Assembly: GCF_040807025.1 (NCBI RefSeq)
Contig: NC_090946.1
Coordinates: 84,504,641 to 84,568,640 of the forward strand
Length of the DNA: 64,000 bases
Direction of reading: 5' to 3'
From: Struthio camelus
Taxonomy: Eukaryota > Chordata > Aves > Struthioniformes > Struthionidae
Shown: positions 1 to 64,000 of the stretch, piece after piece
Layout: each line of letters opens with the position of its first letter
Numbering within the stretch: the first letter of the stretch is position 1
Program-made: the position numbers and the translations under genes
Notes under the pieces: generated by a model
The model's input: only the letters and a program-made list of their open reading frames with translations
Databases searched by the model: none
Told to the model about the DNA's origin: nothing

Positions 1-3000
1 AAAAGTACACGAGGGAAGGCTTTATTGCTTCATAACATTGGTCTGTCATCTGCACTTCATTTGAAAACTGATGTAGACTATAATTGCCTAATTCAGACAT
101 CTATCAGAACCTGTTTACTGTGCCTTACCTGTGGGAGGGAGCTTAGTTATGCATTTGGCAAGTATGTCTTGAAAGTGATGCTGTGGTCTGCTGGCTAAAC
201 AGCTCTGAAACTTCTCTAATGCGCTACGGACTGACAATGCCTACATATGGCTATGCAATAGAGAGAGGAAAGAAATACTGTCTTCTGCACATGTGGATGC
301 TGAATGGTGCCATACAGAGCAGAATTCAAGTTCTCCAGTATGTTCTGCCCTGCAAAGGACAGAGGCTTTGCTTCATGGCCTCTTTTTTTTTTCTTTCCTT
401 CTCTTTTCTCTCCTTGTCAATGGCCCTTGAAGAGGGCAAAGAACTATGCAACTGAAAATAGTTTGAAGATCTATTGCCTTCCAAATGTTATAAAATTCAC
501 CTGCTCTACTTCCACATGTTTTTATTATCTTTATTGTACAATCAGAAGCCATTTGTGTACCAGCATTCAATGAGTTGTAACTTCATGCTCTTTTCTTCTA
601 CTAGGCAAATCCAGTCTTGTAGGCAGTCCTCAGCTCACATACAAGTTCTCATGATATCAGCAAATTTGGGAGACTCTCCTTGCCCATCAGACTTCCTGTC
701 TGACTCTCCCGTTCCACTCCTCCTCTGTGCCTCAGAGCAGCTGGCAGCAAATGGCACATGAATAGAGCAGTGCTCCAAAACTGTGTCAGTGTTGACAAAG
801 CCAAAGCCTTGCTGTGAATGTCTGGTTAAGTAAACAAATGTACACATGCTCATTCTTATTTTGCTTTGATGGCATAATGATGTAAAAGGAAGGATAAACA
901 TGAGTGTGAGGCAGGAGGATAGTGTATGGGCCTGTCTACTGAAGAACAGGCACTAAAGGAACATAGCATGAATTGTTCTTATTATCATTCTGCTCTGCTA
1001 GGCAAGGGACCCTCATTTCTCTGATGCAGGGGACAGACCACAGGAGTGGTGATTGCATTATGAGTCTTTCATGCCTGTAGCATTCACCCTCCCTGTAAAA
1101 CTCTAGGACTAATCTTGATGAAAATCCTTTTGTGCATTCAGACTGAATCTTGAACCCTTGAAAAAGGGACAGGATGTTCCCTGCATAGCGCATGCATGGA
1201 ATTAACAGGGAGAAGGTTCTCTGTTTATGCCCCAGCCCTATCTGTTCAAAAATCAGCTAACTTAGTTCCTTTGCACTTCATGAGATAGACTTGACTACAA
1301 GGTAAAATAGCTTTTTGAAACAAGGAGGTAGTATGGTTTGATTTCACCTGAGCTAGGAAGGAGGACAGTCACCTCCTTACAAGATCTTAAGAAAGAAAAT
1401 TAGCCTTATTGCCCAAAATACTTAATTCTGAGCAATAATGTAGGCATAATATTGGTCTGAGCACAGCAGGCTCTCCCATGTCTTTATCAAAGCAGTGGGG
1501 CCGCAATTTCTGCATTTTGCTAAAATCTGCTAGCTAGAAAGTATTATGAGCCCATTTGTGAGGGAGTGCCAGGGCTTGCAACAGTTATTCAAGAGCATCT
1601 GCTGGATTCTTGCTGTCCTCATGTGGCACCTTTTCTAATAATAAGCTTTGATCTTAGACTGTTTCTTATTAACTATCATGGGTATGATTTTAAAAGTATT
1701 TTCCACATGTGTAATCACACAGTCCCTTCTCCCAGAAAACATGGCAGTCTTTAGGAGATGACCATAGGAAAAATATGTAACAGACAAAAGAGGAAGGACA
1801 GAGATAACAGGGGCCCCCTCCGCCTTATTCTAGGCATTCTTTGGCTGTAGGATGTCCAGCATTTATCTCTTGAGCTCTGCAGTGAAACAGCAGGAAACTC
1901 GGGGGAATCTCAGGTGCACTGGAAGAGAAAGATTTTTCCAAAACACACTTCACCATGAAAATGAAAGTAGAAGGAACTGTGCTGTGAAGGAAGCTTTTTG
2001 TTCATTTCTGAAAAATCGTTTCTTGCAACACCTGTTGGTGTCATTCTGTAATTTTTAATCATGTTGTACTTTGACATTAAGCAGTGAAAAGTCAGGTTTA
2101 AGCATTGGATAAATTTCACCTGCTTTGATGGAATAACAGCGTGGTGTAGAACACCCCACCTCAATGCCTGCCGTGACACCCGTGCAGCCATGGGCAACGA
2201 CTGTCCTTTCACTTCACAGCCCAGGATTCAGACTCCTGAGTCAGCACTTGGTCAGCGACCTTCCAAAATCAGATGTTTCTAAGGGATCTGCTAAGCTTCC
2301 TCAGCAGTTTCAGCACCAGTAAAAGCTTGAAAATAAAAATATTTAAAAAATTAAAAGTGGGCAAGGTGCGTGTTTTCCTATTTGAGGACAGGAAGGTGAA
2401 AGACCAACCTCTAATAGCAAAAGCTGTCTTTATACACCGTGAGGAAGATTTGTTTGTGTGCCAAAGACAGACCTGAAATTCTCGTTTTTCTTCTTCCACG
2501 TTAGGTATGAAGATTATATATGGTTTGCTGATGTGGAAATCAGTTAAATTTTCCCATAATTAAATTAACAGATCTCATTGGAGTTATTAGCAATTACCAA
2601 TGGGTAATTTAATCTGGAAAACTTCAAAGACTTTTAGAAATTTAACATACTTTGCCCAATTTCCTAAAACTGTTTTTCTAGCCTTTCTCCTAGTATGGGC
2701 TTTTAAAATTGTTTCAGCTATTTCATTAGCCAATTATTTGACAATTGCCAGAAAGCCTATGAAACACTTACTATAAGAGTATTTATTTTCTAGAAAAAAT
2801 CTGTATACCATCCAAACAACAAGGCAGTATATTTAAGGATATATAGCAAAATATAGCAAAATCCATAAAATGGGTTATATCTATGATAAATATATTAAAT
2901 ATATACTAAATGTATGTAATTATATATTAAATATATTAACTTATATTAGATGTATATTATTATCCATGATAAAATATATTATATTAAATTGGATTTATAT

Positions 3001-4354
3001 CTGTTAGTTGCTTTTTCATGCAAACGTTTGAATCAGGAATGCAAGCAAGCCTACCTTTGACATGCGCAAGTGAAAACTTGTATGGATGGAGAATTCCACC
3101 TTGCAGAGGCCCAACAGCTCACTAACTCTGTAACAAGAGAGATCTACTTTGTTCCCCTATCCTTCACAGTCATCAACAGTCTTCTTAACAAAGCAGCTGA
3201 AACGGACAGCTGAACTATAGCAGCTTCTTCTGCTTTCCCATTGTTTAACAGCTACTGAATAATTAGCAACTATCTCAGGAGTACAACAGGGGTCTCTATG
3301 CTCAAGGGCTACAGGGTTTCCTTTTTTTAAAATATAAGCTGAACTGGATCTGGCTGAAGCACTTTTCAAGGCTCATTTGGATTATCCAAGTTATTTCAAT
3401 GGAAATGTATTTGAAAAAATGGTAACATGTTGGGTGACAGTTTATGAATATAAGGAAGGAAAATTCTGTTTAAAATTTAGCATGGCATTTCTTTTTTATT
3501 AATCTTTTTAATGGACAATTCTCACTTTAGAGCTTGGTCTTTTTCTCAGAAACATCATTCCACTGTTCTTTTGTTCCATCTTCACAAAAGAGATCTTCGG
3601 CAGTTCTGAAAGAATACACATCATTCAATCCACCTTTGGCTGGACACTGATGGTTTTGGTTCTTTTTGTCAAGTGGAACTAATGAAAAGCCACGTATCAT
3701 TATAAAAAGTAATATATTCGTAGGACGTGGTTAAAGGCTACCTTCTTTCACTACTCTAAGCAAACCCAGTATTGTTTAGTTTCCTTGGCTTCAACATCAC
3801 CTCTTATCAGCACGAAAATCTAGCAAATGGGGGTTTGCTGTGTCTTTTATGAACATCTGCCAAGTTACTTGGCATCTCCACAAACTAAAGGATTGGAAAG
3901 TGGAGGATTAAATATTATTCATTTTAGAGTTATAGTAAAATAACGGCCAACAGGAAAATAATAAAAAACCCAGACCTGGCTTTTTTCCAAGCTGCTGTCC
4001 AAAAGAAACCACATGGACTAAAACAGCAAATTTGTTCTACAATGAATAGTGCATGTTCATTTCTACAAATATATATGTACAGGGAGCCTTTACAGAGAGA
4101 GATAAAAATATTTATTTCAAGGAAACTAGGGTTTCTAAAACCACAATAAATCTGTACATCTAGTACATAGACACAAAGAAGGCAAAAAGCAGAAATGATG
4201 TGACCCATAAGGGCACAGCCAATCCCTACTTTTTGTTCTGAACCAGGGCCACTGTCATGCAGTAACTACAGTGTTTACAGGGGGAAGAGTCTGCTTTCTA
4301 CGTAGCAATGACTGTGGTAACAAGTCTGGATGACAAGTCGCTTGCTCCCGGAGG
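1..4354. other. AT-rich noncoding DNA, no gene seen
   Basis: Open frames here are all under about 100 codons, overlap on both strands and show no family motif. Composition is AT-rich with very few CpGs, as expected for bird intergenic or intronic sequence. A strongly AT-rich stretch lies at about 2,860-2,995. I see no convincing exon. Confidence 0.6.
2860..2995. repeat. AT-rich low-complexity tract
   Basis: Short, imperfect tandem reiterations of TATATTAAATATAT-type sequence with almost no G or C. It is a simple-sequence tract with no visible coding or regulatory signal. Confidence 0.8.
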
Positions 4355-4490
4355 AATCACAGAATCACAGAATCGTTTAGGTTGGAAAGGACCTCTGGAG
4401 ATCATCTAGTCCAACCTCCCTGCTCAGGCAGGGTCCTCTAGAGCATATTCCCCAGGATCACATCCAGACGGGTTTTGAATAGCTCCAGGA
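4355..4490 (-). mobile_element. CR1 LINE, 3'-end fragment
   Basis: On the plus strand it begins with two tandem AATCACAG octamers, the reverse complement of the CR1 3' terminal repeat. It continues through the standard CR1 tail (TTGGAAAGGACCTCTGGAGA, then CCAACCTCCCTGCTC). Homology stops near 4,490, so this is a 5'-truncated copy of about 135 bp that carries only the untranslated tail and the last few codons. It has the same orientation as the longer copy at 14.7 kb. CR1 is the dominant LINE of bird genomes and is the main basis for calling this an avian sequence. Confidence 0.93.
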
Positions 4491-7400
4491 AAACATTCTC
4501 AAGCCTTATTAGTATGCAGCAAGTCCAGTAATGATATATACATCTCTGGGTGGTCATAGCATGCACTGTGAGATGTCTTTTGATGGAGATTTTATATATT
4601 AGGAGTGTTATAATTCAACCAGCTTAGCCTGAATGCTTTTTTTCTACGCTGAGTTACTAAACATATTGAAAGCAATCATGGCTCAGGAAGGCTCTAAGTT
4701 GCAAATGGCTGGAAGCTGGGAAAGTACTGAGGGGAGAAATATACTCTTACACTTTCTTACACGTCTCTCAAGGCAGGACTCAGGATACCTGCGAGAGGCA
4801 GGTTAGATGAAGCTTTGAGCTAAACAATTACAGATGCTTTTATGCTGTTCTTCGATGAGGATGGTTCAGTTTTTGTCTACTAGCAAAATCTATACAGTTG
4901 AGCTGTTATAAGCAAGGCTTAGGGCTTGTCAGCTCAGTCTCTTTGTACTTTTGCCTACTTAGAACCATGATACACAACCATCAGATGCTTTCATCCTTAT
5001 TTTATGGGCAGAAGAAAATGTCATTTGAAATGCAAACTATAGGAAAGGCAAGATTTTACGGAGAGTTAGGACGTTCCCATTGCAACCAACTCTGATCAGG
5101 CAAAAACATTTTGTGGCAACCTCAGCTGCCTGATAGGATCACTTAGCCACCAAGAAAAAGTCCAAATTCCCAGGTCTTCAGCCCTTGTGAAGGGAAGGAT
5201 TACTGCATGTGGACATGCCCCCTGGGAAGCGTGGCCCTGGGAAGCTGAGCTCGTGGGAGACTGGTGGTCTACCTGCTACACGTGTCCCTCTCCTTAGCCA
5301 GTACCTCATGCCACAGTGAGCTCTGCAGCGCAGAGCTGCCTTGATGAACCTTTGTGCCAAAGACTGCTATGTGACTAACTTTATTCAAGTTCTTATCACC
5401 TGTGTCACCTGGCAGATTCGGTTACTGAAGTGATTTCTGGCTTTTGAGTCTGGGTGATAGACAATTTAGTCTTATCCTGTGTCCCTTCAAATAAAGCAGC
5501 TTTAAAAACCAATGAACCAAACATAAAATGTTAAACTAAGGCTAATACAGCTGCTAAATTTCTAAAAAAACCTATTGTTCTATCTCAAGAACTACACATC
5601 TCCTATGAAACAGATGGTCATCCACCCAGTCTCAGTGGTCACCTAGATCAGAGCCCAGTGAGGACCTTGCAAGCAAGCCCTTGGCGGTGGGTAGCTGTGG
5701 GCTATACCACATCCAGTGGCCCCATGGGGCGTTTGTGTGCAGTTTGAAATCCCTGGCTGCCTCAGGCCCTCCTTCTCTGACAGCCTGCACAGCTCTCCCG
5801 GGGCTGCCAGGCTCGCTCTGCTCGTGTGCCAATGGAGGCCCATAATGAATGCTGAGGTGTCATGCAGCAGCAGCAGCCTTCCTCTAACCCTGTAAGGTTT
5901 CATTTGCATGGGGCCACATTCAGTTTGAATGGAAAAATCCAGGATGCCAAGCAGATCTGAAGGTCACCTTGTCAGTGGCAAGAGGACACTCAAGATCAAT
6001 TTAGACAGTTTCAGAATGTTCTGAAATTCTTCCCTAAATGTTGCCAGATTAATATGGGTAACAACTTTTAAGTTCTTACATCAAAATTAGCAGAACATGT
6101 GTTTCTGGATATTTTTGTAGCCTTGGAGTTCAGGTTCATGGCCACATTGGAAGCCAGGAGGGAGAAGATCAAAGATACTCGGTTATCATGTTTTGACCAT
6201 TTTAAATTCATGATCCCAGTTTGTAATTGTACCTGTTCCTCACAGATCAGTCTGCTTTTTCATTCTGAACCTTTGCACAAATAATGAAAATAAAAATTAG
6301 CTACATGACACTCAGAAATGGCTCTTACCACAGCAGGCACCCAGTGCACAGACACACACCACCGTACCCTTTCCCATAGGAGTGCCAGCCTGGGTATCCC
6401 CCAGCATCACTCAGCCAGCAACTATGTCCAGCTAGTGATGTTGCACAGGTGCTGAAATATCTATATAAATGTATATATTTAAATATATATTTAAACCTAT
6501 TTATATTCTTGGCCTCCGCAACATCCAGTGGAAATAAGCTTATAATCTAGTTCTGTGTTGCAGGAAAGTAAATGTCTTCTGCCTGTTTTACACTTAGCAT
6601 TTTTTTGTTTTCAATCTGACCTTTTGGACCAGATGAAATAGCAAGAAGTTCTCTATTATACTCATGATTTTACAGGCTACTGTTATAATCTCTAATATTC
6701 AGTCAACAACTTGCAATTCCCCAGTCTATAATCAATATTCTTATACAGAAGCCATTCCATGCTGTTATCACTTTTGTCACCATTCTCTGTACTTTATTTC
6801 AAGTCTAACGTGGTATTTTAAGACAGGAATTTCATAGAATATTCAAGATGCCAGGACCTTGTGGATTATACATAATAATTTTTTTCCTTTTCAGTAATTC
6901 CCTTTCTAATAATTCCTTACATTCTACCTTTCTTTGGACAGCTACTGACCCTGGAGCTGATGTTTACACAGGATTATCTGTTGCAGTGCCAAGATGCCTT
7001 CCCTGAAAGAAAACGGCTAGTTCAGAGTCCATCACTTTGCTCATTCTGCTGGTTCCGTGTCACCACTGCATGCATCAACCTGCACTGAACAGTGAATTTC
7101 GCCTGCCACCTCACTCCCTCAGAAAGGCTCAAGAGACAGAATAATTCCTCTCCACTGGTATGACCTGTATGGCCTGGCCTTGACCATTTGTGTATATCTC
7201 TGAGGTGGTCAGAGTGGTAACATCAGCATTTTTTTTTATTTGAATTATTTTGGTAGGACAGTTTTCAAAACTAAAACCATGGGCTACAGACTTTTATGAA
7301 CTTGCACCCACGTTTTGGCAACAGAGACAGTGCGTGTCAGCATCATCCACCACCTCTTGCAAGCCTTCTTCCACTGGCATCCACTGCCCCTCACCAGTGC

Positions 7401-10400
7401 CTGGTGCAGCTGCAATTTGGGGCACTTGCAGCGCCAGCAACCTGCTCCAGTCTGCAACCAGCAGATGCTCCTCCATACCCTTTGCTTGCTGCAATATGAC
7501 CTTCATTTGCGGTCAGAAACGAGTGCCCCCTAAAAAGGTCCATGTAATACCCTCTCTTTCCCTAAGTGAACATGGAAAAAGATGGAAGGAAAATGGACGC
7601 ACGTGGATAACAAATTCAGCTGCAATGTTCCTGCCTGGTTGGAAAGGGCACTGGTGTGTCTCAGCCAGGGCAGCACCTCTGAGCCTTGGGAGGGCCCAAG
7701 TGCTGTAGCAAGCATAAGCAGGCTGTGCTTCACTAATATGATTTTTTACATTTTGATTGTCAGTTTAAAATTTTGCAGAATGAGAGCGCGCATGCCAATT
7801 GGCAGTTTCATTCACAGAAAGAGACTCCCAAGTGTTATACAGAAAGCTGATACATTTTCTCTACAGCACATAATGGAGATATTTTTCCTTCAAGTAGGCC
7901 ACCACAAAGAAAGCAGCTCAAAGACAAGCCATGCTGAGAGTTCACCTCTTCCTCTCCCTCCCTCCAGTCACTTAGAACTTCAAGACCTATTAATATGGCA
8001 TTTTGTGCTTTCACGTAGGAAAATGAATAAGAATCGTTTTGCCAGATATATTTTATAACCTAAAACTGGATTAAATACTGAAAAGTTTCTTCCTTGAATA
8101 TGAAATTGAAATGAAAAATTTAATTCAGATGCATTAATATAGTACAGCTGTGAGTGGTTTTTTAACTATTGTTCAAGTGAGTGAGGTTTATATAGGATTC
8201 ATGTTTTCAACATCTCCTGGCAAGTCTGGATATTGTACCTTGGTGCCAGGCCAAGCAACTGCAAAAAAATGGAATCACAATTAACTTTAACTTTCACATC
8301 TATCTTCTGCATTGCTATGCCAAACATGTAAATCTTTGCTCCTAGGCTGAGTCCTGCATCACAGAAATAATTTAGAATATTTTTTGAAGAAATGTGTTCA
8401 GCATGCTGTAAAATAAATACAAGCTATATGGACTCTGGGCCTTAGATTTGAGGAAGGGGAAAAGTAAGTGATGAAAGAATGCAGAAACAGACTATGTTTT
8501 CCATCTGTTGATGGAGTTGTTATGCAGCCCTACTGAGGTTGGCTTCATTATCTGTTATTTAATGAATCTCCTGTGTGAATAGGACTTGAAGACTTCACAT
8601 TTCTTCTTTTTTTTTTTTAATTCCAGATAACTCTATTATCTCAACCTTGCTTTTTGACAGCCATTTGCTGTTAAGATCTAGTTAAGGATTTGCTTGAGTG
8701 CAGCATTGTCTGTATTCACATCACCATACTCTATTGGAAGTCTCATATGCTCACTCTTGGCTTCTGTAGGCAGTAAAACCACGGGTGACATAACAAAAGG
8801 GAATGAAAACTCCACTATGAACAAATAGATCCTGGAGGGAAGAAAGGGCAGAGACTTGCCTTGCTGGCTAAGGCCATTTTTCAAAATATGAAGAAACAAA
8901 TTTTGCATTTACTTGTTTTATATAGGAATCTGTATTCTTCAGATCACAGATAAGAATGTAAAAAGGATTTATTCCTTTTTAATAGTATAAGGTGGGAGAT
9001 GTTTCCTAATCCAGAATTCATTAGACCATTTATCTGACTTGGAGAAAATTAAAAAATATTCAAAGAAAGTTATATTACCAGTTGTGTGATTTCTTCACCA
9101 GAAATCACAACTCTGTTGTTCCTAAGGGTATATACTGGTACCTGTTTTACTGGTCTCAGGAGTATCCAGGAGCTGGGCAAGTGCCTTTCTTGGATCCCAG
9201 ACCTGACCGCACACTGCGGCGCTTGTCCTGACTTGTCTTATGGGTGTTTTCTTGAGCCTCAGTCCACGAATTCAAGTCTCAAGACTGAATTTCACTTGGC
9301 TATTGATCTCGACTTGTATGGAGATGCTGCTTAAACGGCAAAAGGGTTTCGAATCAAACTCATTCCTGCCCGTAGTCTGCATGGGAAGCATTTTAGGGTC
9401 ATCAAAATCAGAAATCAGTACTTGTGGATTAAGCTGTCTTGTGGCCTGTTGGATTTTCCAGGTGTGGCTTGTTGATCAGAGCCATAGGAAACCTCTTATC
9501 TGACTCCTTGCATTACCTCTGTGTGCAGCCCTAAGTACTGCTTGGGTGCTCGAGAGCTCCTGTTATACACATTATCCACAGCAGAGAATGGCTGACACGA
9601 TATAATAAACATAAAGCAGAAATAAGATAATCAGTACGGAGATGCCATTTCAGTACATATTAGTACACTTCTGCTTTTTGGTTTAAAGTAAAGATAATGT
9701 CAGAATACAGTGCTTTAGAACTAAACATAAAGGTCTTCTTGATAAAGGTCATTGCTGAAGTTAGACACTTTTCATACAGCTGCCTAAATATTTGAAATAC
9801 TCAACTTTTTTGAAACAAATATTGCAAGTTTCTTTGTATTTCTGCACTCATGTGTTACTCTTTTCCTGTGCATATCACTTAACAGAGAGCCATAGTGCTA
9901 ACTGCATTGATTGGATTTAGGAAAGAAGTTTTTCAAATTTTCTTTTATATATTAGTAATAACAATATATTGATTTTCCTGTCTGTTTAAGAGACTTCTGT
10001 TGGTTTCAGTTCTTTCTGTAAATCTGTAATTACCTTATTTGCTGAAGGTCTGCACAGCTTTAATCCAGACATTAGAGCACTGATGACTGGTGATAGATTA
10101 GATAGGAAAATAGAAAGTACAAAAAGGAGAAAAGTGCCCAAATTAAAGTCAGTGAAAGCCTTAGTCTTTAAAGCTAAAGGTGAACCACAGCTCTACTTTG
10201 AATCTGCTTTCCTAAGTAAATTTTAGGAATTCATTCTGCTTATTATCTTGTTTTAAAGAGTAGATCAGCTAGCAATCACTGAGTCCAAAGTTATGTTCTG
10301 TGATCTGCCATTCCAGAACTCTTCACTCGTTCTTAAGGAAAAATCAAACAATCATCTTCTTTTGTTGGTCTGGTGAATATTTGTTGAAAACTTTTACGAG

Positions 10401-13400
10401 GTATCACAACCAGGAATAAATGGAATAGCAGTTATTGATATCATTTATTCTCTAGCATTTGTTGCAGAATGAATTATCCTCACTGACATAATATTCTGTA
10501 GTAACAACGCAGACATCTTCAATAACAGATCCTCCTGCCAGTTTAGATCTAACCTAGTGCTACTACAGTAATATTTATCAAGAGATCTTCCCAAGTGATT
10601 GACTAAAATGTTGTTAACCCTGTTACCTCCTATTTGGTCTACTAGAACATCAGCTTTTAGTACTTTACCATCTATCTTTCCTTAATAATATATGTCATTC
10701 TAACCTCATTTTATTGCTGCTGTCCAATAGCATATTTTTCTGCACCAATTGTGCACCAGTAGCGCACAGTAATAAATGTGCTCTGTTTTGCTCTGCAAGT
10801 CTTTAACGGTACAGTAGATGCTGGATTGCTCTGAGCAGTTCAGTGTGCATCTCTCACAGCGACTAAGGCAGATGGTCTGGGTAGAGGATATGAGCAGAAC
10901 AAGCATGTAGTGATACTTCCCTAGAAAGTTTTCTAAGACTCCAGTGAGCTTTAGGTTAGGGCTCTAAAGTGTGGCCATAAATTTAACAGTCCTGCATGGG
11001 CTTTGTTCCACTAACATGTCCAATTCATTTGGAACCAATGTGACCTTTAAGCATCCACAGCATCCCATGGAAAGGGGTTTCAGTTTAACTATGTATCATC
11101 CGCAGGAATCTCCCTTCCACCATGTGCCTGCTATTGCTCATTGTCACCTGTTGCTCATGTTCAATAATTAATTGTCTGTTGCCTGCAAGCAAAGGTGGGA
11201 ATCACATCCTTGCACTTCACTGCAGCACTGCTGCCCCTGCTCATGAACAACATCACCAAAGGGCCTCTATTCTGGGCCAAAGAAGGTGTCAAGGTGAGAT
11301 CTGCTTGGATCTGTTGGACATCAGCTGTTTCCATCCACTGATGGTATCCTACCAAAAATTTAAGTGTTTTCCATGTACTTAACCACTTTTGGCTTTGCCC
11401 ATCTTTCTTGCCATCTGTACAAATACTAACCGATGAAAACCGGAAAAATTCAGTTTTAATTAAAATGCTTTGCCACGGCTTTGAGAATGGAAGACGGCAA
11501 CAACATTTGGTAAAGTCTAATAGTCACTGTTCACTGACAAGTATTCCTTCCAAAATAATATCCATAGTTAAAAATCATTTCTGATTATTGAAAGTGTTTA
11601 AGAAGAGAAGCAAGAAAGTGTGACAATCTGGAAAAAAGCTGAGTGAGACACACAAGCATTTTGATTTTAATAATTGGTTTAAATTTCTATTTAAATAACT
11701 AATTTTTGATTTAAATCAAATGATTTAAATCTTTTAACATAAATAATTTGTCTCCAGTACTTGCCTTCCTGGTGTGCTTATACGGGATGATCGTAATCCC
11801 ACTGAGTCTTCTTTTGACTAGGATAAACAAGGTAAACGGCCATATTCTCAACCCAGAAATAAACTCTCCATTCTCTTGGTCAGCTGTGCACCTATGTAAA
11901 TTGCATAAAATGCAGTAGGCCATGACTAAATTGCGGAACTCTTATCAGAAGATAATGTACAGAATAAAATAAACGGGTTGAAGGACAGTTGGACAAATTC
12001 ATGAAGGATAGGCCCACCCGCAGTCATGATGTCTCAAATCTTGAAATTACTCTTTGCTGAAAAAGAAATCCAGAAATAGGGTCATTGTTCTGTTTCCTGT
12101 AGCCCTCTCCTGCTGATGAGCTCCCAACTTACAGCAGAAAATCTTGTTTGAGTACTCTACCTTATATTAGGCAAAGTCAATTTTCAGAGTATTTCTGTTG
12201 CTACATTTACAAGGCCAACTACTCTTCCTGTATGCTAGTCTCCTCTTCATCTGTATTACTGCTACCTTCCAGTGTTATGTCAACAGCAAATTTTATCAAA
12301 ACCTTTCTATTTTTTCTTTACAGTGTTGAGGCCTATGTTCTCCATCTTAACTAAGACCATGCCATGACTGAAAGGATGAAATGCTTAAAGTCCAGATAAA
12401 TTAGGGCTTTGTGATTTACTTGTCTAGAAAATCAGTTCTCTCATCCAAAATCAATCATTACCTTAGTCTAGGGCATTTATACTAGAGATACAGTAATTCA
12501 AAATTACAATTCATACTTTTTTTCTGTTTAGCTCCATGTTTCTGAATATTCTTTTCCTCAAAAATCTGTTCTACAGCCGTGACACCACTGAAATCAGAAA
12601 AAAAGGCTTCCGGTTCCTTGAATTACACCCACTTACTATACCACCTGCCTTAGTACAGTCACCCTCTTCATTAGTCATCAGTCTGGATATCTCACTTCTA
12701 GTCACATTTCAGGCTGACCAAGATCTGCCCAACTGTTCAGCACTCCACAATGCCTAGGCATTTCTGTACTTTCCAGTGCAGAAAGATCAGACAGGAAAGA
12801 GTGTTACTCACTCTAGGATTGTGCTCCATATGCTACTTAAGCCCTTTAAATAAGCTGAACTGTGACTGGGTTGCAGTGTCCCTCTTTGCAAGTTTTGCTA
12901 CAATTCTCCAGTTTTCCTTTACACATTATTACTTTGACTATAAAATGATTCAGTACCTGAACTAATAAAAAAAACCATTCCAACTGTTGAAGCTTATTCA
13001 CCCTATTAGCAGTGTATAAGGACTGTAGAGCACCTTCATTTAGCATATTATTTTCATGAACAGTGATGGCTCCATGCTGAAATTTCATCGTTGAAGTGTG
13101 TTCCTACTGACATAAGTATACACAGAAATATGCACGACTAAATTTGTTCTTCAGACTGAAAAAAGTACACAGAAAAAGTTTCAATTGTGAAACAACCCTC
13201 ATTATAGTGGAACCAAGACAAGTATGAATGCTAGACATAAATTCTGACCTAAAGATAAGTAGGAGTAAAACTGCTGTTTTAACATAGAAAAATCTAAAAA
13301 AGCATGTAATTTTTTGGTATACCAGAAATGGTAGCGAAAACAGAATCTGATTAGGAAAAAAAATACACTTCAGGAAATACCCTGCTCATATTTAATATTT

Positions 13401-13600
13401 ATTTTCTTAATTCTCCTCAAAATATTGTCAGCTATACTATGAGAGGTACTGCAGATATTTTTTATGCTGCGGTGCCCTCTTCTGGATCTAGTGAAAATAT
13501 AAGATTCACCGTTATTATTTAAATCATTACGTTATTAAATCTACAGATGTTGAAAGAAATATAATGTGAAAACTCTGAGCTGTTATACATTAGATCAGTC
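4491..13600. other. AT-rich noncoding DNA
   Basis: No CpG island and no recognised repeat family. The longest open frames (7,250-7,708 and 7,582-8,058, plus strand) overlap each other and several antisense frames and show no domain motif. The only segment with exon-like signals is the minus-strand one at 8,678-8,831, listed separately. Confidence 0.5.
8678..8831 (-). CDS. candidate terminal coding exon, unknown product
   Basis: On the minus strand a near-ideal splice acceptor (CTGCCCTTTCTTCCCTCCAG) is followed by an open phase of about 50 codons that closes with TAG. The peptide begins IYLFIVEFSFPFVMSP and ends NAALKQILN. A hydrophobic first half and a polar second half could fit a membrane-anchored tail, but I recognise no family. 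No matching upstream exon was found and no AATAAA sits immediately downstream, so chance occurrence is quite possible. If real, it would belong to a minus-strand gene, the same direction as the candidate exon at 34,822-34,842. Confidence 0.15.
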
Positions 13601-13609
13601 CATAGGATC

Positions 13610-14160
13610 TTCGGATAACTCTGGTAGGACAGGACCGCGGAGGCCGCTGCTCAGAGGGGCCAGCTCTGCGCTCAGGCCTGGTTGCTCAGGGCTTTACTCC
13701 GTCGCCTCTCGAAAACCTCCGAGGACGGAGATCCCGCGGCCCCGCGCCGCTGCCGGCTGCCCCCGAGGGGAAAAGTTCCCCGGCTCTCGGCGCGGGCCCG
13801 GCCTCCGGCACCGCCCGGCACCGCCCGGCACCGCCCGGCACCGCCCGGCACCGCCCGGCACCGCCCGGCACCGCGGCGCGAGCCGACTCCGGCCCCGCCG
13901 CCCCGCTGCGCCGCGCGCCCCGTCCGGCGCGAGCGCTCCCGCCGCGCCGCCTGCGCCGTGCTCGCCCGGTGCCGGTGCAGCGGCCGCCCCGCTCTCGGGC
14001 CGTCCCGTCCCCGCGGCCCTGGGCGCCGCCGGCCTCGCTGCTGCCGGGCGCCCTGCGGCTCCGTGCCGCTCGCTGCCCGCCGGGCCCCGCGCCCTCCCGG
14101 GGCTGCTCCGGGCCGGCCGTTTGCAGCCTGCGTCGCTGCGGGCTGCTCGGTCTGAACTTG
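13610..14160. promoter_or_regulatory. CpG island, probable promoter
   Basis: GC content and CpG density jump abruptly at about 13,615 from AT-rich flanks and fall again near 14,160. Inside is a perfect decamer array (13,811-13,870). Several overlapping open frames span the island on both strands, the longest 13,566-14,240 plus, but they are rich in Pro, Ala and Arg, as GC-rich DNA always reads, and show no family. I see no clear splice donor, so transcription direction is undetermined. In birds such isolated islands usually mark promoters. Confidence 0.6.
13811..13870. repeat. 10-bp tandem repeat (CCGCCCGGCA)x6
   Basis: Six perfect consecutive copies of CCGCCCGGCA, flanked by partial copies (CTCCGGCA before, CCGCGG after). 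It lies inside the CpG island. A 10-bp period places each copy on the same face of the helix. Perfect identity suggests recent slippage and likely length polymorphism. Confidence 0.97.
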
Positions 14161-14704
14161 TTTTGATCTATCGGCAGCTTTGTTTGATTTGGCTTAGCCG
14201 AGCAGCAATTTTTCTAATTGAACAGGCGGTCTATGGCTAATTTGTTTTCCTTTGTTTAGATTAGTGTGGTGCCGCTACGGTTTTACAGCTCTAAAATAGT
14301 GATGTAGTGTAGAGAAATACAGGGCTGGTACAACAGCAGAGGCTGTGGGAAGAGGAGAGGCAGGTGCCACATTGGGGAGCGCAGGCAGTGGTTGGAGACA
14401 GGCATGGGCTGGTGCTGAGACCCCACAGCAATCGACAGCTCATTCATGGTCAGTTAAAGACATGCAGGCCTGATGCTGGACAAAACTGGTCTTAGGGGCA
14501 ACAGACAACAAAGAAACGGTATCTAATGTACATGAAGGGCTCAGTATATAATAAATTTAGATGTACCATGGAGCTGCAGGCTAATGAACAAAGAGCAAGG
14601 TGTAGAAGTGTGTTAGAAAAAACCTCAAGTGGCTCCCAGGGCAAGGAAGGGAGACCATCAGCACGCATGTCGCCCTCCGCCTGGCAAAGCCTCTGGATGC
14701 TGCG

Positions 14705-15612
14705 AATCACAGAATCACAGAATGGTTGAGGTTGGAAGGGACCTCTGGAGATTGTCTAGTCCAACCTCCCTGCTCAAGCAGGATCCTCTAGAGCACATTG
14801 CCCAGGATCACATCCAGACGGGTTTTGAATATCTCCAGCGAAGGAGACTCCACAAGCTCTCCGGGCAACCTGTTCCAGTGCTCAGGCACCCTCACAGGAA
14901 AGAACTTTTTCTTCATGTTCAGATGGAACTTCCTGTGTCTCAGTTTCTGCCCGTTGCCTCTTGTCCTGTCACTGGGCACCACGGAGAAGAGACTGGCCTC
15001 ATCCTCTTGACACCCTCCCTTCAGATACTTGTAAATGCTGATGAGACCACCTCTCAGTCTTCTCTTCTCCAGGCTAAACAGGCCCAGCTCTCTCAGCCTT
15101 TCCTCACAGGAGAGATGCTCCAGTCCCCTCATCATCTTTGTAGCCCTCCGCTGGACTCTCTCCAGCAGTGCCATGTTGCTCTTGTACTGGGGAGCCCAGA
15201 ACTGGACACAGGACTCCAGGTGAGGCCTCCCCACGGCTGAGGAGAGGGGCAGGATCACCTCCCTCGTCCTGCTGGCAACGCTCTGCCTAATGCACCCCAG
15301 GAGACCTTTGGCCTTCTTGGCCACAAGGGCACACTGCTGGCTCGTGGTTAACTTGTTGTCCACCAGCACTCCCAGGTCCTTCTCGGCAGAGCTGCTTTCC
15401 AGCAGCTCAGCCCCCAGCCTGTCCTGGTGCATGGGGTTATTCCTGCCTAGGTGCAGGACCTTGCACGTGCCTTTGTTGAACTGCAGGAGGTTCCTCTCCG
15501 CCCAACTCTCCAGCCTGTCCAGGTCCCTCTGAATGGCAGCACAGTCTTCTGGTGTGTCAGCCACTCCTCCCAGTTTAGTGTCATCAGCAAACTTGCTGAG
15601 AGTGCAACTCAC
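14705..15612 (-). mobile_element. CR1 LINE with C-terminal reverse transcriptase ORF
   Basis: Minus-strand element, 5'-truncated, about 0.9 kb. The CR1 terminal octamer repeat is at the 14,705 end. Reading leftwards from about 15,612 the frame is open and begins [14 protein letters not shown], so it contains the FADD form of the reverse transcriptase catalytic box. It continues through conserved CR1 ORF2 landmarks ([49 protein letters not shown]) to the C-terminal EHWNRLP and [10 protein letters not shown]. The frame is intact to its stop at about 14,788, so the insertion is relatively young. The palm upstream of FADD is missing, so it cannot be active. An open extension beyond 15,612 is flanking DNA, not CR1. 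Confidence 0.96.
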
Positions 15613-16450
15613 TGTAACACCCACCACCACTGCCAGCATGAAACCATCAACCTCAGGGCCCTGAGGAGCAAGGCAAAGGGGAGAACAACACCAGCCAAAG
15701 GGGTAGAAATGAAGTGTGTGTGTAACAACTTTAATTGTATTATTAAAACATTTTCTGCACAGACTTTCTGCATATTCTTTCTCTTTCTGTAGTAATTCAA
15801 TCTGGACTCGTAACAATCCTTGGATTAGACTGCTAGGATTAGATTGTTAATACTTCAATTATATTAACAAGAAATTCTTGGCCTTATATACAGGGTATGT
15901 ATCCTCTTTGTCCACAAACAAGATTTTGAGTGTAACACAGCACAGACACCATCTCCTCACTCCAGCCCTGGAAGAGGCCCTGAGCTCCTCTGCAGCCCGA
16001 GGTTTGGAGGCAATGTCCTCCTGCTGTAGCACTGTACCCAGGTCTCCACTGTGCCGCGTGCTCCAGCCAGCTGTGGGGACCATGCCCTTCGGCACCTCAG
16101 GGGTCAGCCCCACACCGTTGGTAGCAGCATTTCTCACCCCTCTGTGCAAAAGCTGCTCCCTGGCTGGCAGTGATGCAGGGCTCCCCTGCGCTCGCTGGCA
16201 GGTGCTCAGTGCTCCCTGCCCAGGAGCTGGCTACCAGCAGCACCTGCGCCTGGGGGGCCTGGGGGCTCCCAGTAGTGCAGCCCCCTTCCTGGGGCAGCAG
16301 AACAGGGTCTGGGGGCCACTCAGGGCACTTGCTGCCTGGGGCAGGCTGCCCCCTCCTGCTGTCCCCTCATGCTGTCCCCTCGCCCCAGCTGCCAGCCCGC
16401 CCCAGGCCACCTGACTGAGACCTCCAGGGCTCGGCTCGCCAAGTGCATCC
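15613..16450. other. flank and GC-rich segment, no gene assigned
   Basis: About 15,950-16,440 is GC-rich but only moderately CpG-rich. It supports a 178-codon plus-strand frame (15,878-16,414) and a 96-codon antisense frame. Neither shows a recognisable domain and codon use looks compositional. It may be an older GC-rich repeat or a decayed exon; I cannot decide. Confidence 0.35.
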
Positions 16451-19400
16451 CACTGCCTGCTGTCGTTGTTGTCATTTCAAAGGCACACAAAGGATAGAAT
16501 TCATAATAAATTTCAGATAAAAATAAATTACATTTGCTGAGCAGTAACACAGAGATTCAAATGGTGCTGTATTTTCAACGTTATTGAGGTAAATATGAAA
16601 CAGCTTGAAAAGCCAAAAGATTTTCAAAGATTCAAAGATTTGAAGGCTTTCATGAAAATTTCTTTATTTCTTAGACCTACCTTAAGCTTCATAAACAAGC
16701 TTCAAACATTGTTTAACTGCCAACAGGAAACCAAGAGAGAGACATGGTAGTTCCTCCCAAGGCAGGAACTATCCTTTCCAGAGATGTCTCAAACAGTCCT
16801 CAGAATCAAAAACTCATTTCTTCTCACTTAGCTTGCTCTTTGCTCCCTTTTTAAAATAATCTGTTTTCCTAATTGAGTGTTTCTAATTAAGTCTTAAACC
16901 TTATTTTATCTTAGTACTTTTATTCTCAAACGTGATAGCATGCTGCAGGTGGACAAAAGGAAGTTATTTATCAAATATTACATTTGAAACATTGATAAAA
17001 TCACAGAATAAATGAGTAAATACGTGTGTAAATTATTTGGCCAGATGTCTCAGGTGGGTGAAAAACAGAAGAGCTTACTCATTGACTTTTTAAGAAATAC
17101 ATCTTAAATAACAAATTTTCAAAGTATTTTTTAACTAGCTCTGCCACTAATCCTTGTTACTATGCTGGTTTTGACATAAAAAAAGATAAAAGTAACACTT
17201 TTCAAAGATATGAGCATAGTTTGAAAACATGACATGGTGATAGTCGGTAAGAATGTTTTCCAGTAAGCAGAATGATGGCCTAGATTTATTCTCATAACAG
17301 TAAAATTGATCCGATCTTGACTACCCTGAAATAGGTGAAAATTTTCCACTGACTTCAGTAGGTCCTGATTTCATTTTTTTTCCTTTACTTCTTACTGTCT
17401 TGATCCACAGTAAGGCAAAAGACATTTTTCTCTTAAAGCTTGTACAGAAGACCACAGTACTCAAAGACCAGTTACAGAGTGACTTTTATTAGGTTAATGA
17501 AACATTGCAGCACCCAATTTTTTCATTTAAATGTGAGATTTTCAAGCTATCTTGAGTGAAAGAATAGAAAAGTCATTATTTAGCTTGGAAAAGCTCATTA
17601 ATCTGTAACTCTAAGCTGAACTACATGTGATTTAATGAAGTTATGTGTGTGTTGTATTGGAAATTCTCCCTGGGCAGTATAAATACATGGTTGAAGAAAA
17701 AGCTTTCATCTAGTTCTCTCTGAAGATCACTACAGAAGGTATACTGTGAGCAAGTCCAAGAATACTATTACATCTTATTTTCCTTAAGTCTGATGAAACT
17801 GATTTGATGGTTAACATACCAGCTGAGGCTTTATAACATGCATCATTACTGCAGAGTGATGGAAAGACAGCTCTGGACAGAAGGACCACCCACAACTGTA
17901 ATAACTGGAATTACAGATTGCACACACAGAACAGAGCCCAGTTAGGTGAAGCAGTTATTTCCCACAGCTATAATTCTTGGAAATGGCTTGCAGACCCAGT
18001 ACACAGAGGAAACAAAATATTACTGACAACTCCTGAACATACTAAGGCAATAGGAGATTACCAATACAATATCCATAGCAGCAGAGAATAAAAAATCATC
18101 ACTACCCATTCTATATTATGGAGAAAGCAAGCATTTAAAATTACAAAAAGTATTTCAGGAGGTAATTTTTCATAGAGGAAGACTCATAACAGCCGACTTT
18201 TGCTCATTGACAAAGAGCAAGAGGACGAGGATACATCACAGACATACATGCTGTATGCATACATTGCAGCTTGGTATGTCCTGTATCGCCACTCTGCAGA
18301 AAGTCTTCCACTGCACAGCAAGGCTGAATGCCTTTTTGCACAGCTACTAGCTGAATCAGATGGCCCTTTCCAAATGAGAGGAGATGGCATTACCTCAGGG
18401 AACAAAAAAGCACTCTCCTGTGGGAGAACTTCCTGCATTTCAGGATGAGATCAGACACTGAGTGAGGGAGAAACACATAAAAAAAAGCTCCTGCAGGGAG
18501 ATGGTACCCAGGAAACAAGTACAGTCAGGCCCTAGGGTGGACAAGAAAAGTTCTTCTAGGGCCACAGAGGGACTGTCCTGAGTTTGTTGCAGGACAGAGC
18601 CCCCCGGGGAGATCTTGGAGTGACAGAAGGAATGAATAAGAGGGCTTGCCTTGAAAGGACACAGTGAGCAGGGAGGGAGAACGGGTTGTTCTGTTTAAGA
18701 ATTTTTTATAGGTTCTATTCAGGAAAAATCTGGCTTTGGAAACACTAGCTATTTATATACTGTCAGAGGAAGGGCGTGAATTGTGCCACAAAACCTACTG
18801 ACCTATTTGATCTTTTATTGTACTGTATTTTGTGTTCCCTTATTTTCAGGGTGCTTACAGAATTTACAAAACTCTTGTTTTAACCTAAAAAGGCACCTGG
18901 TGACAAAATCTGGCCTCAGGATTTACTGCTTAACATTACAGCTGGCAACATCTACAGCTCCAAGCAGAACAACCTTGTAATGAGATAATGACAAATAGGG
19001 ATCTGAGGTCCTTCTCCAGAAACCTAAGTGCTATTAGCACACCTTTAATATTTTTTCCACAAGGACCTAAGGTAATGTTTTTAAAAATGTGTACAACTTA
19101 TAATAATCAAAGTATGGTTCATGCCCTATTAGTATCACAGTTCAGTTGCCATACCTACGAAAAATTTGTTTTTACATGTTTCATTTTTACATTTTTAACA
19201 GTTGTAGTCTCTGAAAAAAGTATTTTTTTGTAGTGGAGATAATTCAGAATAGATATGAAATTCTTCCAGCATTAAAAAAATAAATGCTGGATCACAAATA
19301 TCCTTTTATGTATAACATCAGAACCCAGTGCTTGCTCCACCTTGCTTTTGTATCAACCCTTTTATCAGTATAAAAATTTTCTTGTTACTTTCTTTATGGC

Positions 19401-21484
19401 ATTTGCCTTCTTGCTGTGAACGTTGCTTTTTCTTTGTTATTTCTCTGTTTTCGCTTCTTTTTCCTGTCTTTGGCGCCTGTTCTGAAACTTTCACTTTACT
19501 AGCCCTCTCAAGATACTAGGTACATATGCTTTTCAGTAACTGTTTTTCCCCAGGAACTGAAGTGAAGCTCACTTGTTCTGTATTTCCTTAGTTCTTTATT
19601 TCATCCCTTTAAAGTGGCACAAAGTTAGTTACAGAAAAAAAGTCAGAGTAAAAAGCCATCGAATTTCATGTCAGTCCATTCTCAAACTGTGATCAAGGCC
19701 AAGCCTTGCTTTCACTGAAGACAGTGCATCAGAGCTCTGAGGCTGTTAGTAGGCTCTGATGGCACTGACTGACCTCACCTGGGACCTCACCTGCACCCTC
19801 TGCCTGTGGCCCAGAAGCCCCATTTCAGCTCAGCCCTGGGCACCCAGACCTGTCTGAGGTACGCTGTGAGTGCTGTGTCCCCAGCCCTGTCTCTGACCCT
19901 GCCTCCTGGATCATCTCTGGACCCATGTCGTACCTTCATCTCCAGCCCTGTCTCCAGCCCCATCTCCTGTTCCTGGCTGGACTCTTCAAACGGACCCCAG
20001 ACGTGGCTTATTGTTTGCTGTGTCTGAGGCTGTCAATGGACCCTGTCACCAGCGCCCAGCTCTGCCCGCCATGGGGACAGTGCTCGGGTCAATAGGGGAC
20101 TGCCTGCGCCAGGGTCACCCAGGCTACTGCCTGTGCATGGGGCAACTTCGCTCTCCCTGCTCCCTGGCAGTGGGCACCCTGCTGCCATAGACAGTGCAGA
20201 CACTGGGTAACAAAAGGTGGTTCTAGGTAAGGTCAGGTTTCTTTCCCAAACCCTGTCTCCTGACCACAGCCAGCAGCAGGACAGCCTTCCCACCAGCAGG
20301 GACCAGAGGCTGCCATCCCCCTCCTGATGGACTCAGCAGTGTCCTTGCAACCTGCCAGTTTCCTGGAGAGAGCAGGAAGTATTGCTGCACCTGCTACTGC
20401 TTTCCTGCAACCTGCATTTTGGCTAGCATTTGCTGGTGTTCTCACGCCCTGCATCTCACTCACCTCCTTTGCCACCACTCTGCAGCAAGATCCTAAAGCA
20501 AACTTGCTGTTTTCTGACTGAAAAAGGAGAAAGGAAGCAGTGCTGCCTGGCTACGAGGACATCTCATCAGGCATGCACACTTGTGTAAATGAGTGCCCTG
20601 GAAACAGACAATGACAAGGTGATCCCAAGTCCAGCTCCCCAGCCCTTGGACCCAGGCCTGGGCCCTGGGCCTCTTTTACCTAGCCACCAGTTCTATCCCG
20701 GGGTCTTCCCAGGTGTAACATAAAAGTGGCTTCTTCAGGCAGCACAGTGCTTGAAGGGTTGCTATTTTATCAGCATTTAACAATAATAATAATTTATTGT
20801 TAGGAACGATCAGATTAACTTTGTAGGAAGGCCTGCTCCACTCATTTCCCAGCTATTTCATTCCACTAAGTCCTGTACTGATTTTCAGCATGCCACTATT
20901 TCCCTGATTGAAACAATCACTTTTGTAATTAGACCAACTGGTCACTTAAACCGTGCAGAACGGCTAAGCTGGCAGGGTACCACAATGTTTTTAGCAAATA
21001 AGTATGCTGATGCGTTGTCTGCCTTCCAGTCTTTACACAATGTTCTTACACTTTGAAAATGGAATGGATGCCCCCATTCGGATGCAGATCTTGGGGTGGG
21101 GAGGGAACTGGTTGTACAGAGCGTTTTGGCATGAAGCTGCTTTTTCATTGTTGATTTGCTTCCATAGCCATAGCTAACAACATATGGTAGATACACAACC
21201 ACGCAGTGTATAAAAACCTCTCAGGCGGGAAGAAGGATAAGAATTGTTACACTTACAACAGGAATGCACCCCACATGCAGCTAGGAGATTAGTGCTGCAC
21301 TTAATGTCAGCAGTAAAACAAACTGATAGGATTGTTAGTTTTCCCAGATGTGCACTGTAATTTGCAATTTAATTTTAAAGCCACAATACTGCCTCCTTTG
21401 GGAGCAATACAATGTGCTAGAATTTGTCTATTACATTTTTTTGTAAATTCAAAGCAAAGTGACATGCACCTTTTCACACTACTG

Positions 21485-21510
21485 TGTGGGTGGGTGGGTG
21501 GGTGGATGGG
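21485..21510. repeat. (GGGT)n microsatellite
   Basis: Consecutive GTGG/GGTG units form a G-triplet-rich tract that could adopt a G-quadruplex on the plus strand. Confidence 0.9.
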
Positions 21511-24500
21511 TGCAGGGTGTGTGTATGATAAGGTAATTTGCAGAAAACTCTAGCTTCTGACGACTTAATCGCTCCACAGCTTTATTTCGCTATATCCCTG
21601 CCCTGCAAAAAAACACTGGGTAAACATGTATGGTAAATGGGATAGCTGAATCCCTAACTGGCCTCCCTATACACAATCCCCTCTTAATTCAGTTAATTTT
21701 AGATGGATGAAAAGAGCCTGGATCCAAGGTACGCCACACTGAAAGTCAGTCAGATAGAAGGATGCTCTATAGCATCAAAACGGGTAGGATCATGCAGCTG
21801 AGAGAGAGTGCAGGAGCTGGGAGAGTTTAGGAGTTTAGGAGATTAAGATTTTAAAACAAATGCTGCCCTGCATTTGCTCTCCACTTACCACTCATCATGC
21901 TGTTTCAACAACCTTGCTGTTTCAACACTACATCATACTCTACTGTCCTTGATTTTTCTTCTCCTTTAGCTCCCACTATTCACAAGCTTCTAGTTTTTCT
22001 CCCACCACTCCTTCCAATACATCAGCTTTCCTTTCACCTGGAGACTGACCCCCTTTGTCTCTGAGGTTTTCATTCCAATTCCTCTTCCTTGCATGGTAGG
22101 TGAGGCTTGCTTCAGGACTGTGAAGACAATGCAATATGTATATTCTTTCATATGGAGTACAGTAGGAACTTGCTGCAAGCGTAAAGCAAACAGCTGACTC
22201 AGGTATCGACAGTTTTCATTTTGATACCTGTGCTAGAGAACCATGGACATGGGAGGAGGAGAATGGTGCAAGGCAGCTACATGATTAAAAAGCAGAAGGC
22301 TTGTTTTAGCTTGGCTTGTTCTGCAAAACCTAGAGAATTGTAGAGCTCCCACCCCTCCTGTCTTTCAGCTCAAAAACTCCATGTAAGGGAACAGGGGCTC
22401 CAGCTTCTGCACTGAACTTTGTGGCAGGGTGCTGGGCTATGAACTGTGTTACTCGACAGAGAAGTGTCGCAGCACTGGGCAGACCAGGAGAGGTGCTTCC
22501 AAAGGATTACAGCACCAGCCTCAGCAGCGGCTGGAAATTTGTTTTTCTTTTGTGCTGAACTATGGGCCCATTGCCAATCTTCCTCTAATTCAGGTGCTGT
22601 TATATAGAAATGTAAACATCAGCATTTGTTTGGTGGGTTTTTTTTTTTTTTTTTGGCAGCGTCTGCTGGAGCTTGCTATGTCCTCCCTTTGGGAGGAAAA
22701 GAGGCTGGTGTGGGCATAGCACAGCTGATCCAGAAGTCAGAGCTCCCCATTACTGCTGCAGAGACTCTTGACAGTATCCAGAAAGGTTTAACCCCCTTAC
22801 ATACACCACGTCAGAGCCCCTGCATAAAGCGTCAGACAACAGAAGCTTGTTCTTCCTAATGTTCGCTCCTCTGTGGGCCAGCTGCTAGACTGTTGTCCTG
22901 TTAGGCTTCAGACTGTGCTACTGACTAATCAGTGATCCCCAGAGAACAGTGTCTTCCCTTTAACTTCCTAATCAAGATGCTGTGAAACAGTTTACAGAGG
23001 AAAAAACACCTTTTCTTCACGCTGCCAGAGTATTCCCTGCCCAACTGCACTGAAGTATTATTAGCTGAGTTCCCTCAACCACAGCTAACTGACGTGGGAC
23101 TCAGTTTTGATTCAAGTTTTTTGAATAAACATCTCTCTATCCCACAAACCAAATCCAATCCTGTGAATGATTAGAGAGTTTTAAAAATATCTCATTCAAC
23201 TCTTTGCATGTAATGTATTCTCAGATTTAATTTTACTAAACATCTATGTGAATATTTCTTGAAGACTTTTGTTTCCTATGAAAGACTTTGGTATTCGCCT
23301 ATTAACTGGGTACCCTGCACTCTTGAATCGTCTTCTGCAATATCTGAAGGGTGTTTTTTATTTTTAAGCATGGGACCATTTAACATTTTTTATAACTCAG
23401 CATATTCTACCAATAGTTGCTAAGAAAGTTAATTGTTATCACTTCTCATTTGTGATCTTTGACCAGCAGGTCCAATTTGTCATCTCCTCCCTCAGCATCT
23501 GAGAAATTAAGTGGGGTCAATGGGGCTCACCTGACAGTTATTCAGCACCCAGCAGCAATTGCCCATGACCTTGGCAGGAGCATCATAGCGCCTACCCGTT
23601 CTATTTATCTCAGGTTGTCATAAGATCCAGGATATGAACAACAACAACAAATCTTCCATTTTGCAGAAAATGTTTTAAAAAATGCATTGGGAAATGATTT
23701 GTCCCCTTCAGTGTAGGAAGCAGTGACCGAAAAACAGCTCTAGGACAGGAGGAAGAGTTATCAGTCACCTGATTTCTGAATCCTATAACCTCAGGAAGGT
23801 CCACTGCATAATCCTATGGCAGCTAGGCAAGGAACATATGAAAGCTGCCCATATATTACTTGTGCAAAATATCCAAAAGCAAAGCTGAAGCCACATACAG
23901 CTTTTGCGGTTCAAAGTCTGCACATAACTTCTACATACATCCTTCTATATGGATTTTTTTTCATTTGTTTACTTGGGTAGTTGCTTGTTTTTAGTGCAAG
24001 AAAGATGCAACTTGGAGAGCAAGTTCACCATTCCCATAGAAAAAGTGAGCAGCATCTGCTTGTCACAGATAGAGAGAGAACGGCAGTCCCTGGATAGTTA
24101 AAACAGGACAGAGGTGCAGAGGAAAGACTACTGATTGCTCACTGCTGGCATTACCTCTGCACCTCTCCTCACCAACCTGCCCTTTCCCTGAGTCACGGTT
24201 CATATTGCTCATACTGCTTCATTAATTCCAACCTCTAAAGACCCACAGGATTTGTCCATGCAGCACCCACTTTTCAGGTACGCTCATAAAACAGAGACTC
24301 CACAGTCCCAGCACAAGGATGCATGCAGATGTTTCATTTTCTGAAGCATATAAGTAGTCAGGTCCAAAGACAATGATGTTAGGTGGGAAGCAGTTCTGGA
24401 TGTCCCAGCAGAAACAAAGTATTGGATTTGATATGTCATGCAGCAAATAGGCACCAGAGTCCTGCAGGATGTCCTTGGTGAGCTCCCTGAACTCCTGACG

Positions 24501-27380
24501 TGACCTCCCGAGTGGCAGCAGTCCTTCCAATGCGCTGTGACATCCCACTGACCAGCTGCTCACTTGCTTCCACCTCAATCCTGTTGTGGAAACAGTTCGA
24601 CTCTAGGTTTCTGAGGAGCAGAGTCTCATGCCTGTACAACAGCTATATTAATTATTTATTTAAATGACAGTACAACAGAGTAACAGCTCGAGCTGGGTGC
24701 CTCCACAGAGGGACCCAGAACAAAAGAATTCTTAAGTAATTATACTTTTTACAGATGGGTGCTATGATTTTGCAGTCATATCATCAGCAATGTTCTTACA
24801 GTTCAGTCCCGTGGCCTGCAGGCTTCACCTACTTTAGGCACTTACGCTAAGCAAGAGTCAGACTTACACTAAGCTGAAGCTAAGTCAGCTACAATTCCCT
24901 TCTTTGATGCTCCCTCAGCAGTATTTCCCTTCACACACTCCTTTTGCCCTGCTCCAGCCTCTCTTTCACTCAGCTCCTGTTTCATGTGTTTTCTTTCCCC
25001 TCCCTCCATAACAAGGTGTTTAGGAGTGCCTTTGTGCTCTCAGGAATATTCATTTTCCTCTATGGTCAACAGATCCTCCTCATCTGTGGACTCCTGTCCT
25101 TGAAAGCAGATCCTGTGTCTGCCCAGGCACCCTAATCTACATGCAGATCCCCACCAACATCAGTTACACTGCCTCGCAGTAAAGGACAAAAGAAGTCATC
25201 ATCTTCCTCAGACCACCAGTGTGTCCTAAGAGCTAATGTCTATAGCTGAGACTCCTCTACACTTGAGCAATTTTTCTAGCTGAACCTCCTGTCTTTCATA
25301 AGGATGCATCCTGAACAGTCATGCATTAAAACATTACTAGAGAGTGGTTATTCCGTTATCAAGAGCAAACTGAACTTATTTGGAATCCGTGTAGAGTGAC
25401 TGCATTTTTAACTGATAGGTTATCTTAGCAATGAGTATGATTATCTTCAATTTTCATAGGTAGCTGCAGCCTTCTATTTCTCCTTTATAATTTTGCAATA
25501 CACTGTAAAATTTCTATAAAGTATTTCTACTAATGGCAGTAGGAGCATATTAATTTAGCGCTTTTACAGCTGACCTTTATATAATGCAATTCCAGAATGA
25601 CCAGAATGACCACATCAGTGTATTATTAGCAACTACCTCATCAACTATCCAAAGTTTCACATTTATTAGGTGTATGAGCAGATAATTGAAACTGACCAGT
25701 TTCTGCATGTAAGCACCCCTTGGGACACCAAATAAAAACTGAGCCTTTTCTGCAGATATGCATTTTTATATGGATTATTTATATTTTATTTTGAAATAAT
25801 CTACATATAATTATTCTATATTATGTTTCAAATATTCATGGACTAGTTCACACTGGAGAGGATATAATGGAAAAGCATAGTTTTCCTTTCTCTTTTTGCC
25901 TGTATAATTTAAAGAATTAGTTCAATGTTACAAAAACAGTCTTTTGCTAGCTCTAAAATTCTTAATCCAGCCATCCAGTTACGTTATTCTTCAGGACTGA
26001 ACTAGTCATTTGTCTCGTGCAGTACATCAAAATCTTCTTAAAACATTTCTCAAACCAAATATCATGCTTGAAATGGAAACTTAATAATCCCAGCTGGTAG
26101 CTGACCAATATGCCTCTTCACCAGAGAGGTGCAAGAAAAAAAAAAAAAAATCTATCATTCCACTTTTATGTTCAGAGAAGATATTATATCATCTACTATT
26201 TCGGAAGTGCACAGAATCCTCCAGATTGCCTACCCTGATTAAGTTTACTTAACTCTTTTAAAATACTTCTGTGAGTAAAATTAATAGCCTCCCAGGGCAT
26301 CTCTAATTTCCTAAGTTTATTAATTTGTGCAATCCCCTGTAATTCAATGCTGGAAACTTTTGATTTAAGATACTGCATGCTGATGACACTATTTTAGTGA
26401 AAATGACTATATTACTTAAAGTGGTTTTAAGAGTACTTTTAATTAGGGAAAAAAACAAACTTTTTAGAATCAAATTAGACTATTCATAATTTAGAAACAT
26501 CCGCTTTGGAAATAATCTGCAATTTAAGACAGTCTACAATGCTGTAATGAATGGCAAATCCACAGTATAAGCACTATTCATTTTAAAAATTGATCTCAGA
26601 GGTAAGATTTCAAGCACATAGTCTTCTTGGTGGTCCTGTATCCCTCCTACTTGCTTAATGGAGGCAGGTAATTTAGCCTTTGATTTTATGTCCCATTATT
26701 ATTGATTTGTTAGCAACCTGCACACTTAATCCATGAAGAACTCTAAGTTCTTCTATTCCTTGTAGCTATGTCTCCAGTCTCCTGTTGCTTGGCTCTTGGT
26801 AGTGTCCCTTGCTCCCTCCCCAGGATGATTCCTCATGCATGACTTTGCATCACTTCCCACTAGAGGCAGGCAGACAGGGCACTCCTGGAAGCACTGAGCA
26901 CTGATTTGCCTGCTGTATGAAGTGAGCAGCCCACTTTTTCTCTTGGTCAACAACCTGCAGAAGAGTTGTTGTGTCACAAGGACACTACAGAGTTAAGTCA
27001 TTATTCCAAAAGAATATACGGCAAACAGAAGAGTCCTTTGTGGTTTATGCAGCTAAAGAATCAATGATCAAAATCCTGAGCTATGCCTAAGCTGAGATGC
27101 ATTCTAGGAGGAGCGTCAGAGCCTGGCTTACAATCACACAGATAAACACTATCCCATCTTCTCTCCAAAGCAGGATAGCTTCATCTGTACTGCTTGCTGG
27201 GAATAATCCCTGGTCTACACCGTCTCCCTTACAACCATGTCCAAGCATTATCCGAGGCAGCGCATGGTATGAGCCAAAACCATGCCAAGAGCAAGCTAGC
27301 AAATACCCAGTACTCAAGCCATTCTCTGCTGCTGTTTAGATTGTTGGCTCACAGGTTGCCTTACAGAATCCGGGGCGGAT

Positions 27381-27396
27381 GGGGGGGGGGGGGGGG
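27381..27396. repeat. poly(G) run, 16 nt
   Basis: Sixteen consecutive G, followed about 15 bases later by a T-rich run. It is a simple repeat with G-quadruplex potential, and its length may be a sequencing or assembly uncertainty. Confidence 0.9.
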
Positions 27397-28571
27397 TCCT
27401 GTTTGGGGTTTTTTTTTTGTTTGTTCTTTGTATAAGACAGTCCTCTCTGTGCTGAAAGACTATTTACCTTCTCAAGGGAAATCAAAGGGAAAGAAATAGG
27501 CATCTATTCCAGTAGCAGCCAGACTGCACTCATCAGTGGAAGAAGCTCTCCAAAGCCAAGAACCCATCAGCAAAACTTCCATAGATAAGAGACCCGGCTG
27601 GAAGCGTCAGAGAAACTGAGCAGCTCAAAAACTCTTGTGCTTTAGGTTTTTGTGTTTACAAAAAGAATTAAAGACTGGGATATTCCTGGGAAAGCATGAT
27701 CTAAAAGCTTACTACAATGCATAACTACAAAAAGCAGCGCTCAGCACAGTTGTTACTATGCTTAAAGGTTAAACTGCTGTCATCTCTCTATATACATTAC
27801 AATCTGTGTCAGCAAAGCTGCATGTCAAGAAACATGCAAAGGTAGCTATTAAAAATACTGGAAAAGCTCCAAAGCTAAACAAATGCATAGTCTCAGTTTT
27901 TAGTGAATCGGGATGACGATGATGTTCAGCATGGGGATATAGGCAGGAAGGATAATAAGAACGACATTTTGGAAATTGCAATGACCAGTCAAAGGGGATA
28001 CTTACAAGTCACATCCCAGAATTTAGTTCTTTTAAACAGAGAAATTTAATTATCTTAGATAAACCAACACCTGCATTTCAGCCTGTCTCATCTAAAGTGA
28101 ACAATTGTTTTTAAGCAGCCATCCATTATGAATCCAATTAATAATATTGTTTCCACAAAAGTAATATAACACAAAATTGCCTTTTAAAAATTCACAATAA
28201 GAGAACATGATGCCCTAGGGGAAATTTTTATTGTTTAAAATAACCTATGTGTTAAGTTGATATTCCAGTTTATTATATGAGAGAAATGTGTTGAATTTGT
28301 TTAAAAGCAACAACAATAACCATATGGCATAATGAACAAAAGGCTGAACTACTTGAGCAGTGTATAAAATACCTTTACCGTGCAAAAGATAAATAACCAT
28401 CCACAGAGCAGCAAAACTATCTTCTAAAATGCTATAGCAACATAAAGTTTAAGAGATACGTTTTCATCTCCTTTTCTACTGGCTAAACTGAAAACCTTTG
28501 AGGGCCTGTGCAATGACTGAAGCGCTAATGCTAACCCACTAAAGACACCCACTGTGGTTGTATCACTTATG

Positions 28572-29030
28572 AAAATGCAACAGGAAGGACATGGTACCTG
28601 CAGAAGCCAAACAGCAGGTGTTCAGCTCAGGTGGGACAGGAGAGTCTGTGGCATTCGTCAACAACAGCAGCTAACAGATGCAGCTAACAGATGCAGCAGT
28701 TTGCACAGCAGGGTGCAAAGAAGGGGTCCTCGTCTCCATTCAGAGCAACACACTTGTTCTCAGATACAGCTGTTGCACGTCACAGGGCACGCTCCCTGGT
28801 AGCTGTTGGAGTCACCATTCCTGCCATGTCAGAGGTTTCCACCCAGACAGACTTTCTGATGGAGGATGCAGCTCTGTAAGTCTCAGGCCGCAAGGAGTGC
28901 CTGGGGGCTCTCCATGAGGCAGGGGCTGACAGTCATCTTTCCTACAGCGGGCATGCTGTTGTTGATGAGTTGTGTTGCCAGGTAAAGGAGCTAAGGGAGG
29001 AAGTCAGCTAGACGCGTAGCATTGGAAAGG
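28572..29030 (+). mobile_element. CR1 LINE 5'/ORF1-like relic
   Basis: A plus-strand, partly open stretch reads EVSTQTDFLMEDAA, then after one stop ALHEAGADSHLSYSG, then ELCCQVKELREEVS, then a stop and RSIGKD. The last part has coiled-coil character (QVKELREEVS) and matches my recollection of the N-terminal coiled-coil segment of avian CR1 ORF1. Two in-frame stops show it is dead. A 13-bp duplication (CTAACAGATGCAG twice, about 28,672-28,697) lies in the upstream part. Orientation is opposite to the other CR1 copies in the window. The family assignment rests on memory of the ORF1 pattern, not on an alignment. Confidence 0.45.
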
Positions 29031-29699
29031 ACAAGCATTCTTTATAACTTAGATTATGAAAGACAAAAAAATCAAAGTAGCAGAAACGCATACAGGATCT
29101 CTTCATGGCATATAACACAAGCTGTATTGTCTGGTACAGGCAAACGGATGCTTCTATGAATGGTTTTTATTAATGCTGATACTACCTTTCCCAGGCAACT
29201 TTGCCAAATATATGACATCACACAACAGAAATGAGAGGTGACAGGGAAAGATGCTGTGCAGATGAAAGAAATCCAAGCAGAGGATAGACAAGTATTTTCT
29301 TGAAGTCCAGTGATACTCTAATATATTTCAGAAGGATGAAATACATAAAACTTTCATTAAACATTTTTTGTTTGACAGAGGCAAATAATCAACTACAGAA
29401 TTTGGATGAGTGTTAGAGGCTTGACACTGTGCAGGGCTACGCAATCTCATGGTCACTGACGCATGCAGGAGCCGGGAAATGCTCAGTCCTTGCATGACTG
29501 AGCCCCTACTGAGAAAGGGAGGGTGAAATATTTTAAACGTTAAAGACAGAACTCACTCAGGAAATTTTTTGCGTACATCCAGACATACTGAATTATATTT
29601 TCCTTTCCAGGTGAATATATATGAATCTACTCGAGTAAGCAGCACCTTTAATGCATCTGAAAGAAATTTACCTACATGAGCGTTTGTCCTTGGTTCTCA

Positions 29700-29935
29700 G
29701 ACCAAGGGGTTATCAGGGGTAGAGCGGTTGCTGTACCATGCGCTCATTGTTAGATAAACCGGGGAAAACTACACCAGAAGGGTGGCCCATAAGGGGTGAG
29801 AACGGTTGCTGTACCGTGCACCCGTTCGCTTGGGAATCTGGGGAAAACTATACCAGAGGAGTAGCCCTCAAGAAAAGGGTGAGAGTGGTCATTGTACCAC
29901 GCACCCATGATTGAGCTGTAGAGCTCTCATATGCA
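29700..29935 (+). repeat. three imperfect tandem copies, about 78-83 bp
   Basis: A unit containing GGTTGCTGTACCRTGCRCYC, then GGGGAAAACTAYACCAGA, then GTRGCCC is repeated. Copies start near 29,722, 29,798 and 29,881, and the third is truncated after the CATTGTACCACGCACCC part. Spacing is 76-83 bp. The sequence is not CR1. The downstream AATAAATTTTCAT at about 30,008 is a possible poly(A) signal, so an old LTR or retroposon is possible, but no terminal repeats were identified. Confidence 0.7.
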
Positions 29936-32900
29936 GAAATATAACAGAACTGAAAATATGTATAACTATACTATATTTTTAGCTTCGTTATAACCTCTTA
30001 TCTCTAATAAATTTTCATACTTGACAAATCATGATCTCTCTAGTTCAGTGCAACTAACTCCAGAATCTGAAAGAATCCCGGATGCCCCTCTAGTGGCGCA
30101 CAGTGGATTGTGATTTACAGTCAAAACTAAATTCATCTAAGCTCTCTTCATATAAACAATTAACCTAAAAATACTTTATTATTGTATGCAATATAGCTGA
30201 TGACAGTTGTCATTCATTTCTCAGTTTTTCTGTTCTACTGTTAAGGGTGTTTTGCTTGTATGTTTGCTTTTTAAAGAAATAAACCATATTCTTTTTTGCT
30301 GAAGAAGATTTTATACCTAGATACGTAGGTCATGCTTTCTGTGACAAAGCACCAATACAGAATGAATTTTAATGACCTGGACAAGCTCAAATAAGTTTCC
30401 ACTTATTCAAATACAAAGTCATACATCTAGGAGAAATGGAACGTAGACTATATCAAACTCTACGTGATGGCTATCCAGGATGATGATTATTCTGAAAAAC
30501 ATATTGCAAAAGATCAAATGACTACGAATGGGCTGAATAACAGTGCATCCAAGAGGAATAGGAAAAGTATACTACTATGAAAACTGGCTGTTTCTACTGG
30601 AATACAGTTTTCAGGTCTAAAAGTCAGACGTTTCAGCTATGAGACAGAAGAGTTATCTTATAGTGAAAAGGTGAAAGAAATGAATATGTTTCAGAGATAA
30701 GTTTCTCCTTAGTAACTGTCTATATGCATGCATATTGGAACAGAAATGTGATGATAGAAACTATTCATACAGTACAGTATATAAAGGAATAGCACCCAGA
30801 GCTACTTATGAGCGCAAGCAGAAAGTAGACTATTCAGTAAAGAAATAACAGCAGTTTTTATACTTGAATATATTAGGTTATGTGATTAAAAAGCTCATCC
30901 CTGCACGGCGCACATACACACAACGGAGCAGAGGAACAAGGGCAGGTGAGGAAACCTGAATAACACCCTGCCTCAGCTACTCCCAGGGCCATCACAGGAG
31001 AGCCATCAACCCATAAAAAACCATATTGAGTTACTACCAGAGCAAACACAGTGTCTGCGCAGAGACACATATTTCTACTAAGACTGCACTTCTTCAGACC
31101 CAGATTTGCATTTCTGGCCAGCACTCCAGAAAAGTTGTTCTTAATCGCTCAGCATTCAAATGCAAACGTAAGTATCAGTCTGTAATTAAGAGTGCTTTCT
31201 GTTGTTCTATTTATATGTGTTTCGGTCCTTTACTCAAGGCAGAAAGAACAGAACACAATGACTGAAATGAACAATCAATAAGAATACCAAACAGAAAACA
31301 GAAAAAGCCCAAGTATTCACACAGACACTAAAATCTGTTCTCACAAATTGTTTGTAGAACATGTAGATAGATATAGCATTTTGTCATTTGTTACCTGCTT
31401 GAAAACCAACAAAAACATTTAATTAGGCAAGTAACTTATTCATTGTAAAATAGGTATACTACATTTGCTCCTAGGCAAATCCCTAAACAGGACAGACATA
31501 TTTTGGAAGCACCACCAATTATTATCTTCCAGAGGAGAGGAATTTGGATTTCTTCAGAAAGGGATGCACTTGTCAGACTGTATCTATCATCAACAGCAAA
31601 AACAAACAAACAAAAAACTGTACAGCAGCGTAAATTCTGAGAAACAATTTCTGAATTGATGGCTGATTCTCTTTCCCATAAATTTAAGTGGTTTGCCTGG
31701 ACTCCCAGGCCTCTGGCAAATGCATCTTTTAATTATCCTAGTGAAAAGCTCAGTTTAAACCTAAGGACCGTCTCCATGAAGGACGAGCTGATTGGACACT
31801 CAAGAACCCCCTGGGGGCAGGGGGGAAAAAAACACAACCCCTGTATTAGATACCCAAGAACCCTTTCTATGTTACAGCTGAAATTGAATAATGCCCATCA
31901 AATGAAGGAACTTACAGCGCAAACAAGACTTAATTGAAGTGAGCAGGACCGACATTTGTAAAGGCAGAACTCAGAACATGTTTGCTGTATATGCATAAAC
32001 AACAGCAGAGCACTACATTTACAAATGTTATCTTTATGTTGTCAAGCTTTTGGACTTGTTGAGCAGATAACAAACACCCTAAGCATCTGTCCAGCAGCAG
32101 AGACATCCACCGTATACAAACAAGGGACTTATTTCTGAAATATATTTTTTCCTGCACTTTCCTGTCCATAAGATATAGAAATTCCATGAGCTGCTATCAC
32201 AAGAAGGAGACTGTTGCATGTACCAAACCAAATAGGAAAGTAAGAAACAACTGAAGCACTGGGATACACCCAGTATGAGATGCTTTACGAAGAAAAATTA
32301 TAGGAAGCAAGAACAGTAAGGTAGCAGACTCCTCTACAGGGGAATGTCTGTAACCTGACAACTGCCAGAGCTAGCTCTGCTGCCCACAAGCAAAATTTCT
32401 GATGCCAGCAAGCTGTGGAAAAAGCAAATTCTCTTCAGTATCAAATATGAATTCTAGATACAGAGACTGTCTACTGCTGAATCCATTAAAGCAATAGTAA
32501 TCAGTTTTCCAGATGAAAAAGAATAGTTATATAGACCAGTAAATTAAAACTTAATAATAAAGAAATAATTAATTAATAATTAATAAAAGAATATGAGATC
32601 GTTAGTCACAGTCTTTGGGATTTGTAGTCCCTATTCATTAGGTCAGCTTCTGTTAATGAGGTGGCAAAAAGTAAAACATAAAAAAAAAAAATTTATTCTC
32701 TACACTGAACTGAGGATAAACCAGCCAAAAGTAAATTACTTTAAAAAAATTTATCATTAGCACCCTCATACAATGCACTGTGGAAAGTGTTATTTTTACT
32801 GATGTTTACTGTAATCTTTAGAGCAGCATGCTATAAAATGCTTTAAATACTTTGCCTGAGGCCCATACCCAACCATCTTAATTACAGTTATCCATTCATC

Positions 32901-34790
32901 ACATGTTCACCATGTTCATGACATGAACTACAAGTTAAATGGTAGAATTTACACTAAAAAAAAAAAGAGTTTTAAAAGCAAATTCTAATCACATTTCAAC
33001 TTCTGAGCCTAAGACTCTTTCAAAGTGTAACGCATTTTCAAAGCTTAACGCTCTTTCAAAGCGATTACACGTTTCACATGTATTACAAGTAGCATATTAT
33101 TATGGCGTTGTTAAGCCTGCTTCACTGAGTTGTTTAAGAGACTGCCATAGACAAAATGTGTCATAAATATATTGAAATTTAGGGAACAGTTGCTCTTTGT
33201 TATAAGATTCCCTCCAGTTCTGCTTTCCACAAGATAACTACTGTTCAAAGTGACCAGATTCCATTACTTTTAACTCACACTATTCAAATGGCTTTTGCAC
33301 TATTTAACTGTAAAACCTCCTGTAAAGTAACAAGTCAAAAAATTCCTGGGCTCCCAAACACTCTGGCTGCAGGGACAACATTGGTTCTGCAGCTGAGCTA
33401 TAAAACTGGGTACCATTATCTATAAATGTTTCCGCCAGCAAATGCTTCAGACATAAAAAGTTCTAAGTCCTTCAACTGAATTATCTTTCAGTGCTCTGCT
33501 CTCCTGAGTAACAGTGAAAAACTCATTACATTCTCAGCTTTGAGCAAATCTTCCCCTGGAATCACTTGAGAACCATTTGAGTCCTTCCCTTCCTCTTCAC
33601 GATTCTCATAAAAGGTTTTTTCTTCCTCTCTCTCTGTAGCAACATTTGTCCTTGCTTTCTTTGTAAGCAGAAATTAATCTCTTGTTCTCTTTGTTCAGCC
33701 AAACTTGGAGCAGTAACCTAAGCAGCACCCTGTCTGCATGCTGAGCTCTTTTCTGCTAGGGACTCTCTGGGCACAGGATAGAAACTGGGACTAGAACAAG
33801 CCTGGGACTTTCTAAGAGCACCTTCCAAATTGCTCTGGATTTTTTTCTGCTTCTGGGCCCTGCTGCAGGGAAACACCTCCAAATAACTGGTCGAGGGGGG
33901 AAGCTCCTCCTCACGGTAGGAAATTCATGGATGCATTTGTATCACCCTGATGAGCATACAACAACAAACAACAACAAACCCCTTCTTTATCCCACTTGGA
34001 AAAAGAAATCTTGATCAAACACCCTAGTGAGATTCTGCACTGGAGTCTAATAATAAATCAAAACAGAATAGGACCAAGCATAGTTTGTTTACCAGGAAAT
34101 TTGTACGTACCAAGCTAGCAAACTACTTGCCCATGCTAAGGTGAGCAGCACAGTTAAAACAGAAACGTCCACATAGATTTCCAGATTCAGACTTCCATTT
34201 ATCACAGAACACACTCCTATGGTCATGACATAACCGAGGCTTTTACTGAGTTTCCTGTTTGCTACTGTCTAGTCCTCTGTCCATCTTTCTCAGGTTTGAC
34301 ATCAATCTCTCCAAAGAGAATAACAGAAGTGTCATAAAGCAAGCAGACTATCTTGCAAAGCAGAAGGAAAAGCAACTCTTGAAAAGCAGAGTAAAAGAGA
34401 AACAAATGCACCTTTTCTAACTTGCACCCATCTTTTCTGCTATTTGAGACTCTATGCCATCCTAATATCAGAAGAGGGGAGAAAAAATACAGAGTTTAAT
34501 TTTAGGATAAATTACAGTCCTTACATCTACAAAAAAATACAGCATAGAGTTTAGTAACAACTAAAGTAACAACTATAAGGCTGTTGAGATCACAGCCATT
34601 TACAGCGGGAGAGCTCCCACAGTCAAGTGTGCAACCCAAGCAGCATAAAACATGGTAAATCAAGGGCTGTATTGGAAGTCCACCGCAATTAAGTGTTTTG
34701 ACTCTTACTAATAAAGTTCCTCTACTTACATAAACATAGCAGTAACAGAGCTAAGGAAATATCTGCCCCAAAAAACCAAACTCTTAAACC
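29936..34790. other. AT-rich noncoding DNA
   Basis: Short scattered open frames only. Minor simple sequence includes a TAAT-rich tract near 32,545-32,590 and three imperfect copies of CTTTCAAAGYGTAACGC between about 33,013 and 33,066. No exon recognised. If the minus-strand exon at 34,822-34,842 is real, this stretch would be its first intron. Confidence 0.5.
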
Positions 34791-34821
34791 CCGTGCCCTA
34801 GCTTCAGCTGTGAAATCTCAC

Positions 34822-34842
34822 CGCTTTCCTCGGTGCAGGCAT
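34822..34842 (-). CDS. candidate first coding exon, minus strand (MPAPRKA)
   Basis: Reading leftwards, an ATG with purine at -3 (GAGGAAGGATGC) opens seven codons, MPAPRKA, directly followed by a consensus donor (GCG|GTGAGA). It lies at the left shoulder of CpG island A, where a divergent first exon would be expected. Translation through the donor stops after a few codons, consistent with an intron. Seven codons cannot identify a family, and no downstream exon was found in the window. The gene, if real, extends left. Confidence 0.25.
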
Positions 34843-35426
34843 CCTTCCTCCCGCTGCGGGCTGCTCCCCGGCCGCGTGCACGCGCCGCGCACAACCTTGG
34901 CAAAACCCACCCCAAGACCTTTGGGAGACCAGAGCGCAGAGGCGGGCGGCGGGGCCGCCACGGGCGGGGCCGCTCCCCGGCTGCACCGGGAGCTCCCGCC
35001 GGCCCGAGGAACCCCCCCACCCCACCCCGGCCGCTCTTCTGCGGCACAGTGCCGGTCCGCACCGCAACCAGCCAGGCGGCCCGTCAGTCCTGCCTGCGGC
35101 TCACGGGGGGCAGAAGAGCGGGCCAGGGCCCAGGCAGGGCCGACGGGCGCCACGCGGCGCCGGCACCGGGCGGAAGCCGGTACCAGCCCCCGCTGCCCCG
35201 GCTCGGGGCTCGCTCCTGAGCAGCTGCATCCACGGCGGCAGGAGCGCGGAGCTGTCTCCGCCACACCCGCTGATGCCCTCGACAGAGCACTCCCCCTGCA
35301 CACGCCGGCGCCGCAGAACCGGCCGAGGCACCATCAGCAGCAGGGAGCCGAGAGGGCGGGGACGGCCACCGCTGCGCGGCGGACGGCGCCCCGACCACCA
35401 CCACGACATGCCCACCCGGCGGCTGC

Positions 35427-35670
35427 AGAGCGCATGCGTCGCCCGGACGTGCCCACACAGAGGGGTACGGCGGCCTACGGGGGGGGGGGGGGGGGGGGGG
35501 TGAGTCCAGCCACGCGTGCGTATTGCTGCCCCCGGCTGCTCACAGAGGATACGACTGCTGCAGCTCACGCATGCGCACTGCCGCCCGCCGTGCTCCCGGC
35601 TGCCCCAGGGGGTCACAAGGGACACTGCAGCCGGCGGCTCACGCATGCGCACTGTCGCCGCCGTGCTCCC
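35427..35670 (+). repeat. degenerate NRF1-type minisatellite units (promoter A)
   Basis: At least two clear units share CTGCAG, about a dozen bases, then CACGCATGCGCACTG, then GCCGTGCTCCCGGCTGCCC. The GCGCACTG cores end at 35,580 and 35,654, a spacing of 74 bp. Weaker relatives lie near 35,440 (GCGCATGCGTCG) and 35,525 (CACGCGTGCGTATTG). Element order and spacing match the 76-bp units of the array at 46-54 kb and its degenerate edge copies, so these look like unexpanded relatives of the same repeat. Confidence 0.7.
35479..35500. repeat. poly(G) run, 22 nt
   Basis: Twenty-two consecutive G lie inside CpG island A between degenerate repeat units. Such runs can form G-quadruplexes and often vary in length. 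They are also hard to sequence accurately. Confidence 0.92.
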
Positions 35671-35806
35671 GGCTGCCCGAGGGGCTCGCACACCGCCACG
35701 CTGCGGCGGCCGGCGCACGTACCGGGTGCCGCGCTTGCCGCTTCTCAGCCTGTCTTTGCTCGGCGGCTACAGGCAGAGCCGACGAAAGGCCGGCCGGGGA
35801 GGGGGG

Positions 35807-35863
35807 ATGCTGAGCGGGCGGAGGCTGCTGCTGCTGGCGGGCCGCCAGGCGCTGAGGGCAGCG
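35807..35863 (+). CDS. candidate first coding exon A, mitochondrial-leader-like
   Basis: The ATG at 35,807 is followed by 19 codons, MLSGRRLLLLAGRQALRAA, and then a donor (GCG|GTGAGC), giving a phase-0 intron. The peptide is short, Arg/Leu/Ala-rich and lacks acidic residues, as expected of a mitochondrial presequence; this is composition-based inference. NRF1-type motifs upstream fit a nuclear gene for a mitochondrial protein. It corresponds in position to the first exon of copy B (54,753-54,827), which also ends in phase 0. I do not recognise the gene. Confidence 0.4.
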
Positions 35864-36134
35864 GTGAGCGGGGCTGGAAGCGCGGTGCGGGGAGGAGAGG
35901 CGGCAGGAGAGGCAGCGTCGGCACCCGCTGCGGCAGGCAGACCGGGCCGCCTGGCGCCGAGGCCCGGCAGTGTCCGCCAAGGGGCACGTCCCTGCAGGTA
36001 GCTGTGCGCGCTCGGGTGTCTCCTACCTGCTGAGGCCATTGCCGCGTCGAGGCGGACGTGCAGGGACAGGAGGTGCACAGCAGGTAGGCCTGGTCCCTCC
36101 CGCTCTGCGCGCTGCTCTTCTATCTCGCCTTTAG

Positions 36135-36232
36135 GTCCCAGGTTCCTCCCAATGGAGGCCAGCACAAGCACGCTCATTCTTGCAGCACAGCCACTCTGGA
36201 GGTGCAGGGAGGGCAAGCAGGCCCTCCCTCAG
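36135..36232 (+). CDS. candidate second exon A
   Basis: The acceptor TCGCCTTTAG precedes 98 nt ending at a strong donor (CTCAG|GTAAGA). In phase 0 from exon 1 it is open: VPGSSQWRPAQARSF, then LQHSHSGGAGRASRPSL. Copy B exon 2 (55,024-55,162) starts GPGSSLARPGRA in the same phase, so PGSS and RP are shared. The second half (36,180-36,225) resembles the sequence around the exon at 58,947, sharing CTCTGGAGGT and GGCAAGCAGGCCC, so a module may have been duplicated here. The next possible acceptor (36,530) leads to a frame that closes after 36 codons, so the A gene may be noncoding, alternatively spliced or decayed. Confidence 0.3.
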
Positions 36233-37465
36233 GTAAGATTTTGGCATGGCATCCTCAAACAGAGCCCAAGCATGTTGCTGAGGGTGAACACTGCATGCTG
36301 GCCAGCAGACAGATGACTGAGACTGGTGTGTGGCAAAGGCTGGTCTGGGGCAGGTGCATCTGCAACCCATGCCCCTCTGCAAGAGAGCACAGAGTGGGGG
36401 CCTCACTGTAGGAGAAACTTTTCCAAAGATGGTTTTAGGAGCAAGGAAAGAAGTGCCATATAGTACTGTTGAGTTCTGTGGTTTACCCCCTGTCAAAAGA
36501 TAAGACCACCTATCCCTTTTTTTCTCGCAGGAGCTGCAGCTGGAGCAGATGCAGGTTGCTCTGGGTGGCCTTGGAAGCCTGGAAAAAGAGTTTCCTCTCA
36601 CCTCTGGTGGCTAATGCTCAGGGTCTTAGTCCTGGCTGACAGCCCAAGACATATCAGTGAGGTCAGTGCATCCCTTTGGGCTGCCAGGGACATCTGCATT
36701 TCTCTTGCCTGTTGCAGACATCACTGTCTCAAGGCAGAGATGCTGAGGAAGGCAGAAGGTGGGGTGTTTCCAGGACATCTGGCACTGCTCTGTGATGGGA
36801 ACAGCACTGCTGGGTCTGCCTCAAGGAGCTGTTTGACCTTCCCTAGTAGGGCCACAAAGTCTGTGTGAAGCCTCACCTGCCGATTTGGAGCTTTATTTTG
36901 GTCTGTTTACCTGGAATAAGCAGTAATCCCTACAGTAAGAATTTTCGTGGCTAGACGGCTAACTTGTCACCTAACCTGTCTTTGCCTTGCTTCATTTGGT
37001 CTAACTGCTTAATGTAGTAGCAATAACTTGGGAACCCAGAATAAAAACTGCTACAATGCGTAAGGAAGGATCTGCATTTGTTTAGGTTGGGGAAACACAA
37101 TTAAAGCTTTGGAAAAATGCTCAAAAATGACTCACCCATTGACCTGGGCAGCTTGATTCATTTGCAGAATAATCCTCTGAGGGCCAGCAACTCTAAGAGA
37201 AGCAGCTAAACCCGTTTTGCTGATTTTAGTGATGCTATTTTAAAAAGCATGTAAGTACAGAAGGGGTCTGGAAGGGGTAGCAAACAAGAAAGGAAGGAGT
37301 AAGAAAGGTTTGAGCGAATGGAAAAACTAAGTTCTATGACTACTGAAGTTGTTAAGGGCTGAGTGAATTGGGGGTTAGTTATGTGCATATGAAGGTCTGA
37401 AAGGGGTTAATGCATGAGGAATAGTAAAATACCGTGACTGAACACAGGGTTCCTCCCCAGTCTGA
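36233..37465. other. probable intron of copy A
   Basis: No repeat family recognised. A pyrimidine-rich acceptor (CCCTTTTTTTCTCGCAG) ends at 36,530 and could start an exon, but no frame continues convincingly. The rest is ordinary noncoding sequence. Confidence 0.4.
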
Positions 37466-38163
37466 GCCCGTGGGTGCACCTTCGCCCTTGCAGACACAGA
37501 CACTCTGGAGATGTAGGGATACAGGCAAGCAGGCCCACAAGTGGACTTTGGGCACAGGGCTTTGCAGAGAGTTCTGCGTGCTCAGCAGGTGAGTGGAACT
37601 GGAGCATGTTAAGGGCTGTTCTGGGCTGTCTGGATCCATCTGATTCCACTCACTGTCCCTCTGTCCAGCTTTCCATCTTTCTCTTTCTTTCCCCGTAGTT
37701 CTGTTTGGTACCCCCTCCCTTTGTTTAGCTACTCATTCTTGCCTAGCTTCCCATCCCCCTTGTACTCTTTGCATCCCTCTGTCAATATCTGCATCCCTCC
37801 GACTGGCTCCCTATCGCTCTGTCCAGCTCTCCATCATCCTCTTCCTCTCCTGATCCAACTACTCGCCCGCTGTCCCTCTGTCTGGCTCCCCATCCCTCCG
37901 CCGCTCTCTGCCGCTCTTGTTTGTCTCTACGCCTTTCCAGCCCTCTGTCCACCTCTCCAGCCTTCTCTTTCTATTTCTGTCCCTCTGTTCAGCTCCCCAT
38001 CCATCTATTTGTCTCCCTATCCCTCTTTTCCCCTGTTCCATCTCATCTCTCTGTCTGACTTCCCCTCCCTCTTTTTTTCTCTCTCCACCTTTCTGGCTGG
38101 CTCTTCGCTTTGACTGGCTCCCTGTCCCTCTCTTGCAGTCCCCATTCCTCTGTCTGGTTCTCT
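37466..38163 (+). repeat. duplicated block A (exon-like part plus pyrimidine minisatellite)
   Basis: About 700 bp closely matches 58,918-59,687 in the same orientation, starting at CCCGTGGGTGCACC and ending at CTCTGTCTGGTTCTC. It begins with the exon-like segment CTTGCAG|ACACAGACACTCTGG. Compared with the other copy, about 55 nt are missing between two AAGTGG direct repeats, which shortens the exon-like part to 95 nt and shifts its frame; the CAG|GTGAGT donor is kept. The remainder is a pyrimidine-strand minisatellite of CCCTCTGTCCAGCTCCCCAT-like units. Confidence 0.9.
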
Positions 38164-40648
38164 GGGGGAAGAGGGTAGGAGAACCCAAGAGTTTCAGAAC
38201 ACTATTCTGTTGAATCTGTCAGCGTGTTTGATCTGTGCATGTGTGAATGAGATGCATCTGTATCATTGACATGGGTCATTAATTCCTAACTGCTGACTTG
38301 GAGCGATGCTTGAGAGGTCATACCAGAACCTCAGTTGCTTCTAGGCGTTCATAAAGTTTGGGAAGCCTGTAGAACAAGCTTCTGATTTCATCTTGGCTTT
38401 ATACAGTTCTGAGGCCTACATTTACACAAGCCACCGACCACCCCTTTTAGGTATGGTCTGAGTTATAGGGTCTGTAGATGTTTTATCCATTTTTTTTCTT
38501 AACTCCATGCATCTTGCTGAGTGGAGTCAGGGGAGTAGCCAGCCTGTCAGCCTATCCATTAGGGCTCTTTTGGGGAACAAATCACTCTTTGGCTTATCTG
38601 CTGGCCAGCCCTTGAGAAGCTTTGGCATATGAGCCTTACAGTTCTCTCTGAGCACAGTCAATACCTTTTCCTCTCAGCCTTTTCTTACAGTGACTATGTT
38701 TCAGCTCTACCTCAGGAACTCATTCATTCTTGTATGTGTGGCTTTTTTGGGGGTGACATTTAGCCTGACACTGGGGTTACAGTTATGAATATTGTCCATA
38801 TCCAGCAATACCTCAATTCTGTACAGTTTTCTGGTCTTTTTTTCCCTATCAATCTGTGTGTCATGGTTTATAGGTGTCTTACCTTACAACGTGGCTAAAA
38901 TATAATGATTAATAATTCAATAACACAGATAATTAACTTCACAAGCAGGTACATAATAAGGTTGAAAACGTAGTTCCCCATTGGCTGCCATCCCTTAACC
39001 AGTGCACAATTCAGTGAGCTATTCTGCCTGCGATACCATCCTCATTGGTTCCCCTGCTCATCAAGTATTTTTCCAGTTGTTTCTTGAAGAAGAGGTACAT
39101 TTCGTACATTGATTATTGGGTAAATTAGATAATTTTTGTGGTACGCATACAAACACAGCTGTATCTCACAAACAGTTACAGACTGGTCAGAAATCAATGG
39201 AACAAGTTCATGGTCACACTTGATGAAATCACGATTTAGTCTTTGAAGCCTGAAAACTTATCTTCATGTATCTAATACATATTTTGCTCTGCTGCTTGCC
39301 AGCTGTATGAGACCACTGAAAACATTCCACATTGTACACCCAGGAAGTGCTTGTGCTCTTGTTGGGTTCTTGCCGAGCACTACCTGCAGGGGCTATGCTG
39401 TGCTATTGAGCCCTTCCCCACCTTTTTGATGAGGGATACTTGCAATTGATATTAGCAGACGTGATTGTTCGCATAGCTTCCGATTCATTCTTTTTCTTGG
39501 AACTCCTTTTTCTTCTGCTGTTCTGGTTCCTCTCTCCCTGAAGTCAGCAGGTTCCGGTAGTGTTCGTATTCTCAGGGCAAAAGTCTTTCACAACTCATAT
39601 TTTAGAGATGTGATTGTTACACTTGGGATTTTCCTCTCAGGAGTTACTGCATGTGCCAATAGCTAGTTACAGAAATAGCTGTGCTATAGCAGAGAGGTGT
39701 GGTTGCGTAACACAGTAATACCACACTCGTACTTGTAGCACGATTATTGGACAAAATAGCAACAAATCTGGTGGTGTAGAACTGAAAGATGGTTGTTTCC
39801 ATTACAAAGTGCTAAATGCAGGTTTTGATATGTGCTGTTACGCACCTAAGTCCAGGTCCGAGGGGATGTGCAGAAAAGCAAGTTCCTTTTTGTTGAGTGG
39901 GATTTTTCAACCTCAAAGAGGTTCCTTTTTGCAAAGATACTGCATACTTTTTATAGACTTAAGAAGATGGTTCTCAGATTAAACGGCTTATTTGCAGTGA
40001 TCAGTATCTGCGGCTATTTTTCCAAAACAGGAATATTGGAGCTGTGTAATTTTACAGTTCACTAGTCATCTCAGTAACAGAAATACTTTTGTCATCAAAT
40101 TAGTATGGGAGTACACATTGTGCACGTGTGGTGTTTTGCGATGCCCATAATTGAGGAACCTCTATCTTCTGCTGTGTGTAAATTTCTGCTCCTCCCAGGG
40201 CAAGGCTGTATTGAAATTCCAATACTGAAAAGCTGTACACAGTCCGTTCAAGTACGGTGTGCTGTGGGAGGCTTTTCTAGACTTAAATGATTTACCTGGG
40301 CTTCTCATAGTTCTCAGAGATGTAAGTATATTTTGTAAGTATGTGAAATTATAGCTTTCCCTATATGTGCAGTTTTCATGTTACGTGTGGAGATGCTGCT
40401 TTGTATGCTGGTGATCTGTTAATTACCATAGCCAGTAATATGCTACTGCCCAGGAGGGATATATATCATTAGCGAGAGAAACAAGGTTTCTCTTGCTTGG
40501 AGGTGGAGGCAATTGGATCAATTGCTTGCCTCTGATCTCTTGGTTTGTCTACATTTTACTCTTCTCCAGCCTCAGGAGTTCATCTTAGAAGAAAGTATTA
40601 CATCTTCTCCTTTTGAGATATATCTATCTATATCTATCTATCTATCTA

Positions 40649-40703
<55 letters not shown>

Positions 40704-43110
40704 TAACAAAATGAAACAAAAAGCAATGAAAGCAAAACTAAGCAGTGTATGGCTAACGATATCCACAGGGTTGGATTGGATTACTTAGTCTTCTATTCTG
40801 CCCATGGGAGACAAAAATAACAAATGACTGTTATTAATACTAGCTTTGTAATCTCAACTGGAACTTCTCCCTCTGTTTTTGTTGATATAGAGGGTCTAAT
40901 TGGTAGTCTTTTTCCTTTATTTATTTTATAATTTATTAGCTAATTATTCTTAATCAGCAGTTGGGCAGTTCTCCATCTGCATGTATTTGCCATCGATTAC
41001 ATTTATGCTCTAAAACAGACTGACAATTTCATGTTTTAATTTAAATGAGGAATTGTTACGTGTATGTGAAGATTGTGATCTTTTTCATTTTTGAAAGAAA
41101 TGCTGGGTGTAATACATCAATAAAATTAATGTACTTTAGGGTTAACCTTAGCAAACAGTAAACAGACTGTTTAAGTTCTGATTAGTAGGTGGGTATAATT
41201 AGTGTCCAGTATTCATCTCTACTGTAGTCTTCAACACTTTCTATTCTGGTGCAATCATAATACTCTGCTCTTTAGAGTTTACTCCTCCTAGATTCCTTCT
41301 GTAGTTAGGCTCTCACATGAAAGAACATTGCTGCAAGCAACAATCATTAGGTTTAGAAGCTTCTCTTTGAGTTGTTGTCATCCTTAGGAAGGTTACCCTG
41401 TGACACAAAAGGGAAAGACTTTTCAAAGACCATTAGGTTACTATGTTTTTGGGGCACTTAAAACAAACAAACAAAAAACTGAAAACAAAAAAAACCCCAA
41501 ACTTTAACAGTGATGAAACTACTTATTACTACTATGCCCGACTACCAGAAGGTTGTGTATGTTTGAAGTCCACCTAAGATTTGCAATCTCAGACTTGTAT
41601 TACAGCTTCTTACGTCCTTTTTGTTATTGTAATAGTAACCTATCCTCTTTGATCAACATGTTTAGTTTAAGGCATTACAACCGTTTCTCATGTCCATGTA
41701 TTCTATATTTTGTTCTTCTTGAGGAAGATTTCGGTAGAAACGGTTTCACAGATGTGATTTTTGTTAGCCTTTGTCAGTTTTGTAAACTTTCCCATGGTGT
41801 GATTTTCTTGTAGAAAAATATATGCAACTGCAGTCATTGTTTGGTAAACAAGAAAGATATTCTTTTATTTGTAACATAATTTTTTTCTTTTTCCGTCTGT
41901 TGTCACCACTCCTAGCCAAAATTGTGCATTAAGTTGTATAACAAGTAGAAGTCCGCTTTGTCACACATATGGTGTCTAAAGGTGAAACCAATGTCAGGGC
42001 AAGGGTTTTCTTGGAGGTGAGGAATGTGGGAGAGTTAGAGCTCTTGACAGAAGCTAGGATATATACAAATTGTGTCATTTAGGTTGTCAGAGTTGTGATT
42101 TTTTGTTTTTAAGTAAAAATTCTTGTCAATTTCTGCCTAGAATCTCTCATAGAAATATCCTGGAGATGAGTGAGTAATGGTTTGGCCAGGTTTGTTAACT
42201 AGCACCATGGTCATAGCTTTTTACAAAAAGTCATAGTTGAGATCAAGCGCACGTTCCTTCCTTGAACATTATTGTGAAAAGTGTATGTTAGTGATATTTA
42301 AAAATAAGCCCGTGGTACCAAAGTAGCAAGTGTAGCGAAGACTAAATGCTCATTTTGGTATTATGCTCTCCTAGAAAAGCATTTAGAGCAGATTAAAACA
42401 TTGATTGTACTACTTTACTTACTGAGTGGACCATGGTACATCAGAAAAACCTGCAGTGAAGGAGATCCAGTGGTCTGATCTCTTTGCCATTTGCTGTGGG
42501 GTTTAGAACAAGTTGTACCAGACAATTGTGTCCCCTTAGGCCCCAGGAGGTTATTTGGTCATCTTAAAGCTCTTGCAGCTTGGTTCGAAGAAGGTGGCTG
42601 CTAATCAAAAGTAATGATAATTCTGAGGATTCACTGGAAACTTAAAAGACAATAATTGCCCTTTTTCAAAGGCTGTGTGCTTTCACTAATACCTGCAGTT
42701 ATCAAGCCACTAGGTTTTTCTGACAGTAACAGCCTTTAAGCTGTGATCACTGCTCAAAAAGTCCAGATGTTTTAGAAACTGAACAAGCCTTCTTAGCTTG
42801 TTGACTGCAGTACCTCAAAAGATGGCCAGAGTGCTGATATTTTCATGCTTTAGTGTGGTAGGCATACTCTGTGCAAACATACCTTGTGTTTAAGCTTAAA
42901 AACTGTGCAGAATGTCAAGGAGCTCTCTTTTTGTTACACAAAGCAATTAGTCAAAAGGCAGAGGTTGAAAGTCCTAAATAAGGTCATTGCTTGTTTAGGG
43001 GTTGCAAATGTGATGGAATTTCTTCCTTTTAAATCTCATCTATAATATGCTTGCTAGAAACACCTGGGAAGAAAAAAAAGGAATATAAATTTTATTATTA
43101 TTAGCAATAT
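38164..43110. other. AT-rich noncoding DNA with one microsatellite
   Basis: Only short overlapping open frames and no recognised repeat family, apart from the microsatellite at 40,619-40,699 and an AAAC-rich tract near 41,463-41,500. The composition is similar to the left arm of the window. Confidence 0.55.
40619..40699. repeat. compound microsatellite (TATC)n(TC)n(TA)n
   Basis: Consecutive TATC/TATCTA units change to about a dozen TC repeats and then about a dozen TA repeats. Such tracts are usually polymorphic. Confidence 0.97.
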
Positions 43111-43119
43111 TTATGCATT

Positions 43120-43860
43120 GTGGACAGTTCCTAGGGTACCCCCATGTTCTTCTCCCCTCTATGTTACCCCCAAATTTATCCCTTTTGCAGTATTTTGGTG
43201 CTTATTTTGCTCCTTCTTGTCCCAAAGCAGGTCAGAGTTCGGTGTGGACAGAAGGAGAAGGAGCCAGCTGTGGGTAAACGGGTCCTGGATGGCATTGCGG
43301 GGACACCATGAGTCCTGGGGCGCAGCCCATCTTCAGCACAGGGAGAGGCTGGAGTGCTGTTATGGTGAGCGTTGAGAGAGGTAACTCTCTTTGGATTTTG
43401 TGGCGTTTCATTCTCCCCCCGATCCCTCCTTTCAAGTATTTGTGCTCTGTGGATGCCTCAGTTTGGCTTTTTGTGACTTTTAGATTGCCCCGTTGAGGTT
43501 CTTTTTGCCCCCGAGGTCCTTGCTTTCACCGTCTTGTCCCCACAGATCCCTGAATTGTTTCTTCTCCCATGCCTAGCCCACCAAATCCCTTCCTTTCCCA
43601 TTTTTGCTACCCCTAGATCCTTCCTTTTGCAGTTGTGAACCACCAGTTCGCTCTGTTAAGCTTTTCATGTACCCTACATCCATCTTTTGGGCTTTTTGCT
43701 CCCATCCCCTCCCCCCAAATCTCTCTGTAAAGCTTTTTTTGTGCCACTTATATGCTTCTGGCTCTGTGTGTCCCCACCCCCCAACATGGGTTTTTGTGTC
43801 TCCTAGATGCCTTCTTTTGGCTCTTTCTGCTGCCTGCCTCCCCCCCCCCCCCCCCCGCCC
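43120..43860. repeat. diverged pyrimidine-rich minisatellite with C17 run
   Basis: The plus strand shows imperfect copies, roughly 60-65 nt apart, of a unit with CTGTAAAGCTTTTTTTGTGCC, then CTTCTTTTGGCTCTTT, then CCCC. It is clearest from 43,650 to 43,840. It ends in a run of 17 C (43,840-43,856). Overlapping frames on both strands (such as 43,604-43,957 plus and 43,573-43,917 minus) are compositional shadows. A repeat of similar style lies at about 62,640-63,100. Confidence 0.55.
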
Positions 43861-44989
43861 CCTGTTGAATAAAGCAGTGATTAAAGGCAAACTTGGTATC
43901 TCTTTATGCAGCTGCAACCCTTTAGCTGGGAAGCAAATACCTTATTGTGGTTTGTAATATTTCTGGGCTAACTCTGGAGAAATCCTCATGACAGCTTGGA
44001 TCCAATGTTCTTCCCACAAGTAATCTTGCCTTTTCCTTTACTTTATTAAACAAACAAAAACAACGCCTTTCTGAGCCAATACTGAACAACTTGGTGGATG
44101 TGCTTCTAACACTACTGTAGTGTCACAGGAGGCAGCTGAGAGCAGTCAATAACCCAGTGTTCTAGACGTGCCAAGGCAGGAAGAAGTGGACTAGTTATTG
44201 AGCTTCCCTCGAGAGCGGAGAGAAAGATTCCCAATGGGAGGTTGTGTGCTCTCTAACTATTCTGGAGGCTTTACCTTGGGATGCATTTCTCTGGGTAGGC
44301 CGAAACACTCGTCGCCCCTAGCAGGTAAGGGCCAGTTGAACTATTTCTACAACAGCCAGGACCACCTTGTGCTGAGGGCTCAGCAGTACCAGAGAAGTGA
44401 GGGTATCCCAGGGGTGGCTGCAGGTGCCTGGGTTTTTCCTGCCCACCTCAAGGCATGGGTTTGGGGGAAAAAGGGTGGGGAGGTTCAGGGGCCTTGCAGC
44501 ACTCTGCACCATGAGTGCGCAGAGTAGGATCTGCCTGGAATGCATATTTGACTTTCCCTGGTTGTTTTTTTTTTTTTAAACCTTGGCTTTAGGGCTGAGG
44601 TTTCTCTCCAAAGCAGGCTTGTACGTGTTTGCCTTCGCTCATGTAGAGGCAGATGGCCTGGAGGCGTGGGGGGGCAGGCTGTCCCGCGAGCAGGAGTTTT
44701 GTGCGGTGTCCCAGGGAGGAGAGCTGCGATGTACCTCGTGTGCCCAAGGGTGTCAGTAAGCGACAAGATGATAAGTGGCTGTCAGTTACAGAGCTACTTC
44801 TTTGCCATTCCCCGTACTAAAGAAAAATCAATTTACGGATTGGCTTTCACATGTAGAGACAGACAATGTACCTTTCCTCAGGGGTAGCTGGGGTTTCACA
44901 ATGCCCCTGCGATAACACGTGGTTGTTGTCAGAGAAGTGTTAGCCAAGTTGCCTGCAGAGAATATAGCAAAGGTGTTACCTTAATGCTG
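43861..44989. other. noncoding DNA, no gene seen
   Basis: Mixed composition with short overlapping open frames. The frame at 44,198-44,527 (plus) has no recognisable family. The segment leads directly into the retroviral fragment at about 44,990. Confidence 0.4.
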
Positions 44990-45358
44990 TGGTGGGCAGA
45001 ACTACGGAAAAAGAGGTGCGAGAGTATCGGAGCCTTAAAACGGACTGGACGGGACAGGATTTAAGGTCAGTTTGTGTACAGTGCACAAGTAGTGCGACCC
45101 CAGGATCATTGTACGGGTACTGTAACTGGGGAAACAGCATGCTGACAGAAGAAGAAAGGTTAAATCTTTGGGTGAAATAAAGGGTCCTTCCCATCAATCC
45201 TGAGTAAGAGGGTCGCATTTCTTAGAGCGGCGTATCCATCACTGTTGTGGTAGCAGCAGAGCACCGCAGTGGGAGGTTCTGGAAAGGAGTCAGGAGCAGA
45301 ACTGGCAGGAGGCTCTTTTCCCTGTCCGGATGGAAAAACGGCTGTAAGCACGCTTGCC
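44990..45358 (+). mobile_element. endogenous retrovirus pol fragment 1 (RT thumb region)
   Basis: Plus-strand relic. The frame from 44,989 to 45,180 includes YGYCNWGNSMLTEEERLNLW, which has the layout of the retroviral reverse transcriptase segment just after the palm (a G-Y-x-x-x-x-G block followed by an L-T-x-E-E-R block). After a stop, the part from about 45,235 to 45,358 aligns with 57,605-57,720 of fragment 3 (both contain GGAAAGGAGTCAGGA and CGGCTGTAA). There is an internal deletion where the RNase H linker should begin. Stops and deletions make it non-functional. It ends exactly where CpG-rich domain B begins. The group is uncertain, most like gamma- or epsilon-type pol. Confidence 0.7.
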
Positions 45359-46014
45359 AGAAACCGAGGAGGCCGAGGCCGAGGCCGAGGCCCGGCTGGG
45401 GCCCTTGCCTTGGGCCCTGACTGCGGGCACCCGGCGCGCCCTGCCGCCCGAGGCCTGCTCGCCCCAGGTGCGACTGCCACCGCCACCACCCCTCGGCGCT
45501 GCTGCGCCCCGGTGCTGCGCCGCCGCCGGGACACGGGGTGCTCGTGAGGTCCCCGCCACCGTCTCCTCCTGCAGGACACAGGTGCCCAGGGGGGACGGTA
45601 CGAAAGGGTCGGGGCGGCCCGACCGGAGGGGTCGCGGGGGCCGCTATGCCAGCGGGGTCGCGCACGCGCACTGGGTCAGACCGGCTCGCGGCTGCCCTCG
45701 GGCGGGAGCGGTAGCCGACTGCGGCAAGCGGAGTGGCGCATGCGGATTGGGGGGCGACCCGCTTACTCCCTGCTGCCCTCAAGTGACTACGAACCGGTAC
45801 TGCAGGCAGGGGATTAACGCATGCGCACTGCTCCAGATGTGCTCCATGCTGCCCTCGGGTGATGCCACCCCAATAGTGCAGCCAGCCGACGAACGCATGC
45901 GTCCTGGACGCATCGGTTCCTTGGTGCCCCTCGAGCGCGGCCCACCGCTACGAGCAGCAAGTACTGCAGGCAGCCGCTGTGCCCATGCGCACTTGCTCGG
46001 CGTGGTCGGATGGG
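45359..46014 (+). promoter_or_regulatory. left edge of CpG domain B with degenerate repeat units
   Basis: CpG-rich, beginning with four GAGGCC copies (about 45,367-45,393). From about 45,655 it contains degenerate relatives of the array unit: GCGCACGCGCACTGGG, GGCGCATGCGGATTG, AACGCATGCGCACTG, AACGCATGCGTCCTG and CCCATGCGCACTTG. Most are preceded by a TGCAG-like block and followed by TGCTGCCCTC(A/G). Spacing is about 60-80 bp. These look like old, diverged copies at the edge of a homogenised array. An open frame running rightwards from 45,354 into the array is compositional. Confidence 0.7.
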
Positions 46015-49000
46015 GAGAAGTCAGTACTGCAGGAGAAGCGGGGCGCAGGCGCAGTGGTTTCGGCGTGGCTCGTTGGTGCCCTCGGCTGGCGAAAGTACGG
46101 TACTGCAGGCGAAGCGGGGCGCATGCGCAGTGGTTTCGGCGTGGCTCGCTGGTGCCCTCGGCTGGCCAGAAATCGGTACTGCAGGCGAAGCGGGGCGCAG
46201 GCGCAGTGGTTTCGGCGAGGCTCGTTGGTGCCCTCGGCTGGCGAAAATTCGGTACTGCAGCCCGAAAAATCGGTACAGCAGGCGAAGCGGGGCGCAGGCG
46301 CAGTGGTTTCGGCGTGGCTCGTTGGTGCCCTCGGCTGGCCAGAAATCGGTACTGCAGGCGAAGCGGGGCGCATGCGCAGTGGTTTCGGCGTGGCTCGTTG
46401 GTGCCCTCGGCTGGCGAAAGTACGGTACTGCAGGCGAAGCGGGGCGCATGCGCAGTGGTTTCGGCGTGGCTCGCTGGTGCCCTCGGCTGGCCAGAAATCG
46501 GTACTGCAGGCGAAGCGGGGCGCAGGCGCAGTGGTTTCGGCGAGGCTCGTTGGTGCCCTCGGCTGGCGAAAATTCGGTACTGCAGCCCGAAAAATCGGTA
46601 CAGCAGGCGAAGCGGGGCGCAGGCGCAGTGGTTTCGGCGTGGCTCGTTGGTGCCCTCGGCTGGCCAGAAATCGGTACAGCAGGCGAAGCGGGGCGCAGGC
46701 GCAGTGGTTTCGGCGTGGCTCGTTGGTGCCCTCGGCTGGCCAGAAATCGGTACTGCAGGCGAAGCGGGGCGCAGGCGCAGTGGTTTCGGCGTGGCTCGTT
46801 GGTGCCCTCGGCTGGCGAAAAATCGGTACTGCAGCCCGAAAAATCGGTACAGCAGGCGAAGCGGGGCACATGCGCAGTGGTTTCGGCGTGGCTCGTTGGT
46901 GCCCTCGACTGGCGAAAATTCGGTACTGCAGGCGAAGCGGGGCGCAGGCGCAGTGGTTTCGGCGTGGCTCGTTGGTGCCCTCGGCTGGCCAGAAATCGGT
47001 ACTGCAGCCGAAGCGGGGCGCAGGCGCAGTGGTTTCGGCGTGGCTCGTTGGTGCCCTCGGCTGGCCAGAAATCGGTACTGCAGGCGAAGCGGGGCGCAGG
47101 CGCAGTGGTTTCGGCGTGGCTCGTTGGTGCCCTCGGCTGGCGAGAATTCGGTACAGCAGGCGAAGCGGGGCGCAGGCGCAGTGGTTTCGGCGTGGCTCGT
47201 TGGTGCCCTCGGCTGGCCAGAAATCGGTACAGCAGGCGAAGCGGGGCGCAGGCGCAGTGGTTTCGGCGTGGCTCGTTGGTGCCCTCGGCTGGCGAAAATT
47301 CGGTACAGCAGGCGAAGCGGGGCGCATGCGCAGTGGTTTCGGCGAGGCTCGTTGGTGCCCTCGGCTGGCGAAAATTCGGTACTGCAGCCCGAAAAATCGG
47401 TACTGCAGGCGAAGCGGGGCGCATGCGCAGTGGTTTCGGCGTGGCTCGTTGGTGCCCTCGGCTGGCGAAAATTCGGTACTGCAGGCGAAGCGGGGCGCAG
47501 GCGCAGTGGTTTCGGCGTGGCTCGTTGGTGCCCTCGGCTGGCCAGAAATCGGTACTGCAGGCGAAGCGGGGCGCAGGCGCAGTGGTTTCGGCGTGGCTCG
47601 TTGGTGCCCTCGGCTGGCCAGAAATCGGTACTGCAGGCGAAGCGGGGCGCAGGCGCAGTGGTTTCGGCGTGACTCGTTGGTGCCCTCGGCTGGCGAAAAT
47701 TCGGTACTGCAGGCGAAGCGGGGCGCAGGCGCAGTGGTTTCGGCGTGGCTCGTTGGTGCCCTCGGCTGGCGAAAATTCGGTACTGCAGGCGAAGCGGGGC
47801 GCAGGCGCAGTGGTTTCGGCGTGGCTCGTTGGTGCCCTCGGCTGGCGAGAATTCGGTACTGCAGGCGAAGCGGGGCGCAGGCGCAGTGGTTTCGGCGTGG
47901 CTCGTTGGTGCCCTCGGCTGGCCAGAAATCGGTACTGCAGGCGAAGCGGGGCGCAGGCGCAGTGGTTTCGGCGTGGCTCGTTGGTGCCCTCGGCTGGCCA
48001 GAAATCGGTACTGCAGGCGAAGCGGGGCGCAGGCGCAGTGGTTTCGGCGAGGCTCGTTGGTGCCCTCGGCTGGCGAAAATTCGGTACTGCAGGCGAAGCG
48101 GGGCGCAGGCGCAGTGGTTTCGGCGTGGCTCGTTGGTGCCCTCGGCTGGCGAAAATTCGGTACTGCAGCCCGAAAAATCGGTACTGCAGGCGAAGCGGGG
48201 CGCAGGCGCAGTGGTTTCGGCGAGGCTCGTTGGTGCCCTCGGCTGGCCAGAAATCGGTACTGCAGCCGAAGCGGGGCGCATGCGCAGTGGTTTCGGCGTG
48301 GCTCGTTGGTGCCCTCGACTGGCGAAAAATCGGTACAGCAGGCGAAGCGGGGCGCATGCGCAGTGGTTTCGGCGTGGCTCGTTGGTGCCCTCGGCTGGCC
48401 AGAAATCGGTACTGCAGGCGAAGCGGGGCGCAGGCGCAGTGGTTTCGGCGAGGCTCGTTGGTGCCCTCGGCTGGCGAAAATTCGGTACTGCAGCCCGAAA
48501 AATCGGTACTGCAGGCGAAGCGGGGCGCATGCGCAGTGGTTTCGGCGTGGCTCGTTGGTGCCCTCGGCTGGCCAGAAATCGGTACTGCAGCCCGAAAAAT
48601 CGGTACTGCAGGCGAAGCGGGGCGCAGGCGCAGTGGTTTCGGCGTGGCTCGTTGGTGCCCTCGGCTGGCCAGAAATCGGTACTGCAGGCGAAGCGGGGCG
48701 CAGGCGCAGTGGTTTCGGCGTGGCTCGTTGGTGCCCTCGGCTGGAGAAAATTCAGTACTGCAGCCGAATCGGGGCGCAGGCGCAGTGGTTTCGGCGTGGC
48801 TCGTTGGTGCCCTCGGCTGGCGAAAATTCGGTACTGCAGGCGAAGCGGGGCGCAGGCGCAGTGGTTTCGGCGTGGCTCGTTGGTGCCCTCGGCTGGCGAA
48901 AATTCGGTACAGCAGGCGAAGCGGGGCGCAGGCGCAGTGGTTTCGGCGTGGCTCGTTGGTGCCCTCGGCTGGCGAGAAATCGGTACTGCAGGCGAAGCGG

Positions 49001-52000
49001 GGCGCATGCGCAGTGGTTTCGGCGTGGCTCGTTGGTGCCCTCGGCTGGCCAGAAATCGGTACTGCAGGCGAAGCGGGGCGCAGGCGCAGTGGTTTCGGCG
49101 TGGCTCGTTGGTGCCCTCGGCTGGCGAAAATTCGGTACTGCAGCCCGAAAAATCGGTACTGCAGCCGAATCGGGGCGCAGGCGCAGTGGTTTCGGCGAGG
49201 CTCGTTGGTGCCCTCGGCTGGCGAAAATCGGTACTGCAGGCGAAGCGGGGCGCAGGCGCAGTGGTTTCGGCGTGGCTCGTTGGTGCCCTCGGCTGGCGAA
49301 AATCGGTACAGCAGGCGAAGCGGGGCGCATGCGCAGTGGTTTCGGCGAGGCTCGTTGGTGCCCTCGACTGGCGAAAAATCGGTACTGCAGGCGAAGCGGG
49401 GCGCAGGCGCAGTGGTTTCGGCGTGGCTCGTTGGTGCCCTCGGCTGGCCAGAAATCGGTACTGCAGGCGAAGCGGGGCGCAGGCGCAGTGGTTTCGGCGT
49501 GGCTCGTTGGTGCCCTCGGCTGGCGAAAATTCGGTACTGCAGCCCGAAAAATCGATACTGCAGCCGAAGCGGGGCGCAGGCGCAGTGGTTTCGGCGAGGC
49601 TCGTTGGTGCCCTCGGCTGGCGAGAAATCGGTACTGCAGCCGAAGCGGGGCGCAGGCGCAGTGGTTTCGGCGTGGCTCGTTGGTGCCCTCGGCTGGCGAA
49701 AATTCAGTACTGCAGCCGAAGCGGGGCGCATGCGCAGTGGTTTCGGCGTGGCTCGCTGGTGCCCTCGGCTGGCCAGAAATCGGTACTGCAGGCGAAGCGG
49801 GGCGCAGGCGCAGTGGTTTCGGCGTGGCTCGTTGGTGCCCTCGGCTGGCCAGAAATCGGTACTGCAGCCCGAAAAATCGGTACTGCAGGCGAAGCCGGGC
49901 GCATGCGCAGTGGCTTCGGCGTGGCTCGTTGGTGCCCTCGGCTGGCGAAAAATCGGTACAGCAGGCGAAGCGGGGCGCAGGCGCAGTGGTTTCGGCGTGG
50001 CTCGTTGGTGCCCTCGGCTGGCGAAAATTCGGTACTGCAGCCCGAAAAATCGATACTGCAGCCGAAGCGGGGCGCAGGCGCAGTGGTTTCGGCGAGGCTC
50101 GTTGGTGCCCTCGGCTGGCGAGAAATCGGTACTGCAGCCGAAGCGGGGCGCAGGCGCAGTGGTTTCGGCGTGGCTCGTTGGTGCCCTCGGCTGGCGAAAA
50201 TTCAGTACTGCAGCCGAAGCGGGGCGCATGCGCAGTGGTTTCGGCGTGGCTCGCTGGTGCCCTCGGCTGGCCAGAAATCGGTACTGCAGGCGAAGCGGGG
50301 CGCAGGCGCAGTGGTTTCGGCGTGGCTCGTTGGTGCCCTCGGCTGGCCAGAAATCGGTACTGCAGCCGAAGCGGGGCGCAGGCGCAGTGGTTTCGGCGTG
50401 GCTCGTTGGTGCCCTCGGCTGGCGAAAATTCGGTACTGCAGGCGAAGCGGGGCGCAGGCGCAGTGGTTTCGGCGTGGCTCGTTGGTGCCCTCGGCTGGCC
50501 AGAAATCGGTACTGCAGGCGAAGCGGGGCGCAGGCGCAGTGGTTTCGGCGTGGCTCGTTGGTGCCCTCGGCTGGCCAGAAATCGGTACTGCAGGCAAAGC
50601 GGGGCGCAGGCGCAGTGGTTTCGGCGTGGCTCGTTGGTGCCCTCGGCTGGCGAAAATTCGGTACTGCAGCCCGAAAAATCGATACTGCAGCCGAAGCGGG
50701 GCGCAGGCGCAGTGGTTTCGGCGAGGCTCGTTGGTGCCCTCGGCTGGCGAGAAATCGGTACTGCAGCCGAAGCGGGGCGCAGGCGCAGTGGTTTCGGCGT
50801 GGCTCGTTGGTGCCCTCGGCTGGCGAAAATTCAGTACTGCAGCCGAAGCGGGGCGCATGCGCAGTGGTTTCGGCGTGGCTCGTTGGTGCCCTCGGCTGGC
50901 CAGAAATCGGTACTGCAGGCGAAGCGGGGCGCAGGCGCAGTGGTTTCGGCGTGGCTCGTTGGTGCCCTCGGCTGGCCAGAAATCGGTACTGCAGCCGAAG
51001 CGGGGCGCAGGCGCAGTGGTTTCGGCGTGGCTCGTTGGTGCCCTCGGCTGGCGAAAATTCGGTACTGCAGGCGAAGCGGGGCGCAGGCGCAGTGGTTTCG
51101 GCGTGGCTCGTTGGTGCCCTCGGCTGGCCAGAAATCGGTACTGCAGGCGAAGCGGGGCGCAGGCGCAGTGGTTTCGGCGTGGCTCGTTGGTGCCCTCGGC
51201 TGGCGAAAATTCGGTACTGCAGCCGAAGCGGGGCGCAGGCGCAGTGGTTTCGGCGTGGCTCGTTGGTGCCCTCGGCTGGCGAAAAATCGGTACAGCAGGC
51301 GAAGCGGGGCGCAGGCGCAGTGGTTTCGGCGTGGCTCGTTGGTGCCCTCGGCTGGCCAGAAATCGGTACTGCAGGCGAAGCGGGGCGCAGGCGCAGTGGT
51401 TTCGGCGAGGCTCGTGGGTGCCCTCGGCTGGCGAAAATTCGGTACTGCAGGCGAAGCGGGGCGCAGGCGCAGTGGTTTCGGCGTGGCTCGTTGGTGCCCT
51501 CGGCTGGCGAAAATTCGGTACTACAGCCCGAAAAATCGGTACTGCAGGCGAAGCGGGGCGCAGGCGCAGTGGTTTCGGCGTGGCTCGTGGGTGCCCTCGA
51601 CTGGCGAAAGTGCGGTACTGCAGGCGAAGCGGGGCGCATGCGCAGTGGTTTCGGCGTGGCTCGTTGGTGCCCTCGGCTGGCGAAAAATCGGTACTGCAGG
51701 CGAAGCGCGGCGCATGCGCAGTGGTTTCGGCGAGGCTCGTTGGTGCCCTCGGCTGGCGAAAATTCGGTACTGCAGGCGAAGCGGGGCGCAGGCGCAGTGG
51801 TTTCGGCGAGGCTCGTTGGTGCCCTCGGCTGGCCAGAAATCGGTACTGCAGGCGAAGCGGGGCGCAGGCGCAGTGGTTTCGGCGTGGCTCGTTGGTGCCC
51901 TCGGCTGGCGAGAATTCGGTACTGCAGCCGAAGCGGGGCGCAGGCGCAGTGGTTTCGGCGTGGCTCGTTGGTGCCCTCGGCTGGCGAAAATTCGGTACTG

Positions 52001-54034
52001 CAGGCGAAGCGGGGCGCAGGCGCAGTGGTTTCGGCGTGGCTCGTTGGTGCCCTCGGCTGGCGAAAATTCGGTACAGCAGGCGAAGCGGGGCGCAGGCGCA
52101 GTGGTTTCGGCGTGGCTCGTTGGTGCCCTCGGCTGGCCAGAAATCGGTACTGCAGGCGAAGCGGGGCGCATGCGCAGTGGTTTCGGCGTGGCTCGTTGGT
52201 GCCCTCGGCTGGCGAGAATTCGGTACTGCAGGCGAAGCGGGGCGCAGGCGCAGTGGTTTCGGCGTGGCTCGTTGGTGCCCTCGGCTGGCGAAAAGTTGGT
52301 ACTGCAGGCGAAGCGGGGCGCAGGCGCAGTGGTTTCGGCGAGGCTCGTTGGTGCCCTCGGCTGGCGAAAATCGGTACTGCAGGCGAAGCGGGGCGCAGGC
52401 GCAGTGGTTTCGGCGTGGCTCGTTGGTGCCCTCGGCTGGCGAAAATCGGTACTGCAGGCGAAGCGGGGCGCATGCGCAGTGGTTTCGGCGAGGCTCGTTG
52501 GTGCCCTCGGCTGGCGAAAAATCGGTACTGCAGGCGAAGCGGGGCGCAGGCGCAGTGGTTTCGGCGTGGCTCGTTGGTGCCCTCGGCTGGCGAAAAATCG
52601 GTACAGCAGGCGAAGCGGGGCGCATGCGCAGTGGTTTCGGCGTGGCTCGTTGGTGCCCTCGGCTGGCGAAAATTCGGTACTGCAGCCGAAGCGGGGCGCA
52701 GGCGCAGTGGTTTCGGCGAGGCTCGTTGGTGCCCTCGGCTGGCGAAAAATCGGTACTGCAGGCGAAGCGGGGCGCAGGCGCAGTGGTTTCGGCGTGGCTC
52801 GTTGGTGCCCTCGGCTGGCGAAAATTCGGTACTGCAGGCGAAGCGGGGCGCAGGCGCAGTGGTTTCGGCGTGGCTCGTTGGTGCCCTGGGCTGGCGAAAA
52901 TCGGTACTGCAGGCGAAGCGGGGCGCAGGCGCAGTGGTTTCGGCGTGGCTCGTTGGTGCCCTCGGCTGGCGAAAGTACGGTACTGCAGGCGAAGCGGGGC
53001 GCAGGCGCAGTGGTTTCGGCGTGGCTCGCTGGTGCCCTTGGCTGGCCAGAAATCGGTACTGCAGGCGAAGCGGGGCGCAGGCGCAGTGGTTTCGGCGTGG
53101 CTCGTTGGTGCCCTCGGCTGGCGAAAGTTCAGTACTGCAGCCGAATCGAGGCGCAGGCGCAGTGGTTTCGGCGTGGCTCGTTGGTGCCCTCGGCTGGCGA
53201 AGATTCGGTACTGCAGGCGAAGCGGGGCGCAGGCGCAGTGGTTTCGGCGTGGCTCGTTGGTGCCCTCGGCTGGCGAAAATTCAGTACTGCAGCCGAATCG
53301 AGGCGCAGGCGCAGTGGTTTCGGCGTGGCTCGTTGGTGCCCTCGGCTGGCGAAAATTCGGTACTGCAGGCGAAGCGGGGCGCAGGCGCAGTGGTTTCGGC
53401 GTGGCTCGTTGGTGCCCTTGGCTGGCCAGAAATCGGTACTGCAGGCGAAGCGGGGCGCAGGCGCAGTGGTTTCGGCGTGGCTCGTTGGTGCCCTCGGCTG
53501 GCTAAAGTACGGTACTGCAGGCGAAGCGGGGCGCAGGCGCAGTGGTTTCGGCGTGGCTCGTTGGTGCCCTCGGCTGGCGAAAATTCGGTACTGCAGGCGA
53601 AGCGGGGCGCAGGCGCAGTGGTTTCGGCGTGGCTCGTTGGTGCCCTCGGCTGGCGAGAATTCGGTACTGCAGCCGAATCGAGGCGCAGGCGCAGTGGTTT
53701 CGGCGTGGCTCGTTGGTGCCCTTGGCTGGCCAGAAATCGGTACTGCAGGCGAAGCGGGGCGCAGGCGCAGTGGTTTCGGCGTAGCTCGTTGGTGCCCTCG
53801 GCTGGCTAAGAATCGGTACTGCAGGCGAAGCGGGGCGCATGCGCAGTGGTTTCGGCGTAGCTCGTTGGTGCCCTCGGCTGGCGAAAAATCGGTACTGCAG
53901 GCGAAGCGGGGCGCATGCGCAGTGGTTTCGGCGTGGCTCGTTGGTGCCCTCGGCTGGCGAAGATTCGGTACTGCAGGCGAAGCGGGGCGCAGGCGCAGTG
54001 GTTTCGGCGTGGCTCGTTGGTGCCCTCGGCTGGC
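46015..54034 (+). repeat. NRF1-motif satellite: about 102 tandem units of 76 bp
   Basis: The unit has, in order: GAAAATTCGGTACTGCAG, GCGAAGCGGG, GCGCAGGCGCAGTGG, TTTCGGCGTGGCTCG and TTGGTGCCCTCGGCTGGC. Most units are exactly 76 bp (for example starts at 46,015, 46,091, 46,167 and 46,243). Thirteen are 97 bp through a 21-bp insert that duplicates the TCGGTACTGCAG part after CCCGAAAA, and a few are 75 bp. About twenty units read GCGCATGCGC instead of GCGCAGGCGC, which gives the palindromic NRF1 core. Recurrent alternative bases (GGCGTGG/GGCGAGG, TACTGC/TACAGC, CAGGCG/CAGCCG) are shuffled among units. About nine CpGs per unit survive with few C-to-T losses. No stop trinucleotide occurs in the consensus on either strand, so frames of over 2,000 codons exist on both strands; because 76 is not a multiple of 3, each frame cycles through three readings of the unit. 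I do not regard these as genes. Confidence 0.98.
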
Positions 54035-54752
54035 CAGATATCGGTAGTGCAGCGGTAAGGCGCTCGCATGGGCGCTCGGTTTCCCCTGCTCACTGCTGCC
54101 CTCCGGTGTCGACACGCCACTTCTGCAGCCGCCACTGCCCTCGCCGGCGTACGGAGAATACTGCAGCCAGCCGGCGCGCACCCGCCCAGTGCCGGTCACC
54201 GTGTTCGCCCCTACTCTGCCCTGTTTGGGTAACGGGTAAGCGAAGGGGCCGTGCTCCTCGCCCCTTCCCCGTGCTCATAGACCCGTAGCGCAGAGTGCTT
54301 TTCCGTACTGGTGCTTCCTTCCTGTTGTCGCGGGGACGGGCAGTGCCGTCTCGGCGCTGCTCCGCGGTGCCCTCACACCGGTGCAGCAGCGGAGCCCGCT
54401 CGCTGATCCCCACCGGGCTCTCGGGCACGGACCGAGCAGCCCCGGGGCGCCCGCCGCTGAGCGCGAGCCCCGCGGGGCCGCGGCGGGGGCGGCGGGCTGC
54501 AGCCCCGCGCCGGGAACACGCGGGGGCGCCGTTCCCCGCCTGGCCCCCCTCCCGCTCCCCCTCTCGCCCCCTCCCCTCCCTCCGTCCCTCCCACTCCCCT
54601 CCTCGCCCCTCCCCTCCCCTCCCCTCCCCTACCGCTCGGGGCGGAGCCGGCGCATGCGCGGTGCTCGAGAGCCGGGCCCCCGGCGCTGCCGCGCCCCGTT
54701 CTCGGGCGGCGCATGCGCGGCGGGCGGCGCATGCGCGGCGGCGGGGAGCAGC
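54035..54752 (+). promoter_or_regulatory. CpG-island promoter B with three NRF1-type sites
   Basis: After the last regular unit (54,034) come diverged relatives (GGTAGTGCAGCGG, CACTGCTGCCCTCC, GAATACTGCAGCC) up to about 54,215. Then follows a GC-rich island with a homopyrimidine tract (54,544-54,630) and three copies of GGCGCATGCGCGG at about 54,649, 54,708 and 54,726, the last ending about 14 bases before the candidate ATG at 54,753. NRF1 sites in this position are typical of nuclear housekeeping and mitochondrial-protein genes. No TATA box is seen. The array sits immediately upstream, so it may act as part of this promoter. Confidence 0.7.
54544..54630. repeat. homopyrimidine tract in promoter B
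   Basis: Nearly pure C/T on the plus strand for about 87 bases, including four CCCCT-type pentamer copies near 54,606-54,630. The complementary G-rich strand could form G-quadruplex or triplex structures just upstream of the NRF1 sites. Confidence 0.85.
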
Positions 54753-54827
54753 ATGGCGGCGCGCAGGGACGGAGTTTTCGCTGGGGCGGCGGCCGCCCGG
54801 AGTCGGGGATGCGGGGGCTCCGGTGAG
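54753..54827 (+). CDS. candidate first coding exon B
   Basis: The ATG has a strong Kozak context (GCAGCATGG). Twenty-five codons, starting MAARRDGVFAGAAAARSR and ending GSGE, run to a donor (GAG|GTGAGC), phase 0. It is Arg/Ala-rich with few acidic residues at the start, compatible with an organelle-targeting leader but not diagnostic. Position relative to the NRF1 sites and phase parallel candidate exon A at 35,807. An alternative donor four bases earlier (CCG|GTGAGG) would change the phase. Confidence 0.45.
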
Positions 54828-55023
54828 GTGAGCGCGTCTCTTCGGGTGGCCGCGGGTGTCAGGCGGTCTCCTGCCCGCTGGGGCCGTCGCTGCGTGGAGG
54901 CGGAGGTGCGGGGCGAGGTTTGGGGAGGGGGCTCGGGCCTGGTGCCGCGCCGCGCCGGCAGCGCGGCCCAGGGTCTGCCGGGAGCGCGGGTTTGACCGTC
55001 CGTTTGCCGCGTGTCGCCCTCAG

Positions 55024-55162
55024 GGCCCCGGTTCCTCCCTGGCGAGGCCGGGGCGGGCGCTCGCCCCTGCGGAGGCGGCCGGGAGGAGCGGCGAGGCTGG
55101 CGGGCCCCGGAGCGGCGTTGGGCCGACGGCTCCCGTCGCGGCTGGCTTGCCCGAGGGTGCTG
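55024..55162 (+). CDS. candidate second exon B
   Basis: The acceptor CGTGTCGCCCTCAG precedes 139 nt closed by a very strong donor (GCTG|GTAAGT). In phase from exon 1 it is open: GPGSSLARPGRALAPAEAA at the start and LPEGAG at the junction. It matches copy A exon 2 over its first dozen codons (PGSS, RP). Low complexity suggests leader or linker sequence. About five bases past the donor, retroviral fragment 2 begins, so the intron was invaded or the gene was truncated there. Confidence 0.4.
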
Positions 55163-55167
55163 GTAAG

Positions 55168-55305
55168 TCGCAAGGAAGCTTAAAGCTACCGGACCAAACC
55201 GATTTAAGGTCACTTTGAGCCAGGTGCAGTTAGTGCAGCGCCGAGATCGTTTACTTGAGAGTTGTAGCTAGGGAAATGAGAAGGTGGACGGAGGAAAAGT
55301 ACTCC
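55168..55305 (+). mobile_element. endogenous retrovirus pol fragment 2
   Basis: Diverged but clearly collinear with 45,028-45,165: GATTTAAGGTCACTTTGAG against GATTTAAGGTCAGTTTGTG, then AGTGCAGCGCCGAGATCGTT against AGTGCGACCCCAGGATCATT, then GTAGCTAGGGAAATGAG against GTAACTGGGGAAACAGC. It represents the same RT segment as fragment 1 and carries stops. Together fragments 1 and 2 bracket domain B in direct orientation, 10,143 bp apart at the TTAAGGTCA point. Confidence 0.65.
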
Positions 55306-57350
55306 CAGGCACCCGCACCCTGAGGCCTCCCCCAGCTGCGGGCCCAGACTGTGGGCCCCAGCCAACCCGGGCACCAACTGATGGAAACCCCCACTGAGCC
55401 TTGCTGAGTCCTCCCTCCTCTACAGCTGCCCCTAAATAGTACCGTGGTTTTAATAATTTAAATTAATTTATTAATTTATGAATTAACAGATTAATTTGTA
55501 AAAGGTGTTCTAATACATATCGGGTGTGATCTGTGTCTCCCCCTTGACTCCTTCCCACTTTAGAGAAGAGGGAATTTACAGCGCTTCTTGCTGAAGAATG
55601 TTGATGGGTGGCTGCACAGATGACAAATGGATTTTTCTCTCTTTTCCTCACCACCGAGCCCTCTGTATGTGCAAGAGGACTCTCTAAGTGTGGCTGGTCT
55701 GAGATAATAGTGCTGTGCACAATGCTTAAGGAGAATATTAACATAGAACTGCAGGCTAAGGGATAACCTAAAACACTAAAAAGCTCAGGAAAAAGCTAGG
55801 AGAACAGTGAGGGGCTATGGGAAGCCCCAGTGATGCTACAGAAAACAGCCTGGCTTTTAGGCACGTTCTCAGAGAAGGAGCAATGTCTTACTCCAGCCCA
55901 TAGGCAATGGGTGCTATTAATTACCACCTGTAATTACCAAAAGTTCTGTAAAAGCCGAAGGCGCTAGAGATGATGCATAGCAGATTATGGACTATATGTA
56001 AAGTTGAAACAACAATCTTCTTTTAAAATAGAAACACGTTAGTCCTAAGTAATAGATGAATGTAGCTTTGAGTAACGTGAAGAGAAGCAGTTAAGTCAGT
56101 CACCCTGAAAACCTTTGAGAAGTGGTCCAAAAATCTGGTACCCTCATGGCCTCATCAGTCTTTCGGGTTTGTTTGGTAGGGTGGCCCACTGAAGGGGGAC
56201 ACCTTGAAGAGAAGCAGCTAGACGTCATGATGCAGTTGTTCATTTTGGTCATCGCCTCTGAGGTAAGCATCCAAGTACAGGAGGGATAATCTAGGAGATG
56301 TATCAAAAAGGTAACAGGTTTGAAACAGAGGCAGGCAAATTAAGTGCTGTCATTCTTCCATGTAGTTAAAGACTGAGAGAATTGTTGGTTAAGCACATGT
56401 ATACAAGGGTTTGAGAAAGGATATTGAATGGTACAATAACAGTGAACCAGAATAAGATTTCATGGAAGATGGCATAGGTGTGTACTAGCTGATGTGCCTG
56501 TCTGTCTAATAACCTAGCCCTAGTTGCTGTATGTTTTGTTACCAAACTGTTTACCCTGTAATGTATGATGCCAAGTGCTGTTATAGCACCTTTCCTTTAA
56601 GGAAAAGAAAATAAAAAAAGAACATGGTAAAGAGAAAAAGAACATGCACAAATGTAAGTGTTTCATTGAAGGTAAAATGCAAGTTTATCTGTTTGTTACA
56701 GAGATGGAAGCAATGATAGCAAATGCTGACAAAGAGAAAAGATGGACAAGCAGTTTTTGGTGATTAATACCTAATGGACTGGATGAAACAGGGAAGCAAA
56801 AATGAAGCTTAATGGACCCTTAATATCATCAGAAACTGCTACAGAAGGAGGTGTTCCACTATGGGTAACTAAGGTAACTATTATAACAAATGCCTGTTAT
56901 TTCTGTCTCCCGGGGGTGGCACTGAGGACTAAAGTAACCCGTTCTTACCTTTTGGATATTGTTAACTGTATCTGCCTCAGTTTTGCTTTGGTTGTTATCT
57001 TATATCCGTATACAAAAAGGAAAAGATATAATACTTGTTAGAGTAATTGCCATGGCTGAAATTGAACAGACCAGGAAAATGTAAGCAAGCTGAAGTAATA
57101 AAATCAAATGGAACCAACTGAAAGCTGTCTCCATCTCCCCAAAAGGGAAACCCCATTCCTCCTGTTGAGGAAGGATCCCTAGGAATAGTGATCAGGATAA
57201 CAGATCACCAACATATAACAGAAGGTCTGCACGTGTTACAAAAAGTATGCTGCATACATGTTTCTTTGCATGTGACTTTATGTATCTATGAAGCATCATA
57301 TTTTAAGAGCTACAAGACAGCAACTTATTATCTTAGGGGAATGATAGTCA
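55306..57350. other. probable intron or decayed retroviral sequence
   Basis: No confident feature. A 79-codon plus-strand frame (56,802-57,041) ends in a hydrophobic segment (VNCICLSFALVVILYP) followed by a basic tail, TKRKR. That would suit a membrane anchor, but I cannot assign it to a retroviral or host family. Composition is AT-richer than domain B. Confidence 0.35.
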
Positions 57351-57359
57351 AGTGACCAG

Positions 57360-58116
57360 AGTTTCCGAAGAGGAAGTGAGAGTGAGAGAGAAGTATCTGA
57401 ATTGTAAAATTAAGAGGTGAATTTCAGGAAGGCTCAATTGGTGCAACCCCAGGTTCCTGATATGGCAATGGTATTTGGGGAAACAGGAATAGAGTAGCTA
57501 GAAAAAAGGTTAAAGCCTTATGAAATTAAGACTCTTTCTTGTCAGTTCCAACTTTAGGGCAATTTTAGGAGGATTTAATTTCCTCCGGCAGTGTTAATAT
57601 AACTTGCGTGGTATCAGCAGACCATGGTGGGAATTACAGGAAAGGAGTCAGGAATGGAGCTGGAACAAGGAACATGATGTTGCTTTCACTAAACTGAAAG
57701 AAGCGGCTGTAAAATCTCCTGCCCTCAAATTCCCAGGACAAGGCAAGCCTTTTTCAGTAAGGATTCCCACATCTACTGATTTCGTGGGAGCAGCGCTGCT
57801 GCAAAAGAGCAGTAGAGGGAAAGTGGGTGCCAGTGGCATCATCCTTACATCCCCTTTGAGGCCCGAACAGAAACTCTCTGGCTGTGAGAAAGACTGTTTA
57901 GAAGCAATCTGGGCTGTAACTGTCTTTGAGACTTTTACCTTTTATCAGCCCAGATGCAGCCCAATCTGCTCAATTCCCTCTAAACTAGCTCATGTCAGGG
58001 AAATAAATAGGCAGCAGAGTATCCTCTGTCTAAGTGGGACAGTGGGCACTGATCTTAACAAGGGGGGAGTTACAGTGCAAGTGTACCAAGAAGCAGATCA
58101 TCTTCTGTGCATCTGA
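57360..58116 (+). mobile_element. endogenous retrovirus pol fragment 3 (RT thumb to RNase H)
   Basis: The first part (57,360-57,600) matches fragments 1 and 2 and contains several stops. From 57,604 a 170-codon open stretch shows the reverse transcriptase C-terminus and the start of RNase H in order: WNKEHDVAFTKLKEA (the W-x-x-E-H-x-x-A-F-x-x-L-K block), SPALKFP, GKPFSV, GAALLQ, then GCEKDCLEAIWAV (the E-K-D-C-L-x-A-x-W-A-V block). Similarity fades after FETFTF at about 57,945. Upstream catalytic RT and downstream RNase H and integrase are absent, so it is a dead fragment. It is the longest of three related plus-strand pieces and is most like gamma- or epsilon-type pol. Confidence 0.85.
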
Positions 58117-58677
58117 ATTGAATGAGGGGTAGAGCGCGGTTGTGCCAAAAATGTGGACACAGAAGGCTTCTGAAAGACTAAGCTCTAGGAGCTACTTAGT
58201 CTAACTTCCCTTTCACAGCAACCCAAGTGTCCTCATGGCTTCCAAAAGGGGAGTTGGGGGAAGCGGTATTTGTGGCTTGCCTGTGCTCGTTTGCTTTGCT
58301 TGTGTGTATATTAGATCTGCTTTTGTGCATATAAACGGGTTTGTCTTATGATTTTCTGCAGAGCTCTGATTTTTTTTTTTGCTTTGCTTTATACTTTCGG
58401 AGGATGATGGATTTTACCGTGCCTCCATCAACAAGCGCTGGCTGACAAAGTTATAATGTCCCAGCGGAGACTCTTAGGCAAGACGGAGGAGTTCAGACAT
58501 GCAGCCTGCCAGAAGAACGTCACCTGGGAGGGGTTGCTAGCCTTGAGCTATAGGCGCTGATGCATATGGCTCATTCTGGCAGACACGGAGGGGTTTTCTT
58601 TGGTGGCAGAAATTGTAGCTTGACTGTACACCCTATAGCGGCAGTATTTTTGTGTTTATAAATTGTGTTAATCTTAG
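58117..58677. other. noncoding, unassigned
   Basis: Lies between the pol relic and the next candidate exon. No terminal repeats were identified, although the retroviral neighbour makes an old LTR conceivable. No open frame of note. Confidence 0.35.
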
Positions 58678-58865
58678 GTATTCAGAACATCGGGGATCGA
58701 CTACATGCTGCCATGAAGAACTACAGGCTACCGCTCTCAGACCTTTGTAAGTTACAGCGTGTCAAGAGCGGCCAGGAGAATCCAAATGCCAGTGGAAAGA
58801 TTCTCTGCGTGGTCCTGCTGAAGAACTTCGGCTGTAGGAAGGTTGGCTGCATCCTCACTGGACTT
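58678..58865 (+). CDS. candidate third exon B
   Basis: The acceptor GTGTTAATCTTAG precedes 188 nt ending at a strong donor (GACTT|GTGAGT). Taken in phase 1 from exon 2 it is open and exits in phase 0: GIQNIGDRLHAAMKNYRL, PLSDLCKLQRVKSG, KILCVVLLKNFGCRKVG, CILTGL. A mix of amphipathic and hydrophobic segments makes it the most protein-like piece in this region, but I recognise no family. A shorter form ending at CTTT|GTAAGT (58,741) is possible but gives a phase that fails at the next exon. No counterpart was found in copy A. Confidence 0.4.
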
Positions 58866-58917
58866 GTGAGTAATAAGCCACAATTCATGGACCAGCCAAG
58901 GAGAGAGGGGAATAGTG

Positions 58918-59687
58918 GGCCCGTGGGTGCACCCTCGCTCTTGCAGACACAGACACTCTGGAGGTATAGGGATACAGGCAAGCAGGCCCACAAGTGGCCT
59001 CCACGTGCCTTTCGGTGTGGCTGCGGGTCCTCCGCACAGCAGTGCCCAAGTGGACTTTGGGCCCAGCGGTACACAGAGAGCTCTGCAGCTCAGCAGGTGA
59101 GTGGAACTGGAGCGGGTTGAGGGCTGTTCTGGGCTGTCTGGATCCATCTGGTTCCACTCGCTGTCCCTCTGTCCAGCGCTCCATCTTTTTCTTTCTTTCC
59201 CCGTAGCTCTGTCCGATACCCCGTCCCTTTGTTTAGCTACTCATTGCCCTGCCCAGTTCCCCATCCCTCTGGTACTCTTTGCATCCCTCTGTCAATATCT
59301 TCCTCCCTCCGAGTGGCTCCCTGTCGCTCTGTCCAGCTCTCCATCATCCTTTTCCCCTCTCTGTCCCACTACCCGCCCGCTGTTCCTCTGTCCAGCTCCC
59401 CATCCCTCTGCTGCTCTTGTCTGTCTCTTTGTACCTTTCCAGCCTTCTGTCCCCCTCTCCAGCCTTCTCTTTCTATTTCTGTCCTTCTGTTCAGCTCCCC
59501 ATCCATCTATTTGTATCCCTATCCCTCTTTTCCCCTCTTCTATCTCATCTCTCTGTCTGACTTCCCCTCTCTCTTTTTTTTCTCTCCACCTTTCTGGTTG
59601 GCTCTTCATCCTTCTCACTCTCTTCCCATTGGTCTGACTGGCTCCCTTTCCCTCTCTTCCAGTCCCCGTTCCTCTGTCTGGTTCTCC
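58918..59687 (+). repeat. duplicated block B (exon-like part plus pyrimidine minisatellite)
   Basis: Close direct-orientation copy of 37,466-38,163, about 21.5 kb apart. It keeps the full 150-nt exon-like segment. The minisatellite half consists of CCCTCTGTCCAGCTCCCCATCC-like units. Open frames through it (59,101-59,637 and 59,229-60,158 plus; 59,292-59,618 and 59,615-59,917 minus) are repeat translations. Confidence 0.92.
58947..59096 (+). CDS. candidate fourth exon B
   Basis: The acceptor CTCGCTCTTGCAG precedes exactly 150 nt ending at an optimal donor (CAG|GTGAGT). In phase 0 from exon 3 it is open: TQTLWRYRDTGKQAHKWP, then QRYTESSAAQQ. Phase 0 at both ends and length divisible by three are consistent with a cassette exon. 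The preceding interval of 81 nt is also open in this frame, so it may be a tiny intron or retained. The paralogous segment at 37,488-37,582 keeps both splice sites but has a 95-nt length that breaks the frame. Confidence 0.4.
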
Positions 59688-60000
59688 ACCCTTCTCTTTT
59701 GCTTCCCGTCCCTCTGTCTGCTTCCCCTTCCCTCCTTTCCTCTCTTTATTCTTCTGTCCACTTCTACATCCCTCTTTTTCTCTCTTCTGCTCCCTGGTCC
59801 TCTCTTCAGCCCTCCACCTGTCTGGCCCTCTGTCCTCTTTTTCTCTTCCTTTGTCCAGGGCCCTGACCCTGGGGCTAGGTCTCTATCCTTCTCTTTCTTT
59901 TTCCATCTGTCAGCCAAGCTCTCTATCCCTCTTTTCTTCTGTTCTGCTCCCTGTCCCTCTGTCCAGCTGAAGGTTCATCATTCCTTTGTGTTTTGTCTGG
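59150..60000 (+). repeat. pyrimidine-strand minisatellite
   Basis: Imperfect tandem units of about 20-40 nt with the core CCCTCTGTCCAGCTCCCCATCC, pyrimidine-rich on the plus strand. It extends about 300 bp beyond the part shared with 37.6-38.2 kb. As an intronic polypyrimidine tract it could supply many weak splice acceptors. Confidence 0.85.
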
Positions 60001-60468
60001 TGTGGAAGGTGTCAAGAGGCAATTGGTGCTCAGCAGAGACGATCAGTAGCAACCAGAGGGTCCCATCAATCTGCCTGGTTCAGGTCATGTCAGATACCCC
60101 TGCAGTGACTCTATGTGCAGAGGCATGGGGCTGCGGATGTGCAGTGGGGGAGCACTAATGGGCCAAAGATGCTGTGGAGGATGTGGTAGACATTAGCATG
60201 TGGTAGAGATTAGCAGAGGCTCTGAGTATTCGGGTGTTAGGACAGGTGCAGGTAGGGCAGGGTGTGCTAGGGCAGTCTGGAGCTGCTGTTGTCCGTCTTA
60301 CACGTCAGCGCAGTCTGCAGTTACTGTGTCTTGTCTGCCTGTGCGCAGACAGGGCTGCTGCGCGGTGCAGTTGGAGTCGTGATTGTGTCGCTGGCATTGA
60401 GCCCTGTTTTCTGACTTTATGCAAACTGTTGTCTTCCCTACATCAGCCTTACTCTGCTCCTCTTCCAG

Positions 60469-60571
60469 GAGCCTGTGCTCAGCTCTGCTTTCCAACACGC
60501 TGTCACGTCACAGGGATTTCCAGCACGGTCTGTCTAACTTGGGCCACATGCTAGGCAGCCTGAACGAGTGA
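60469..60571 (+). CDS. candidate coding exon, unknown product
   Basis: A good acceptor (CTGCTCCTCTTCCAG) is followed, in phase 2, by about 34 open codons: SLCSALLSNTLSRHRDF, QHGLSNLGHMLGSLNE, stop. The peptide looks helical and would suit a C-terminus. It cannot follow candidate exon 4 in phase without another exon, so it is either part of an alternative transcript or a chance frame. Confidence 0.25.
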
Positions 60572-60955
60572 AGCAAAATCCTTCTTCTGTCATTGTCCAG
60601 GCCAGAGTCAGTTTCCCATCAGCTCAGTCTCCAGAGTTTGGAGTTTTTGGAGGCCTTAGTTTTTATCCTGCCTTGGCTGGACAGTGCTTTCTGAGAGTGT
60701 CCGTCAGCGGCACAGTTTCCCTGAGGAGGACCATCTACCGAAGGCTGGAGGTGGCCGAGTGCCTGAGCGAGCCTGACTGTATGTGAGGGCTGCCGTGACA
60801 TCCTTGCGATAAAACGGAGCCTGAGAGAGTGACTGGAGCAGTGTAGAGGGTCAGTCATAATTGTGGGAACAGTTACGGGCCTTGGACAAGGGAGTAGTTC
60901 TAGGAGGGCTGCGCAGTTGCCTGGCATCTCAGTAACTGTTCTGGCTTCTTTGCAG

Positions 60956-61090
60956 GTGCTGAAGCATAGTCTGGCAGTCGAAGGAGCGGTGTCACAGCTG
61001 GGAGCTCTGCGGAGATCTGTGGTTGGCCATGAAGGTCGAGCTCTGACTTGCAGCGTGGACGCAGCTAAGTCTTGGGGCTGCACTGTGTGT
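60956..61090 (+). CDS. candidate coding exon, helical peptide
   Basis: The acceptor TGGCTTCTTTGCAG opens in phase 0 (compatible with exon 4): VLKHSLAVEGAVSQLGALR, then RSVVGHEGRALTCS. The first 25 residues have a heptad-like spacing of Leu/Val. The 3' boundary is uncertain; the end given is only where the sequence stops looking protein-like, and the open frame runs on to about 61,200. Confidence 0.25.
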
Positions 61091-61429
61091 GTGCAGGGCT
61101 GGGAGGTGGAAGGTGGTTGTCCCCTAGGTGGTTGCTGGAGTCACTGGCTGTGGATGTTTGCCCATGGAGCTGAGGGGACCAAAAATATTAATTGTCTGTA
61201 ATGGAGTTGAATAAGCGCTTGCAATGTTTCAGGTAGGTTCAGTGGAAGTGCAGCTTACTGCAGTCCTGTGGAGCGATTCTTGCATGTGCTCACATTTGAA
61301 TGGTGGCTAAGACCAAGCTTATAAACAGCAACTGTAACGTGATTCTGATGCATATCTTCCTGTTCTGCTGTACTTCTAAATGAAGGGGAAACTTCTTAAG
61401 CTGTGGGCAAAACTTGCAAGCTCATGTGT

Positions 61430-61750
61430 ACTTTGGTGTTTCTTGCTTAAAGCTGAGGGTTTGGAGTTTTTCACTTGAGGTTTATTGTTTAGTTTGCTGT
61501 TGAGGGTCTGTCAGTCAGGGGCTATGGTTTATTACTTTATTTTGTGGGGCTGTCTTTATCAGTCAGGGTTTACAGTTTGCTGACTTAGCGATCAGGGCGC
61601 AGGATTTAAAATCCAACCTCATCCGTAAATTTTAAAGCAACCACTTGGGTTCCAAGATTTGCAATTTGTCACATAGGGTTCAGGGCTTACGCCTTACTGA
61701 TAAATGACAAGGGCTGAATCCTTAGATAATAAACTGTAAGCCCCGAAGCC
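61430..61750 (+). repeat. loosely repetitive AGGGTTTA/TCAGTCAGGG segment
   Basis: Several imperfect recurrences of TCAGTCAGGG and GGTTTATNRTTTRSTG-like strings (about 61,511, 61,560, 61,590 and 61,675) and related inverted strings. Units are not regular and no (TTAGGG)n array is present. It may be a decayed minisatellite. Confidence 0.3.
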
Positions 61751-61915
61751 TAAGCAGCAGGCTGCAAACCCTTCTCTGGGGTTCCTAACCTTCCCCTGTT
61801 CCCAGCGTTCAGCTTTGTGCACTGACCTGAGGTCTGGATTTGATAAGGCGCAGGCCCATCGCACTGAGAGTGGTGATGTGACAGGTGAGGTGAGAGCTGT
61901 GAAAGTGTCTTGCAG

Positions 61916-62117
61916 GGCTCTAGTCTGGGGTAGGGCAGTAGTGCAGACAGGCAGGATCAGAGATCAAAGATCTTCTCACCTGTCAGAGCTGAATCCTATC
62001 CCTGAAGGAAAAAGTAGAGGGGATAGGCTGTCAGCTACTCAGACGCCTGCCGCGTCAAGGGCAGCAGCAGGAGCTGACCCTTCCCCAAAGGACCGACGAA
62101 CGCTGGTGCGGAGGTGA
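61916..62117 (+). CDS. candidate terminal coding exon
   Basis: The acceptor AGTGTCTTGCAG opens in phase 2 with 66 codons to TGA at 62,115: ALVWGRAVVQTGRIRD, SELNPIPEGKSRGDR, PSPKDRRTLVRR, stop. The tail is polar and probably disordered. A poly(A) signal 90 bases downstream supports a transcript end here. Link to candidate exons B1-B4 is not established because exon 4 leaves in phase 0 and this needs phase 2. Confidence 0.3.
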
Positions 62118-62207
62118 CTCTTCAGGTGTCACAGGGTAAGGGGAAGCATGCTGGCACTGAGCTCCATGGCAAACTCCCTCCCAGGTGTTGCTTCTGTGCA
62201 GTAAAAC

Positions 62208-62213
62208 AATAAA
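62208..62213 (+). terminator. poly(A) signal AATAAA
   Basis: AATAAA is followed about 20-30 bases later by the T/GT-rich stretch TTGCACTTGTGTCTGTGG, the expected layout of a cleavage/polyadenylation site. It is the best-placed plus-strand transcript end downstream of promoter B. Confidence 0.5.
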
Positions 62214-62259
62214 CAGTTGCTTTATTCTTTGCACTTGTGTCTGTGGTTCCTGCCGTCGC

Positions 62260-63110
62260 TTTGCCTGAAGATGATGCCCAGGGGAGGAGGTTACACATTG
62301 TGTCTGGGATTGGGAGCTGGTCCCCACATCCTTTGTACTTGGGGGTCCCTGCGGTTCCCAGGGACCCCAGTGCTGTTCACAGGGCTCGGGGTAACTTCCC
62401 TTGCATTGCCTCGACCCTTGGGGCTCTTGGTGGAGTTTCCCATTATCCTGGGGGCAGCCAGGGCCCCCCCCAGGGCCATGTGAAGTCCCCAGACTGCCCT
62501 CAAATTTGCTTTCAGCACTCCGCAATGTCCCTCATGTGTCAGTGGCGGGGGCCTGTGTGCCTGGTGCTGGGAGACAGTTTTCCTGGGGAAAGGGGGAGCC
62601 TGCAGGCACCTTGCTGTCAGCTGCATTGAGCCCTGTGACATGCCTTGTGGCCCCTTTAGTGTGCACAAAGGCCCTTCACTTGAATTTTGGTTTGCCCAAG
62701 AGCCCTGCATTTGCCCTTTGGTGGTCCTCAGGACAGCTCAATTCACGTTTTGGGTTGCTGGCAAGCCCTCTGTGTGCTTTTCCGCGTGCCCTGGGGCCCG
62801 ATGTTTGTTTTGCAGCACACTGCAAAGTTCCTTGTCCAGGGATCCAGGACAAGGATCCCTGGAAAGATCCAGAGGATCTTTATCCCCTGTCCCAGAGTTT
62901 TCTGGGTGATTTTTGGTGTGCCCCAGGGTCCTGCCTTTGCCTTTTGGTGCCCCCAGAGTCACTCTGTTTGCTCTATCATCACCTGGTAATATTTTTTTTT
63001 AACTTCTATTGCACCCAGAGGTCTCGATTTGTTCTCTTGTGCCCTGAATACTCCCTTTTCCTCTCTGTACAGCCCAGGGCTCTCCCTTCAGCTTTTAGCG
63101 AGCACCTCTC
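62260..63110. repeat. diverged minisatellite of CCTTTGGTGCCCC type
   Basis: Irregular recurrence on the plus strand of TTTGCCYTTTGGTGSYCC-like strings alternating with AGGGYCCTGC, clearest from 62,640 to 63,080. Open frames on both strands (62,401-63,561 plus and 62,291-62,710 minus) reflect this composition. The style resembles 43,120-43,860, but I could not align units rigorously. Confidence 0.45.
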
Positions 63111-63179
63111 AGGCGCTGGGGTGCCTCTGCTGCCCTGGCAGCCCCAGCTGTCCCTGATGGGGCTGAGGGTAATTCCCTT

Positions 63180-64000
63180 CCCCTGGTTCCTGAGGGCTGC
63201 AGCTGTGGGCCCTGGGGCTGGAACAAGCCCCAGGTGGGGCTGGGGGCCACGGCAGGCATGCGCCAGGGCTGGGGCCGCAGTCGGGAGGAAGCTCGTGCAG
63301 GGGCCGGTCTGGGACAACGGAGCTGCCTCTGAGCACCGCCCGCCGGGACCGGCGCTGCGGCCGCACCGCGGAGGAGGTGAGCGGGGCCGGGGGGTGCGCG
63401 CGTCCCGGCAGACGGGAGCATCTCGGGCCAGCGGAAACTGCGCCGGGGATGGCGGTGCACCAGGGCGGTGGGGAAGAGCGGAGCACCGGGGCCACGGGGA
63501 GTGGTCAGGAAGGGGGTGCGCTGGGGCTGGGGGGGAGGCAGGAGGGGGGCCAGGGCTGTGATGGGGCGAGGAGGGGAGAAAAAAGGGGGGCGCCAGGGCA
63601 AGGGTGGAACGAGGAAGGGGTTGCGCCGGGGCTGGAGGAGGAAAGAAAAGGGGCGTCGGGGCTGCAGTGGTGCGGGGGGAGGGAGGACGGGGGGGCGTCG
63701 GGGCTGGCGGGGTTGGTTTATTGCGCGGTGGGAGTGGCGCGGGGGGTCCTGGGTCAGACCGGGACCGTGTCGGGGGGGGCGGGGGAAGGAGAGATCCCAG
63801 AGGAAGCCCTGGGAGAGTCGCAGTGGGGGCAGGGGCAGTGTCGGAGCTGACCCGGGGCCGGTCCGGCGGCGTCGGGGGAATCTCGGGCCGGGGTTGGGGA
63901 TCGCGGGGCCCCTCTCCGGGCTCGGCGGCGTCCGGGTGTCAGGGGGCGGGAGGGTGGTTGGGACGGGAAGGAACTGAATCGCCCGAGGGTCAAGCTTCAC
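63180..64000. promoter_or_regulatory. CpG island at right edge with G-rich minisatellite
   Basis: CpG- and G-rich to the end of the window. A donor-like GGAGGAG|GTGAGCGG at 63,376 could close a plus-strand first exon. From about 63,480 to 63,720 there are imperfect purine-rich units of about 45-60 nt carrying GCGYCGGGGCTG or GCGCCRGGGC followed by GGAGG-rich DNA, with G-quadruplex potential. The proline-rich frame on the minus strand (63,095-64,000) is the antisense shadow of this tract. The island is cut by the window end. Confidence 0.55.

Follow-up and report, generated by a model that had tools for sequence, protein, structure and literature searches.

An 8-kb satellite with an NRF1-type site in nearly every unit near a probable CpG-rich start in Struthio camelus

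Known bird satellites include a repeat of 41–42 bp, which differs in length from the 76-bp repeat described here, and the W-linked XhoI and EcoRI families. The best-described tandem array of homotypic transcription-factor sites that we found is repressed by MORC3 and acts as an enhancer only upon MORC3 loss, as reported in PMC13373173. In human spermatogonia, NRF1 sites are reported to be among the most insertion-prone (7.0-fold, above PRDM9), and the insertions at these sites often duplicate the motif (PMC8559717). Here we describe a satellite that combines tandem repetition with NRF1-type sites, within a window (the whole stretch of DNA that was analysed) of 64,000 nucleotides.

The array was delimited with Tandem Repeats Finder and its units were counted directly from an anchor, and both confirmed an earlier description of an 8-kb satellite of about 102 units of 76 bp. 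The spacing of the units was 76 bp in 83 cases, 97 bp in 13 and 75 bp in five, with the last unit completing the count; the 97-bp units consist of 76 bp plus a 21-bp insert, and the 75-bp units are one base short. With 76-bp units in 102 copies, the array falls within the definition of satellite DNA given in PMC4992247 (unit >60 bp, >50 units). Multi-unit blocks are repeated within it, as runs of 6, 5 and 4 units with 1, 2 and 1 mismatches, respectively. The mean divergence between units by lag showed merely a shallow dip at 5–6 units, from which we claim no regular higher-order period, and no quadruplexes were found in the array on either strand by a simple G3 rule. Long GC-rich arrays are generally difficult to assemble, and the repeat could have been wrongly expanded or collapsed. 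Such an artefact is extremely unlikely in view of the 64 distinct unit sequences among the 102, the absence of any N from the window and the presence of a diverged left fringe, although the copy number in the assembly may still be off.

The NRF1 consensus has been given as GCGCNTGCGC (PMC10810270). The core of the majority unit, GCGCAGGCGC, reads GCGCCTGCGC on the minus strand, which fits this consensus exactly and is identical over ten bases to the TFAM site of humans. In the luciferase assays of PMC10810270, a functional site was provided by GCGCCTGCGC from the TFAM promoter; the binding constants given in its passages cover the AT-centred palindrome and variants, the CT-centred form not being among those. 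An exact GCGCNTGCGC was found on one strand or the other in 101 of the 102 units. The majority core occurs 80 times in the window, every copy inside the array, and the palindrome GCGCATGCGC occurs 24 times, 21 of them in the array and three at the probable promoter (Table 1). Four exact sites lie outside the array within the window, namely one in a fringe unit and three just before a probable ATG. The earlier note was therefore right in claiming an NRF1-type site in practically every unit, the palindrome in about twenty of them and three further sites at the promoter; its match to NRF1 stands as such, but the fit of 11 of 12 positions was too low, the majority core also being exact on the minus strand. 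As copies of one another, the units count as a single independent event, a site present in one unit; when the consensus unit was shuffled 20,000 times with its dinucleotides preserved, 367 shuffles had such a site (about 2%). The array is probably active as a homotypic cluster of NRF1 sites and, if NRF1 occupies it, would be the largest such cluster to our knowledge. A role as a large NRF1 sink, which had also been proposed, is unlikely, because one locus adds 101 sites to the fewer than 10,000 reported for human spermatogonia (PMC8559717), an increase of the order of one to a few percent if such arrays are not numerous. The alternative proposal, an extreme enhancer-like promoter, is a possible reading.

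Table 1. Positions of the array, its diverged relatives and the two probable starts in the window
Feature	Position	Strand	Remarks
Three to four diverged units, not expanded	35423..35704	+	three aligned, one by eye
Paralogous downstream block	35807..38165	+	probable paralogous start ATG 35807
Old left fringe, five strongly diverged units	45641..46023	+	same phase and strand as array
Homogenised satellite array	46006..54052	+	102 units of 76 bp; exact NRF1 consensus site in 101/102
Possible decayed right fringe	54043..54200	+	one aligned unit 54043-54118, then fragments
Probable core promoter	54640..54760	+	palindromic NRF1 sites at 54650, 54709, 54727
Probable first exon	ATG 54753, possible donor GT 54823	+	by eye
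Possible second exon	about 55024-55162	+	by eye; feature span with first exon 54753..55162

The array had further been placed directly upstream of a CpG-island promoter. A CpG-rich probable start with more NRF1 sites is indeed found there, but it is separated from the array, as about 0.7 kb lies between the array end and the probable ATG. We infer that the CpG-rich region before this ATG is a promoter. Its three NRF1 sites begin 103, 44 and 26 bp ahead of the ATG, and the latter two are held by an 18-bp tandem duplication at 54703–54741.

The CpG observed/expected ratio was 1.13–1.21 over the array in 1-kb steps, against a median of 0.23 outside 46001–55000. In the array, C>T or G>A changes were found in 12 of 2040 cells at CpG and in 13 of 3162 at other G/C sites. 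With the effect of methylation on CpG transitions taken as tenfold, far more of these changes at CpG would be expected than were seen. The array has the sequence features of a CpG island, with a high CpG observed/expected ratio and CpG transitions in no marked excess, and germline methylation seems to have spared it. Openness of the array, at least in the germ line, is suggested by the absence of CpG decay. Such openness argues against a homotypic cluster kept repressed in the MORC3/DAXX/H3.3 manner, silent until released, and NRF1 occurs 0 times in the main text of PMC13373173. The same source reports that tandem repeats of 20–192 bp units with up to 61 like motifs are less accessible under MORC3, and that the reduction in accessibility is correlated with motif number, as would suit a cluster of this kind; on balance, we consider this explanation quite improbable.

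The array seems to form the young middle part of a more ancient minisatellite. The left fringe carries one exact NRF1 site, at 45660, and was recovered in a profile search of the window with E=0.02 for a single-unit model and E=1.6e-07 for a two-unit model. On the right, the first ten bases of the one aligned unit belong to the array end, and the local alignment score of 54053–54260 (37) was not above the best of 100 shuffles (39); none of four other stretches scored against shuffles for unit likeness passed. The diverged units upstream of the probable paralogous start at 35 kb were detected by nucleotide self-comparison (E=1.2e-08) and missed by the unit profile, and their local alignment score of 52 was barely above the best of 100 shuffles (50). 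Within the paralogous block, 35861–36070 resembles 54717–54918 at 64%, and 37463–38162 resembles 58916–59686 at 80%, part of this second stretch being a pyrimidine-rich tract. The diverged fringe and the probable paralogous start appear to reveal the origin of the array.

Among nine diverged fringe units, pairwise identity is 86% in the 9-bp NRF1 core and 49% elsewhere, and no other 9-column window of their alignment scores as high; this alignment was made with MAFFT and may be anchored by the core, a bias that star-tree simulations control partly. Among simulated neutral sets near the observed divergence, 4 of 600 had any window as conserved as the core (0 of 200 at an overall identity of 0.525, 1 of 200 at 0.549 and 3 of 200 at 0.573, the observed identity being about 0.547), and none of 450 more diverged sets reached this level. 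An exact NRF1 site is present in one of the nine aligned fringe units, compared with 101 of the 102 array units; the improvement of the site from fringe to array may be a single event, because one unit was amplified. The 7-mer most shared in the fringe is GCTGCCC, in 7 of 11 segments, and NRF1 may therefore not be the sole factor. Within the young array, one of nine fixed columns of the core is variable, compared with 25 of 66 columns elsewhere in the unit, so the core is not significantly more conserved there (Fisher p=0.15). This last result would suit neutral satellite drift, in which a CpG-island minisatellite grew by unequal exchange with the NRF1 site as a chance passenger, and so would the block duplications and the frequency of such sites among shuffled units. 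Against it speak the conserved core of the old fringe units, seen at two places, the lack of CpG decay across 8 kb and the 18-bp duplication around NRF1 motifs adjoining the array, and we regard neutral drift as rather unlikely.

Growth driven by recombination was also considered. In birds, which lack PRDM9, recombination is reported to take place near transcription start sites and CpG islands (PMC5519329), and meiotic breaks at CpG-island promoters together with GC-biased conversion could have enlarged the repeat, NRF1 being incidental or only opening the chromatin. The array does sit at a place like a CpG island or transcription start site and has a GC content of about 66%, and the commonest change in the core, judged against the fringe units, is T to G. 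Growth of this kind would not, however, account for the conserved fringe core or for expansion at only one of two paralogous starts, and the absence of PRDM9 from this genome is presumed. We hold this account to be improbable; it overlaps with the one that we favour and does not exclude it.

The open frames in the array reach 2648 codons, because the consensus unit is free of stops in all six frames, as were 469 of 20,000 shuffles. The unit lengths of 76 and 97 bp are both 1 mod 3, so that each frame runs through all three. No frame is singled out as that of a coding repeat. A Pfam search of 299 ORFs, each running from stop to stop over 55 codons or more (149 + 150), gave no match at 0.01; this set comprised 297 ORFs minus a retroelement ORF, plus three long ORFs at the right end, and excluded the array, low-entropy ORFs and the regions at 34.8–35.7, 37.6–38.15, 45.0–54.06, 54.2–54.74 and 59.1–60.0 kb. 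The ORFs neighbouring the probable exon frames of the 54-kb start likewise had no Pfam match, those exon frames themselves, including the probable first-exon frames, lying outside the scanned set; nor did 10 of 13 shorter exon-like ORFs downstream match at 0.05. The only named domain in the window was a reverse-transcriptase RNase H fragment, and Rfam gave nothing in the window at gathering scores. An 11-base motif of the CR1 3' end had three matches, all on the minus strand of the window and none on the other, which weakly supports a source among birds or other sauropsids; longer forms of this motif, of which two were compared, matched nowhere in the window.

The explanation that we favour, and hold to be about evenly poised between right and wrong, is a promoter minisatellite kept open in the germ line by its NRF1 sites, which also promoted its tandem duplication, in line with what is reported for NRF1 sites of human spermatogonia. 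An old promoter-proximal NRF1 minisatellite at a duplicated locus would have been blown up beside one of two paralogous starts. In the germ line, NRF1 would bind both the array and the sites of the promoter, so that the DNA would stay open and unmethylated; germline DNA bound in this way would often break or be misrepaired, giving tandem duplicates of the motif, and the array would then be enlarged and homogenised as blocks of several units were exchanged unequally. The resulting very long NRF1-dependent CpG island would set the activity of the downstream start, either by activation or by repression of the sort known from other homotypic tandem repeats. We infer the occupancy by NRF1, the growth driven by breaks and any effect on transcription. 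The 18-bp tandem duplication of the NRF1 motif in the adjoining promoter, a separate event, supports this explanation; the 21-bp insertion, which sits outside the core, and the size of the published duplications (5–20 bp rather than 76 bp; PMC8559717) stand against it. More speculatively, and rather unlikely in our view, the satellite may have been made by the transcription factor itself: germline binding of NRF1 would keep the array open and also break it, each repair would copy the motif, and this cycle would have taken a promoter minisatellite, perhaps four to eight units long, to more than 100 perfect sites. If true, such a history would mark the far extreme of the motif duplication that human spermatogonia show as single insertions. 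Should NRF1 occupy the array, it would offer a natural test of whether satellites can be built by a factor bound to germline DNA and of how a promoter responds to a hundred identical sites rather than three, with the paralogous start some 19 kb off, which did not expand, as a built-in control.

Among the matches listed, mainly from the open-access literature, we found no bird satellite of this kind and no NRF1 tandem array. The small satellite families of chicken chromosome arms share a unit above 60 bp and more than 50 copies with the array; the strings "76 bp" and "76-bp" are absent from the main text of that report, and its passages make no link to NRF1 (PMC4992247). The enhancer-like VNTR upstream of IFNAR1 likewise places a cluster of factor sites, tandemly repeated, ahead of a gene, but it has a 32-bp core with a Foxg1-like motif and is human and somatically variable (PMC3762855). 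The closest known kind of array appears to be the homotypic-motif tandem repeats such as IFNB1-MRE. The array shares with the MORC3-restricted class a VNTR-size unit (20–192 bp) and dense motifs for a single factor, and its near-identical core units lie beside diverged ones as in IFNB1-MRE, where seven are >95% and three about 80% alike. The described members carry PU.1/SPI, AP-1 or SP/KLF motifs, up to 61 of them, and are mammalian, with the MREs lying in a Focad intron, whereas the array has 101 NRF1 motifs and lies beside a CpG-rich start in a bird (PMC13373173). The NRF1 insertions of human spermatogonia measure 5–20 bp, in contrast to the 76-bp units in about a hundred copies in this bird; the 18-bp duplication in the promoter is of the right size for them, and both they and the array would represent tandem copies of the NRF1 motif at germline-active sites (PMC8559717).

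The array is organized head to tail, and a direct count gave 83 units of 76 bp, 13 of 97 bp and five of 75 bp, in addition to the last unit. The 97-bp units, confined to the left two thirds of the array (units 3 to 69), share a 21-bp insert, placed where adjoining units meet and altered by 1 base in a single copy. The mean pairwise divergence among the units was 5.2%, with 64 distinct sequences. Runs of 6, 5, and 4 units recurred at offsets of 8, 14, and 6 with 1, 2, and 1 mismatches, respectively, a pattern expected from block duplication or unequal exchange; no regular higher-order periodicity was evident in the array. The 21-bp insert (13 units, 46207-51473) corresponds to two helical turns at 10.5 bp per turn, and the 76- and 97-bp steps to 7.24 and 9.24 turns, so that the step length would not alter the helical phase of one putative NRF1 site relative to the next. 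None of the six frames of the consensus unit contains a stop codon, and both unit lengths (76 and 97) leave a remainder of 1 on division by 3, so that open frames reach up to 2648 codons. GC skew is positive throughout (about 0.2 to 0.26, 46001-54000), and R-loops would be favoured if + strand transcription crosses the array.

A sequence scan with the NRF1 consensus reported in PMC10810270, GCGCNTGCGC, found an exact match in 101 of the 102 units, closer than the 11 of 12 positions that the earlier note claimed for the palindrome. The majority core, GCGCAGGCGC, occurred in 80 units, and its minus strand is exactly the site GCGCCTGCGC described for the human TFAM promoter (PMC10810270). The palindrome GCGCATGCGC, estimated in about twenty units, was counted in 21, and one further unit departs. 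Only four exact matches lie elsewhere in the window, and three of these are the sites that the note had placed at the adjoining, probable promoter, where an 18-bp tandem duplication contains two of them. No exact match was present in the GC-rich stretches at 13.0-16.5, 34.7-36.3, and 62.8-64.0 kb; the 35-kb units, within the second, carry sites one base off the consensus. A perfect 10-bp minisatellite, CCGGCACCGC, lies in seven copies at 13805-13874, another CpG-rich stretch. An exact site was present in 367 of 20,000 dinucleotide-shuffled units; thus, a founder unit with one such site would be unusual, not extreme, and its hundred copies in the array are not independent.

Features of the array locus and related segments
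Feature	Position	Strand	Detail
Head-to-tail satellite array	46006-54052	+	102 units
Left fringe, diverged units in the array's phase and strand	45641-46023	+	profile and local alignment
Diverged units of the array repeat	35423-35704	+	upstream of probable start 35807
Exact NRF1-type site	45660		left fringe unit
Three exact NRF1-type sites	54650, 54709, 54727		just upstream of probable ATG 54753
RNase H domain of reverse transcriptase, stop-free 172-codon fragment	57598-58113	+	PF17919, E=6.8e-13

Old, diverged copies of the unit lie to the left of the array, where a two-unit profile gave E=1.6e-07 and the local score was 154 (shuffle maximum 47); the 35-kb units scored 52 against a maximum of 50, and the right fringe was weak (37 against 39). 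Nucleotide self-comparison aligned 35552-35719 with 45716-45895 (65% identical, E=1.2e-08). The sequences downstream of both starts are also related (35861-36070 and 54717-54918, 64%), and 37463-38162 and 58916-59686 share 80% identical blocks as part of the duplicated locus, partly in a pyrimidine-rich, internally repeated tract. Taken together, these data suggest that both paralogous starts once carried a small, older minisatellite, a few units long and with NRF1 sites, and that it expanded at one of them. The reverse transcriptase fragment is, by its domain match, a retroelement remnant; beside it, 57415-57670 is similar (63%) to a segment left of the array, 45064-45312. An 11-base CR1 3'-end motif had three matches (4355, 14705, and 16999), all of them on the minus strand, whereas no match to either of two longer forms was present in the window; this is weakly consistent with a bird or another sauropsid as the source.

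Nine fringe units were aligned, of which five came from the left fringe, three from 35 kb, and one from the right, and pairwise identity in the 9-bp NRF1-type core was 86%, the highest of all windows, as compared with 49% elsewhere. Among unconstrained units simulated on a star tree, this level was reached in none of 450 more diverged sets and in 4 of 600 other sets, including 1 of the 200 at matched overall identity. Independently of alignment, the most shared 8-mer was CGCATGCG (6 of 11 segments) and the most shared 7-mer was GCTGCCC (7 of 11), the latter indicating a second conserved element in the fringe units. This second stretch reads GCTGCCC(TC) in the diverged units (45641-46023, 35423-35704). 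One fringe core matched the consensus exactly, six were one base off and two were two bases off; three contained ACGCATGCGC, and an oligonucleotide matching it is reported to bind about fourfold more weakly than the palindrome (1.27 versus 0.31 uM; PMC10810270). The perfect site of the amplified unit, against mostly imperfect fringe cores, may reflect one event and alone proves nothing. Inside the young array, conservation was not significantly higher in the core than in the rest of the unit, which would argue against present selection unless the array is too young to tell.

The CpG observed/expected ratio, in 1-kb steps, was 1.13-1.21 in the array, as compared with a median of 0.23 outside 46001-55000. 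With a tenfold effect of methylation, about 84 CpG departures would be expected; at CpG, 12 of 2040 cells showed a C>T or G>A departure, as did 13 of 3162 at other G/C positions. Array cells are not independent, and column counts, used as a check (5 of 20 versus 5 of 31), were still far from tenfold. One CpG of the unit was lost in 34 units through a transversion, which is not methylation-type decay. The array accumulated 5% divergence but no CpG decay, which makes it likely that it is unmethylated in germ cells.

NRF1 sites are described as among the most insertion-prone in human spermatogonia, the motif often being duplicated by insertion (PMC8559717), and birds are reported to lack PRDM9 and to recombine near promoters and CpG islands (PMC5519329). 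From these findings together, we infer a route that goes beyond the sequence: in germ cells, NRF1 would make the site accessible, its duplication would follow from breakage and repair, and the added sites would keep the locus open. As for the earlier suggestion of a large NRF1 sink, one locus is unlikely to be a sink of global importance. For the gene, the output of the array may be activation or repression. Repression is reported for IFNB1-MRE, a tandem repeat that likewise holds many sites of one factor (45 PU.1 sites; PMC13373173).
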